From the NCBI GenBank assembly GCA_026982415.1, contig JALSHE010000092.1:1-45728 (forward strand): a DNA stretch of 45,728 bases, in the 5' to 3' direction. Origin of the DNA: Robiginitomaculum sp. (GTDB lineage Bacteria > Pseudomonadota > Alphaproteobacteria > Caulobacterales > Maricaulaceae). A model generated the notes under the pieces. The model searched no databases, was not told where the DNA came from, and worked only from the letters and a program-made list of their open reading frames with translations. Made by a program: the position numbers and the translations under genes. Positions 1 through 45,728 of this stretch are shown piece by piece. How positions within the stretch are numbered: position 1 is the first letter of the stretch; each line of letters starts with the position of its first letter.

Positions 1-1101
1 TTTGTTAAATATTGCAAAATGCTGCGGATAAACCCGGAAACTGGCAAGCACAAATATTGCATCACCCAAGCCGAAGACGAACTGGCGGCGGCAGGTATGA
101 TTATTGGCGCGGCCTGGAATGGAGCGCGGTGTTTCACACCGACTTCTGGTCCTGGCATATCCCTGATGAGCGAATTTATCGGCTTTGCCTATTACGCGGA
201 AATCCCCATGGTATTGTTCGATATTCAGCGTACCGGCCCGTCCACAGGCATGCCGACCCGCACCCAACAATGCGATATTCAACTGTGCGCCTATGCGTCC
301 CACGGCGATACGAAACATATATTATTATTCCCCGCCGACCCAAGCGAGTGTTTTGATATGGCGGTCAATGCGCTGGATTTGGCCGAACGGTTCCAGACGC
401 CCGTCTTTGTTTTGTCCGACATCGATATTGGCATGAACGATTGGATGATCGACGAATTAAGCTGGGATGATGATTATGTACCGGACAGGGGTAAAGTATT
501 ATCGCCGGATGATCTGAAAGACATGGATAAATTTCACCGCTATCTGGATACGGACGGCGACCATATACCCTACAGAACTTTGCCGGGCACAGACCCCAAG
601 GGCGCATATTTCACCCGTGGCTCTGGCCACAATAAATTTGGCGGCTACACTGAAGACGGTGCGGAGTACAAAGAGGTTGTCGACAGGTTGGCGATGAAAT
701 GGGCGAGCGCCGCCGACAAATTACCAGTGCCCATTATACATAAGGCTAAAAAACCTACCAAGAACGGCATCATATCCCTAGGGTCTTGTGACGGCGCAGT
801 GCTGGAGGCCCGCGATAAATTGGGGGCGGACGGTGTGTATCTCAATTATATGCGCGTGCGCGGATTTCCGTTCTCAAGCGAGGTCGAGGATTTTATTGCA
901 AAGCACGATCAGGTATTTGTTATAGAGCAAAACCGCGATGCCCAATTATTAGGCTTGCTGTTGGCTGAGACCAATGCGCCGCGCGAAAAACTTGTGCCGA
1001 TTTTGCATTATTCCGGCGAGCCTCTGGATTATAAATTTGTTCGAGGCGCGCTGAGTGAAGCGCTAAAGTTGAGGAAGTCAGCCAAAAGGAAGCAAGCATG
1101 A
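1..1101 (+). CDS. korA: 2-oxoacid:ferredoxin oxidoreductase, alpha subunit (KorA), 5'-truncated by window edge
   Basis: Alpha subunit of a 2-oxoglutarate/2-oxoacid:ferredoxin oxidoreductase, which oxidatively decarboxylates a 2-oxoacid to acyl-CoA and passes electrons to ferredoxin. The reading frame is open from base 1, so the N-terminal part (including the gamma-like domain of the usual ~600-residue fused form) lies outside the window and 366 residues are visible. The visible part carries the pyrimidine-binding region (GPGISLMSEFIGFA, then RTGPSTGMPTRTQQ), which sits across the cofactor from the beta subunit. The downstream beta-subunit gene overlaps by 4 bases (ATGA), so the two are translationally coupled. 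The 2-oxoglutarate assignment rests on family resemblance; another 2-oxoacid cannot be excluded. Confidence 0.9.
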   Translation, partial: FVKYCKMLRINPETGKHKYCITQAEDELAAAGMIIGAAWNGARCFTPTSGPGISLMSEFIGFAYYAEIPMVLFDIQRTGPSTGMPTRTQQCDIQLCAYASHGDTKHILLFPADPSECFDMAVNALDLAERFQTPVFVLSDIDIGMNDWMIDELSWDDDYVPDRGKVLSPDDLKDMDKFHRYLDTDGDHIPYRTLPGTDPKGAYFTRGSGHNKFGGYTEDGAEYKEVVDRLAMKWASAADKLPVPIIHKAKKPTKNGIISLGSCDGAVLEARDKLGADGVYLNYMRVRGFPFSSEVEDFIAKHDQVFVIEQNRDAQLLGLLLAETNAPREKLVPILHYSGEPLDYKFVRGALSEALKLRKSAKRKQA

Positions 1102-2153
1102 CATCATTTACCAAACCGCTTATCCGCCGCAGGAATGAACCGACCAATGAGCTGGGGCTTGTGCGGGCTGATTATGACGGAGCTATGTCGACTTTGTGTG
1201 CGGGCTGCGGCCATGATGCGGTCACCGCATCCATGGCGCGGGCATTTTTCGAACTGTCTATAGAGCCGCACCGCGCCGTCAAAGTTTCGGGCATTGGCTG
1301 TTCGTCAAAGACCACGGCCTATTTCCTGCGTGAAAGCCACGGCATTAATACTGTCCACGGGCGTATGCCGTCCGTGGCTACGGGGGCGATTGCCGCCAAT
1401 CACGAACTGACCTATATCGGGGTTTCCGGCGATGGGGATAGCCTGTCTATCGGACTTGGGCAATTTGTCCACGCCATGCGGCGCAATGTTAATATGCTGT
1501 ATATGCTGGAAAACAACGGCGTTTACGGCTTGACCAAAGGCCAGTTTTCCGCCGCAGCTGATATGGGTTCGACCGCCAAAAAAGGTGCGGTTAATGAATT
1601 GCCGCCTATTGACCCGGTCTCGCTGGCTCTGTCGGTCGGGGCAACATTCGTGGCGCGGGCCTTCTCCGGTGACCGGGAGCAATTAGTGCCGCTGATTAAG
1701 GCTGGCCTCAAGCATAAAGGCTTTGGCCTCATAGATGTGATCTCGCCTTGCGTGAGTTTTAACGACCATAAAGGTTCGACCAAGTCCTATGAGCATACTT
1801 ATAAATATTATAACCCGGCCGTCCACGCTGACTATGTTCCGCCGAGCAAGCAGATAAAAGCCGCCTATGATGCGGGCGATGTCATGCCCATAGAGCTACA
1901 TGACGGTGGCCAAATCACCCTGCGTAAATTGGAAAACGGATACGACCCGCGCGACCGCGCCGCCGCCATAAACAAACTTTTCGAAAGCGACCAAAGCGAT
2001 GAAATTATCACCGGGCTACTCTATATAAATGAAGACCACAAAGACATGCACGAAATGGCCCGCATGGAAGACCGCCCCCTAAACGCAATCCCCTACGCCG
2101 AACTAAATCCCGGCGCGGCAAAGCTTAAGGAGCTACAAAAAGGCTTTCGCTAG
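1098..2153 (+). CDS. korB: 2-oxoacid:ferredoxin oxidoreductase, beta subunit (KorB)
   Basis: Thiamine-diphosphate-binding beta subunit, 351 residues, normal family length. Seen: an N-terminal CAGCGHDAV segment with family-typical cysteines, a further GCSSK motif, and the TPP/Mg motif GDGDSLSIGLGQF followed by NNGVYGLTKGQ. It forms the catalytic centre with the alpha subunit encoded just upstream; the start codon overlaps the korA stop. The same reaction could run reductively, but nothing here shows direction, and in aerobic alphaproteobacteria it usually works beside or instead of 2-oxoglutarate dehydrogenase. No intrinsic terminator with a U-tract was found directly after the gene; a 9-bp stem with a long loop (2195-2240) lies 41 bp downstream. 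Confidence 0.93.
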   Translation: MTSFTKPLIRRRNEPTNELGLVRADYDGAMSTLCAGCGHDAVTASMARAFFELSIEPHRAVKVSGIGCSSKTTAYFLRESHGINTVHGRMPSVATGAIAANHELTYIGVSGDGDSLSIGLGQFVHAMRRNVNMLYMLENNGVYGLTKGQFSAAADMGSTAKKGAVNELPPIDPVSLALSVGATFVARAFSGDREQLVPLIKAGLKHKGFGLIDVISPCVSFNDHKGSTKSYEHTYKYYNPAVHADYVPPSKQIKAAYDAGDVMPIELHDGGQITLRKLENGYDPRDRAAAINKLFESDQSDEIITGLLYINEDHKDMHEMARMEDRPLNAIPYAELNPGAAKLKELQKGFR

Positions 2154-2194
2154 GACGGTTTGTGGATTGGACTAAAATGTAATTTAAAGAAGTA

Positions 2195-2240
2195 TTCCGG
2201 TAGACAAGCGAAGGGATGAAACTCACACCCGCTACCGGAA
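2195..2240. other. Inverted repeat, possible 3' RNA stem after korB
   Basis: TTCCGGTAG (2195-2203) is the exact reverse complement of CTACCGGAA (2232-2240), with a 28-base spacer. It lies in the convergent gap between korB and the TonB-dependent receptor gene. It has no U-tract, so it is not a classical intrinsic terminator; it may be a processing or 3'-end stem of the kor transcript. The rest of the gap (2154-2301) shows no gene. Confidence 0.3.
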
Positions 2241-2300
2241 CTGGTTGCGCCCCATTTTCTCGTAGTAACAGTTGCCTGCTACGCCCCGTGTTTACCGCAC

Positions 2301-2340
2301 TAAAAAAGCCAAAGCGTGATGGCCATCACGCTTTGGGCTA
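2301..2340 (-). terminator. Intrinsic terminator of the TonB-dependent receptor gene
   Basis: A perfect 28-bp palindrome at 2309-2336 (half-site CCAAAGCGTGATGG) lies about 45 bp after the receptor stop codon. On the minus strand it is followed by a run of six T (plus-strand A at 2303-2308). Position, stem and U-tract fit a rho-independent terminator for the minus-strand gene; it may also block korB read-through. Confidence 0.8.
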
Positions 2341-2382
2341 AAAATGCAATAATTTTAAGAAATTTGTGCAAAACATTACCCG

Positions 2383-4431
2383 TTAAAATTTAACAGCCAA
2401 GGAGGTTTTTATATTTCGCCCGGGAAGTGGCACCAAATCTTGTAGAAATGATGTATGCTGCCGCGCTTCTTGGTCGGTTAAATTTAGGGCACTTAGGCGC
2501 AAGGTCAAAGTCTCGTTAATGTCATAAGTCACAAAGGCATTGACCAAGGTATAGGCGTCCGCCGGCAATTCGCCAAAAGCTATATTCGTTTGTTTGGTCG
2601 CATGGTCTACCTCGGCACGCATATTCCAAGAAGCTGCGGCCAAATTTAGGCCAAGCATCGCTCCAAATGGGGGGATGCGCGGAAGGTTATTATTGCCGCG
2701 AATATCTATGGTCGCATCAACATATTCAAAAGATCCATCAAGTGTCGCTTCTAGGCCAAAAAATTCACCCAAGTCTTTTCTGGCTTCCATTTCAAAACCT
2801 TTAAAGACCGTGTTCGCTGGTGTGAACTGGGTGACGGGCAAGGCTTCGCCGCCCACATTCATATTTGCGCCTGTGAAAGCTTCATAAATATAATCAGAAT
2901 AGTCGGTGTAAAACAGATTGAACGTGATGTGATCAACGCCGTTTCTATAGCGTATAGAAAACTCCGCTCCTACTGCCCGCTCATTGCTGAGATTGCTGTC
3001 CCCGATTTCAAATTGGTTGGTAGCCAAATGCGGACCATTTGAGAACAACTCCTCTGTGGTTGGCGCCCGTTCTGTGCGGTATAATGACAAGCCGATTTTA
3101 GTGGTATCTGTAAGATGATAATCTGCACCTAATGAGCCGCTTAGACCGTTAAACTTTAATTTGATTGCAGCCGTTTTATTGTCATGCCTTGTGTTTTCAT
3201 AGCGCAAGGCGGCCTTTAGGTGAAGTGTATCAAATTCAAATTGGTGAAAGCTAAATAGGCCAAATTGTTTGGTCGTGGTCGGGGGGACAAAGGCTTCTTC
3301 GCCGATAGCTGAAAATTCGCGCTTCTTGAACTGAACGCCGTGGGCAGCTTTCCAATTTCCGCGCTTGGCCTGAACAACTTCACTGCGCATCTCATACCCT
3401 TTATTGGTGAACACCGTTCCAATATCGCCGCCAGCTTCTATCTCTTTGTGTTTGTAATCGGCATAGCCTCCCAATAGGCTTAAGCTTTCAATGAACCCGC
3501 CTTGGAAATCAAATTTACTGGTGAAGTCTTCGCGGGTTTGATCTAGGCGAATGGTGGCTCCCTCTCCGCCTGGAATACCGTATTCACTGTTTAAGTCTTT
3601 GATGGCGGCACCAAAGAAACTGTTTTCACCAATATAGGAAAGCCCGGCTGCCGTTGAGGTGGCTTGGGTCGCAGAATTGTCAAGGGTGTTTCGGATTTCT
3701 TGCGCGGACGGTAAGGGGTCAAGTGCCCGCAGGCGGGCGGAGCGGGCAAAACCGGGAATGTCATAATCTTTGGTTTTGCGGTGGGCTATTTCCAAATGGC
3801 CGACAAGGTCGCCAGAGCCAATTTTCGCCAGAGCCATATCTGCACCCGCCGCCCCTTCATAGCCATCATCAACACTGCTAACGGAAACTCGTGCCGCGCC
3901 TTCTATTTTACCGTCAGGAGCATATTCGGGAATACGCCCGTCAATGACATTGATAACCCCGCCAGATGCTGAACTTCCGTAACGTAAAAGCCCTGAGCCG
4001 CGAATAACTTCTATGCGCCCGGCCAGGGCAGGCTCTACAGATGCGGCATGATCTGGTGAAGCGGCAGAAGCATCTATAGAGCCAATACCATTATCCAAGA
4101 GTAAGACCCGTAGGCCGCCCTGGCCGCGAATAATTGGGCGCGACGCGCCGGGGCCAAAGAAGCTTGAGGAAATACCGGGTTCAGATTTCAAAGTTTCTCC
4201 CAAAGAGCCCGACATGCGTCTGGCGAGGTTTTCGTTGGTCAGAACAGATACACCCGCTAGGTTTCCGCTGGAAGTGGCGGAGAGTGGGGATCCGGTAACG
4301 ATTATTTCATCGAGGGGCTGGTGTTTATTCGCCGTGCTTTGTTCTTGAGCAAATGATGAAGCGGAAAATAAAAGGCTAGAGCTGAGTAGGGCACGCGCAA
4401 ATATGCGGTGCGAGAGGGTGTAATGATACAT
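2383..4431 (-). CDS. TonB-dependent outer-membrane receptor, ZnuD-like (probable metal uptake)
   Basis: Outer-membrane beta-barrel receptor of 682 residues that would import a metal or metal complex using TonB/ExbB/ExbD energy. Seen: a cleavable signal peptide (about 1-28, ending SSFAQ), a TonB-box-like segment DEIIVTGSP near 42-50, and a plug domain with RPIIRGQGG and the IEVIRGSGLLRYGSSASGGVINV signature. The barrel extends to a terminal phenylalanine (SLAVKF), typical of BamA-inserted proteins. It is second in a two-gene unit behind a small His-rich secreted protein, a pairing known for ZnuD-like zinc receptors, and a palindrome lies upstream of the pair. Zinc is therefore the best guess; copper or another ligand is possible because no substrate residues can be read directly. 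Confidence 0.85.
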   Translation of the reverse strand: MYHYTLSHRIFARALLSSSLLFSASSFAQEQSTANKHQPLDEIIVTGSPLSATSSGNLAGVSVLTNENLARRMSGSLGETLKSEPGISSSFFGPGASRPIIRGQGGLRVLLLDNGIGSIDASAASPDHAASVEPALAGRIEVIRGSGLLRYGSSASGGVINVIDGRIPEYAPDGKIEGAARVSVSSVDDGYEGAAGADMALAKIGSGDLVGHLEIAHRKTKDYDIPGFARSARLRALDPLPSAQEIRNTLDNSATQATSTAAGLSYIGENSFFGAAIKDLNSEYGIPGGEGATIRLDQTREDFTSKFDFQGGFIESLSLLGGYADYKHKEIEAGGDIGTVFTNKGYEMRSEVVQAKRGNWKAAHGVQFKKREFSAIGEEAFVPPTTTKQFGLFSFHQFEFDTLHLKAALRYENTRHDNKTAAIKLKFNGLSGSLGADYHLTDTTKIGLSLYRTERAPTTEELFSNGPHLATNQFEIGDSNLSNERAVGAEFSIRYRNGVDHITFNLFYTDYSDYIYEAFTGANMNVGGEALPVTQFTPANTVFKGFEMEARKDLGEFFGLEATLDGSFEYVDATIDIRGNNNLPRIPPFGAMLGLNLAAASWNMRAEVDHATKQTNIAFGELPADAYTLVNAFVTYDINETLTLRLSALNLTDQEARQHTSFLQDLVPLPGRNIKTSLAVKF

Positions 4432-4502
4432 GATAAATCCATATAAGCTGAACGCATACGAGTGAACGCAGCGGGTGAATTATTGCAATAAGCGGGGTGG
4501 AT

Positions 4503-4817
4503 TTATAGTGTGGGCGGACTGCGGGCGGAGGTTTTGATAAAGGGTATTATATCAGGTGCATGCACAGATAAGACAGTGTAATTAAACGCGACATAATAGC
4601 GTGTAATAAACGCGGCGGCAGGTGTTGTATCCGTTGGCAATAGGTCATTTTCGTCGTCATGAGCGACGAGAGATACGGCACATATTTTACCGTCATGATG
4701 ATGAGGCCCGGAGCCAAATTGTGCCGAATGTTCAGCCGCGCCAATGCGTACCAACACAAAAAACAACGTAAAACTAAGGATTGCTAGTGTCTGCCACAAT
4801 GTCCGAATTTGCATCAT
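4503..4817 (-). CDS. Small His-rich secreted/membrane protein upstream of the TonB receptor
   Basis: 104-residue protein with an N-terminal hydrophobic segment (about 8-28) acting as signal peptide or anchor, then a histidine cluster (GPHHHDGKICAV) and an acidic stretch (HDDEND). The C-terminal end is SARSPPTL. Small proteins of this layout (hydrophobic start, HxH/HDG-C motif, Pro-rich tail) often precede ZnuD-like receptors and resemble DUF2946-type proteins. The histidines suggest periplasmic metal binding, which is inference. It is 71 bp upstream of the receptor gene on the same strand, so the two are probably co-transcribed. Two adjacent ATG codons are possible starts and neither has a strong ribosome-binding site. 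Confidence 0.6.
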   Translation of the reverse strand: MMQIRTLWQTLAILSFTLFFVLVRIGAAEHSAQFGSGPHHHDGKICAVSLVAHDDENDLLPTDTTPAAAFITRYYVAFNYTVLSVHAPDIIPFIKTSARSPPTL

Positions 4818-4852
4818 AGGATAAATATAGGTGCATCAATAAGCTTTAGCAA

Positions 4853-4867
4853 TGATATAATATATCA
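4853..4867. promoter_or_regulatory. 15-bp palindrome, candidate Zur/Fur-type operator
   Basis: TGATATAATATATCA is a perfect inverted repeat (7-1-7) 36 bases upstream of the start of the His-rich protein gene. Size, symmetry and position fit a metalloregulator operator such as Zur. The match to a specific Zur consensus cannot be verified here, and AT-richness makes chance palindromes likelier. Confidence 0.45.
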
Positions 4868-4879
4868 AATTTTGGCGGA

Positions 4880-4911
4880 CATAAAAAACCCTCCCACAAT
4901 TGTGGAAGGGT
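4880..4911 (-). terminator. Intrinsic terminator of the M13 peptidase gene
   Basis: Stem ACCCTCCCACAA / TTGTGGAAGGGT (4888-4911, one mismatch) followed on the minus strand by a T-run (plus-strand A at 4883-4888). It lies 24 bp after the M13 peptidase stop codon and would end the minus-strand transcript of the peptidase/RND cluster. Confidence 0.85.
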
Positions 4912-4934
4912 CATAGATATATTGGCGTTTCAAA

Positions 4935-7004
4935 CTACCAGATTTTAACCCGGTCTTCCGGGGCTAGGTACAATTTGTCGCCCGGCTGTACGTCGAAAGC
5001 TTCGTACCATTGGTCGAAATTGCGGACGATGCCGTTGGCGCGGTATTCGCCAGGGCTGTGGGGGCCGTTTTTAAGCTGGGTGCGCATGGCTTCTTCGCGA
5101 AATTTGCGTTGCCAAATTTGGCCGTAAGCCAAGAAGAAACGTTGATCACCCGTATAGCCGTCAATGACCGGGGCTGGTTTACCGCCCAGTGATTTCTGGT
5201 AGGCGGCATAGGCCATGGTGATGCCGGTCAGATCGCCAATGTTCTCGCCCAAGGATAACTGGCCGTTAATGTGGGCGCCCGGCAGCGGTTCGAACTGGTC
5301 ATACTGTGCGATGAGGGCTTTGGATTTGGCTTTGAACGCGGCTTGGTCGGCTTCGCTCCACCAATTGCGCTGCTTGCCGTCGCCGTCGGATTTGGCACCT
5401 TGGTCATCAAAACCGTGCCCCATTTCGTGGCCAATCACCGCGCCAATACCGCCGTAATTCACCGCAGGGTCGGCAGCCGGATCAAAGAACGGAGCCTGCA
5501 AGATGGCCGCCGGAAACACAATCTCGTTCAAGGACGGACGGTAATAAGCGTTCACAGTTTGCGGCGTCATGCCCCATTCTTCGCGGTCAATCGGGCCGCC
5601 GAGATCGGAAATCATATCATTCCACGCCCAGGCATTGGCAGATTTTATGGTGCCGATGAGGTCATTACGGTCAACATGAAGCTCGGAATAATCCGTCCAT
5701 GTTTTCGGGTAGCCAATTTTGGGGTAAAATTTTCTAAGTTTGTCTTGGGCTTCAATTTTGGTCTCGGGAGACATCCACTCAAGCCCGTCAATACCGTCTT
5801 TAAAGGTAGCGCGTAAGTTTTCAACAAGGTTGTCCATTTGGGCTTTGGCCTCGGGTTTGAAATGGCGGCTTACATAAACTTCGCCAACAGCCTCGCCTAA
5901 AGTACTGCTAACCTGACCAACGCCGCGTTTCCAGCGCGGGCGCTGCTCTTCCGTACCGCGCAGGGCTTTGCCGAAAAATGCAAATTTGGCGTCATCAATA
6001 GCCTTGGGCAAATATGCCGATTTACTGCTAATATAGTGAATGGTCATATAGTCTTTGAGAACGTCCATGGACGTTTCGGCAAAAGTTTGTGCGAGGCCTT
6101 GTACGGCATCGGTTTCGCGCACCACAAAGGCCTTTTGTTCGCCAATGCCAGCCTTGTCAGCCATGCCCTGCCAGTCAAATCCGGGCGCATAGGCAATAAG
6201 CTCCGCCATGGTCATCTTGTTATAGGTCAGGTCACGCTCGCGGCGCTTTTCCGGCTTCCAGTGGGAGGCGGCCATTTTGGTTTCAAAGGCCATGACTGCG
6301 CTCGCGCGTGTGGCCGCTTCATCTTCGCCAGCAGCATCTAGCATGGCCGCCATAAACTTTACATAATCGGCGCGCAGCGAAGTGGATTTTTCATCCGCGT
6401 CCAGATAATAACCACGGTTGGGCATGCCAAGGCCAGACTGGGTCATATAAAAAATATAGTTGCTGGTGTCTTTGACATCCACATCAACCCAGCCGCCAAT
6501 TGGCGATTTTACGCCCATAGACGGATCGCCCATCATAGCGGCAACATCTTTGCGGCTTTTTAGCGCTTTAATGGCAGCAAGGTCAGCGGCGATAGGGGTA
6601 ATACCTAGGGCCTCGATTTTATCTGTATCCATAAAGGCGGCATAAAGGTCACCGATTTTTTGCTCATTACTGCCCTTGGCGGATTTGGCGCTCGCCATAT
6701 CTTGGATGATGGCCTGCACATCTTTTACCGATTGATCGTGTAGCATTGTGAACGACCCATAATTGGATTTTTCCGCCGGAATTTCGGTGTTGTCGAGCCA
6801 TGTGCCGTTGACATAATAAAAGAAATTATCGCCGGGCTTAACCGTTTTGTCCATGTTCTCAAGCGCGACACCAAATGTACCCAGCACAGGGCTTTGCACC
6901 TGAGCCGTTTCGGTTGGGGCGCTGGTTTTTTGGCCGCATGCACTGAGGCCGGCGGCTAGGCCGAGCGCTAATAGGCTCGGGACGATAAGTTTATTGAGGG
7001 GCAT
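4935..7004 (-). CDS. M13 family zinc metallopeptidase (neprilysin/PepO-like), lipoprotein
   Basis: Zinc endopeptidase of the M13 (neprilysin/endothelin-converting enzyme) family, 689 residues, normal family length. Seen: a lipoprotein signal with lipobox LSAC (Cys near 23), a substrate-binding NAYYRP segment, the catalytic HEMGH zinc motif near residue 525, and GENIGDLTG supplying the third zinc ligand glutamate. The C-terminus VKIW resembles the usual M13 end. Expected to be membrane-anchored in the periplasm or outer membrane and to cleave small peptides. AGGAG lies 8 bases before the ATG. It begins 39 bp after the RND permease gene on the same strand and is followed by a terminator, so it may be the last gene of the efflux operon; an own promoter in the short gap is possible. 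Confidence 0.92.
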   Translation of the reverse strand: MPLNKLIVPSLLALGLAAGLSACGQKTSAPTETAQVQSPVLGTFGVALENMDKTVKPGDNFFYYVNGTWLDNTEIPAEKSNYGSFTMLHDQSVKDVQAIIQDMASAKSAKGSNEQKIGDLYAAFMDTDKIEALGITPIAADLAAIKALKSRKDVAAMMGDPSMGVKSPIGGWVDVDVKDTSNYIFYMTQSGLGMPNRGYYLDADEKSTSLRADYVKFMAAMLDAAGEDEAATRASAVMAFETKMAASHWKPEKRRERDLTYNKMTMAELIAYAPGFDWQGMADKAGIGEQKAFVVRETDAVQGLAQTFAETSMDVLKDYMTIHYISSKSAYLPKAIDDAKFAFFGKALRGTEEQRPRWKRGVGQVSSTLGEAVGEVYVSRHFKPEAKAQMDNLVENLRATFKDGIDGLEWMSPETKIEAQDKLRKFYPKIGYPKTWTDYSELHVDRNDLIGTIKSANAWAWNDMISDLGGPIDREEWGMTPQTVNAYYRPSLNEIVFPAAILQAPFFDPAADPAVNYGGIGAVIGHEMGHGFDDQGAKSDGDGKQRNWWSEADQAAFKAKSKALIAQYDQFEPLPGAHINGQLSLGENIGDLTGITMAYAAYQKSLGGKPAPVIDGYTGDQRFFLAYGQIWQRKFREEAMRTQLKNGPHSPGEYRANGIVRNFDQWYEAFDVQPGDKLYLAPEDRVKIW

Positions 7005-7043
7005 AGTTTTCTCCTGATTTTTAAATTGAAGTTTTCTTGTAAA

Positions 7044-10000
7044 TTACTGCGCCGGAGCAGGCCCTAGTTTAGACTCGCGCGCGGCGTCTGTGAACTTATC
7101 ATCCATAAGGCCGTCAATTTCGTGGCCTTCCAAGGCGACAGCCATTTCCGGGTCATAGCTGGAACCGAGCGGCGGTTGCCGTTCGCCTGTCCAAATTCTT
7201 TTAGCTAATCGTTTGATGTCGATACCGATACCGTACATGGCAGGTACCAATATCAGGGTTAGAAAGAAGTCAAACAGTACGCCAAATGCCAGCGCCACCA
7301 CCATAGGCTTGAGAAACTCTGCTTGGGCTGAGTTTTCGGCGAACATCGGCATGACGCCAACAAATGTGGTGACCGAGGTCAACAGAATTGGCCGGAACCG
7401 GGCGACGCAAGCATCTATCATAGCTTGGTAAGCCCCGACACCTTTGGCTCTGAGGCGGTTGACATAATCGAGCAAGACCAGATTGTCGTTCACTGCCACC
7501 CCGGCAGCAGCGAAGAAACCAAAGCCCGACATTATACCGAGGGGCGTCCCGGTCACAATAGCGCCAAAGACCATGCCGACAAAGGCGAACGGAATGGCGA
7601 TAAGGATGAGCAGGGGTTGGCTATAGGATCTAAACCCGACCGCGAGGAGAAAATACATGGCAAATAGAATAAATATGCCGGAGCGTCTAAGCTCTGAAAG
7701 TAGAGTGGATTGTTCATCATCTGCCCCGACCAATAACCGTTCAGCATTTGGATTGGACAATTCCCATTTCGGTAAGAAAACATCGGTAATATCTTTTTGG
7801 ACAACCTGCTTGGCTTGCGGCCCGCCGCGAATAACTGCGCCCACTGAAATCACCTGTTTGCGGTCACGGCGGTTTATTCGGCTAATACCGGGCGCGAATG
7901 TAATATCGGCGACGGAATAGAGAGGTACTTCGGTGCCACTGGCTGTACGAATGCGTAATTGCTGTAACGAATCTATGGAATCTCTCGCGGCTTTTGGGTA
8001 GCGCAAGACTACGCGGACATCATCACCATTTCTAGGCAGGCGTTGGACTTCACGACCAAAAAAGGCTTCGCGCACCTGACGGGTAAGTGATGCCAAAGTA
8101 ATACCGAGGCTTTCCGCGCCCGGCTTAAGGCTGAACTGCATTTCTTGTGATGAACTTTCCAGGCTATCCCATGTGCGAGAGACATTGCCGTAAGTGCTGA
8201 GGTGGGCTTTGAACTCTTTCATAGCCCGGGATAAATCTGCTTCATTATCAGAGGCAATGGCATAGCTTACGGATTGGCCGCCGCCGCCGCGTCCACCTGT
8301 GGCGCTAATGGTGATCCTAAAAGCATCGGGCACAGGGCCAAGATACTCTTCCAACTTCTCGGCAATGTCGGTAGAGGAAATTTCACCGCGCTGCTCGGCT
8401 GGGGCTAGCCCCAGGAATGATTGGATGTTGCGCCCATTGGCAAAACTGCCGGGTGCAGGGATAAGATCATATTCCACACCGAAATCTTTTTCGACATTTT
8501 TGTTCAAAGTAACAACGGCGTCTTCTAGCTGCTTTTGCACCTGAGTGAGGCGATCAAATGATGTGCCCTCCGGGAAAGTTATTTGTGCCATTAACATATC
8601 CCCGCCGAAATCGGGGAACATCTCTACTTTGGCTAAGTTGGCTTGAATAGCGCTTATAGATAGATAAAATAGCCCGAAAAAAATGGCCAAAGTCGCGTAG
8701 CGAAATTTTATAACAGCTGCGATGAAAGGGCGAAAAAATCGACGGGCAAAATTTACTAAGCTATCTGCCATCATAGTTTGGAAGCGTGCGAACGGCCCCA
8801 TCTCACTACGCGGCGGCAATGGTTTCAAATGTCTAAGGTGGGAGGGTAATATAAAGAAAGCCTCAATAAGCGAGAAGACAAGTGCTGCCATTACCACCAA
8901 AGAAATCTGCGAGGTGAAGTCGGACGTCGAGCCAGATAAGAACATCCAGGGCAGAAACACCATAATAGTCGTGATTACCGCGAAGATGACAGGCTTGGAG
9001 ACCATATTTGCCCCTGCGATACTGCCGCGCGTGCCACTGATCCCGTGTTCCACATGAAAATGCACACTTTCCCCCACCACAATGGCATCGTCGACCACAA
9101 TCCCGATCACCAGTAAGAACGCAAATGTGGAAATCATGTTAAGCGATATGCCTATAAATGGCGCGATAGCAAATGCACCGAGGAACGAGACAGTGATACC
9201 GACCGTCACCCAAATGGCGACTGCGGGGCGCAAGAATATAGTCAATATTAACAACACTAAAATCATGCCCATGAGTGCATTGGATCCGATGAGCGACATG
9301 CGGCTGTCGAAGCCAACCGAGAAATCGCCCCACATAGAAAGGGTTAGCTCAGGCGGAAGTGTTTCGTTTTTCTCTTTGATATATTTGCGGAAGGCTTTTC
9401 CAGTTTTGGATACATCTGGCTTGTCAGGCGAAATAACACGGAAAAACACAGCTTCCTGACCCTTAAAATCTGCGGTAAAGTCGATGTCTTGAAAACCGTC
9501 CAGAACAGTAGCGATGTCTTTTAACATGACCCGGCCACCATCGGCAGATTGTCTAATGATAATTTTTTCAAACTCCGGCGCACTGTCTGCCAGCGCGCGG
9601 GTGCGAAGTTGTAACCTGCCTGCACTGGTGCGGACTTCGCCTGCAGATAAATTTACCGACGCACCAGAAATCGCTGTGGCAACTTGTTGAAAAGTCAGGC
9701 CAAATTGGCGGAGTTTATCTTCGGAAATTTCAATAGTAATTTCGCGGTCAAGGCGCGTGATGTCCTGGGTGAGTTCTCCGCCGAACAGTTCGGCCATTTC
9801 TCTACGAACATCATCTGCGATTAATTGTAAATCGAGCCTGTTCATATCGCCGTGCAAGGCCATATACATATAATCAATTTCGACCGGAGTGCGTCTGACC
9901 GTTGGCCTGAATGCATCGGGGGGCAGATTGATAATGCCGTCTACGCGGGTTTTAATCTCGTCGAGCAATCGATCAAAATCTGCATTGACTTTGGTCTTGA

Positions 10001-10280
10001 TCGTAACGCGTCCGCCGCCTTCAAAGGCAATGGCCTGAATATTATCAATACCGTCAAGGTCGTAGACAGCTTCTTCGATACGGGTGATAATTTGCTCTTG
10101 CATATCGCGGGGAGAGGCGCCTTGCCATGTCGATTGAACCTGAATTTCGTTGACTTTAATCCCGGGAAATATTTCTCGCTCTAAATTAAAAAAACCAAAT
10201 AGCCCGACAAAAATAATCGCCAACATAAGTAGATTGGCGGCAACTGGGTTCTTGGCCCACCATGCAATCAATCCGCGCAT
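7044..10280 (-). CDS. RND family efflux transporter permease (AcrB-like)
   Basis: Inner-membrane proton-driven pump of the resistance-nodulation-division superfamily, 1078 residues. Seen: first membrane helix near the N-terminus (VAANLLMLAIIFVGLFGFF), a large periplasmic loop, a helix cluster with the paired aspartates of the proton relay (GIVVDDAIVVGES, TM4), a second periplasmic loop, and a TM10 segment VAVNDNLVLLDYVNR. In the last segment the AcrB-type lysine position seems to be Asn/Asp, as in a broad RND subclade, so this is not a defect. The gene overlaps the upstream membrane-fusion gene by one base (TGATG). With the fusion protein and outer-membrane factor it makes a complete tripartite exporter; the substrate is not readable. 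Confidence 0.93.
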   Translation of the reverse strand: MRGLIAWWAKNPVAANLLMLAIIFVGLFGFFNLEREIFPGIKVNEIQVQSTWQGASPRDMQEQIITRIEEAVYDLDGIDNIQAIAFEGGGRVTIKTKVNADFDRLLDEIKTRVDGIINLPPDAFRPTVRRTPVEIDYMYMALHGDMNRLDLQLIADDVRREMAELFGGELTQDITRLDREITIEISEDKLRQFGLTFQQVATAISGASVNLSAGEVRTSAGRLQLRTRALADSAPEFEKIIIRQSADGGRVMLKDIATVLDGFQDIDFTADFKGQEAVFFRVISPDKPDVSKTGKAFRKYIKEKNETLPPELTLSMWGDFSVGFDSRMSLIGSNALMGMILVLLILTIFLRPAVAIWVTVGITVSFLGAFAIAPFIGISLNMISTFAFLLVIGIVVDDAIVVGESVHFHVEHGISGTRGSIAGANMVSKPVIFAVITTIMVFLPWMFLSGSTSDFTSQISLVVMAALVFSLIEAFFILPSHLRHLKPLPPRSEMGPFARFQTMMADSLVNFARRFFRPFIAAVIKFRYATLAIFFGLFYLSISAIQANLAKVEMFPDFGGDMLMAQITFPEGTSFDRLTQVQKQLEDAVVTLNKNVEKDFGVEYDLIPAPGSFANGRNIQSFLGLAPAEQRGEISSTDIAEKLEEYLGPVPDAFRITISATGGRGGGGQSVSYAIASDNEADLSRAMKEFKAHLSTYGNVSRTWDSLESSSQEMQFSLKPGAESLGITLASLTRQVREAFFGREVQRLPRNGDDVRVVLRYPKAARDSIDSLQQLRIRTASGTEVPLYSVADITFAPGISRINRRDRKQVISVGAVIRGGPQAKQVVQKDITDVFLPKWELSNPNAERLLVGADDEQSTLLSELRRSGIFILFAMYFLLAVGFRSYSQPLLILIAIPFAFVGMVFGAIVTGTPLGIMSGFGFFAAAGVAVNDNLVLLDYVNRLRAKGVGAYQAMIDACVARFRPILLTSVTTFVGVMPMFAENSAQAEFLKPMVVALAFGVLFDFFLTLILVPAMYGIGIDIKRLAKRIWTGERQPPLGSSYDPEMAVALEGHEIDGLMDDKFTDAARESKLGPAPAQ

Positions 10281-11806
10281 CAGTCAGCTCCCATGTTTTT
10301 TTCTTGGTTTTTATTTTGGGGTTGCTCACCTTTATTGTCGGCAGTTTTTTTGCCGGTGTCGTCTTTCTTGTTCTTCTTTCTGTTTTTCTCGTTCTTTTTA
10401 TCTTGAGCGGCTTTCTTCTTGGCCATGGCATATTCTTTTTGGGCTTTGGCATGGTTTTTCTTGCTCTCTGCCAATTTCTTTTTAGCCGCCGCTACAATAT
10501 CCTCATCTTTATCGTCTGTTTCGTCTTCTTCGTCCGTTTTGGGGTCGATTAAAATTATTGTCGGGTCTTTGCTGTCGAGTACACGGAAGGTCAAATTGAT
10601 TTGCGATTTTTCTAGTGGCGACACGATGACCAGTTCGCCCGGCTCCAAACCGCTCAAAAGCACGGCGCGCTCGGGATTGGTGTCGACAACAATGACATCG
10701 TGGCTTTTGGCGATCCCTTCTTCATTGACCGTATAGACTTTATCTTCCGGACGCAGAGCATCGCGCGGGATGATGATGACGTTCTCGATGGTTTTTCCGG
10801 CAATAGAAGCGTCAACAAACAGGCCGGGTGCCAGCGGGAACGTGCCGTCCGCCGCGCCTTTCCCGTAAGGGTCCACCACTTCGGCAATCGCGAACATAGA
10901 GCGGGTTTGCGGATCATAAGCCGCATCGGTACGCATGATCTTGCCATCCCACTGGCGCAATTGCCCGCCTATGGTAGCCGATAATTTTACGTCAGGCGCA
11001 CTGGCGCGGTTTTTGGCTATGAATGCCAAAGGTAGATTGATGCGGGCAATATCAGCATCGCTGAGAGCTAATCTTACTTCGGCAATATCTGTGGAGAATA
11101 TCCGCCCGAGCCTTGCCCCCGGATTTACATATTGGCCAATATCGGCAAATTTCTCGCGCACCTGGCCATTAAATGGTGCGGTGACTGCGGTACGCCGCAA
11201 GCGTATTTGTGCGTTCTCTAAATCGGCTTCTGCTGATTGCAAACCCGCCTGCGCTTCTAACAATTGCGGTTTGCGTAATGTCAGGTCGGTAGCCTGTTTG
11301 CCATTGCCCAAATCGTCCCAGTCAAGCTTGGCGATAGCACCTTCGCTTTCTTCGCGCATTAAAATCTGCTGTGCGCGCGCGACGGTTGATTGGGCACGCA
11401 CGACGGCGACATTGTAATCGGAAGGGTCGATGCGGTAGAGAACATCACCTTTTTTGAAGATGCCGCCCGAAATAAATTTAGGGGAAACCGAGACGATTTT
11501 ACCAGCCACTTCCGGCACAAGATCTATCTCAATACGGGGACGGCTTTGGCCTTGCACATTGACTTTGAGCTGAACAGTATCGGAAACAGCCGTGGTCGCC
11601 ATCACGGCCAAGACCGGGCGCGCGCGTTTCTTGACTTCTGGTTGTTTACTGGCGGCTTTCAGCACATTGCCCATGAAAACAAACAAAACGAGGATTAAAA
11701 TGGGAACCACAATACTGAGAACAATGGCCATTTTTCGCCGGCTACGGCCTTCATATTGCCCGCCGCCATATTGCCGTTCGTCTACACCGATAGTTTCGTT
11801 ACCCAT
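10280..11806 (-). CDS. RND efflux periplasmic adaptor (membrane fusion protein) with unusual charged C-terminal tail
   Basis: Periplasmic adaptor bridging the RND pump and the outer-membrane factor, 508 residues. Seen: an N-terminal membrane anchor (IVLSIVVPILILVLFVFMG, about 28-46), a lipoyl/barrel-sandwich hybrid split by an alpha-hairpin (ARAQSTVARAQQ... to ...SAEADLENAQIRLRR), then beta-barrel domains (VTAPFNGQVREKFADIGQYV). The core ends near residue 420. The last ~85 residues are an acidic patch (DEEDETDDKDED) followed by a lysine-rich, probably coiled or disordered tail (repeated KKK, KNKK), far beyond the usual length of such adaptors. Neighbours: outer-membrane factor upstream, permease overlapping downstream. 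The tail is seen directly; its function is unknown. Confidence 0.92.
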   Translation of the reverse strand: MGNETIGVDERQYGGGQYEGRSRRKMAIVLSIVVPILILVLFVFMGNVLKAASKQPEVKKRARPVLAVMATTAVSDTVQLKVNVQGQSRPRIEIDLVPEVAGKIVSVSPKFISGGIFKKGDVLYRIDPSDYNVAVVRAQSTVARAQQILMREESEGAIAKLDWDDLGNGKQATDLTLRKPQLLEAQAGLQSAEADLENAQIRLRRTAVTAPFNGQVREKFADIGQYVNPGARLGRIFSTDIAEVRLALSDADIARINLPLAFIAKNRASAPDVKLSATIGGQLRQWDGKIMRTDAAYDPQTRSMFAIAEVVDPYGKGAADGTFPLAPGLFVDASIAGKTIENVIIIPRDALRPEDKVYTVNEEGIAKSHDVIVVDTNPERAVLLSGLEPGELVIVSPLEKSQINLTFRVLDSKDPTIILIDPKTDEEDETDDKDEDIVAAAKKKLAESKKNHAKAQKEYAMAKKKAAQDKKNEKNRKKNKKDDTGKKTADNKGEQPQNKNQEKNMGAD

Positions 11807-11947
11807 TATAACGTCCTTTTATTTGGCCCTATAAAGAAGGCACCCGAATGATTTTGGCCGCTATTGCGGCAATAATGCGCTTAAACTAGCGCGAGCGCCC
11901 CTGATTCGGCAAGTCTACCTATAACCTATTTGACAAGCCTAGCGGGT

Positions 11948-13474
11948 TTATTTTAAACTTGCTAGCGTCGGCATTTTTAGTGCCGGTTTTGGCAATTTCT
12001 CTCTTGCCTGCTCAGCCCCGTATACGCCGCCGCCAAGCGCTAAATGTAGCCTAACCCTATTGGCTAAACGCTCCTTGCGGGCTGAAATATACTGCCCTTC
12101 GGTGTTGATGCGCCGTGATTGGGAATCCAGTAATTGCAATATACTGGCCAGACCCTCGGAGAAGCGTTGCTCCAACCGCTCTTCGGCTTTGCGAGCTTCT
12201 TCTAGGGAAACTTGTAAAGCCCGTTCACGTTCTTGTAAGTGCTCTTCGGCGTCGAGTGCATTTTCAACTTCGCGGTAAGCGGTGAGCGCCGTATCGGCAT
12301 AGCTTTCCGCCAATTGGATGAGCACCGCATCATTGCGGGCGACTTCTGCGCGCAAGGCGCCGCCTTGAAATATCGGTGCGCTCAAGCCGCCACTGATCGA
12401 GGATATTAAACTTTCAAGCGAGAACAGCCGGGTTAGGGAACCGCCGCTCAGCGATGATCCGCCGCTTAAGGTCAAACGCGGCAACAAGTTCTTCTTGGCA
12501 ATATCAACCCGCAGGCCTTGCGCCTGCATACGCCGTTCTGCTGCGAGCAAATCAGGACGTCTCAGGAAAATTTCATTGGGCGATCCTGCGCCAAGTAAAG
12601 GGGGTAGCATTGGCAAGTCGGCACTGGCTTGCAGTTCGGCCTCGGGGTAACGCCTGAGCAGGGTTTCTAATTGGCGCGAAATCGCCAATTTGTTTTGCTT
12701 GCGAAATGCCAAGGTCGCTTGGGCATTGGCCAGAGCAGAGCGCGCCAAGCGGTAATCACTAGAGCCGGATACACCGCCGTCAAACCGGCGTTTGGTCAAG
12801 CGCAGCGCCCGTTCCTGAGTTTGCACATTGCGTATAGCCAAATCCAATTGCAACTTTGCTTCAATGAGATTGAACCAGGTTTGAGTGGTGGCTCCGGCAA
12901 TGGACAGGCGCGTGCCCGCATAGTCCGCATTGCTGGCTTCGGCTTCTATATCGCCCGCATTTGCGGTATCGCGTACACGACCCCACATATCCAATTCCCA
13001 ACTGACGGAATTACCGAGTGAGAAGCTGGAGCGGTCGGCGCCACTTGGCGAACTGTCAATTCCGGGACTATCGGCAATAAATGTACGCCCGGCAGAACCG
13101 TTCGCACCAACGGTCGGATAAAGCCCTGACCGGGAAGACTTTGCTCTTGCCTCGGCAGCCGCGAGCCGCGCAGAAGCAAGACGGATATTGGTATTGGCAC
13201 CCATGGCTTCATTGATCAGGGCGTTTAAGGTCGTATCGTTAAACCCGGCTATCCAGTCGGTAGAGGGCATGCGTTCTGGTGCTGGTTCCGTCCATGTAGG
13301 TTTGCTGGTTGCGGCGTTCGTCTCTGTTTTCTGGGGAGGTTGCGGTATATCCGCAACAATTTCGGTTTTACCGGACTTCAACCCGCCCATATCCAAGTGG
13401 GAACAGCCCGAGAGGCCGAACAGACTTGCACTCAATAACAATATTGCAGACTTAATTGCAGGCTGGGATCGCAT
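11948..13474 (-). CDS. RND efflux outer-membrane factor (NodT/OprM-TolC family), lipoprotein
   Basis: Trimeric outer-membrane channel component of the exporter, about 508 residues. Seen: lipoprotein signal with lipobox LSGC, two outer-membrane-efflux repeats rich in heptad coiled coil (ANTNIRLASARLAAAEARAKSSRSG and RREVENALDAEEHLQERERAL-type segments), and the GRVRDTANAG region typical of NodT-family proteins. Start choice: two in-frame ATGs exist at 13480 and 13474; GGAG at 13483-13486 is only 2 bases from the first but 8 bases from the second, so 13474 is preferred. It is the first gene of the OMF-MFP-RND set, which is unusual compared with the common MFP-RND-OMF order. A good sigma-70-like promoter lies directly upstream. 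Confidence 0.9.
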   Translation of the reverse strand: MRSQPAIKSAILLLSASLFGLSGCSHLDMGGLKSGKTEIVADIPQPPQKTETNAATSKPTWTEPAPERMPSTDWIAGFNDTTLNALINEAMGANTNIRLASARLAAAEARAKSSRSGLYPTVGANGSAGRTFIADSPGIDSSPSGADRSSFSLGNSVSWELDMWGRVRDTANAGDIEAEASNADYAGTRLSIAGATTQTWFNLIEAKLQLDLAIRNVQTQERALRLTKRRFDGGVSGSSDYRLARSALANAQATLAFRKQNKLAISRQLETLLRRYPEAELQASADLPMLPPLLGAGSPNEIFLRRPDLLAAERRMQAQGLRVDIAKKNLLPRLTLSGGSSLSGGSLTRLFSLESLISSISGGLSAPIFQGGALRAEVARNDAVLIQLAESYADTALTAYREVENALDAEEHLQERERALQVSLEEARKAEERLEQRFSEGLASILQLLDSQSRRINTEGQYISARKERLANRVRLHLALGGGVYGAEQAREKLPKPALKMPTLASLK

Positions 13475-13491
13475 AACCATTTCTCCTTTTG

Positions 13492-13523
13492 GTTATACAT
13501 ACTGAAGGGCTGACGACTGTCAA
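13492..13523 (-). promoter_or_regulatory. Predicted sigma-70-type promoter of the efflux operon
   Basis: On the minus strand a perfect -35 hexamer TTGACA (plus 13518-13523) is followed after 16 bases by TATGTA (plus 13496-13501), with TATAAC partly overlapping as an alternative -10. Transcription would start only a few bases before the ribosome-binding site of the outer-membrane-factor gene, giving a very short leader. Confidence 0.5.
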
Positions 13524-13526
13524 CAA

Positions 13527-13549
13527 TTATTATTGAATAACGATAATAA
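13527..13549. promoter_or_regulatory. Inverted repeat overlapping the upstream edge of the efflux promoter
   Basis: TTATTAT (13527-13533) and ATAATAA (13543-13549) form perfect arms with a 9-base spacer, 4 bp upstream of the -35 box of the efflux operon. It could be an operator for an unlinked repressor or activator; no TetR- or MarR-like gene sits next to the operon. AT-rich, so chance is a real alternative. Confidence 0.3.
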
Positions 13550-13592
13550 ATGTGACCAGTATTTGGTCAATATTGCGCCGGAACCTGTAAAC

Positions 13593-14093
13593 CTAGCGCA
13601 ATGCCGCCCTATTTGTACGGGTGATTGCGCGATTTGTAGCCACACGCCGCCGCGATGGCTGATAAGCCAGTTGCGCATGAGATTTACAATAAGGTTCACC
13701 CTTATCGGTTCCGCGCCCGCAAAACCGGAAATCCGGACTTGTTGGATCGCCGAGGGGCCATTTGCACAAGGTTTCTGTGATAGTCAATATAGTCGCGAAC
13801 TTGCCGTTGGGCAACGGCTTGGCTTCCAGAGGCACGGGCGGCGGTGTCGGTGCTACGCGCGGCGCGGCGCGGCGTTTAACCGGCGCGCGTCTGCGCGCTG
13901 TGGTCGCTGTACGTGGTTTAGCTGGCTGGGTTTTACGTTTTGGCTTAACCCGGCCAGACAGGCCAAGCCTATGAACCTTGCCAATCACTGCATTGCGGGT
14001 GACACCGCCAAGTTTGAGCGCGATTTGGCTGGCCGAAAGACCCTCTGCCCATAATGTTGATAAAATCTCTACCCGGTCATCAGTCCAAGCCAT
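13593..14093 (-). CDS. gcrA: GcrA cell-cycle transcriptional regulator
   Basis: Sigma-70-binding cofactor of alphaproteobacteria that acts at promoters carrying CcrM-methylated GANTC sites to control S-phase genes. 166 residues, close to the Caulobacter protein. Seen: the near-invariant N-terminus MAWTDDRVEILSTLW, then a helix-turn-helix GLSASQIALKLGG followed by VTRNAVIGKVHRLGLSGR (about 1-48). A basic, Pro/Ala/Arg-rich linker (about 50-95) leads to the C-terminal sigma-interaction domain with CKWPLGDP, FRFCGRG and PYCKSHAQLAYQP. A GGGGG ribosome-binding site precedes the ATG. It is transcribed away from the ABC permease gene, leaving a 304-bp divergent region that contains one DnaA-box-like site. 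Confidence 0.96.
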   Translation of the reverse strand: MAWTDDRVEILSTLWAEGLSASQIALKLGGVTRNAVIGKVHRLGLSGRVKPKRKTQPAKPRTATTARRRAPVKRRAAPRVAPTPPPVPLEAKPLPNGKFATILTITETLCKWPLGDPTSPDFRFCGRGTDKGEPYCKSHAQLAYQPSRRRVATNRAITRTNRAALR

Positions 14094-14397
14094 AATATTC
14101 CCCCTTAAAACACTTTTTAACGATTAAATAAAAACGATTAAACACTACATGTTGTGCCGATCTTGCAAAAACGCCACAAAACATTAACAAATTATCAATA
14201 TATCGTAGCCATATGCGCGGCAGATACAAGATGCAGTCTTCATCTATCCACAGCTTTCTATATGTAGTGGTGCATTTTTGCACTAAATCGTGATGTGATC
14301 TGGGAGAGATACTCTCTATATCGCCTTGGCGGCTTGAAGTCACTATGATACTTCATATCTCCACGACCTAATACGACGATGAAATGAGAGAACAATA
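14094..14397. promoter_or_regulatory. Divergent intergenic region between gcrA and the ABC permease
   Basis: No gene is seen here. Contents: a direct repeat ACGATTAAA at 14120-14128 and 14134-14142 just upstream of gcrA, a DnaA-box-like nonamer at 14244-14252, and a small inverted repeat GAGAG-ATA-CTCTC at 14304-14316 nearer the permease gene. No GANTC site was found by eye and no clear CtrA full site (TTAA-N7-TTAA). It must hold the promoters of both genes. Confidence 0.5.
14244..14252 (-). promoter_or_regulatory. DnaA-box-like nonamer upstream of gcrA
   Basis: CTATCCACA on the plus strand (TGTGGATAG on the gcrA strand) differs by one base from the strong DnaA box TTATCCACA and lies about 150 bp upstream of gcrA. 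DnaA is known to activate gcrA in Caulobacter, so the position is suggestive. A single near-match is weak evidence. Confidence 0.35.
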
Positions 14398-15225
14398 ATG
14401 ACCAGCATGATGAAAGCACAAATCGGCCAGAACAAAGGATTTGAGGCCAGAGAGTTTGGCAATGTAAATTGGCTCGGGCTTTGGACGCTTTATAAAAAAG
14501 AAGTGGCGCGGTTCATGCGGATTATTCCGCAAACCTTGTTGGCACCCATGGTGTCCAATGTTTTGTTGATGACAGTTTTTGTCGTGGCATTTCCGGGGCG
14601 GAGTAGTGGTGATAGCGGCGAATTTATTCGTTTCTTGATACCCGGCCTTATTATGATGGGCATATTAAACAATGCGACGGCAAATTCGTCCTCCTCTATG
14701 ATGACCAGCAAAGTTAACGGCTCTATCACCGATGTACTAATGCCGCCACTATCTTCCGTTGAGTTGGCCATAGGTTTTATCGGCGGGGCTGTTACGCGCG
14801 GTATATTAGTGGCCTTGTCCACTTATTTTGCCTTATCAGTATTCTTTACCATGATTATTCCGGTTGTGCCTTGGGCGGCGTTGTATTTCGGACTGTCGGC
14901 TGCGGCTTGTCTGTCTATGATCGGTCTGTTGTCGGGGATATGGGCGGAGAAATTTGACCAACTTGCCGTGGTCAACCAATTTATTATTATGCCGCTCAGT
15001 ATGCTGTCTGGTACATTTTATCACATTCATGTCCTCAGTGAGGGTTTTCAAAAAATATCACTTGTAAATCCGCTATTTTATTTTATCGATGGATTTCGTT
15101 ACGGATTTCTAGGAGAGGCGGACGGGAATATAATGACGGGCGTCATTTATACACTTGTCCTTAATTTCATTCTCTTTGTCATCTGTTTACGCGTATTGAA
15201 ATCAGGCTGGCGCTTAAAAGCCTAA
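14398..15225 (+). CDS. ABC-2 type transporter permease, without adjacent ATPase gene
   Basis: Integral membrane subunit of an ABC-2 type exporter, 275 residues with about six membrane helices. Seen: an N-terminal amphipathic entry (WTLYKKEVARFMRI), helices around TLLAPMVSNVLLMTVFVVAF, FIRFLIPGLIMMGIL, and GILVALSTYFALSVFF. The YadH/NodJ-type C-terminal signature LSGTFYHIHVLSEGFQKISLVNPLFYFIDGFRYG is clear. It would need a separate ATP-binding subunit; none is encoded beside it, so the ATPase must be elsewhere. ATG preceded by GAGAGAACAATA with a weak ribosome-binding site. argD follows after 25 bp on the same strand, suggesting co-transcription. Substrate unknown. Confidence 0.88.
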   Translation: MTSMMKAQIGQNKGFEAREFGNVNWLGLWTLYKKEVARFMRIIPQTLLAPMVSNVLLMTVFVVAFPGRSSGDSGEFIRFLIPGLIMMGILNNATANSSSSMMTSKVNGSITDVLMPPLSSVELAIGFIGGAVTRGILVALSTYFALSVFFTMIIPVVPWAALYFGLSAAACLSMIGLLSGIWAEKFDQLAVVNQFIIMPLSMLSGTFYHIHVLSEGFQKISLVNPLFYFIDGFRYGFLGEADGNIMTGVIYTLVLNFILFVICLRVLKSGWRLKA

Positions 15226-15250
15226 AGCATATTTTTATTTGGAGACCCTC

Positions 15251-16453
15251 ATGCCGAAAAATGACAATATCTATAATTGCTATGCCCCACCCGCAGAAGA
15301 ATTTGTCCGGGGCGAGGGCGTTTATCTCTATACTGAGAATGGCGATAAGTATCTGGATTTTATTGCTGGTATTGCGGTGAACGGCCTTGGTCATAATCAT
15401 CCGGCTCTGGTCGGCGCGCTCACGGAACAGGCTGGCAAGCTGTGGCATCTGTCCAATATGTTCAAAGTGCAAGACCAGATAAAGCTGGCCGAGAAATATT
15501 GCGCCGCCTCATTTGCCGACAAAGTCTTCTTCACCAATTCAGGTGCCGAAGCCGTAGAGTGCGCCATGAAAACCGCAAGGCGTTGCCAATTTGTCGAAGG
15601 CCACCCGGAACGCTACGAAATCCTGACCAGCAAGGGGGCATTCCATGGCCGGACATTCGCCACGATTAATGCTGGTGGCAATCCGAAATATCTCGAAGGC
15701 TTTGGCCCCGAGCTTCCCGGCTTTATCAATCTACCGTTCGGTGATTTTGAAGCGATTAAAAATGCTATTTCGGATAAAACCGCCGCAATCCTTCTTGAAC
15801 CCGTACAGGGCGAGGGCGGTGTGCGTGCGCTCCCTGTGCAATTTCTCAAAGACGTGCGGGCGCTTTGTGATGAACACGGTTTGCTATTAATATACGACGA
15901 AGTCCAATCTGGGGCAGGGCGTACCGGTAAATTATTCGCCCACCAATGGGCTGACGGTCAAGCCGATCCCGATGTCATGGCAGTGGCCAAAGGCATGGGC
16001 GGCGGTTTCCCTATGGGGGCATGTTTGGCGACTGAGCGCGCAGCCGAAGGCATGGTTGTCGGCACCCACGGCTCCACTTACGGCGGCGGGCCATTGGCTA
16101 TGGCTGTGGCCAGTGCGGCGTTTGACGAGCTGACAAACCCGGAATTAATGGCCAATGTCAACAAAATAGCTAATTTCATGACCCAGCAATTTGAACGCCT
16201 CCAACAAGACCATCCAGAAGTGGTCGAAGATGTGCGCGGCAAAGGCTTGCTCATTGGCATGAAGCTTAAGAAAAAAGCTCTGGACGTGCGCAACCTCGCC
16301 CGCGCTCATAAACTCCTCGCGGGCAATGCAGGCGACAATGTCCTGCGCATGGCACCGCCCTTAATTATCAGCGAAGATAATGTGCGGGACGCTGTAGCAA
16401 TATTAGATCAAGTCTTCACCGAAGCCAAAAGCATGGATGATTTTGACGGCTAG
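15251..16453 (+). CDS. argD: Acetylornithine / succinyldiaminopimelate aminotransferase (ArgD)
   Basis: PLP-dependent class III aminotransferase converting N-acetylglutamate semialdehyde to N-acetylornithine in arginine synthesis, often also acting in lysine synthesis; cytoplasmic. 400 residues, normal length. Start: ATG at 15251 with GGAG at 15241-15244 is preferred; an in-frame TTG at 15239 has no room for a ribosome-binding site. Seen: YLDFIAGIAVNGLGHNHP, NSGAEAVECAMK, AFHGRTFAT, the EPVQGEGG motif, the LLIYDEVQSGAGRTG motif with the cofactor-contacting Asp, and the Schiff-base lysine region VMAVAKGMGGGFPMG. argF, which follows argD in many alphaproteobacteria, is absent; the next region is a 329-bp gap. 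Confidence 0.95.
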   Translation: MPKNDNIYNCYAPPAEEFVRGEGVYLYTENGDKYLDFIAGIAVNGLGHNHPALVGALTEQAGKLWHLSNMFKVQDQIKLAEKYCAASFADKVFFTNSGAEAVECAMKTARRCQFVEGHPERYEILTSKGAFHGRTFATINAGGNPKYLEGFGPELPGFINLPFGDFEAIKNAISDKTAAILLEPVQGEGGVRALPVQFLKDVRALCDEHGLLLIYDEVQSGAGRTGKLFAHQWADGQADPDVMAVAKGMGGGFPMGACLATERAAEGMVVGTHGSTYGGGPLAMAVASAAFDELTNPELMANVNKIANFMTQQFERLQQDHPEVVEDVRGKGLLIGMKLKKKALDVRNLARAHKLLAGNAGDNVLRMAPPLIISEDNVRDAVAILDQVFTEAKSMDDFDG

Positions 16454-16507
16454 CAGAGAACGGGACGAAATTTTTAAACATCTTCCAAAAAAACCGCTTC
16501 TTCCCAT
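16403..16507 (-). CDS. Candidate 34-residue ORF with a near-perfect Shine-Dalgarno, antisense to the argD end
   Basis: On the minus strand AAGGAGGTG (plus 16513-16521) stands 5 bases before an ATG at 16507. The ORF runs 34 codons (MGRSGFFGRCLKIS...) to TAA at 16403-16405 and overlaps the last ~50 bases of argD in antisense. The peptide has no family I recognise. The ribosome-binding site is the only real evidence; the ORF could be a translated microprotein, the decayed start of a lost gene, or chance. Confidence 0.25.
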   Translation of the reverse strand: MGRSGFFGRCLKISSRSLLAVKIIHAFGFGEDLI

Positions 16508-16782
16508 CACAGCACCTCCTTAGCAAAGTGTTGCGACGACCCGTTGAACCCACACTTTCAAAGCAGCCGAAACGAGATGTTCTCAATTCCTATATTGAAG
16601 TTAGTGGTGCTAGCCAATGACAATAACCAAGCCCCCGGAATCCCGCAGTTTTTGCATAAAAAACATCAAAAATTGGAAAGTAAAAAACAAAGACAAATAC
16701 CTAAACCCAATCTTCGCAGGCATGCCCTATGTGGCAAAGGCAAAATAGGGGCGTTAGCTCGTAATAGCCGCCCATATTCAGT
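16454..16782. other. Intergenic gap between argD and the RHH/EF-hand gene
   Basis: AT-richer than its surroundings and without a convincing gene apart from the 34-codon candidate overlapping its left end. An open frame at 16544-16786 (plus) starts with TTG, lacks a ribosome-binding site and encodes a basic, low-complexity peptide; it is not called. No clear intrinsic terminator for either converging gene was found. argF would be expected here in many relatives. Confidence 0.5.
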
Positions 16783-17589
16783 CTAGAGCGTTTCGGTATC
16801 TTTAGTAAGGACGGCCTTGTTGCGTCCCAAACCCATAACGATTTCGGGCGTCTTACGCCCCTCAACCCAAGTTACGGAGCGTTTAAAAAAACCCATTGAG
16901 CGGTCAACAGAGCCGCTGATTTTTTGTTCATAGACCGTGAATTCCAATTTATCAGGGTTCCGCAGGTTGAACTTTACGACTTTTGTGTTGTACTTGTCTA
17001 AGCGTTTGATAGGAAATCCGGATGAAGCTTCTTTGTGATGAAATTCCCAGACGACTTCCAATGTTTGCTTAAAATGTCCGTTATCATTTCTAACAATCTT
17101 AAAGTTATCAGGATTGACAAAGTGCCAAATCATTGTGCCTTTACTGGTGAACTCATCTCGCGAGATGCCGTTTTGACCGTCAATGTTGAGAACACGGTGG
17201 AGATGAAAATCATCTGGGGTAATTTCGCCAATATCCAAAAGCCCATTTTTATTATCATCATAAATGCTGAAAACCTTGTTGGCTATACGTGTTTCTTTCG
17301 TTTGTAATACGAATCCCCAAAGTAAGAGGCTCCCAAATGCAAGCGCAATGATAGCGGTTGAGAAAATGGTAGTGCGGCGCCAAGGGATTTTACGCATGAC
17401 TGCACCAAAATCATCTTGTTTGGCACGGCGTATATAGGTTGTAATAAACCGCCGAACGGCATTACTGGGCGTATCACCTTGGTTTTCACAGGCTTTTGAA
17501 AAATCCTGTTTCTTTTGGTGCGACACGCGAATGTCTAGGCGTTCGGACTTTTTCTCAAAACCGTCTTTTGTTGAATTGTTATTTCCCAT
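16783..17589 (-). CDS. Membrane protein with N-terminal RHH-like domain and periplasmic EF-hand region
   Basis: 268 residues, no named family recognised as a whole. Seen in order: a cytoplasmic segment (about 15-55: SERLDIRVSHQKKQDFSKAC...SNAVRRFITTYIRR) with the beta-strand/two-helix pattern of Arc/MetJ-type ribbon-helix-helix or MobC-like DNA-binding proteins. Then a single membrane helix (about 74-95) and an EF-hand loop at 111-122 (DDNKNGLLDIGE) with all calcium-ligand positions filled. A second, one-residue-short EF-like loop follows (DGQNGISRDEF), then a beta-rich C-terminal domain. AAAGGAG lies 8 bases before the ATG. Divergent from degP. The layout suggests a membrane-bound sensor linking periplasmic calcium or structure to DNA or a cytoplasmic partner, which is inference. 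Confidence 0.7.
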   Translation of the reverse strand: MGNNNSTKDGFEKKSERLDIRVSHQKKQDFSKACENQGDTPSNAVRRFITTYIRRAKQDDFGAVMRKIPWRRTTIFSTAIIALAFGSLLLWGFVLQTKETRIANKVFSIYDDNKNGLLDIGEITPDDFHLHRVLNIDGQNGISRDEFTSKGTMIWHFVNPDNFKIVRNDNGHFKQTLEVVWEFHHKEASSGFPIKRLDKYNTKVVKFNLRNPDKLEFTVYEQKISGSVDRSMGFFKRSVTWVEGRKTPEIVMGLGRNKAVLTKDTETL

Positions 17590-17763
17590 TGCGAGCTCCT
17601 TTCATCAAAATATGCAGAAAAGTCACTGCTATTCAATCTTTTTCGTGTCCGGACAGTGTTCCTTTGTGTCCCACTTCGCACAAGGCGACCCAAGAAAATT
17701 AAAAAACCCTCATTTCTGACCTTTGGGGTTTAATTTGGGGTGGATAAGCCCTATTTTATAGCT

Positions 17764-19218
17764 ATGAAAAAAATATTTACTTCTTTTGTCGGCAAGTTTT
17801 TTGGTGGGACTTTGATTTTGGGTGCGGTTTTTATGCCCCAAGCCATATTTTCTCAGGCTTGGGCGGGTCCGGCGCAGCGCGGGGCTGCGCCTGAGACCTC
17901 GGTCATAGCGCCGCAAATGATCCCAGAATCAGCGGCGCTGATGAAAATGTCATTTGCCCCTGTGGTCAAAGAGACCGCGCCGGCTGTGGTCAATGTTTAT
18001 ACGGAGCGCAAAGTGCGCCAGCGGGTCGATCCGTTTTTCTCGTTTTTTGGTCGAGGCATTCCCCGCGAACGTACCGAGCGTTCGCTAGGTTCTGGTGTTG
18101 TCGTTCGCTCAAACGGGGTGATTGTCACCAATGCCCATGTGGTTAAGGGGGCGCAAGAGCTGCGGGTTGTGTTGGCGGACCGCCGCGAATTTGAAGCTAA
18201 ATTAATCGCAGAAGACACCGAGTCTGATTTGGCGATTTTGCAAATTGATACTAAGGGCGAACGCTTGCCCGTCCTGCCTATAGATAGTGATAACTCGTTA
18301 GAAGTCGGTGATTTGGTCTTGGCTATTGGCAATCCGTTCGGGGTTGGGCAAACCGTAACCAGCGGTATAGTTTCTGCGCTTGGACGCACGCAAGTTTCTG
18401 ATTTGGCGAATTTTATCCAGACCGACGCCGCCGTTAACCCCGGAAATTCCGGCGGGGCATTGGTGGATATGGACGGGCATTTGGTCGGTGTGAATACGGC
18501 AATTTTCTCGCGCTCTGGCGGCTCTAATGGTATTGGGTTTGCTATACCGGGCGAGTTGGTCAAACGCGCCGTCGACAGTGCGCTGTCCGAAGGTAAAATT
18601 ACCCGCCCATGGATTGGTGCGCGCACCGAAGGCGTCAATGCCGTCATGGCCGAAGCACTGGGGCTGAATAGGCCGCGCGGGGCTATTGTCGAAGAAATTT
18701 ACGCAGGCGGGCCGGCTGATAAAGCGGGGATAAAACGCCGCGATGTCGTGTTGTCCATAGACGGCACCGAGATATTTGACGATAGCGGGCTGCGGTTCAA
18801 ACTGGCGACATTTTCGCCGGGCTATAAAGCCAAGGTCGAGATCTGGCGCGATGGTCAAACCCGTACCGTGTCGGTTCGCGCAGATACACCCAAAGAATCC
18901 CCCAAGCGCAACCAATTAACCATAGAGGGAACCAACCCGTTTGAAGGCCTCAGTGTTGTCAATATGTCGCCTGCGCTGGCCGAAGAAATGGACTTTGACC
19001 CCTTTGCCAGCGGCGTGGTGATTTCAGGCCGGGCGCGTAATGGCCTCTCCGCACGGTTCAGGTTTCGCACGGGCGATTTATTGCTGCAAGTCATGGGACA
19101 AGACATCACCTCCACCGACCAATTGCAAGACGTACTCAACGAATTTGACGGCGAACGTAATTGGCAAATTAAGCTAGACCGGGGCGGCAGGGTCACGAAC
19201 TCACGTCTTAGGTTTTAG
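17764..19218 (+). CDS. degP: Do/DegP-type periplasmic serine protease (HtrA family)
   Basis: Periplasmic chaperone-protease that degrades misfolded envelope proteins. Numbered from ATG 17764 (484 residues): signal peptide about 1-34 (ending SQAWA), catalytic triad His125 (TNAHVV), Asp155 (ESDLAIL) and Ser229 (GNSGGAL), then PDZ1 (from RPWIGARTEGV, about 280-370) and PDZ2 (from the NPFEGLSVVNMSP region to the C-terminus). Start choice: an in-frame GTG at 17740 would extend the protein by 8 residues but weakens the signal peptide; neither start has a strong ribosome-binding site. rarA begins 35 bp downstream on the same strand. DegP, DegS-like and MucD subtypes are hard to separate; the two PDZ domains argue for DegP/MucD. 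Confidence 0.93.
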   Translation: MKKIFTSFVGKFFGGTLILGAVFMPQAIFSQAWAGPAQRGAAPETSVIAPQMIPESAALMKMSFAPVVKETAPAVVNVYTERKVRQRVDPFFSFFGRGIPRERTERSLGSGVVVRSNGVIVTNAHVVKGAQELRVVLADRREFEAKLIAEDTESDLAILQIDTKGERLPVLPIDSDNSLEVGDLVLAIGNPFGVGQTVTSGIVSALGRTQVSDLANFIQTDAAVNPGNSGGALVDMDGHLVGVNTAIFSRSGGSNGIGFAIPGELVKRAVDSALSEGKITRPWIGARTEGVNAVMAEALGLNRPRGAIVEEIYAGGPADKAGIKRRDVVLSIDGTEIFDDSGLRFKLATFSPGYKAKVEIWRDGQTRTVSVRADTPKESPKRNQLTIEGTNPFEGLSVVNMSPALAEEMDFDPFASGVVISGRARNGLSARFRFRTGDLLLQVMGQDITSTDQLQDVLNEFDGERNWQIKLDRGGRVTNSRLRF

Positions 19219-19252
19219 TTTCAATTGCTTTTATTATAGGTGATAGTGGGGC

Positions 19253-20560
19253 ATGAGCGATCTCTTCCAAACTGCTGGCCTTGACGAGGGTGCGCCGCGT
19301 CCTTTGGCGGATGTGTTGCGGCCACGGACTATTGGGGATGTGGTCGGGCAGGATCATTTACTGGCGGACGGGGAACCTATCGGGCGGATGTTGGCTAGCG
19401 GGCGCATTGCTTCCATGATATTATGGGGGCCGCCGGGGGTTGGTAAGACTACGATTGCCAGACTGATTGCGGGCCATGCGGATATGGAATTCGTGCAGCT
19501 ATCCGCCGTGTTCTCCGGTGTCAAAGATTTGCGCGCAGTGTTTGCGGCGGCTGAGGCAAGACGTTCAACCGGGCGCGGTACGCTATTATTTGTGGACGAA
19601 ATTCACCGTTTCAACAAAGCCCAACAGGACGGTTTTTTGCCCTATGTGGAGGCGGGGATTGTCACCCTCATCGGCGCGACTACGGAGAACCCAAGTTTCG
19701 AGCTTAACGGCGCTTTGCTGTCGCGTGCGCAAGTGTTTGTGCTGAAACGCCTCAGCGAGAAAGCATTGGACGAGTTGTTAGTGCGGGCCGAGAAAACTAC
19801 CGAACAAGATTTACCGCTGACCAGAGATGGCCGTGATGCGCTGATTGCATTTGCCGACGGGGACGGGCGTTATTTGCTGAACTTGGCTGAGGAGATATTC
19901 GCGCTCAGTGCGAAAAAGAAACTGGATGCTAAAGGCGTCGCCAAACATCTGCAAAAACGCGCACCTGCTTATGATAAGAACCGCGAAGAGCATTATAATC
20001 TCATCTCGGCTTTGCATAAATCTATTCGCGGTTCTGACCCGGATGCGGCGCTGTATTGGTTGGCGCGGATGCTCACGGGCGGCGAAGACCCGCTCTATAT
20101 TGCAAGGCGCATTGTCCGTATGGCGTCGGAGGATATTGGTCTCGCCGACCCGCTCGCCCTGATGTTGGCCAATGAAGCTATGAACACCTATCGTTTCCTC
20201 GGCTCCCCCGAGGGCGAGCTAGCCATTGCCCATGCCGTTGTTCACATGGCCACAGCCCCCAAATCCAACGCAGTTTACACGGCGTTTAAATCGGCCATGC
20301 GCGCCGCCAAGAAAACCGGCTCCCTCATGCCGCCCACGCATATATTAAACGCACCAACCAAAATGATGAAAGACTTGGGCTACGGCAAGGGCTATGCCTA
20401 CGATCACGACACAGAAGAGGGCTTTTCCGGCCAAAATTATTTTCCCGATGGCATGAAGCGCGAAAACTTCTACGCACCCAAAGGAGAAGGGCGAGAGCGG
20501 GAGATTAAGGCGAGGCTAGAACGGTGGGCGGCACTTCGACACGATAACTGTAGTGATTAA
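19253..20560 (+). CDS. rarA: Replication-associated recombination protein A (RarA/MgsA), AAA+ ATPase
   Basis: AAA+ ATPase of the RarA/MgsA/WRNIP1 family acting at stalled replication forks, 435 residues, normal length. Seen: LADVLRPRTIGDVVGQDHLL at the N-terminus, Walker A GPPGVGKTT, Walker B LLFVDEIHRFNK, sensor-1 GATTENPSFELN, an arginine-finger SRAQVF region, and the MgsA-type C-terminal oligomerisation domain (HYNLISALHKSIRGSDPDAALYWLARM). AGTGGGG precedes the ATG. Likely co-transcribed with degP from upstream. The region after it (20561-21217) holds only gene remnants. Confidence 0.95.
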   Translation: MSDLFQTAGLDEGAPRPLADVLRPRTIGDVVGQDHLLADGEPIGRMLASGRIASMILWGPPGVGKTTIARLIAGHADMEFVQLSAVFSGVKDLRAVFAAAEARRSTGRGTLLFVDEIHRFNKAQQDGFLPYVEAGIVTLIGATTENPSFELNGALLSRAQVFVLKRLSEKALDELLVRAEKTTEQDLPLTRDGRDALIAFADGDGRYLLNLAEEIFALSAKKKLDAKGVAKHLQKRAPAYDKNREEHYNLISALHKSIRGSDPDAALYWLARMLTGGEDPLYIARRIVRMASEDIGLADPLALMLANEAMNTYRFLGSPEGELAIAHAVVHMATAPKSNAVYTAFKSAMRAAKKTGSLMPPTHILNAPTKMMKDLGYGKGYAYDHDTEEGFSGQNYFPDGMKRENFYAPKGEGREREIKARLERWAALRHDNCSD

Positions 20561-20597
20561 CACGTAAATCACCGTCCGATTTACGCCCCGTTATGGC

Positions 20598-20834
20598 TTA
20601 AAACTTGGCTGAAAACCACGCCCTTAAACCTTGACTAAACTCATTATCAGATTCCAGATGGGTTGGGCTGTTTCTGACAAATAAATCATCACCCGTTTCA
20701 GGATTAACAATTTCTGCTTTACTGCGCCAACCAATGCTACCACTAGAGTATCCATTCAGGCCAGATGAAAATGATGAAAGGTGATCATACTCTAGCACGG
20801 GGCCAAAACCCCAAGCATTTCGCGATCCGTCCTT
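20598..20834 (-). pseudogene. 3' remnant of a probable outer-membrane beta-barrel protein gene
   Basis: A frame of 78 codons, open from just left of a TGA at 20835-20837 to a TAA at 20598, encodes RNAWGFGPVLEYDHLSSF... and ends GLRAWFSAKF. Alternating hydrophobic residues, aromatic content and a terminal Phe fit the last strands of an outer-membrane beta-barrel. There is no start codon with a ribosome-binding site and no signal peptide, so only the 3' end of a gene seems to survive. The break lies right beside the 32-bp palindrome. Family not recognised. Confidence 0.5.
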
Positions 20835-20838
20835 TCAC

Positions 20839-20870
20839 CGCCCGCTCAAGGTGGCCACCTTGAGCGGGCG
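20839..20870. repeat. Perfect 32-bp palindrome between two gene remnants
   Basis: Two 16-base halves, CGCCCGCTCAAGGTGG followed directly by its reverse complement, with no spacer. No U-tract on either side, so an intrinsic terminator is unlikely in its present form. It separates a minus-strand beta-barrel remnant from a plus-strand hydrolase remnant, both lacking their 5' parts. It could be a recombination or deletion scar, a mobile-element end, or a cruciform-forming site. Confidence 0.9.
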
Positions 20871-20905
20871 ATCCAAACATAACACATTTGGTGACAAATC
20901 TATAA

Positions 20906-21160
20906 GACAAGCATTTTTTCTTATATTGGAACCACTTTGATGGTTTCCCCCGTATGTGTATTCACACCAGCAAGCATGACATGCATTTTGACGATGCGGT
21001 AAAATTGGCGGAAAATGCCCATAAAGCCAACGTTTATGTGAAAATGAATTATTGGGATATGTCCCGGCATCATCTGGAGCGGCTAAGTTCAAAGGATGCT
21101 GAGCACTCATATAGACTTGTGGCGACGTGCGTTGACGATTGCATAAGCCTTGGTGCATAA
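20906..21160 (+). pseudogene. 3' remnant of an alpha/beta-hydrolase (HSL-type esterase) gene
   Basis: An 84-codon open frame following an in-frame TAA at 20903. It encodes FDGFPRMCIHTSKHDMHFDDAVKL... and then NYWDMSRHHLERL, matching the C-terminal pattern of alpha/beta-hydrolase-3 esterases (GLPPLLIxVGSxExLxDDAxxLAExA...VxWxxMxH). The GSD-type acid region and the H-containing turn are recognisable but altered, and the nucleophile and oxyanion parts are missing. It ends at a stop inside a 14-bp tandem duplication. Too short to be a working enzyme; read as a decayed gene end. Confidence 0.55.
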
Positions 21161-21167
21161 GCCTTGG
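21140..21167. repeat. 14-bp tandem duplication
   Basis: TGCATAAGCCTTGG occurs twice in direct tandem (21140-21153 and 21154-21167). The second copy supplies the TAA that ends the hydrolase remnant. A short palindrome GCCTTG-G-CAAGGC (21161-21173) overlaps the end. Probably a replication-slippage product in non-selected DNA. Confidence 0.8.
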
Positions 21168-21192
21168 CAAGGCATAAAAACCCTTGCATAAA

Positions 21193-21207
21193 TTAGAACG
21201 GTTCTTA
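21193..21207. promoter_or_regulatory. ICE-like Irr operator in front of irr (autoregulation)
   Basis: TTAGAACGGTTCTTA contains AGAA-CGG-TTCT, the core of the Irr-binding iron control element (TTTAGAA-N3-TTCTAAA), with imperfect outer bases. It ends 10 bases before the irr start codon, so bound Irr would block initiation or cover the promoter. Autoregulation is inference. Confidence 0.5.
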
Positions 21208-21217
21208 TATTGTGCTT

Positions 21218-21619
21218 ATGAAACACGATATTGCAGACATAAAAAACTTGCTGAATAGGCACGATATTCGCCCGACACAAATCCGCAAGGCGATTGCTGG
21301 GCTGTTGTTTGACGGTTTGGATAAACATGTAACCGTAGACGATGTGATAGAGATGGCGCGCGGTCGGCAAATAAAGACCTCAGTGGCCAGTGTCTATAAT
21401 ACTTTGAACCAATTCGCCGCATCCGGACTGCTACGCCGGGTTAGTGTCGAGCAAGGCCGGGCGTTTTTTGATACCAATCTTTCCGCCCATCACCATTTTT
21501 ACTTTGAAGACGAGGAGCGGCTGGAAGATATTCCTGTGGACGCGATCAACATTCAAGGCTTGCCAAAGTTACCAAAGGGACGGCGGATTAAGTCCGTTGA
21601 CGTGACCATACGCATTTAG
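21218..21619 (+). CDS. irr: Irr-type iron response regulator, Fur family
   Basis: Alphaproteobacterial Fur-superfamily regulator that responds to heme/iron status, about 133 residues. Seen: an N-terminal winged-helix domain with LLNRHDIRPTQIRKAIAGLLFDG and VTVDDVIEMA, the recognition region SVASVYNTLNQFAASGLLRRV, and the diagnostic FDTNLSAHHHFYFED segment, where three consecutive histidines match the heme-binding HHH of Irr, followed by LEDIP and a C-terminal KSVDVTIRI. The N-terminal heme regulatory motif (Cys-Pro) of Bradyrhizobium Irr is absent, as in many Irr proteins. Start: ATG 21218 is preferred over GTG 21212. Irr operators before irr itself and before the next gene support the assignment over a PerR/Fur identity. 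Confidence 0.85.
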   Translation: MKHDIADIKNLLNRHDIRPTQIRKAIAGLLFDGLDKHVTVDDVIEMARGRQIKTSVASVYNTLNQFAASGLLRRVSVEQGRAFFDTNLSAHHHFYFEDEERLEDIPVDAINIQGLPKLPKGRRIKSVDVTIRI

Positions 21620-21627
21620 ATCGTATA

Positions 21628-21642
21628 TGAGAATTGCTCTCA
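21628..21642. promoter_or_regulatory. Possible second Fur-type operator next to the ICE
   Basis: TGAGAATTGCTCTCA has perfect 5-bp outer arms and resembles the 7-1-7 Fur-box pattern (TGAnAATnATTnTCA) with two or three mismatches. It lies directly next to the Irr box at 21644. It may be a second metalloregulator site or a weak 3' hairpin of irr. Confidence 0.25.
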
Positions 21643-21643
21643 A

Positions 21644-21660
21644 TTTAGAATTATTCTAAA
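21644..21660. promoter_or_regulatory. Irr box (iron control element, ICE) upstream of the rubrerythrin gene
   Basis: TTTAGAATTATTCTAAA is a perfect 17-bp palindrome that matches the published ICE/Irr-box pattern (TTTAGAA-N3-TTCTAAA) exactly. It lies 5 bp upstream of a likely -35 box and 92 bp upstream of the rubrerythrin start codon, next to the irr gene. Confidence 0.85.
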
Positions 21661-21665
21661 AGTGA

Positions 21666-21694
21666 TTGACCGCGCCAAAAATATTTGTTAACCT
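21666..21694 (+). promoter_or_regulatory. Predicted promoter of the rubrerythrin operon
   Basis: TTGACC (21666-21671), a 17-base spacer, then TAACCT (21689-21694). The -35 is good and the -10 is weak. The Irr box abuts it upstream, where a bound regulator could either hinder polymerase or act from the -50 region. Confidence 0.4.
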
Positions 21695-21752
21695 ATGTTA
21701 TTAATCGAATCTACCTAGGCAACATATTTACAAAATCGAACAGGAGAACACC

Positions 21753-22172
21753 ATGGGACTAGCGACATCAAAAACACTCGATAATTTAAAAGACGCATTT
21801 GCCGGCGAGAGCCAGGCCAATCGCCGTTATTTGTATTTCGCCCAGAAGGCCGACATTGAGGGCTATAATGATGTGGCGAGCGTATTTCGCTCTACCGCAG
21901 AGGGCGAGACCGGACATGCACACGGTCATTTGGAATTTATGGAAGAGGTTGGTGATCCAGCCACAGGCATGCCAATTGGCGGCACTGCCGATAATCTGAA
22001 ATCTGCCATCGAGGGCGAAACCCACGAATATACAGACATGTATCCAGGCATGGCGCGCACAGCCCGCGAAGAGGGCTTTGACGAAATCGCTGACTGGTTT
22101 GAAACTCTGGCGAAAGCGGAAAAATCCCATGCGGGTCGCTTCACCAAAGCATTGGGAAGCATGGACGACTAG
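21753..22172 (+). CDS. Rubrerythrin-type di-iron peroxidase (no rubredoxin domain)
   Basis: Ferritin-like di-iron protein of 139 residues that would reduce hydrogen peroxide. Seen: four-helix pattern with iron-ligand motifs [33 protein letters not shown] and [11 protein letters not shown] (two ExxH motifs). The C-terminal rubredoxin domain of classical rubrerythrin is missing, so electrons must come from another protein; the Fe-S protein encoded next is an obvious candidate. AGGAGAA lies 6 bases before the ATG. Preceded by an Irr box and by irr, followed after 80 bp by the GlpC-like gene on the same strand. Confidence 0.93.
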
Positions 22173-22252
22173 TTCATACATCTCATCGCGGTCGATTGCC
22201 CCACAACAATCGGCCGCATTCATTCTAAGACATTCGCTATGGAGGGCTCGTA

Positions 22253-23590
22253 ATGGCTCAGCCACCAAAAGAAGGTAGTCTTGCTGCCCCGAAACGTCAT
22301 GCCATAGATTGGCAAAATGACGATTTTTACGACGATGCGCTAATCACCGAAGAGCTAGAGCGGGTGTTTGACATTTGCCATGGTTGTCGGCGCTGTTTTA
22401 ATCTGTGCGAAAGCTTCCCGATCTTGTTTGATATGATCGACGACAGTGAAAGCGGCGAGTTGGATACGGTTGATAAATCCGAATACGCCAAGGTCGTTGA
22501 TGCGTGTACTTTGTGTGATATGTGCTTCATGGTTAAATGTCCCTATGTGCCGCCCCATGAATTTGATCTGGACTTCCCCCATCTTATGCTCCGCGCTCGT
22601 GCCGCCGAATATAAGAAAAAAGGCACCAGCTTCACCAAAAAGCAATTGGTGCAAATGGACCGTAATGGCAAGATGATTGGCCCTATATCCGGCCTCGCCA
22701 ATTGGGCCAGCAAGCTCGGCAATAAGCTTACGCGTCCGGTCATGGAAAAGATAACGGGCATAGATAAAGACGCGGAATTGCCAAAATTCCACGGCAAAAC
22801 TTTTGAAAAATTATCCGCGAAAAACCCGCCCGTGCGCAATATGGGCGCCCCCGGCGTCGGGCGCAAAGCGGTTATCTTTGCTACTTGCTATGTAGATTAT
22901 AACAAGCCCGAAAGCGGCACGGCGGCCCATGCGGTTTTGGCCAAAAACGGTGTTGAGACCGAAGTGGTATATCCCGCCTGTTGCGGCATGCCCTATCTGG
23001 AAGAGGGCAATATCGAACAGGTCGCTAAACAGGCCGAACTGGTCAAGGCGGAACTGCTCCCATGGGTCGATAAGGGCTATGACATTATAGCCCTGACCGC
23101 GTCTTGTGGCTTGATGATGAAAATGGAATGGCCGCTTATATTGCCGGACGACGAGGATATAAAACGCATGTCAGAAGCCACTTATGATGTGGCCGAATAT
23201 ATGGTGGATATTGCCAAAGACGAAGGGCTAGCCGACGGGCTGTCGCCCATAGAGGGCGGTATCACCGTCCATTCCGCCTGCCATGCTCGCGCCCAAAACA
23301 TGGGGGCTAAGTCGGCAGAAATGTTGCGCAAAATCCCTGACACCAAAGTCGATATTGTCGAGCGCTGTTCGGGTCACGGCGGTACGTTCGGGATTATGAA
23401 AGAAACCCGCCCTTACGCGGTCAAAGTTGCGCGGCCCGCTGTGCGCCAGGTGAAAGCTAAGGGCAATGCCAATCTTTGCTCAGATTGCCCGCTGGCCTGT
23501 AAACACCTTATTCAAGTCTTGGGCGCGGACGGGGAAAAACTAACGCCAGACCACCCTATGGAACTCATGGCTAAAGCTTACGGATTATAA
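22253..23590 (+). CDS. GlpC/HdrD-like iron-sulfur oxidoreductase
   Basis: 445-residue protein of the heterodisulfide-reductase D / anaerobic glycerol-3-phosphate dehydrogenase subunit C type. Seen: two N-terminal 4Fe-4S motifs, CHGCRRCFNLCESFP and CTLCDMCFMVKCPYVPP, then two cysteine-rich CCG-type domains marked by CYVDY, ACCGMPYLEEG, SCGLMMKMEWP, HSACHARAQ, RCSGHGGTFG and CSDCPLACKHL. It is expected to carry electrons. No glpA or glpB is nearby; instead it lies between rubrerythrin and DUF3501 genes, so a role as redox partner of the rubrerythrin is more likely than glycerol-phosphate oxidation (inference from context). GGAGGG precedes the ATG by 7 bases; the next gene starts 3 bases after its stop. 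Confidence 0.9.
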   Translation: MAQPPKEGSLAAPKRHAIDWQNDDFYDDALITEELERVFDICHGCRRCFNLCESFPILFDMIDDSESGELDTVDKSEYAKVVDACTLCDMCFMVKCPYVPPHEFDLDFPHLMLRARAAEYKKKGTSFTKKQLVQMDRNGKMIGPISGLANWASKLGNKLTRPVMEKITGIDKDAELPKFHGKTFEKLSAKNPPVRNMGAPGVGRKAVIFATCYVDYNKPESGTAAHAVLAKNGVETEVVYPACCGMPYLEEGNIEQVAKQAELVKAELLPWVDKGYDIIALTASCGLMMKMEWPLILPDDEDIKRMSEATYDVAEYMVDIAKDEGLADGLSPIEGGITVHSACHARAQNMGAKSAEMLRKIPDTKVDIVERCSGHGGTFGIMKETRPYAVKVARPAVRQVKAKGNANLCSDCPLACKHLIQVLGADGEKLTPDHPMELMAKAYGL

Positions 23591-23593
23591 ATT

Positions 23594-24187
23594 ATGCCCA
23601 AATCACAACGCACTATCACCGCCGATGACATCTTATCCAACGACGAATTTGCCCCCATCCGCAAAGAAAGACGCGCCGCGCTTAAGCCGTCAAAGGCTTT
23701 GCGCCGTGTTGACCTTGGCCGCGACTGCACCTTTTATTTCGAAAGCTTCGAGACCATGTTGTTTCAAGTCCAGGAAATGCTGTATATCGAGAAAGGCGGC
23801 GACGCGCAATTGGTGGACGAGCTATCCGCCTATAATCCGCTCATCCCGAACGGCAATGAACTGGTCGCCACCATGATGTTCGAAATCGACGACCCGGTCC
23901 GCAGGCTAAATTTACTCTTGCAATTGGGCGGAATCGAGAACCATATTTATCTGCAAATAGGGGGCGATAAAATTTACGTCGTCCCCGAAGACGACGCCGA
24001 GCGTACCAGCGCAGACGGCAAAACCTCAAGCGTCCACTTCTTCCACTTCCCCCTGACGGACGCCCAAAAAGCCGCGTTCAAAAACCCAAACACCCAAATC
24101 ATCCTAGGCTCAGACCACCCCGCCTACGCCCATATGACGGTGCTGAGTGCGGAGACGATAGCGGAGTTGGCAACGGATTTATCTTAG
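23594..24187 (+). CDS. DUF3501 family protein
   Basis: 197-residue cytoplasmic protein of the DUF3501 family. Seen: MPKSQRTITADDILSNDEFAPIRKERRAAL at the N-terminus, then RVDLGRDCTFYFESFETMLFQVQEML, LIPNGNELVATMMFEIDD, and a C-terminal VHFFHFPLT and LGSDHPAYAHMTVLS segment with several histidines. The biochemical function is unknown. It starts 3 bases after the GlpC-like gene, so the two are tightly coupled; rubrerythrin, GlpC-like and DUF3501 genes recur together in alphaproteobacteria as I recall. Histidine-rich ends and context suggest a metal- or redox-linked role (inference). Last gene of the unit; its stop overlaps a converging gene remnant. Confidence 0.88.
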   Translation: MPKSQRTITADDILSNDEFAPIRKERRAALKPSKALRRVDLGRDCTFYFESFETMLFQVQEMLYIEKGGDAQLVDELSAYNPLIPNGNELVATMMFEIDDPVRRLNLLLQLGGIENHIYLQIGGDKIYVVPEDDAERTSADGKTSSVHFFHFPLTDAQKAAFKNPNTQIILGSDHPAYAHMTVLSAETIAELATDLS

Positions 24188-24336
24188 GGTCTGTGGACAT
24201 TATTTATCACGGTTCGGCGTAAATAACCATCGAACATGGGCACTGTGAAATCTATGTCCCCATGGGAGTGGCTATAAATCATGCCTTTATTTATAATTTT
24301 TGCGCGGCGTGCCCCTAGGCTTTGCACGTTTTCTCC
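24184..24336 (-). pseudogene. 3' remnant of an AAA-family ATPase gene
   Basis: The minus strand carries a frame reading GENVQSLGARRAKIINK, then GMIYSHSHGDIDFTVPMFDGYLRR, before TAA at 24184. This resembles the winged-helix C-terminus of a widespread AAA ATP-binding protein family (pattern: RRxxLIxKGMIYSPxHGxxxFTVPLFDxFMRR). Only about 50 codons remain; the homology stops exactly where an AT-rich inverted repeat begins (24337). No Walker motifs and no start. The stop overlaps the end of the DUF3501 gene by a few bases on the opposite strand. Confidence 0.55.
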
Positions 24337-24371
24337 AAGTATATACACTAGTGAATATACTTGTGTATATA
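24337..24371. repeat. Overlapping AT-rich inverted repeats
   Basis: Two nested pairs: AAGTATA (24337-24343) with TATACTT (24356-24362), and TATATACAC (24340-24348) with GTGTATATA (24363-24371). They lie between the ATPase remnant and the end of the DUF1287 gene. Could be a terminator-like or cruciform element, a recombination scar, or an operator; no function can be assigned. Confidence 0.55.
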
Positions 24372-24388
24372 TTGATATATTAAAGCCT

Positions 24389-24994
24389 CTAGCCTTCCGG
24401 TAAAAACCGGAAATGGCCGTTGATTTTTGCGTGGAAGAGTAGGTCGTCTTCGACGGGGCCGGAGCCGATATTGTGGATGATGAGCGGGACGCCCGCATTG
24501 GTTTTCTTGTTCGAGACAATACCGATATGGGGTACATTACCGATGAGGCGCCAACTGACAATATCGCCCGGCAGGTAGTCTTCCGCTTTTTGAGTAATCT
24601 TGAGCGCCGCGCCTTGGCGTTTTAGGAATTTCTCCATATTGGGCACCCGGCGGTGGTCGATATTCTTGTCAGGCCGCTTCAGCCCCCAGTTTTTCGGATA
24701 AGCATTAAAATTAGCGCGCATGTCCTCGTGGACGGCTTTTTGAAAATCAAAGCCAAGCGCGGCGCGGTAAGTGCGGACGATCACATCTGTACAAACCCCA
24801 ATATCCGCTGGCACATCACCGCCGGGATATTTAAGGCTTATATATCTGCCGTCATAACGGACATCGGCTTTGGTGCGCTCTTGCGCCGCCGAAACAATTG
24901 CGTCTGGAGAATTAGCCCAAACTGGTTGAGCCAATGATACCAAAGCACAGGTCAATAATGTAGCTCTAAAAAACCTCATAAAGCTAAAATACAT
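24389..24994 (-). CDS. DUF1287 domain protein, secreted
   Basis: 201-residue exported protein of the DUF1287 family (NlpC/P60-like papain fold by general knowledge; a YijF-like periplasmic protein). Seen: signal peptide to about residue 28 (ending PVWAN), then GVCTDVIVRTYRAALGFDFQK with the likely catalytic cysteine, RPDKNIDHRRVPNM, a DIVSWRLIGNVPHIGIVSNK segment with the likely catalytic histidine, and LIIHNIGSGPVEDD near the end. A second in-frame ATG at 24979 is a possible start. Probably acts on the cell wall or an amide bond in the periplasm (family inference). Monocistronic, convergent with the DUF3501 operon. Confidence 0.85.
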   Translation of the reverse strand: MYFSFMRFFRATLLTCALVSLAQPVWANSPDAIVSAAQERTKADVRYDGRYISLKYPGGDVPADIGVCTDVIVRTYRAALGFDFQKAVHEDMRANFNAYPKNWGLKRPDKNIDHRRVPNMEKFLKRQGAALKITQKAEDYLPGDIVSWRLIGNVPHIGIVSNKKTNAGVPLIIHNIGSGPVEDDLLFHAKINGHFRFLPEG

Positions 24995-25024
24995 AAAGCC
25001 GCCAGCTAAGCAATGAGCAATAGC

Positions 25025-25056
25025 TGTAGCGCGGGTTAAGAAATGTTCACGCTACA
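25025..25056. other. Inverted repeat in the crcB upstream region
   Basis: TGTAGCG (25025-25031) and CGCTACA (25050-25056), perfect 7-bp arms with an 18-base loop, in the 133-bp divergent gap between the DUF1287 gene and crcB. It may be an operator or a leader stem. It does not match the fluoride riboswitch fold. Confidence 0.3.
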
Positions 25057-25127
25057 CAAACCTTGCGCAATCCGTTCGCGCGGCGTATCACTGCATTTTT
25101 GCTAAGGGCAACAAAACGGATGGTATT

Positions 25128-25523
25128 ATGAACGGAATTTTGTATGTTGCGCTTGGGGGCGCGGTCGGGGCTAGCGGGCGACATTTGCTCGGCGGCTTGG
25201 CACTGCGTACTATGGGGCCGGGATTTCCTTATGGGACTTTGGCCGTTAATGTATTTGGTGGTTTACTGATGGGGCTTTTGGTTGGTTGGTTAGCGCTTAA
25301 GGGGTCGGCGCTGGCGGGCGGTGTCAATAATTTGCGTTTGTTTTTGGCGGTGGGTGTGCTGGGCGGTTTTACGACGTTTTCGGCATTTTCGCTGGACGCC
25401 ATGCGGATGATAGAAACCAAAGCTTATATGGCGGCACTGGGTTATATTTCCGCCTCCGTAGTTTTTTCAATTTTAGCCTTGTTTATTGGCTTGGTTATTG
25501 CTCGTAAAGTGTTCGGGGCATAA
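25128..25523 (+). CDS. crcB: Fluoride efflux channel CrcB/Fluc
   Basis: Small dual-topology fluoride channel of the inner membrane, 131 residues with four helices. Seen: GGAVGASGRHLLGG at the N-terminus (usual GGxxGAxxRY), the conserved NVFGGLLMG segment with the pore asparagine, and the GVLGGFTTFSAFSLD motif with the phenylalanine/TTFS pore signature. Expels fluoride as a dimer. No fluoride riboswitch was recognised upstream. It starts an apparent operon with the pseudouridine synthase 11 bp downstream, an arrangement common in alphaproteobacteria. Confidence 0.95.
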   Translation: MNGILYVALGGAVGASGRHLLGGLALRTMGPGFPYGTLAVNVFGGLLMGLLVGWLALKGSALAGGVNNLRLFLAVGVLGGFTTFSAFSLDAMRMIETKAYMAALGYISASVVFSILALFIGLVIARKVFGA

Positions 25524-25534
25524 AGGTATATTTC

Positions 25535-26506
25535 ATGAGTGGTGTTCAAAATTTAACGGTAGACGAGGGCGACGACGGCTCGCGTCTCGACAGATGGTTC
25601 AAGCGTAAATTCCCCCATATCCCCCATGGTCGGGTGGAGAAATATCTGCGTACTGGACAATTAAGGGTCGAGGGCAAACGGGTCAAAGGTAAAGTAAGAT
25701 TAGAGGCTGGTCAAAATGTGCGCGTGCCGCCATTGCCAGAGCCGGGCGATAAGAAGCCAGCCCGCCGCATGTCGGACGCCGATATAAATTTCATGAAGAA
25801 TATGGTTATCTATGAGGACAATGATCTGATTGCGCTTAACAAGCCTGCGGGTTTGGCCGTGCAGGGCGGCACCAATACGACGCGGCATATTGACGGTATG
25901 CTCCCGGCGCTGGCCTATAAGGGCACACCGCCGCGCCTGGTCCACCGCCTAGATAAGGATACCAGCGGGGTTTTGGTCGTCGCCAAGAATGCCAAGTCTG
26001 CGGCATGGCTCGGCAAGGCCTTTCAAAACCGTTCGACCAAGAAAATATACTGGGGCATTACCCAAGGTGTGCCGCGCCCGGCGTCCGGTGAGGTCAAAGG
26101 CTATGTGGCCAAAGGCGAGGGCTTTGACGGGCGCGAGGTCATGATGGCGGTGCGCCACGGCACGCCCGGTGCCAAACATGCCCGCACGCTTTATCAGGTC
26201 GCGTCATCGGCTGGCAACCGCGCCGCATGGGTGGTGATGCAACCGCTTTCTGGGCGCAAGCATCAACTTAGGCTGCATATGCACCTCTTGGAAACACCGC
26301 TGGCATTCGACCCTAAATACACCAGCGACAAAGAAGAGCTGGGCGGCCTTTCGCCGCAGTTACATTTGCACGCAAAGTCGCTAACATTGCCCCACCCAGA
26401 CGGTCATATTATCGAATTAAATGCAGCATTGTCCCCACATATGAGAAACGCATTTGATCTGTTTGGCTTTGACGAGAATACCACCTTGGAGGAGATGGAA
26501 CCTTAA
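25535..26506 (+). CDS. rluC: RluA/RluC-family 23S rRNA pseudouridine synthase
   Basis: Isomerises uridine to pseudouridine in 23S rRNA; 323 residues. Seen: an N-terminal S4 RNA-binding domain (RLDRWFKRKFPHIPHGRVEKYLRTGQLRVEGKRV... within about 15-70), NKPAGLAVQGG, the catalytic-aspartate motif LVHRLDKDTSGVLVV, and the C-terminal LSGRKHQLRLHM motif. RluC is the closest match for an S4-bearing member, but RluD-like specificity cannot be excluded. The next gene starts 1 base after its stop codon. Confidence 0.9.
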   Translation: MSGVQNLTVDEGDDGSRLDRWFKRKFPHIPHGRVEKYLRTGQLRVEGKRVKGKVRLEAGQNVRVPPLPEPGDKKPARRMSDADINFMKNMVIYEDNDLIALNKPAGLAVQGGTNTTRHIDGMLPALAYKGTPPRLVHRLDKDTSGVLVVAKNAKSAAWLGKAFQNRSTKKIYWGITQGVPRPASGEVKGYVAKGEGFDGREVMMAVRHGTPGAKHARTLYQVASSAGNRAAWVVMQPLSGRKHQLRLHMHLLETPLAFDPKYTSDKEELGGLSPQLHLHAKSLTLPHPDGHIIELNAALSPHMRNAFDLFGFDENTTLEEMEP

Positions 26507-26507
26507 T

Positions 26508-28250
26508 ATGAATGTGCCGGGCAATATAAATGTGCAATTGCAAACTTGTTACGCAGCATTACAGGCAGGTGATTTTGCCGGGGCAGAACGGTGGTATGAG
26601 CAGATAAGCCTTGCCCACCCTAAAAACGGCGACGCTCAGCATCTCGGCGCTATAATAGCACACCGTATGGGGCAGCATCCCTTGGCGCTCTTGCGGATTG
26701 ATAAAGCCCTCAATATAGCACCGACGCATTTTGAATACTTAAACACCAAAGGCAATATATCGGGTGCTTTGCAAGATATTCCAGTGGCGCTAAAAGCTTA
26801 TAATGAGAGCTTGAAAGCCAAGCCCGATTATTTGGTGGCGGCACAAAATCTCGGCAAATATCTGATCGATAATAAAGACCCAAAGCGGGCATTGAGCGTG
26901 TACCAAAACGGCTTGCAGCACCATCCGAAAAATAATTTACTGCAAATCGGTCGGGTCATCGCCCTTAAGGAAATGATGCTGAGCGAAGAAGCTATGGCAG
27001 AATTAAATACTATGGCGAGCGGGAAAAATTACCCATATGTTCGGGGGCAAATTTTGATGCAGATGGAGCGCTACGACGAATCCGTTATAGAGAACCGCAA
27101 AGCATTGGCCGAACCGTCCCTCGCGGCCAATGCATTTAAAAACATTATGCAGGCTTTGTGGATGCAAGGCAGGTGGGGCGAAGCGCAAGAGCATATTGAT
27201 GCATATTTGGCCAAGGCTGGGCACTCTGTCGCCGTTCACGCAGCGGCGGCACGGCTTTTGGATAAGGCCGATGACAGCCCCGCCGCCTATGCCATGTTGG
27301 CGCGTTCCGTAGCGCGGCACGGCCCCCAGCCGGACATTTTGGCGGCGCGGGCGCGGTTTAAATTACAAGACGGCGATATGGAGGCGGCCTATATAGATGC
27401 GCTGGCGGCTTTGACTGCGCGGCCTGGGGATTTAAATCTAATGGTGGATTATGCGGACGGCGCACTGGCGACCGGACGACATGAAGAAACCTTGCACGCA
27501 GCGACAGAGGCTTTGAAAGTCGTGCCCAATAACCAGTTTTGGCTAGCGGTAAAAGCGACGGCCATGCGGGCTATGGGGTCAAACCATGAAGGTCACGACC
27601 ATAGATATTATATGGACACGGATAAATTTGTTGTGCCGTTTCAGTTAGAGCCGCCCGCAGGGTATGGAAATTTGGCGGAATACAATACGGCTTTGAAATC
27701 TGCGCTCGACGAAATGCACGGTCTGTCGGAGCATCCGCTGGATCAGTCTTTGCGAAATGGCACGCAGACGGTGCAAGATTTACGGTTTGTCCAGCATCCA
27801 ATTTTGAAAGCCCATTTCAAAGCGCTCGACAAACCAATCCGCACCTATATGAAAATGCTGGAAAACACTAAATTGGGGCAAGATGAATCCCATCCATTAT
27901 TGCGCCGCAATACGGGCGAATATTTAATAACAGGTGCTTGGTCGGTCAAGCTGCGCAAGAAAGGCTTTCATGTCCCCCATGTTCACCCCGAAGGCTGGAT
28001 AAGCTCGGCCTATTATGTGGATGTGCCGGAAGAGGTTGCGGATACGGAGAAAAAAGCAGGTTGGATACATTTTGGCAAGCCGCCATTTCCGGTTATAGGC
28101 GCGGACGGCAAAGAGCTTGGCTATGAAAAAATCGTTCAGCCAAAAGCGGGAACATTGGTATTGTTTCCGTCTTATATGTGGCACGGCACTAACCCGCTGA
28201 CCCAAGACGCGAGCCGCATGACCTTACCCATAGATGTGGTGCCAACTTAA
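26508..28250 (+). CDS. TPR-repeat protein fused to a C-terminal 2-oxoglutarate/Fe(II) oxygenase-like domain
   Basis: 580 residues from ATG 26508 (1 base after the rluC stop; upstream in-frame ATG 26454 lies inside rluC and is rejected). Residues about 1-380 are helical tetratricopeptide repeats (for example YAALQAGDFAGAERWYEQI, AYNESLKAKPDYLVAAQNLG). The C-terminal ~150 residues match the putative 2OG-Fe(II) oxygenase family (2OG-FeII_Oxy_5): GAWSVKLRKKGFHVPHVHPEGWISSAYYVDVP near 475-505 with the iron-ligand histidines, and GTLVLFPSYMWHGTNP near 550-562 with the distal histidine, followed by the Arg of SRMTLPIDV that would bind 2-oxoglutarate. Likely cytoplasmic hydroxylase of a protein or RNA-linked target (inference). 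It sits where a HAD hydrolase is usual in this gene order. Confidence 0.85.
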   Translation: MNVPGNINVQLQTCYAALQAGDFAGAERWYEQISLAHPKNGDAQHLGAIIAHRMGQHPLALLRIDKALNIAPTHFEYLNTKGNISGALQDIPVALKAYNESLKAKPDYLVAAQNLGKYLIDNKDPKRALSVYQNGLQHHPKNNLLQIGRVIALKEMMLSEEAMAELNTMASGKNYPYVRGQILMQMERYDESVIENRKALAEPSLAANAFKNIMQALWMQGRWGEAQEHIDAYLAKAGHSVAVHAAAARLLDKADDSPAAYAMLARSVARHGPQPDILAARARFKLQDGDMEAAYIDALAALTARPGDLNLMVDYADGALATGRHEETLHAATEALKVVPNNQFWLAVKATAMRAMGSNHEGHDHRYYMDTDKFVVPFQLEPPAGYGNLAEYNTALKSALDEMHGLSEHPLDQSLRNGTQTVQDLRFVQHPILKAHFKALDKPIRTYMKMLENTKLGQDESHPLLRRNTGEYLITGAWSVKLRKKGFHVPHVHPEGWISSAYYVDVPEEVADTEKKAGWIHFGKPPFPVIGADGKELGYEKIVQPKAGTLVLFPSYMWHGTNPLTQDASRMTLPIDVVPT

Positions 28251-28939
28251 TGGCGAAACGGTTTTATAAAGAGGTGGCAATAGAGGCTCAGGGCGATGAT
28301 TATATCGTCACGTTGGATAGACGTGTCTTAAAAACACCGGGCAAAATGGCTTTGACGTTCAAGCATAAAGACCACGCAATATTGGTCGCCGAGGAATGGC
28401 GCGCGCAAGGCGAGGAGGTATTACCACACACAATGCCGTGTACGCGGATGATGAATGTGGCTTGCGAGCAAACGCCTTCGCGGCGCGGTGAACTGCTCAA
28501 AGAATTTCGGGCTTATACGCAAACGGATTTGCTGTGCTACCGCTCTCATAACCCCAAGGATTTGGCGGCGCGGCAAGAGCAAAACTGGCAACCGGTTTTG
28601 GATTATGTGGCCAAAAACCACGGTATAGCCTTGGCCACGACCACCAGCATAAAGGCAGTGGCACAACCCGAAAAATCTTTGAGACGTGCGGCTGATTATG
28701 CAGATAGCTTGGACGATGCGGATTTGACTTTGCTTTTACATTTTACCGCCAGTTTTGGGTCTGCCATATTGGCTCTGGTTGTTATGCAAAGACATTTGCC
28801 AGTGGACACAGCCTTTGCTTTATCGAGATTGGATGAAGGGTTTCAAAATGAGCGTTGGGGGGCGGACGACGAGGCGGTGGAAAACAACCGTTTGCTGTTA
28901 AGTGAACTGAGCCAAATGGCGCAATTGATAAAGGAATAG
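28250..28939 (+). CDS. ATP12-family chaperone (F1-ATPase assembly factor)
   Basis: 229-residue homologue of mitochondrial Atp12p, which protects the F1 alpha subunit during ATP synthase assembly. Seen: KRFYKEVAIEAQGDDYIVTLDRRVLKTPGK at the N-terminus, VAEEWRAQGEEVLPHTMPCTRMMNVA, LLCYRSHNPKDLAARQEQNWQPVLDY, and the C-terminal FQNERWGADDEAVENN signature. The family is typical of alphaproteobacteria and mitochondria. It overlaps the upstream oxygenase gene by one base (TAATG), so they are translationally coupled. Confidence 0.95.
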   Translation: MAKRFYKEVAIEAQGDDYIVTLDRRVLKTPGKMALTFKHKDHAILVAEEWRAQGEEVLPHTMPCTRMMNVACEQTPSRRGELLKEFRAYTQTDLLCYRSHNPKDLAARQEQNWQPVLDYVAKNHGIALATTTSIKAVAQPEKSLRRAADYADSLDDADLTLLLHFTASFGSAILALVVMQRHLPVDTAFALSRLDEGFQNERWGADDEAVENNRLLLSELSQMAQLIKE

Positions 28940-28941
28940 TT

Positions 28942-29346
28942 ATGGGAAATATGGTCACAGTAAAAGAAAGAGCAGGCGGGATATACACCCAAGACGTCTT
29001 GGCAGGCAATCACCGCCTCTATGCGGATGAGCCGGAAAGTTTGGGCGGGGCAGATCTCGGCCCCAGCCCGTTTGAATTTGTGCTGGCTGGGTTAGGGTCT
29101 TGCACGACGATCACTTTGCGCATGTATGCGGAGCGTAAAAAATGGCCTGTTACCCATATCGGCGTTGATGTCAGTTATAAAAAATCTGGCTTTGGGGCTG
29201 ATATGAAAAGCGTGTTCGTGCGCAAAATCACCATAGAGGGCGAACTGGACGAAGCCCAGCTTAAACGCATGATGGCCATAGCCGACAAATGCCCCGTCCA
29301 CAAAATGCTGGAAGCCAAAACCGAGATACGCACAGAGTTGGTATAA
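28942..29346 (+). CDS. OsmC/Ohr-family peroxiredoxin-like protein
   Basis: 134-residue thiol peroxidase-fold protein that reduces organic hydroperoxides. Seen: GADLGPSPFEFVLAGLGSCTTITLRMYAERK with the first reactive cysteine, and ADKCPVHKMLE with the second cysteine, plus the conserved glutamate/arginine environment. The YhfA/OsmC-like branch fits better than Ohr. Starts 2 bases after the ATP12 gene stop, so it probably ends the crcB operon; no terminator was recognised after it. Confidence 0.92.
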   Translation: MGNMVTVKERAGGIYTQDVLAGNHRLYADEPESLGGADLGPSPFEFVLAGLGSCTTITLRMYAERKKWPVTHIGVDVSYKKSGFGADMKSVFVRKITIEGELDEAQLKRMMAIADKCPVHKMLEAKTEIRTELV

Positions 29347-29416
29347 GCTGTTGTGACGAAGTTTGCTCTCCTATGTTTAACTTGCAAACCGCCAGAAAAA
29401 TGCGATTTTGGTGGTT

Positions 29417-29899
29417 ATGACGAATCGAAATAAAACCAAACCTGATACACCCGCTGTCCATATCCCGCCGCCAGTGATTGTGGTGGTGCTATTGCTGGCC
29501 GGACTTGGGCTGAATTATTATTTGAAGACCACATTTGGTGCGGCGACTGGCTGGCTTAAATATCTTGGTTTCGGGCTGTGTATAATTGGCCTTGGTATTG
29601 CGCTTTGGTGCGCAATTTTATACCGCAAGGCCAAGACCAGTATTTTACCGCACACAAAGGATAGCAATATGATCGAGACGGGGCCATTTGCCCGCTCGCG
29701 TAATCCGATTTATCTGTCTATGCTGATGGTGTTTGTCGGGGTGTGCTTAATTGTTGATGCACCAGCGGCACTTATGTTTATCGTCCCGACCTATCTGGCT
29801 TTGCGCTATTATGTGATTGCCCGTGAGGAAGCTTATTTAACCCGCCGGTTCGGCGACGAATACATATCTTACCAATCCCGTGTAAGGCGCTGGATTTAA
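29417..29899 (+). CDS. Isoprenylcysteine carboxyl methyltransferase-like membrane protein
   Basis: 160-residue integral membrane protein of the ICMT/PEMT superfamily (SAM-dependent methyltransferases with a membrane-embedded site). Seen: helices at about 22-40 and 55-78, then the signature METGPFARSRNPIYLSMLMVFVG-type region (here IETGPFARSRNPIYLSM) with the RNPxY motif, a hydrophobic pair, and the C-terminal AREEAYLTRRFGDEYISYQSRVRRWI with the conserved EE...F...Y. The substrate in bacteria is usually unknown. ATG 29417 preferred over upstream TTG/GTG codons. The M16 protease gene begins 13 bp downstream. Confidence 0.88.
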   Translation: MTNRNKTKPDTPAVHIPPPVIVVVLLLAGLGLNYYLKTTFGAATGWLKYLGFGLCIIGLGIALWCAILYRKAKTSILPHTKDSNMIETGPFARSRNPIYLSMLMVFVGVCLIVDAPAALMFIVPTYLALRYYVIAREEAYLTRRFGDEYISYQSRVRRWI

Positions 29900-29912
29900 T
29901 TAGGAGAATACC

Positions 29913-32735
29913 GTGAAACTGCAAATATTGTTCACTGCGTCAATGGCCGCGCTTTTGCTCGTGGCTTGCGCGCCAAAGAACCAAACCCCACCCGACTTTG
30001 CCCATCAGGCTAGCGATATAAAACCTGACCCTAGCGTGGTTTACGGCAAGTTACCCAATGGGGTTCGCTATGCGGTGATGCACAATGAGACCCCGACCAA
30101 GACGGCAGCTCTTAAGGTGAGAATAAGTTCTGGTTCTTTAAACGAGATAGATGAATTTCGCGGCGGGGCGCATTTCCTGGAGCATATGGCATTTAACGGT
30201 TCTAAAAATATCCCGGAAGGGGAGATGGTCAAAATGCTGGAGCGTAGCGGCTTGGCATTCGGTGCCGACACCAACGCCTATACCAGCTTTGACCAGACAG
30301 TTTATATGCTGAATTTGCCTGATGTAAGCGAAGACATGATCGACGAGACCTTGATGATCATGCGTGAAACGGTAGAAAATCTCACTCTGGACCAAGACGC
30401 TATTGACCGGGAACGGGGTGTTGTTCAGTCGGAAAAACGCCGCCAAGATAGCCCCGGCGTGCGGGCATCTCTCGACCAATTTAAGTTTTTTGCTCAAGGG
30501 TCGCGCCTGTTTGGCCGCATGCCCATTGGTGTTGACGAAACCTTGGAAACCATGAACGCCGATTTGTTTCGTGACTATTACCAAAAGTTTTACCGCCCGG
30601 AAAACACATTTGTCGTCTTGGTCGGCGATATTGAAACCGATTATGCCAGCACCAAAATCGCGGAATATTTTGCTGACTGGCAAGCGGTGGGCGAAGCAGG
30701 CATAGACAAAGACGCTGGCACAACACCGCCGCGCCCCTCCGATATTGGCTATTTCACCGACCCGGAAGTGCAGACCAATATCACCTTGGCAACCATAAAG
30801 CCTTATGAAGATTTCCAGGACAATATCGCCAACCGCAAGCGCGGCTTTATTGAAGGGCTTGGCAACCGTATCCTGAACCGCCGTATTTCGGCTTTGGCAC
30901 AAAAGGCCGATGCCGTCTTTATTTCTGGCGGTGTTGGACGATCTTCGCCGTTCGAAACTATGGAGCAAGCGGCGCTGTCCATGTCGTCGCGACCTGAATA
31001 TTGGAAACAAGCTTTGGCGGTCGGCGAGCAAGAACTGCGCAAGGCCATAAAGTTTGGGTTTACCCAAGCCGAGCTAGACGAGCAATTGGCCAATTCGCGC
31101 AAGTCCATGGAAGTGGCTGTGCAGACCGCAGAAACCCGGCGCACAAATTCCTTGGCGAGTGGTATCCTCAATGGATTTGCCAACGAAAGTGTATTTTCCC
31201 ATCCGTCCTCAAGTCTGGAACGCTTTGCCGTTTACGGCGATGATATTACCCTCGCCGAGGTTTGGGACGCGTTTAAGCAGCAATGGTCAGCGCTCGACAC
31301 GCCTTTACTCTATTTGCAAACCAGCGAAATGCTCGAAAATCCCGAGGTGGAAATCCGCGCCGCCTATGAGGCTAGTTTGGCCATACCTGTCGTCGCTAAT
31401 GCCAAAAAAGATGTCGGGGAGTTTGCCTATACGGATTTCGGCACACCCGGGAAAGTGGTCAGTGAAAGCCGTATCGAGGACGTGGGCGCAGATTTGGTCT
31501 TGTTTGACAATAATGTCATGCTCAATTTCAAACACACGGAATTTGCCAAAGACAGTATCAGCATTTCGGTGCGTATCGGCGACGGTAGCCTGTCCATGCC
31601 GAGCAAAAATGCGGCACTGCGCTATTTAGGGCAAAATGTCATGACCGCAGGCGGGCTGGAAGCCCACAGTGCCGACGAGATCCGCACACTGCTGGCAGGC
31701 AAGGCTGTGGGCGCAGGATTTGGCTTTGGCGCAAAACATTTTTTCATCACGGGCAGCACGGTGCCGTCCGATTTAACCGAACAATTTAATTTAATGGCGG
31801 CGCGGTTGACCGCACCTGGTTACCGCCCCGAAGCTCGGGCGCGGTATAATAAATATATAGAAAGCTGGTATCCGACACTGGATTCGACCCCGGGCGGCGT
31901 AGCCAGCCGTGATGTAGCGCGCTTGCTACATTCGGGTGATCCGCGCTACGGTATCCCGAGCCAAGCTGAACTTTTGGCACCTGCGACCCAGGAAATCCAA
32001 AACTGGCTGTCACCGCATTTGCGCAATGGCCAAATAGAAATCACCGTGATCGGGGATATTGATAAGGCCACGATTGTCGACCAAGTTGCCCGTACATTCG
32101 GTGCTTTGCCTAAGCGCAATACTCATCTTGGTGATTATCCCGGCATGACCAAGCTAACCTTCCCGAAAGGCAAGCGTAAGCCTGTGACCCTGAGCCATTC
32201 TGGCGATGCGAACAGAGCTTTGTTGCAAGTATTTTGGCCTGCGCCGGACGGTAGGGATATGATGGTCAATCGCCGCTTGGGTGTATTGCGCAGTATTTTA
32301 TCCAACCGCCTGACGGACATTATCCGCGAAGATGAAGCCGCCGCATATTCGCCGTCTGCTGGCCGCAGCGGTTCGCGCTTTTATCCGGGTTATGGCTATA
32401 TGTCGGCTTCACTTGGCTTAAAACCTGAAAAAGTAGACGAAATGATAAAAGTCCTTGATAATATTGCCGCAGATTTCCAGACCGGAAATATCAGTGATGA
32501 TGAGTTTTTACGGGCGATAAAGCCTACGCTCGAAGGGCTGGACACTACGCTTGAGAGCAATTCATATTGGGGGCGGGTCATCGCGACGGCGCAAACGGAT
32601 ACATGGGGCGTCGATAATTTTCGGAGCCGCGATGAAGCGTACCAAACTATGACACTAGACGACATCAAACCATTAGCGGCACAAATATTTAAGGCTAAAA
32701 ATGCCTACCGAATACAAATATTACCACAAAATTAA
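29913..32735 (+). CDS. M16 family zinc metalloprotease, lipoprotein
   Basis: 940-residue inverzincin-type protease (pitrilysin/PqqL-like, four M16 domains forming a clam-shell). Seen: lipoprotein signal with lipobox LVAC (Cys about 19), the inverted zinc motif HFLEHMAFNG near 85 with the downstream glutamate helix RERGVVQSEKRR supplying the third ligand, and C-terminal M16 domains (for example SNRLTDIIREDEAAAYSPSAGRS). Anchored in the envelope and expected to degrade peptides of limited size. TAGGAGAA precedes its start codon. Probably co-transcribed with the methyltransferase gene. A second peptidase of another family (M13) occurs elsewhere in the window, so the organism invests in envelope peptide turnover. 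Confidence 0.93.
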   Translation: MKLQILFTASMAALLLVACAPKNQTPPDFAHQASDIKPDPSVVYGKLPNGVRYAVMHNETPTKTAALKVRISSGSLNEIDEFRGGAHFLEHMAFNGSKNIPEGEMVKMLERSGLAFGADTNAYTSFDQTVYMLNLPDVSEDMIDETLMIMRETVENLTLDQDAIDRERGVVQSEKRRQDSPGVRASLDQFKFFAQGSRLFGRMPIGVDETLETMNADLFRDYYQKFYRPENTFVVLVGDIETDYASTKIAEYFADWQAVGEAGIDKDAGTTPPRPSDIGYFTDPEVQTNITLATIKPYEDFQDNIANRKRGFIEGLGNRILNRRISALAQKADAVFISGGVGRSSPFETMEQAALSMSSRPEYWKQALAVGEQELRKAIKFGFTQAELDEQLANSRKSMEVAVQTAETRRTNSLASGILNGFANESVFSHPSSSLERFAVYGDDITLAEVWDAFKQQWSALDTPLLYLQTSEMLENPEVEIRAAYEASLAIPVVANAKKDVGEFAYTDFGTPGKVVSESRIEDVGADLVLFDNNVMLNFKHTEFAKDSISISVRIGDGSLSMPSKNAALRYLGQNVMTAGGLEAHSADEIRTLLAGKAVGAGFGFGAKHFFITGSTVPSDLTEQFNLMAARLTAPGYRPEARARYNKYIESWYPTLDSTPGGVASRDVARLLHSGDPRYGIPSQAELLAPATQEIQNWLSPHLRNGQIEITVIGDIDKATIVDQVARTFGALPKRNTHLGDYPGMTKLTFPKGKRKPVTLSHSGDANRALLQVFWPAPDGRDMMVNRRLGVLRSILSNRLTDIIREDEAAAYSPSAGRSGSRFYPGYGYMSASLGLKPEKVDEMIKVLDNIAADFQTGNISDDEFLRAIKPTLEGLDTTLESNSYWGRVIATAQTDTWGVDNFRSRDEAYQTMTLDDIKPLAAQIFKAKNAYRIQILPQN

Positions 32736-32753
32736 GACGGTTTTCATAGGTAG

Positions 32754-32761
32754 TTAACCAT
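32754..32761 (+). promoter_or_regulatory. CtrA half-site-like TTAACCAT upstream of the TadG-like gene
   Basis: TTAACCAT matches the known CtrA half-site and lies 43 bp upstream of the sigma-54-like -24 element. A single octamer is weak; pilus genes are CtrA targets in Caulobacter, which gives it some context. Confidence 0.25.
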
Positions 32762-32803
32762 AAACATCGCCAAGCCGTCCCTATGCGGGACAGTGTCCGG
32801 TTT

Positions 32804-32819
32804 TGGCACGAGACGTGCA
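32804..32819 (+). promoter_or_regulatory. Sigma-54 (RpoN)-type promoter of the TadG-like gene
   Basis: TGGCACGAGACGTGCA matches the -24/-12 consensus TGGCACG-N4-TTGCA with one mismatch and has the obligatory GG-N10-GC spacing (GG at 32805-32806, GC at 32817-32818). Transcription would start near 32830, about 30 bp upstream of the ATG and its GGAGAC ribosome-binding site. An enhancer-binding activator would be required. Confidence 0.6.
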
Positions 32820-32860
32820 TCGCTCCCTAGCAATTAACGTTGTTGCTAGTGGAGACATGA

Positions 32861-34251
32861 ATGTCCTTTTTTAAAATCTGTAAATTCGATATTATCGCAA
32901 GCTATAAAAAAGATAGCGGTGGTAATATGGCCATCACATTTGCAGTTGCTATGTTAATGGTTCTGGTTGCGGTAGGCGCAGCTGTTGATTTTACTATGGC
33001 ACAAAGTTCACGCGTTAAAATGCAGAACCCGCAGATACGGCTGTATTGGCGGCTGCAAAATCCGGCGAAACTGCGCAGACCGCCTTACTCCGGGTCGCGC
33101 AAGACGTGGTAAATGCCAACAACCAGACCGGACAGTCTCTCACAACAACCCTTAACTTGACAACGGCAGGCCGTGTCCGCGTTAATGTGGCCAGTCAATA
33201 CAATACATTTTTGATGGGTATGTTTGGTCGCCCAACCGTAGATTTAGCTGTGGTCAGCGAAGCACCGCTTGGCTCTAGTGAACCCGTTAATATTGCTCTG
33301 GTCTTGGACACCACGGGTTCTATGCGCGGCACTAAATTAACATCCCTAAAGACGGCAGCAAACAATTTGATCACGCTTTTGGACGGATATGATAATGATA
33401 GCCTCAAAGTGTCCGTTGTGCCGTTCAGCCAATATGTCAATGTCGGCATGTCGCGCCGAAGTGCAAGCTGGATTGACGTTCCCGACAATAGTTCAAGAAC
33501 TGGTGCGGAAGTTTGTCCGACGCGTAGGGATTTAATATCACGCACCAATTGCCGCATGGAAAACCGTACCAGATATAATGACGGCGTGCCGTATACGGTT
33601 AGGGTTCGGGTGTGTGATGATGTATGGGGAGAGCGGTACCGCGATACCTCCCGGCCCTGTTACACACGGACACATAACCGCCGTTGGTATGGGTGTGTTG
33701 GTTCCAGAAATGCGCCTTGGAACGAGCGTGTGGCTTATTCTGGTCGCAAAATTCCTGGACTGATGAACACACGTTGTGGCACCGAAATTCGCCCGCTTAC
33801 GACCAATATGAATACGGTAAAATCAACAATCAACGCACTTACCGCACGCGGCTGGACATATATTCCGTCTGGTATCGCTTGGGGTTGGCGCGCTTTGGAT
33901 ACCAATGAACCATTGACCGAAGCGCGCGGCCCATACGCGGCTAACACTAAAAAAGTTATGATCATTATGACCGATGGTGCCAATACCAGATCCAAAAATG
34001 GAATGGGTCATAATGGCCGCGATGTCGGCAAAGCTAACCGGACCACTGCGGATATGTGTGGCAATGTGAAAGACAGTGACATTGAAATCTATACAATTGC
34101 TTATGACATCACCGACAATGCTACCAAAAATTTGATGCGCAATTGTGCTACGAATGCAGGCATGTATTTCGACGCTTCAAATGCGGCAGAGCTTAATGCA
34201 GCGTTCGAAGAAATAGGTCGCAATCTAATCCGGGTTCGCCTGACTCATTAG
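32861..34251 (+). pseudogene. TadG-like pilus assembly protein with vWA domain, interrupted by a 1-base frameshift
   Basis: Two overlapping frames together encode a TadE/TadG-like protein of about 463 residues. The first (32861 onward) gives the N-terminal pseudopilin-like segment GGNMAITFAVAMLMVLVAVGAAVDFTMAQSSRVKMQN. The second continues with ADTAVLAAAKSGE, the expected family text, so one base is missing at about 33028-33030 (AAC-CC-GCA where AAC-GCC-GCA is expected). Downstream: a vWA domain with MIDAS DTTGSM and MIIMTDGANT, and a cysteine-containing insert. TadG-type proteins are envelope parts of Tad (Flp) pilus systems. The rest of both frames is undamaged, so the break is either recent, programmed, or a sequencing error. 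ATG at 32861 has GGAGAC upstream; an intact upstream sigma-54-like promoter is present. Confidence 0.8.
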
Positions 34252-34257
34252 CGAGTT

Positions 34258-34470
34258 TTATTGTGGGTTGGTTATCGGTGCCATGCCGAGATCGGTAAAA
34301 TAGGCATTGGCATCGAAAGAGAAAGTCTTGGGGAAGAACGGATTGTTTGTAAGGTTATCTTCGACCTTATCCCATGATTTCTTGGCCGCCCAGTCAAAGG
34401 CCGCTAGACCTTTTTTGGTGCGTTCTTCAGCGTCGTTAAAATCTTTGGATATGAGGCTTTTAGGCACACC
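34258..34470 (-). pseudogene. 3' remnant of an unrecognised gene
   Basis: A minus-strand frame encodes about 65 protein-like residues (KDFNDAEERTKKGLAAFDW..., then ...FDANAYFTDLGMAPITNPQ) ending at TAA 34258. Composition and codon use look like a real protein end, but there is no credible start: the only in-frame GTG lies in the junction with the plus-strand remnant. Family not recognised. It faces head-to-head with a 5'-truncated DUF2147 gene at about 34460-34480. Confidence 0.4.
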
Positions 34471-34753
34471 GTGCGGCACGATTGTTTGGGTTGACCCGGC
34501 TCAAGCTGGCTCCGGCACGGATAATAACAACCCAGACCCGGAGCTAAATGGGCAAAGCATTGTCGGCTCCAAAATGATCTGGGGCTTTAGGGCCAAGAAA
34601 GATAAATGGAGCAGCGGTAAGATCTACGATGCCCGCGACGGCAAGACCTATAAATCAAAACTTAAACTCACCGAAGACGGACGACTTGAGGTTAAAGGTT
34701 GTGTCGGGCCGTTTTGTAAAAAACTGGTCTGGAGCCGGGTTGCGGCGAAATAA
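34451..34753 (+). pseudogene. 5'-truncated DUF2147 gene
   Basis: The frame encodes the typical DUF2147 end: GTPCGTIVWVDPAQAG, then TDNNNPDPELNGQSIVGSKMIWGF, KWSSGKIYDARDGKTYKSKLKL and CVGPFCKKLVWSRV. Intact family members start with a signal peptide and about 40 further residues (the WxTxxGxxxVxI strand); here these are missing, and upstream sequence in this frame is antisense to another remnant. An ATG at 34451 could in theory start a 100-residue product, but it would lack the export signal. Read as a pseudogene. Confidence 0.65.
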
Positions 34754-34755
34754 AT

Positions 34756-35553
34756 TTATGGGCGATTTACCTGCGCCGCCGCGCTTAAGTTTTTCACTAA
34801 TGCCAAGGCCGCGTCTTTGCCGTTTTTGTGGAATGCCTCGACTATAGCCGAACCGACGACGACCGCGTCCGCATGTGCTGCCACTTGCGCCGATTGCTCG
34901 GGCGTTTTGATGCCAAAGCCGACAACCACAGGCAAGCCGGAAGCCGTGCGGATACGGTTTACAGCGTCCGATATAGCCGCGTTCTCGCCTTTGGCGGCAC
35001 CCGTAATACCTGCGACCGAAACATAATAAACAAAGCCTTTTGTACCCGCGACAACTGTCGGTAGACGGGCATCGTCTGTGGTCGGGGTGGCGAGGCGGAT
35101 AAGGGCGAGGTCGTGCTGATCGAATGCGGCGCGAAGTTCGCCGTCTTCTTCGGGCGGCAAATCAACAATAATAGCCCCGTCCACGCCAGAATCCTTGGCA
35201 GCGGCAGCAAATTCAGCATAGCCCATATGGTGGATAGGATTGGCATACCCCATGAGAATGATTGGTGTGTCGTCATTGTCTTTGCGAAAATCTGTGGCCA
35301 TATCCAATACCGAACGCACAGTCGTACCAGACTTCAGCGCCCGCAGCCCCGCCAATTCAATCACAGGCCCGTCCGCCGCCGGATCGGTAAACGGCATACC
35401 AAGTTCGATAATATCCACCCCCGCGTCTGGTAGAGCTTTCATCAGCTCCAGGGACGCCGCGTGGCTAGGGTCGCCGCCCATGATATAAGCAACAAAACCG
35501 GACTGGTTAGCGGCGCGGAGGCGGGCGAATGTTTTGTCTATGCGGGTTGTCAT
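34756..35553 (-). CDS. trpA: Tryptophan synthase alpha subunit
   Basis: Cleaves indole-3-glycerol phosphate to indole and glyceraldehyde 3-phosphate; 265-residue TIM barrel working in an alpha2-beta2 complex with TrpB. Seen: [11 protein letters not shown], catalytic Glu50 in [17 protein letters not shown] with Asp61, [26 protein letters not shown], and the phosphate-binding [13 protein letters not shown] region. Its ATG overlaps the trpB stop (ATGA). It is the last gene of trpFBA; the DUF2147 remnant converges on it 2 bp away. accD, common after trpA in relatives, is not here. Confidence 0.96.
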
Positions 35554-36743
35554 ATCTCAACCCCCATCAATCCGGCAATCGTGTTTACATCTTTGTCGCC
35601 ACGTCCCGACATGTTCATGATGATTAGGCCGTCCCCGCCCAGTTCTTTGGCTAGGTCCAATGTGCGCGGGAGTGCGTGGGCGGACTCCAGGGCTGGGATA
35701 ATGCCTTCAAGTTTTGTGCAAAGTTGGAAGGCGTTCACGGCCTCGTTGTCCGTGCAAGACACGTATTCGGCGCGGCCTATTTCGTGTAGGTAGGAATGTT
35801 CTGGGCCGATGCCGGGATAGTCTAGGCCGGCGCTGATGGAATGGGCGTCGTTAATCTGGCCGTGTTCGTCTTGCAACAGGTATGTCCGGTTGCCGTGGAG
35901 GATACCCGGTGCGCCGCCCGTGAGGGACGCCGCGTGTTCGTCCGTATCAACGCCGCGCCCGGCGGCTTCGACGCCTATCAGGCGCACATTTTTGTCTTCG
36001 ATAAATTCGTGGAATATGCCCATAGCATTGGAGCCGCCGCCGATGCAGGCCACGACTGCGTCCGGCAATCTGTTCTCGGCCTTGAGGATTTGCGCCTTGG
36101 CTTCACGGCCTATGATGCTTTGGAATTCGCGCACCATTTCGGGGTAGGGGGCAGGGCCTGCCACCGTGCCGATACAGTAAAATGTCTCGGACGCGTGGGT
36201 GACCCAATCCCGTAGAGCATCATTCATAGCGTCTTTGAGGGTGGAGGTACCAGAGGTGACAGAGCGCACTTCTGCGCCCAATAATTTCATGCGAAATACA
36301 TTGGGTTTTTGCCGCTCAATATCCACCGCGCCCATGAAAACTATACAGTCCATACCCAGCCGCGCCGCCATGGTCGCCGTAGCTACGCCGTGTTGTCCCG
36401 CGCCTGTTTCTGCGATAATGCGCTTTTTTCCCATGCGTTTGGCAAGCAGGAGTTGCCCCAGCACATTGTTGATTTTGTGGGCGCCCGTATGGTTGAGGTC
36501 TTCGCGTTTGAGATATATTTTCGCACCTTTTCCGTACTCCGTTAGGCGTTCCGCGAAATAGAGCGGACTAGGGCGGCCAACATAATGTTGTGCAAAATTA
36601 TCAAATTCCGCCCAGAACGAGGGGTCTTTACGGGCTTCTTTATAAGCGGATTCCAGCGCCAGAATGGGTGGCATGAGCGTTTCCGCCACATAGCGCCCGC
36701 CAAAACTGCCAAAGCGTCCGTTTTCGTCTGGGTAATTAGTCAT
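35550..36743 (-). CDS. trpB: Tryptophan synthase beta subunit
   Basis: PLP enzyme joining indole and serine to tryptophan; 397 residues. Seen: [17 protein letters not shown] at the N-terminus, the cofactor lysine Lys90 in [24 protein letters not shown] with the catalytic glutamate region, the phosphate loop [12 protein letters not shown], and [17 protein letters not shown]. Overlaps trpF by 8 bases upstream and trpA by 4 bases downstream, so all three are translationally coupled. Confidence 0.97.
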
Positions 36744-37371
36744 GTACTGCTTTCATAAACGCACGAATTTTCTCGTGGTCTTTTACGCCGGGTTCCCGCT
36801 CAACACCAGAGGAGACATCGAAAAATTTTATACCTGTGCGCTTTGCCGCAATAATGTTTTGCGGGTTAAGTCCACCTGCCAATATGAGTGGGGTCGAGCA
36901 GGTGAAACCCCGCAATAAATCCCAATCAAAACTAAGCCCATGCCCACCGCGCTGGCTTTCGCCTTTGGGTACTTTGGCGTCGAGCAAGATATAATCAGCA
37001 CACGCTTCATATGCTTTGATGTGTCCGAGGTCTGATCGGTCACGTATGGCGACGGCTTTGATAATCGGTAGCCCGGTCAGGGCTTTGGCTTTACGCACCC
37101 ACTTCGGACTTTCGTCTCCGTGCATTTGCAAAAAATCAGGCTGCATCTGGCTTGCTATGCGCTCTAGTAAACCCTCATCAGCATTAACCGTCACCGCGAC
37201 ACGTTGCGCACACCCAATTGCAGGCCGTGAAATCCGCGCCGCTTCAACTACACTCAACCGCCGCGAACTCTTGGCCTCAACAATAAACCCAAGCATATCC
37301 GCGCCATGCCTTAGTGCCGCTTGCACATCCGTCGGTCGGGTAAGGCCGCATATTTTCACTTGGGTTATCAT
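36736..37371 (-). CDS. trpF: Phosphoribosylanthranilate isomerase
   Basis: Isomerises phosphoribosylanthranilate in tryptophan synthesis; 211-residue TIM barrel. Seen: [15 protein letters not shown] with the catalytic cysteine (Cys8), [22 protein letters not shown], the catalytic aspartate in YILLDAKVP, and [10 protein letters not shown] and [14 protein letters not shown] for phosphate binding. First gene of trpFBA. No trp leader peptide or attenuator was recognised in the short gap to the mscL terminator. Confidence 0.95.
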
Positions 37372-37388
37372 ATGGTTGACCCTAACAA

Positions 37389-37416
37389 AAAAAGGGTGCC
37401 TTGCGACACCCTTTTT
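37389..37416 (-). terminator. Intrinsic terminator after mscL (possibly bidirectional)
   Basis: AAAAAGGGTG (37389-37398) and CACCCTTTTT (37407-37416) form a perfect 10-bp stem with an 8-base loop and a T-run on either strand. It lies 20 bp after the mscL stop codon and 18 bp before the trpF start codon, so it separates mscL from the trp genes. Confidence 0.88.
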
Positions 37417-37435
37417 CTTGCATAGTTTGCAAAAT

Positions 37436-37840
37436 TTACTTTTTCAGTAAATCGCGGATTTCTGCGAGTAGCACTTCTTGTGCCGGTGGGGCAGAAGGTG
37501 CTTCTTCTTCTTTTTTCTTGGATTTGTTCATACCTTTGATGATCATGAACATAACGAAGGCAACGATGATGAAAGAAATTAACGCAGTTAGGAAATCGCC
37601 GATATTCATAACAACGGCGTCTTTGATAACTTTGTCGCCTTCCATTACGGCGTCTTTCATAGTGTATTTCATGCTGGCTAAATCAATGCCGCCCATAATC
37701 GGACTGATGGCTGGCATGAAAATACCATCAATAAATGATTTAACAACGGTACCGAATGCGGCACCCATAACAACGCCGACAGCCATGTCGACAAGATTGC
37801 CTTTCATTGCGAAAGACTTAAATTCTGAGATCATACCCAT
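37436..37840 (-). CDS. mscL: Large-conductance mechanosensitive channel
   Basis: Pentameric inner-membrane channel that opens at high membrane tension to release osmolytes; 134 residues. Seen: amphipathic N-terminus (SEFKSFAMKGNLVDMAVGVVMGAAFGTVVKSF, within about 5-37) with the TM1 glycine-rich pore lining, PAISPIMGGID, TM2 NIGDFLTALISFIIVAFVMFMIIK, then a charged linker (KSKKKEEEAP) and the C-terminal helix EVLLAEIRDLLKK. TAGGGG precedes the ATG. It stands between ihfB and trpF, where relatives often have a LapA-domain gene instead. Confidence 0.96.
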   Translation of the reverse strand: MGMISEFKSFAMKGNLVDMAVGVVMGAAFGTVVKSFIDGIFMPAISPIMGGIDLASMKYTMKDAVMEGDKVIKDAVVMNIGDFLTALISFIIVAFVMFMIIKGMNKSKKKEEEAPSAPPAQEVLLAEIRDLLKK

Positions 37841-37960
37841 AATTTTCCCCTAAGGATTAAGTTTATAACGCGCGGATATGACACCAAAAAACGGCTTTCG
37901 TCAATACGGCACATCAAATGGAAAACGCCGTGAAAGCATCAAAATACGCCAAAATTGGCT

Positions 37961-38251
37961 TTATTGTGGGCTGGCGTCGTCGATTTTTTTTGCTAGACCC
38001 TTGGCCGTGCGAAAGAACGGTACGAATTTTTCAGGGATAGCAATAGATTCGCCCGTGCGCGGATTACGAGCGGCGCGGGCTTTGCGCCGGCGCGGTGTGA
38101 AACTGCCAAAGCCGCGCAATTCGACACGGGCGCCAGCTTCAAGGGTCTGGGTGATACTCTCAAAGAATATGGCAACCACCCGCTCGCATTCCTCAGGGCT
38201 GAGGTGCGGGTTTTCGCGTTCCAAGTTTTCTATCAGTTCCGACTTAAGCAT
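37961..38251 (-). CDS. ihfB: Integration host factor beta subunit
   Basis: DNA-bending HU/IHF-family protein, 96 residues. Seen: MLKSELIENLERENPHLSPEECERVV with the IhfB-typical PHL start, VELRGFGSFTPRRRKARAARNPRTGE covering the beta-arm and the intercalating proline segment NP-RTGE, and the IPEKFVPFFRTAKGL end. The VELRGFGSF...FVPFF pattern separates IhfB from HU and IhfA. AAAGGGC lies just upstream of the ATG. IHF often assists sigma-54 promoters. Confidence 0.93.
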   Translation of the reverse strand: MLKSELIENLERENPHLSPEECERVVAIFFESITQTLEAGARVELRGFGSFTPRRRKARAARNPRTGESIAIPEKFVPFFRTAKGLAKKIDDASPQ

Positions 38252-38281
38252 GCCCTTTTATCGCCGTTCATTTGAGTTCAG

Positions 38282-38707
38282 TCAAGGGGTGTTAAGGTCG
38301 AGATTGCTTAATCTGGCAGAAATTTTGTCCCGCGCTGTGCGAAATCGGTCCATAAGCTGGTCTTTGTCCAAATTTGGCGCAGCACTTTTCGTATTTGGCG
38401 CGGGGTCGGGTAGTGGCCAATGCAGGCGCTTGACGGTGGCAGGGACAATGGGGCAGACCTCGTCCGCGCACAAGGTTATGATCAAGTCTACTTTGGCAAG
38501 GTCGATACCATTAACGGATTTGGATGTGTGCGCCGAAAGGTCAATACCATTTTCGGCCATCACCCGCACGGCGTAGGGATTAACCCCGGCGGGTGCAGAG
38601 CCTGCGCTTAGCACAGAAACCCGCTCACCGAACATATCCCGCGCTAAGCCCTCCGCCATTTGCGAGCGGGCGGAGTTTGCGACACAGAGAAACAAGATGG
38701 TTTTCAT
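38282..38707 (-). CDS. arsC: Arsenate reductase of the low-molecular-weight phosphatase type (ArsC)
   Basis: 141-residue LMW protein tyrosine phosphatase-fold protein. Seen: P-loop CVANSARS with nucleophile Cys8, then Cys80 and Cys85 in [10 protein letters not shown], placed like the redox cysteines of thioredoxin-coupled ArsC, and the general-acid region LPDPAP. Three cysteines argue for arsenate reduction rather than plain phosphotyrosine hydrolysis. No arsR or arsenite pump gene is nearby. Stands 23 bp after acnA and 30 bp before ihfB on the same strand; no strong ribosome-binding site. Confidence 0.85.
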
Positions 38708-38730
38708 TGCAGTAATTTGTTGGTCAAAAC

Positions 38731-41412
38731 CTACTGTGCCGCCGCCGCTAGATTGCGCAGCACATAGTGTAAAATACCGCCGTGGCGATAATATTCCAGC
38801 TCGTTTTCCGTATCAATCCGGACGCGGGCTTTGATGGTTTTGGTTTTGCCGTCCTTGTCTGTGATTTTCACATCTATACTGGAGCGCGGGGTGATGTCGT
38901 TAACGCCGCCAATGTCGATGGTTTCACTACCGTTCAGGCCAAGTTCTTGCCAGCCTTCACCGTCTGCAAACTCCAGCGGTAAGACGCCCATGCCAATTAA
39001 ATTAGAGCGGTGAATGCGCTCAAAGCTTTTGGCGATAACGGCTTTGACGCCGAGCAAAATCGTGCCTTTGGCAGCCCAGTCGCGTGAGCTACCATTACCG
39101 TACAGGCCGCCAGCGAGTATGACCAAGTCTTTGCCGTCGTCTTTATATTTCATGGCCGCATCATAGATGGACATGATTTCGCCTGTTGGCACATATTTGG
39201 CCACGCCGCCCGTTGTGCCCGGCACCATTTTATTTTCAATACGGATATTGGCAAAGGTGCCGCGCATCATAATCTGGTGATTACCGCGTCTGGACCCGTA
39301 AGAATTGTACTCATTGCGCGGCACTTGGCGCTCTGATAAATATGCGCCCGCCGGGCTGTCTGCCGCTATGGCACCCGCTGGCGAGATGTGGTCAGTGGTG
39401 ATGGCCTCGCCGAGCAGAGCTAGAATATTGGCGTTTTTGACATCCTCAACCGCGTCGGGTGTCATGGTCATGCCCTCGAAATAGGGCGGGTGCTGGACAT
39501 AGGTGGAGCTGGTGTTCCAATTATAGGTTTCGCCGCCCTCGACTTTGATGTCGCGCCATTGTTGGTCGCCTTTATAGACGTCTTTATAGCGGTCTACGAA
39601 CATTTTACGGGTGATGGTTTTGCGCACCAGAGCGTCAATATCCTTGGACGTTGGCCAAATGTCGCGCAGGAATATTTCCTTACCGTCCGACCCCACACCA
39701 AGCGGATCCGTTTCGAAATTATGGTGCATGGAACCTGCCAAAGCATAAGCGACCACAAGCGGTGGTGAGGCCAGGAAGTTAGCGCGAATATCCGGGCCAA
39801 TCCGGCCTTCGAAATTGCGGTTGCCGGACAGAACGGAACACGAGATGAGATCACCGTCCTTAATGGCTTCGGAAAGCTCAGGCGCGATAGGGCCAGAATT
39901 GCCGATACAAGTGGTGCAGCCATAGCCGACCACGTTAAAGCCGAGGGCGTCCAAATGTTTCTGGAGATTAGATTTCTTGAGATATTCACCCACAACCTGA
40001 GAGCCAGGTGCGAGAGAGGTTTTGACCCAGGGCTTGGGCTTTAAACCCAAAGCATGGGCTTTCTTGGCCAACAAACCCGCGCCGATCATAACGCTGGGGT
40101 TGGAGGTGTTGGTACAAGACGTAATCGAGGCAATGAAAATATCGCCGTGGTCAACTGCGAAATCCTGGCCTTTAACGGGCGTGGGTGCGCCGTCCATTGG
40201 GGATTTATCAAATGTATTGCGCAATATATTGCCGAAATCGTGGCTCGCGGTTTTTAGGGAAATTTTTTCTTCAGGACGTTTTGGCCCTGAAATCATAGGC
40301 TCTACCGTGCCCATATCAAGGTGAAGCGTATCCGTGAACACAGGGATGACATCACCGCGCCACATGCCTTGGGCTTTGGCATATTTCTCAACCAGTTCGA
40401 TACGCCCCGCGTCGCGTCCGGTGGCCTTAAGATAAGTGATAGTGTCTTCGTCTACGGGGAAGAAGCCGCAAGTGGCACCGTATTCCGGCGCCATATTGGC
40501 CAGAGTTGCTTGGTCTTCAAGGGAGAGATGGTCGAGACCTTCGCCGAAAAACTCGACGAACTTACCGACCACACCGTGGGCGCGAAGCTGCGCGACAACA
40601 ATAAGCACTAGGTCGGTTGCGGTCGCGCCTTCGGGCATTTTTCCGGTCAGTTCCATGCCGATAACTTCGGGGATGAGCATGGAGATTGGCTGTCCGAGCA
40701 TAGCGGCTTCGGCTTCAATACCGCCAACACCCCAACCAAGGACGGACAGGCCGTTAATCATAGTGGTGTGGCTATCGGTGCCAACGAGCGTATCCGGGAA
40801 TGCAAAGGTTTCTCCGCCTTCGGTTTTTGTCCACACAGTTTGACCGAGATGTTCCAGATTAACCTGGTGACAGATACCCGTTCCCGGCGGAACAACAGCG
40901 AAATTATCAAAGGCGGTTTGACCCCATTTCAAGAAATCATAGCGTTCGCCGTTACGTTCATATTCGCGCTTGACGTTCTTAGCAAAGGCGAGGTTTGTGC
41001 CAGAATAATCAATCATGACCGAATGGTCGATAACCAAATGCACAGGGTTTTGCGGATTGATGGCGTCGGCTTTAGCTCCCAGCGTGACCACTGCATCGCG
41101 CATAGCCGCCAAATCAACTACGGCAGGCACGCCAGTGAAATCTTGCATCAATACGCGCGCCGGGCGGAACGCAATTTCGTGGGTGGACGTCTTGGTTTTC
41201 AGCCAGTCCTTGATGGCAAGGATGTCGTCCTTGGTAACGGTTTTATTGTCTTCATTGCGCAGTAGATTTTCCAACAATACTTTGAGTGAGTAAGGCAGTT
41301 TGGAAATCCCCTCAAGGCCGTTCTTCTCGGCTTCTTTTAGGTCAAAATATGTATAGGTGCCGCCGCGCACCGTCATTTCGCGTTTACAATTAAAACTGTC
41401 AAGAGAAGCCAT
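38731..41412 (-). CDS. acnA: Aconitate hydratase A
   Basis: TCA-cycle enzyme interconverting citrate and isocitrate with a 4Fe-4S cluster; 893 residues, typical for AcnA/IRP-type aconitase. Seen: the cluster cysteines in [13 protein letters not shown] and [45 protein letters not shown], and the swivel-domain [17 protein letters not shown] and [13 protein letters not shown] motifs. AAGGAT lies 8 bases before the ATG. yciB is 67 bp upstream on the same strand; the gap holds a TATAAT-like element that may be the acnA promoter. No Irr box seen in it. Confidence 0.97.
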
Positions 41413-41479
41413 GAGAATATCCTTTTAGCAAGTGTGAATTATAGTATAGCGCGGCAAATCTAAGGCCGCAATCTTTGAA

Positions 41480-42124
41480 TTAATCTTCTTCAGATTTAGC
41501 GCCAAGTTCCGGCATATGCTTCATCAAAAGCGGCATGTTGAGCATGGTAAAGACCAATGTGATGGGCAACATGCCAATCAGCTTGAAGTCCGTCCAAAAT
41601 TTCACCGAATAATTGCGCCAGATATATTCGTTGAGGACTGCGAGGAAAAGAAAGAATATGCCCCATCTAAATGCCAATGTTCGCCAAGCTTTTTCCGGTA
41701 GCTTGTAGACTTCGGCGAACATCAATTTGAACACATTTTTACCCAGCGCTAGAGACCCTAATATAGTGCCGCCAAACAGCAAATTAATGGCGGTAGGTTT
41801 CATTTTAAACACGGTCGGGCTTTTAAAGCCAATGGTAATAGCTGCAGTACCGAGAACTATTATTGCCGTCACCTTAAGCATGATAGACACCTGTCCGGTT
41901 TTCATCTTGGAGTGAATGACGGCAATAATGATTGCGACGGCAAAAACCAAAGCACCGATATAAAGCGGTGCGTCTTCGCCCGGCACACTCATGCCGAGCA
42001 GGTTAAACTGGCTGTCTGCGTCAATCATCTTGCGGGCAAGGTTGAAAACCAAGACATAAGCGAGGACGGGACCAAGGTCAGCCCACATGGAGGATTTAGG
42101 CTTTTGGGATATTGTATTATTCAT
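41480..42124 (-). CDS. yciB: YciB/IspZ-family inner-membrane protein (septation protein A)
   Basis: 214-residue inner-membrane protein of the YciB family, linked to cell-envelope integrity and septation in enterobacteria and Shigella. Seen: about five or six helices (LGPVLAYVLVFNLAR, APLYIGALVFAVAIIIAVI, VTAIIVLGTAAITIGF, FRWGIFFLFLAVLNEYIWR, LIGMLPITLVFTMLNMPLLMK) with the conserved KPT and WxxFK regions (FKMKPTAINLLFG, VKFWTDFKLIG). Its start lies 50 bp downstream of a terminator-like hairpin on the same strand, so expression may be attenuated. Weak ribosome-binding site. Confidence 0.9.
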   Translation of the reverse strand: MNNTISQKPKSSMWADLGPVLAYVLVFNLARKMIDADSQFNLLGMSVPGEDAPLYIGALVFAVAIIIAVIHSKMKTGQVSIMLKVTAIIVLGTAAITIGFKSPTVFKMKPTAINLLFGGTILGSLALGKNVFKLMFAEVYKLPEKAWRTLAFRWGIFFLFLAVLNEYIWRNYSVKFWTDFKLIGMLPITLVFTMLNMPLLMKHMPELGAKSEED

Positions 42125-42173
42125 AGCGGCGGTTTACCGAATGCACAGCAAATTGCAAGTAAATGTCGTGCAT

Positions 42174-42221
42174 AAAAAAACGAGGTGAAAAACCTTGCGC
42201 CCCGCTAGGTTTTTCACCTCG
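42174..42221 (-). terminator. Terminator-like hairpin with U-tract upstream of yciB
   Basis: CGAGGTGAAAAACC (42181-42194) pairs perfectly with GGTTTTTCACCTCG (42208-42221), 14-bp stem and 13-base loop. On the minus strand the stem is followed by seven T (plus 42174-42180). It therefore looks like a rho-independent terminator of an RNA that starts further right and stops 50 bp before yciB. Confidence 0.75.
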
Positions 42222-42323
42222 GTAACTTGCCCCAATCACAAGAACAGCAAGTTGAACCACCTTGGTATGGTGGAAATATGCTACAAACATTGCCAGCCAG
42301 CCAGTTTTCCGAGGTGAAAAACC
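42181..42323. repeat. 14-mer CGAGGTGAAAAACC in three copies (two direct, one inverted)
   Basis: Copies at 42181-42194 (plus), 42208-42221 (minus) and 42310-42323 (plus). The middle copy can pair with either outer copy. The 88-base spacer between the second and third copies carries further stems: AACTTGC/GCAAGTT and CCACC/GGTGG. Read on the minus strand the order is anti-repeat, repeat, anti-repeat, U7, as in attenuators with mutually exclusive hairpins. Alternatively 42208-42323 is a small element with 14- to 15-bp terminal inverted repeats. The divergent gap otherwise holds the promoters of yciB and the LysR gene. Confidence 0.85.
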
Positions 42324-42395
42324 GAGTAGTACTGGATTTGCCTGTATGTGCATGTTATTAAGCAAAAAATTTGATTGAGGGAGTGCAATGATTGT

Positions 42396-43367
42396 ATGGC
42401 GGGTATAGATAAAATTTCGCGCCTTGTGAGCTGGGACGATTTTTCTGTGTTTTTGGCTATATCAAAAACCGGGTCTATTTCCAAGGCTGCGGTGCTTTTA
42501 GGGCGAACGCAACCGACTATATCCAAGCGCATTGACAATCTTGAAGCCCGCCTCGGCATACAATTGTTTAAGCGCACGACATCGGGTATGTTGGCTACCG
42601 AAATTGGCAAAGCCATGCTTAGCCATGCCAGTGCTATGAACCGGAGCGCCACCAGTATTGAACGCATGGCCAGTAGTTTGGATAAATCCGGCACTGGAGA
42701 TGTGTTGCTGCGCTGTCTTGACGGCTTGGTTACTGATTGGATTATGCCTAATTTGGCAGCGTTCCAAGCGGAAAACAAGGGGCTTAACCTTAGTTTTTAT
42801 ACCCAAAATACCGCTGTTATCGATTCGGATCATGAGCCGGATCTCGCCGTGCAGTTTAACACAAGCAAGCCCATGGAATTTGTCGCCCAGCGGCTCGGAT
42901 CCCTGCATTATGTGCCTATGGTCAGCCGCGCTTATAAAGAAAAAAACGGCATTCCACGGACTATGGAGGACGCAGTTAACTACCATTTGATGTATTTGCG
43001 CCGTTCCGGCCTTGTAGTGGAAGAATGGGAGAAAAAATCCCGAGCCTTGCGCGAATTGGCCACACCGTCCTTAAGTGCCAATTCATGCTCGGTTATACTA
43101 AGCGCAGTGCTAAACGGCGCGGGTATTACCATGTTGCCGACCTATATGGCTCAATTATATCCGGAACTTGTGATGCTCGATTACGAGATTGTATATTCTT
43201 ATAATTTTTGGCTGGTGCGCGCGCCCCATACAACACAACTCGGCAGGGTTAATACCACGGCGGATTGGTTGTTGGAGACGTTTTCGTCCGCAGAACAACC
43301 GTGGTTTGACCAGGATTATATCCGTCCAAGCGAGTTTTCGGATATAGAAATCATAATGCCCCACTAG
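42396..43367 (+). CDS. LysR-family transcriptional regulator
   Basis: 323 residues from ATG 42396; an in-frame TTG at 42375 has no better support. Seen: N-terminal winged helix with WDDFSVFLAISKTGSISKAAVLLGRTQPTISKRIDNLEARLGIQLFKRT (within about 13-62), a linker helix, and a periplasmic-binding-protein-like effector domain (from GDVLLRCLDGLVTDWIMP). The domain is a shorter VTDWIMPNLAAFQ type found in many alphaproteobacterial LysR proteins. The regulated gene is often divergent; here that side carries the 14-mer repeats and yciB. The effector is unknown. Confidence 0.92.
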   Translation: MAGIDKISRLVSWDDFSVFLAISKTGSISKAAVLLGRTQPTISKRIDNLEARLGIQLFKRTTSGMLATEIGKAMLSHASAMNRSATSIERMASSLDKSGTGDVLLRCLDGLVTDWIMPNLAAFQAENKGLNLSFYTQNTAVIDSDHEPDLAVQFNTSKPMEFVAQRLGSLHYVPMVSRAYKEKNGIPRTMEDAVNYHLMYLRRSGLVVEEWEKKSRALRELATPSLSANSCSVILSAVLNGAGITMLPTYMAQLYPELVMLDYEIVYSYNFWLVRAPHTTQLGRVNTTADWLLETFSSAEQPWFDQDYIRPSEFSDIEIIMPH

Positions 43368-43372
43368 GCGGT

Positions 43373-44257
43373 TTACTCCAGATAGAGCGGTGGCTTTGGC
43401 AGGGATTCAAAATCTTTTCTCGAGTGCTGAATAATGACCTTGGCATTACTTGCTTTGGCTAGGGCTTCAAATTTATCCATGGAGCGCAAGGTTTCTTCGG
43501 CGTCGGTATTGAAAACGGGGATTGTCCGCTTTTCTCTGGCCTCATGCAGATGATAAAGGTCACCTGTTAGCAACACTGTGCCAGCTTTGGCTAATTCCAG
43601 TTTCAGAACCGTATGTCCCGGCGTATGGCCAGGCGTTTCGATAATGGTTACGGTGCCGTCGCCAAACACATCATATTCACCTTTGAATTTCACAGTTGTT
43701 GCCGTTTCCAGCGCACTATAGGCGGGGAAAGTTTGCGTGTCCTTGCGGGCGTCGTCGCGAAATAAATGGGTGTGTTCGGCTTCGCTTACCAAAAAAGTTG
43801 AAGCCGCATAAGCACCCGCATTGCCCACATGGTCAAAATGCGAATGGGACACGGAGAGATATTCTATATCTGCCGGGTTTACCCCCAGTGCATCCAATTG
43901 GCTTCCCAAGGTGGTGGGCACCGAGAGATGAAATGGCCCGTTGGTGACGCCGTCTTTCATCGCGTTGAGGGCATCCGGCAAGCCCGTATCCCACAACAAA
44001 TCGCCCTTGGGATGGCGGATCAAATAACAACTGTCCACGGCTTTATTGGTGCGCCCTGCGTAAGCGCCGCCTTTATCAAATAGAGATAAATCCAGCATAT
44101 CGATTAAGCCGCATTCCAGAGCATACATTTTTACGGTAGCCTGGGTTTTGGCAACTTGGTTTTTCGCCTCAGGGTTCGCCGCTTGCTCGGGTGGTTTCGC
44201 ATCATTATTATTACACGCTGCCAGAAAGAGCAGGCTGGCCAAAAGAACATGTTTCAT
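43373..44257 (-). CDS. Metallo-beta-lactamase-fold hydrolase, AHL-lactonase-like, lipoprotein
   Basis: 294 residues from ATG 44257, chosen because GGAGGT (plus 44261-44266) lies 3-4 bases upstream and the signal peptide then starts at residue 1; an upstream ATG at 44311 would spoil it. Seen: lipobox LAAC (Cys15), zinc motif HSHFDH (His138, His140, Asp142, His143), ETPGHTPGH with another zinc histidine, TGDLYH with the bridging aspartate, and a late IIQHSRKD histidine. This matches the N-acyl-homoserine lactonase family (AiiA/AttM type). Export as a lipoprotein would place it in the envelope. Substrate could be AHLs or other lactones. It converges with the LysR gene. Confidence 0.85.
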   Translation of the reverse strand: MKHVLLASLLFLAACNNNDAKPPEQAANPEAKNQVAKTQATVKMYALECGLIDMLDLSLFDKGGAYAGRTNKAVDSCYLIRHPKGDLLWDTGLPDALNAMKDGVTNGPFHLSVPTTLGSQLDALGVNPADIEYLSVSHSHFDHVGNAGAYAASTFLVSEAEHTHLFRDDARKDTQTFPAYSALETATTVKFKGEYDVFGDGTVTIIETPGHTPGHTVLKLELAKAGTVLLTGDLYHLHEAREKRTIPVFNTDAEETLRSMDKFEALAKASNAKVIIQHSRKDFESLPKPPLYLE

Positions 44258-44500
44258 ACTTACCTCCAGATGAAATTTCCCCCACCCTATACTACCTGCC
44301 AAAAAATCCAAGCCTTTCTCAAGCCTCAGGTTTGTATGTTCTTATACAGCCTCTAAAAAGATAAAAACAAACCATAACAAAATTTGCCGATTTCACAGAG
44401 CGCCTCATTGCCACTACAAAAAATTCATTGATTTACAAGAGTTGGCACATGGTGCTATTTGGTTCCTCATAAGAGCAATGAAACAAAGGAAAGGTGTATT

Positions 44501-45728
44501 ATGACCCACAAAGACCCCGTTTATAAAGTCCCCGTTGTGTTTCAAAAACAAGCAAATTTATCGCCTGAAAAATATGCCGATATGTATGCGCGCTCTATTG
44601 CTAATCCTGAAAAATTTTGGGGCGAGCAGGGTAAGCGGCTCGATTGGACAGTGCCCTATACCAAGGTCAAAGATGTCAGCTGGGATAAGTCCGATTTGCA
44701 TGTGGCTTGGTATGGCGACGGGGTTTTGAACGTATCAGAGAACTGTATCGACAGGCATTTGGAAACGCGCGGCGACAAGGCGGCGATTATCTGGGAGGGT
44801 GATAGCCCGAGCGACAGCATCACCCTGACTTACCGCGAACTGCACCGCGAGGTTTGCCGCTTTGCCAATGTCATGAAAAAGCTCGGCGTGCGTAAAGGCG
44901 ACCGGGTCACCATTTATATGCCGATGATATTGGAAGCTGCCTATGCCATGTTGGCCTGTGCGCGTATTGGCGCGGTGCATTCCGTGGTGTTTGGTGGTTT
45001 TTCTCCCGAAGCTCTGGCGGGGCGAATCGTTGATTGCGACAGCACATTTGTCATTACCGCAGACGAAGGTCTGCGCGGAGCGAAACCAATTCCGCTCAAG
45101 GCCAATTGCGATGCGGCTTGTGATATAGCGGGTATTGTTAAAACCGTGCTGACCGTAAGGCGCACGGGCGGTGATGTGACTATGGTGGAGGGTCGGGATG
45201 TCTGGCTACATGAAGCGCTGGAGGGCGTGTCCTATGATTGTCCGGCAGAGCCCATGAACGCCGAAGACCCTTTGTTTATTCTATATACCAGCGGCTCTAC
45301 GGGTAAGCCCAAAGGTGTATTGCACACCACGGGCGGCTATTTGGTGTGGGCGTCTATGACCCATGAATATGTGTTCGACCTCAAAGAGACAGATGTCTAT
45401 TGGTGTACGGCGGATGTGGGCTGGGTGACCGGGCATACCTATATTGTCTACGGCCCTTTGGCCAATGGTGCGACCACCGTCATGTTTGAAGGTGTACCCA
45501 CATATCCCGATGCGTCGCGGTTCTGGCAGGTTTGCGACAAGCACCAAGTCTCATTATTCTACACTGCGCCCACGGCTATCCGTGCTTTGATGCGCGAGGG
45601 CGACGGGCCGGTGCAGGCGACAAGCCGTAAGAGCCTGCGTATCTTGGGCACGGTCGGCGAACCCATAAACCCAGAAGCCTGGGAATGGTATTTTAATGTG
45701 GTCGGGGAGGGGCGCTGCCCTATCGTCG
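44501..45728 (+). CDS. acs: Acetyl-CoA synthetase (Acs), 3'-truncated by window edge
   Basis: AMP-forming acetate:CoA ligase that activates acetate to acetyl-CoA; 409 of about 650 residues are visible and the frame is open to the window end. Seen: [20 protein letters not shown] at the start, [69 protein letters not shown], the adenylation A3 motif [16 protein letters not shown], and [21 protein letters not shown] typical of Acs rather than other acyl-CoA ligases. AAAGGAAAGG lies 7-10 bases before the ATG. The 243-bp gap upstream is shared with the divergent lactonase-like gene. Confidence 0.95.

Follow-up and report, generated by a model that had tools for sequence, protein, structure and literature searches.

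Why does one 14-nucleotide sequence, CGAGGTGAAAAACC, stand three times immediately upstream of a yciB homologue in Robiginitomaculum sp.? The original prediction, made on the whole 45,728-nt stretch of DNA analysed here (the window), saw in this repeat the logic of an attenuator or riboregulator of yciB, and named a free-standing small RNA and a mini-element as alternatives. The repeat itself is as described, with exact copies at 42181-42194 and 42310-42323 on the plus strand and at 42208-42221 on the minus strand. Six matches to CGAGGTGAAAAACC with up to two mismatches lie in the window, against 0.40 expected, and none of 100 shuffles reached that number; three are the exact copies and three are scattered sites with two mismatches. 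The complementarity extends past the 14-mer: 42306-42326 (21 nt, including the copy at 42310) is complementary at 19 of 21 positions (90%) to 42205-42225, the 5' arm of a terminator. The longest exact complement between the 5' domain of the RNA and this arm is 15 nt, a length that never exceeded 10 nt when the domain was dinucleotide-shuffled 5000 times. The three-way repeat is thus beyond chance. The minus strand ends as predicted in a strong hairpin and a U7 tract (A7 at 42174-42180 on the plus strand), and the 88-nt spacer does hold two further stems. The terminator hairpin incorporates the 14-mers in its arms, as claimed; its stem is longer than the 14 bp proposed, with 15 bp, one mismatch and 3 more bp below a 3-nt loop.

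We consider it very probable that the minus strand from 42347 to 42174, which is divergent from a LysR-type regulator gene and ends at an intrinsic terminator before yciB, encodes a free-standing small regulatory RNA, probably under the control of that regulator. This was one of the two alternatives first listed, and it is well supported by comparison with related genomes, which at the level of sequence shows a conserved fold, linkage to LysR and independence from yciB. The locus has what is generally looked for in an intrinsically terminated sRNA: a conserved structured RNA, a terminator of its own and independence of the downstream gene. Its parts are listed in the table; the 5' end of the modelled RNA is taken from the conserved start of helix P1 and the 3' end from the U-tract.

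Table. Features of the sRNA locus in the window (coordinates on the forward strand)
Feature	Position	Strand	Remarks
Small RNA gene	42174..42347	-	174 nt as modelled; homologues in 8 further genomes, structure counts
P1, 5' strand	42339..42346	-	pairs with 42282-42289
P1, 3' strand	42282..42289	-	pairs with 42339-42346
Apical hairpin of 5' domain	42301..42325	-	holds the window-only 14-mer copy (42310-42323); loop ACCUC
Hairpin P2 (CCACC / GGUGG)	42257..42273	-	loop AUACCAA in the window
Hairpin P3	42224..42253	-	conserved GUGAUUGGGG in loop and 3' flank
Intrinsic terminator hairpin	42181..42221	-	arms contain the 14-mer copies 42208-42221 and 42181-42194
U7 tract of terminator	42174..42180	-	U-rich tract in 9/9 RNAs, interrupted in L061 and L062
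Presumed divergent promoter region, RNA / LysR	42348..42395	.	conserved spacing from LysR ATG to RNA
LysR-type regulator gene	42396..43367	+	divergent from the RNA; Pfam HTH_1 and LysR_substrate
yciB/ispZ homologue	41480..42124	-	Pfam IspA; next gene downstream of the RNA in the window
Promoter-like element CTTGCAAT..GGTAAACCGCC	42125..42159	-	directly before the yciB ATG, past the RNA's terminator

The consensus fold (RNAalifold) consists of a P1 closing helix, a P1 inner helix, P2, P3 and the terminator. In a MAFFT alignment of seven sequences, 90.6% of the cells at paired positions pair, and 10 of the 41 pairs have changed on both sides, against a mean of 4.5 in shuffled alignments (reached in 0 of 500 shuffles) and at most 5 in slid controls; the structure tested was derived from this same alignment. 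With nine sequences, 22 of 44 pairs have changed on both sides against 8.3, in a model-fitted alignment that leans towards the structure. The terminator stem varies in sequence among relatives with its pairing kept, and in the homologue L061 four of the six P2 pairs are exchanged around an unchanged CCAUGCAGGG core. The P2 loop reads AUGCAG or CUGCAG in the six nearest homologues, in place of the window's own sequence. Folding alone does not assign a strand, because the plus strand of the window segment folds as well by z-score (-5.14) as the minus strand (-4.33), both better than shuffles; we assign the minus strand because of the U-tract and the many G-U pairs that are kept when that strand is read.

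A consensus scan of 41400-42700 returned neither the terminator nor a sigma-70-like site on the minus strand. The internal mismatch adjoining the loop is presumed to account for the missed terminator, and a -10-like CTATnA element was noticed by eye only. The statement that the RNA belongs to no known family was borne out for Rfam 15: the window contains no match at gathering score, and GcvB and ar15 were unmatched in 42100-42420 up to an E-value of 10. Sub-threshold matches to snoR31, FsrA and OrzO-P (plus strand, E 0.22-3.9) were judged to be chance, and the loci of 13 relatives gave three tRNAs only at gathering score.

Two relatives carry local repeats in or beside the RNA. In L041, 3.9 tandem copies of a 22-nt unit, CCTCGTTTTTGTATTTAAACCT, begin in the end of the sRNA terminator (2818-2904) and fill much of the gap before yciB. 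In L043 (2749-2944) the terminator has a nested extra hairpin and the 5' domain a repeated AATTGGACGT; from this case, the stems of the sRNA seem prone to local duplication.

Homologues were sought by a DNA search of the window's own genome and 40 relatives and by a protein search for yciB in GTDB genomes, where the closest named yciB records were mostly Robiginitomaculum MAGs. Both searches led to the same six further genomes with the RNA in the gap between LysR and yciB; the RNAs of L038-L043 match those of G008, G007, G006, G005, G002 and G011 letter for letter and are counted once. A covariance model, R1, built from these six and the window's RNA, added two from the same genus, L061 (in G001; 42.3 bits, E 2.7e-8) and L062 (in G009; 32.7 bits, E 5.8e-6). 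The adjacent LysR proteins are 70% (L061) and 66% (L062) identical to that of the window. The score of L062 is close to that of a chance match, L063 (29.9 bits, in G010 and not beside LysR), so it is included mainly for its position and for the GATTGGGGCAG motif that it shares. L063 itself follows a gene that by eye resembles a TonB-dependent receptor. Along with L064, L066, L068 and L070 it was dropped after reading by eye, as terminator-like or chance matches; L063 is the one among them for which neighbouring ORFs were listed.

The RNA, 152-196 nt long, is thus present in 9 of the 14 genus genomes searched, the window's included, and in all nine it is divergent from the same LysR gene. As modelled, the RNA starts 47-48 nt from the LysR ATG in eight of the nine and 63 nt from it in the ninth. 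An orthologue of this LysR (E 1e-50 or better) occurs in 9 of the 14 genomes, the same nine that have the RNA; neither RNA nor LysR was found in the remaining five, where model matches in G010 and G003 had been dropped. Because of this co-occurrence, set against yciB in all 14 genomes, we conclude that the RNA belongs with LysR. The gene downstream is less constant: yciB follows the RNA in seven genomes, and in G001 and G009 a convergent cytochrome c gene lies beyond the terminator, with yciB on another contig. Either the LysR-sRNA pair or the yciB-acnA genes have moved in these two. Upstream of yciB at L037 and L102, the nearest yciB relative, LysR and the RNA are replaced by a stretch that to the eye resembles the end of a gene for a LuxR-type regulator. 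In the window, LysR is convergent with a gene for a metallo-beta-lactamase-fold protein (a metallo-hydrolase, 43373-44311) with a lipoprotein signal by eye; a homologue stands beside LysR in L040 and L043 and was not found in the examined flanks of L038, L039, L041 and L042.

The family is so far confined to the genus. Next to LysR homologues of 34-39% identity in the family, R1 found no RNA in 21 loci (L080-L100, out of 31 such rows), where the sole signal was a 10-bit partial match in L087. R1 and R2 gave no match beyond chance in 119 genomes of the family (E up to 0.1) or in 299 of the order and 385 of the class (E up to 0.01). These sets are overlapping drawn samples, and the stricter filters used for sets above 40 genomes lose weak matches, G001 having been missed in the family-wide search and found in the genus search. 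The only out-of-genus matches, G021 (E 0.06) and G464 (E 0.0096), are at chance level for the numbers searched.

The gene yciB appears to have its own promoter. In the window it starts ~50 nt past the U-tract, with aconitase beyond it, and directly before its ATG stands an element of the form CTTGC...GG(C/T)A(A/C)AC...ATG, which recurs in 12 of the 14 genus genomes, among them four of the five that lack the RNA; G009, where the RNA lies elsewhere, and G010 are without it. Although the pattern was fitted after viewing these same upstream regions, a scan of all 95,172 bases of the loci gave no other match; among the window's 91,456 bases (both strands) its one match is the yciB site itself. Placement so close to the start codon suggests a promoter with a very short leader or none.

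How, then, did the third copy of the 14-mer arise? It is found in the window's genome only and is absent from the eight homologues, in which the 5' domain has just 3-6 nt of complement to the terminator arm, against 15 nt in the window. Near the apex of this domain, six relatives have CUCCCC where the window has GGTTTTTCACCTCGG and the loop ACCUC. The third copy probably arose by a template switch that copied the terminator's 5' arm, a reading that the 19 of 21 complementary positions would fit; template switching is described as able to create and rewrite RNA stems (PMC8794818). The only hints of a conserved interaction between 5' domain and arm come from L039, whose pairing is far above chance (equalled by 1 of 300 shuffles; longest complement ACUCCC/GGGAGU), and from L042, where the pairing is weaker (13 of 300 as good).

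Such a copy need not disturb termination, because it forms a local hairpin (GGUUUU...GAAAAC) in which the loop is still C-rich. Minimum-energy folds of the growing transcript, which are equilibrium folds without kinetics, place the 5' copy in a hairpin by itself up to ~135 nt. For transcripts of 140-160 nt the antiterminator pairing has the lowest energy, and by 165 nt it has given way to the terminator. The complete RNA has an energy of -68.6 kcal/mol in the terminator fold and -55.4 kcal/mol in the forced antiterminator fold, a gap of 13 kcal/mol. In these models termination is the default, and a conditional switch is possible but unsupported.

These results bear directly on the attenuator that the repeat first called to mind, in which the 5' copy would pair with the 5' arm of the terminator, prevent termination and let transcription enter yciB. 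For the window by itself the idea has substance: the three-way complementarity is exact, the antiterminator fold is the minimum-energy fold for part of nascent synthesis, the window's 5' domain pairs with the arm better than 300 of 300 shuffles, and the yciB start lies ~50 nt from the U-tract. The relatives nevertheless argue against it. None of the eight homologues has the upstream copy, so that the conserved three-way pairing proposed as a check is not there; the position is not that of a constant leader, since the RNA precedes yciB in seven of nine genomes and the cytochrome c gene in two; and G003, whose yciB is the closest (94% identity), has neither RNA nor LysR upstream, in an assembly that is 87% complete. 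With a promoter-like element kept before yciB with or without the RNA, and a full-length fold that favours termination, we regard attenuation of yciB as very unlikely. A related proposal confines the switch to the window's lineage: the arm copied into the 5' domain would hold the terminator's 5' arm while transcription proceeds, and whatever binds that domain, be it the mRNA of a target or of LysR, would decide between termination and read-through into yciB, so that the sRNA gates itself. This is, in our judgement, a remote prospect; if true, one lineage would have gained a conditional leader from a plain sRNA through a template-switch mutation. We give slightly less credit still to a conserved riboswitch-like leader of yciB that senses a ligand through P1-P3 and for which the 14-mer is irrelevant. 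A conserved multi-hairpin fold followed by a terminator does stand upstream of the ORF in seven genomes, but the RNA is linked to LysR and not to yciB, the homologues share no antiterminator pairing in the 5' domain, Rfam has no match, and L061 and L062 largely contradict the idea.

That the RNA instead encodes a small peptide is very improbable. P2-P3 reads TT(M/L)QGG..FVIGAG in L040 and L041, and a TTG-started ORF of 82 codons (42365-42117) crosses the window's RNA into the start of yciB. The peptide-like reading was judged to be chance, however, the frame being lost in other relatives: by eye it does not continue from P2 into P3 in the window, L038 or L039. No ORF of at least 10 codons (ATG, GTG or TTG start) ends within the RNA in the window or in L042, the 82-codon ORF has no Pfam match, and the stem changes are compensatory. 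We reject the mini-element of ~116 bp with terminal inverted repeats almost entirely. Inverted 14-mers do lie at both of its supposed ends, but a search of the 2.73-Mb genome found neither a second copy of the segment nor the dispersed copies such an element would leave, the remaining matches being 14-27 nt long at E-values of at least 2.2; moreover, its position and internal sequence are common to relatives, as part of a larger conserved RNA.

If the locus encodes a free-standing sRNA, its transcription would start from the gap it shares with LysR, which we propose controls it. The C-rich apical loop, CUCCCC in six relatives and CACCUC in the window, could then pair with the Shine-Dalgarno sequences of target mRNAs and block their ribosome sites, as anti-SD sRNAs do. 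CUCCCC occurs in the 5' domain of six of the nine RNAs, CACCUC in that of the window, and neither in L061 or L062. We hold the anti-SD idea to be weak, since the loop is not conserved in these two and complementarity to the LysR ribosome site is short in the window itself. Shine-Dalgarno sequences are alike everywhere, so complementarity to them is weak evidence. In six relatives 7-8 nt of the 5' domain are complementary to the ribosome site of LysR, a second motif, UUCCCC, providing them in L040. The complement is only 5-6 nt in the window, where its 5 nt lie outside the loop, and in L061 and L062, and because of these short stretches autoregulation of LysR would not be general. Complements of the conserved P3 loop with at most one mismatch number four in the window's own genome, one of them the gene itself, against eight for a reversed control. 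Read-through into yciB may occur in the seven genomes where yciB lies downstream. The third 14-mer would then be a rewrite of the apical hairpin, seen in the window's genome alone and most likely made by template switching.

What emerges is an sRNA gene of an ordinary kind, for which we met no earlier account and in which one hairpin has been rewritten in an unusual way specific to this genome. In the literature searched we found no small RNA of Robiginitomaculum, none relevant in Hyphomonadaceae, and no yciB attenuator; any claim of novelty draws only on this search and on Rfam. By comparison, the striking three-way repeat is to be taken for a mutational copy specific to one lineage rather than for a switch, which counsels caution in inferring attenuation from a single genome. 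The hairpin so altered is a possible case of template switching in a functional RNA stem.

Transcription attenuators of the trp type combine a terminator with a competing upstream pairing. The window's terminator also has a possible competitor upstream, but that pairing is not conserved and the RNA is not tied to the gene downstream. A parallel in arrangement is GcvB of enterobacteria, whose gene has Rho-independent terminators and is divergent from that of the LysR-type regulator GcvA (PMC1557403), much as the terminated sRNA gene described here is divergent from a LysR gene. Unlike GcvB, our RNA finds no match to the GcvB covariance model, and its LysR scores 92.2 bits against a cut-off of 288 for the GcvA model; we therefore do not count it as GcvB. 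The nearest solved structures to this LysR are LysR proteins in general (best 9hh1, E 2.7e-18; GcvA 8y6u, E 6e-13).

The AbcR1/AbcR2 sRNAs of Rhizobiales (ar15) likewise have a LysR neighbour. Their 5' hairpin has a C-rich loop of anti-SD type, of which the putative anti-SD loop described here is reminiscent. AbcR1 is described as activated by VtlR in Agrobacterium (PMC7486931); in S. meliloti it is activated by LsrB according to PMC8844928, and PMC7486931 describes no effect of LsrB. The AbcR genes are found downstream of vtlR, which is flanked by trxB on the opposite side (PMC7486931), whereas the RNA of the window is divergent from its LysR, with yciB and a metallo-hydrolase as neighbours. 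The identified neighbours of this LysR do not include trxB, which speaks against an orthologue of LsrB or VtlR. AbcR1 and AbcR2 are also shorter, at 121 and 114 nt (PMC8844928). The ar15 model (RF02345) has no match in 42100-42420 up to an E-value of 10, and we do not assign the RNA to it; in 190 genomes of the class the same model matched nowhere, controls included, and so says nothing on the class.

Sequences of anti-SD type, in a hairpin loop or as an exposed motif, are further known from the rhizobial sRNAs SmelA075 and SmelA099 (PMC3927594) and from NfeR1 (PMC8844928). As described there, these RNAs carry CCUCCUCCC loops, three or four in number, or else a motif repeated identically three times; in the family reported here the 5' domain contains C-rich motifs once or twice. 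On our tests the RNA would be a member of neither GcvB nor AbcR, arranged like gcvA/gcvB and reminiscent of AbcR. It extends the LysR-plus-sRNA pairs of proteobacteria by a structured sRNA that matches nothing in Rfam 15 and is so far of one genus.
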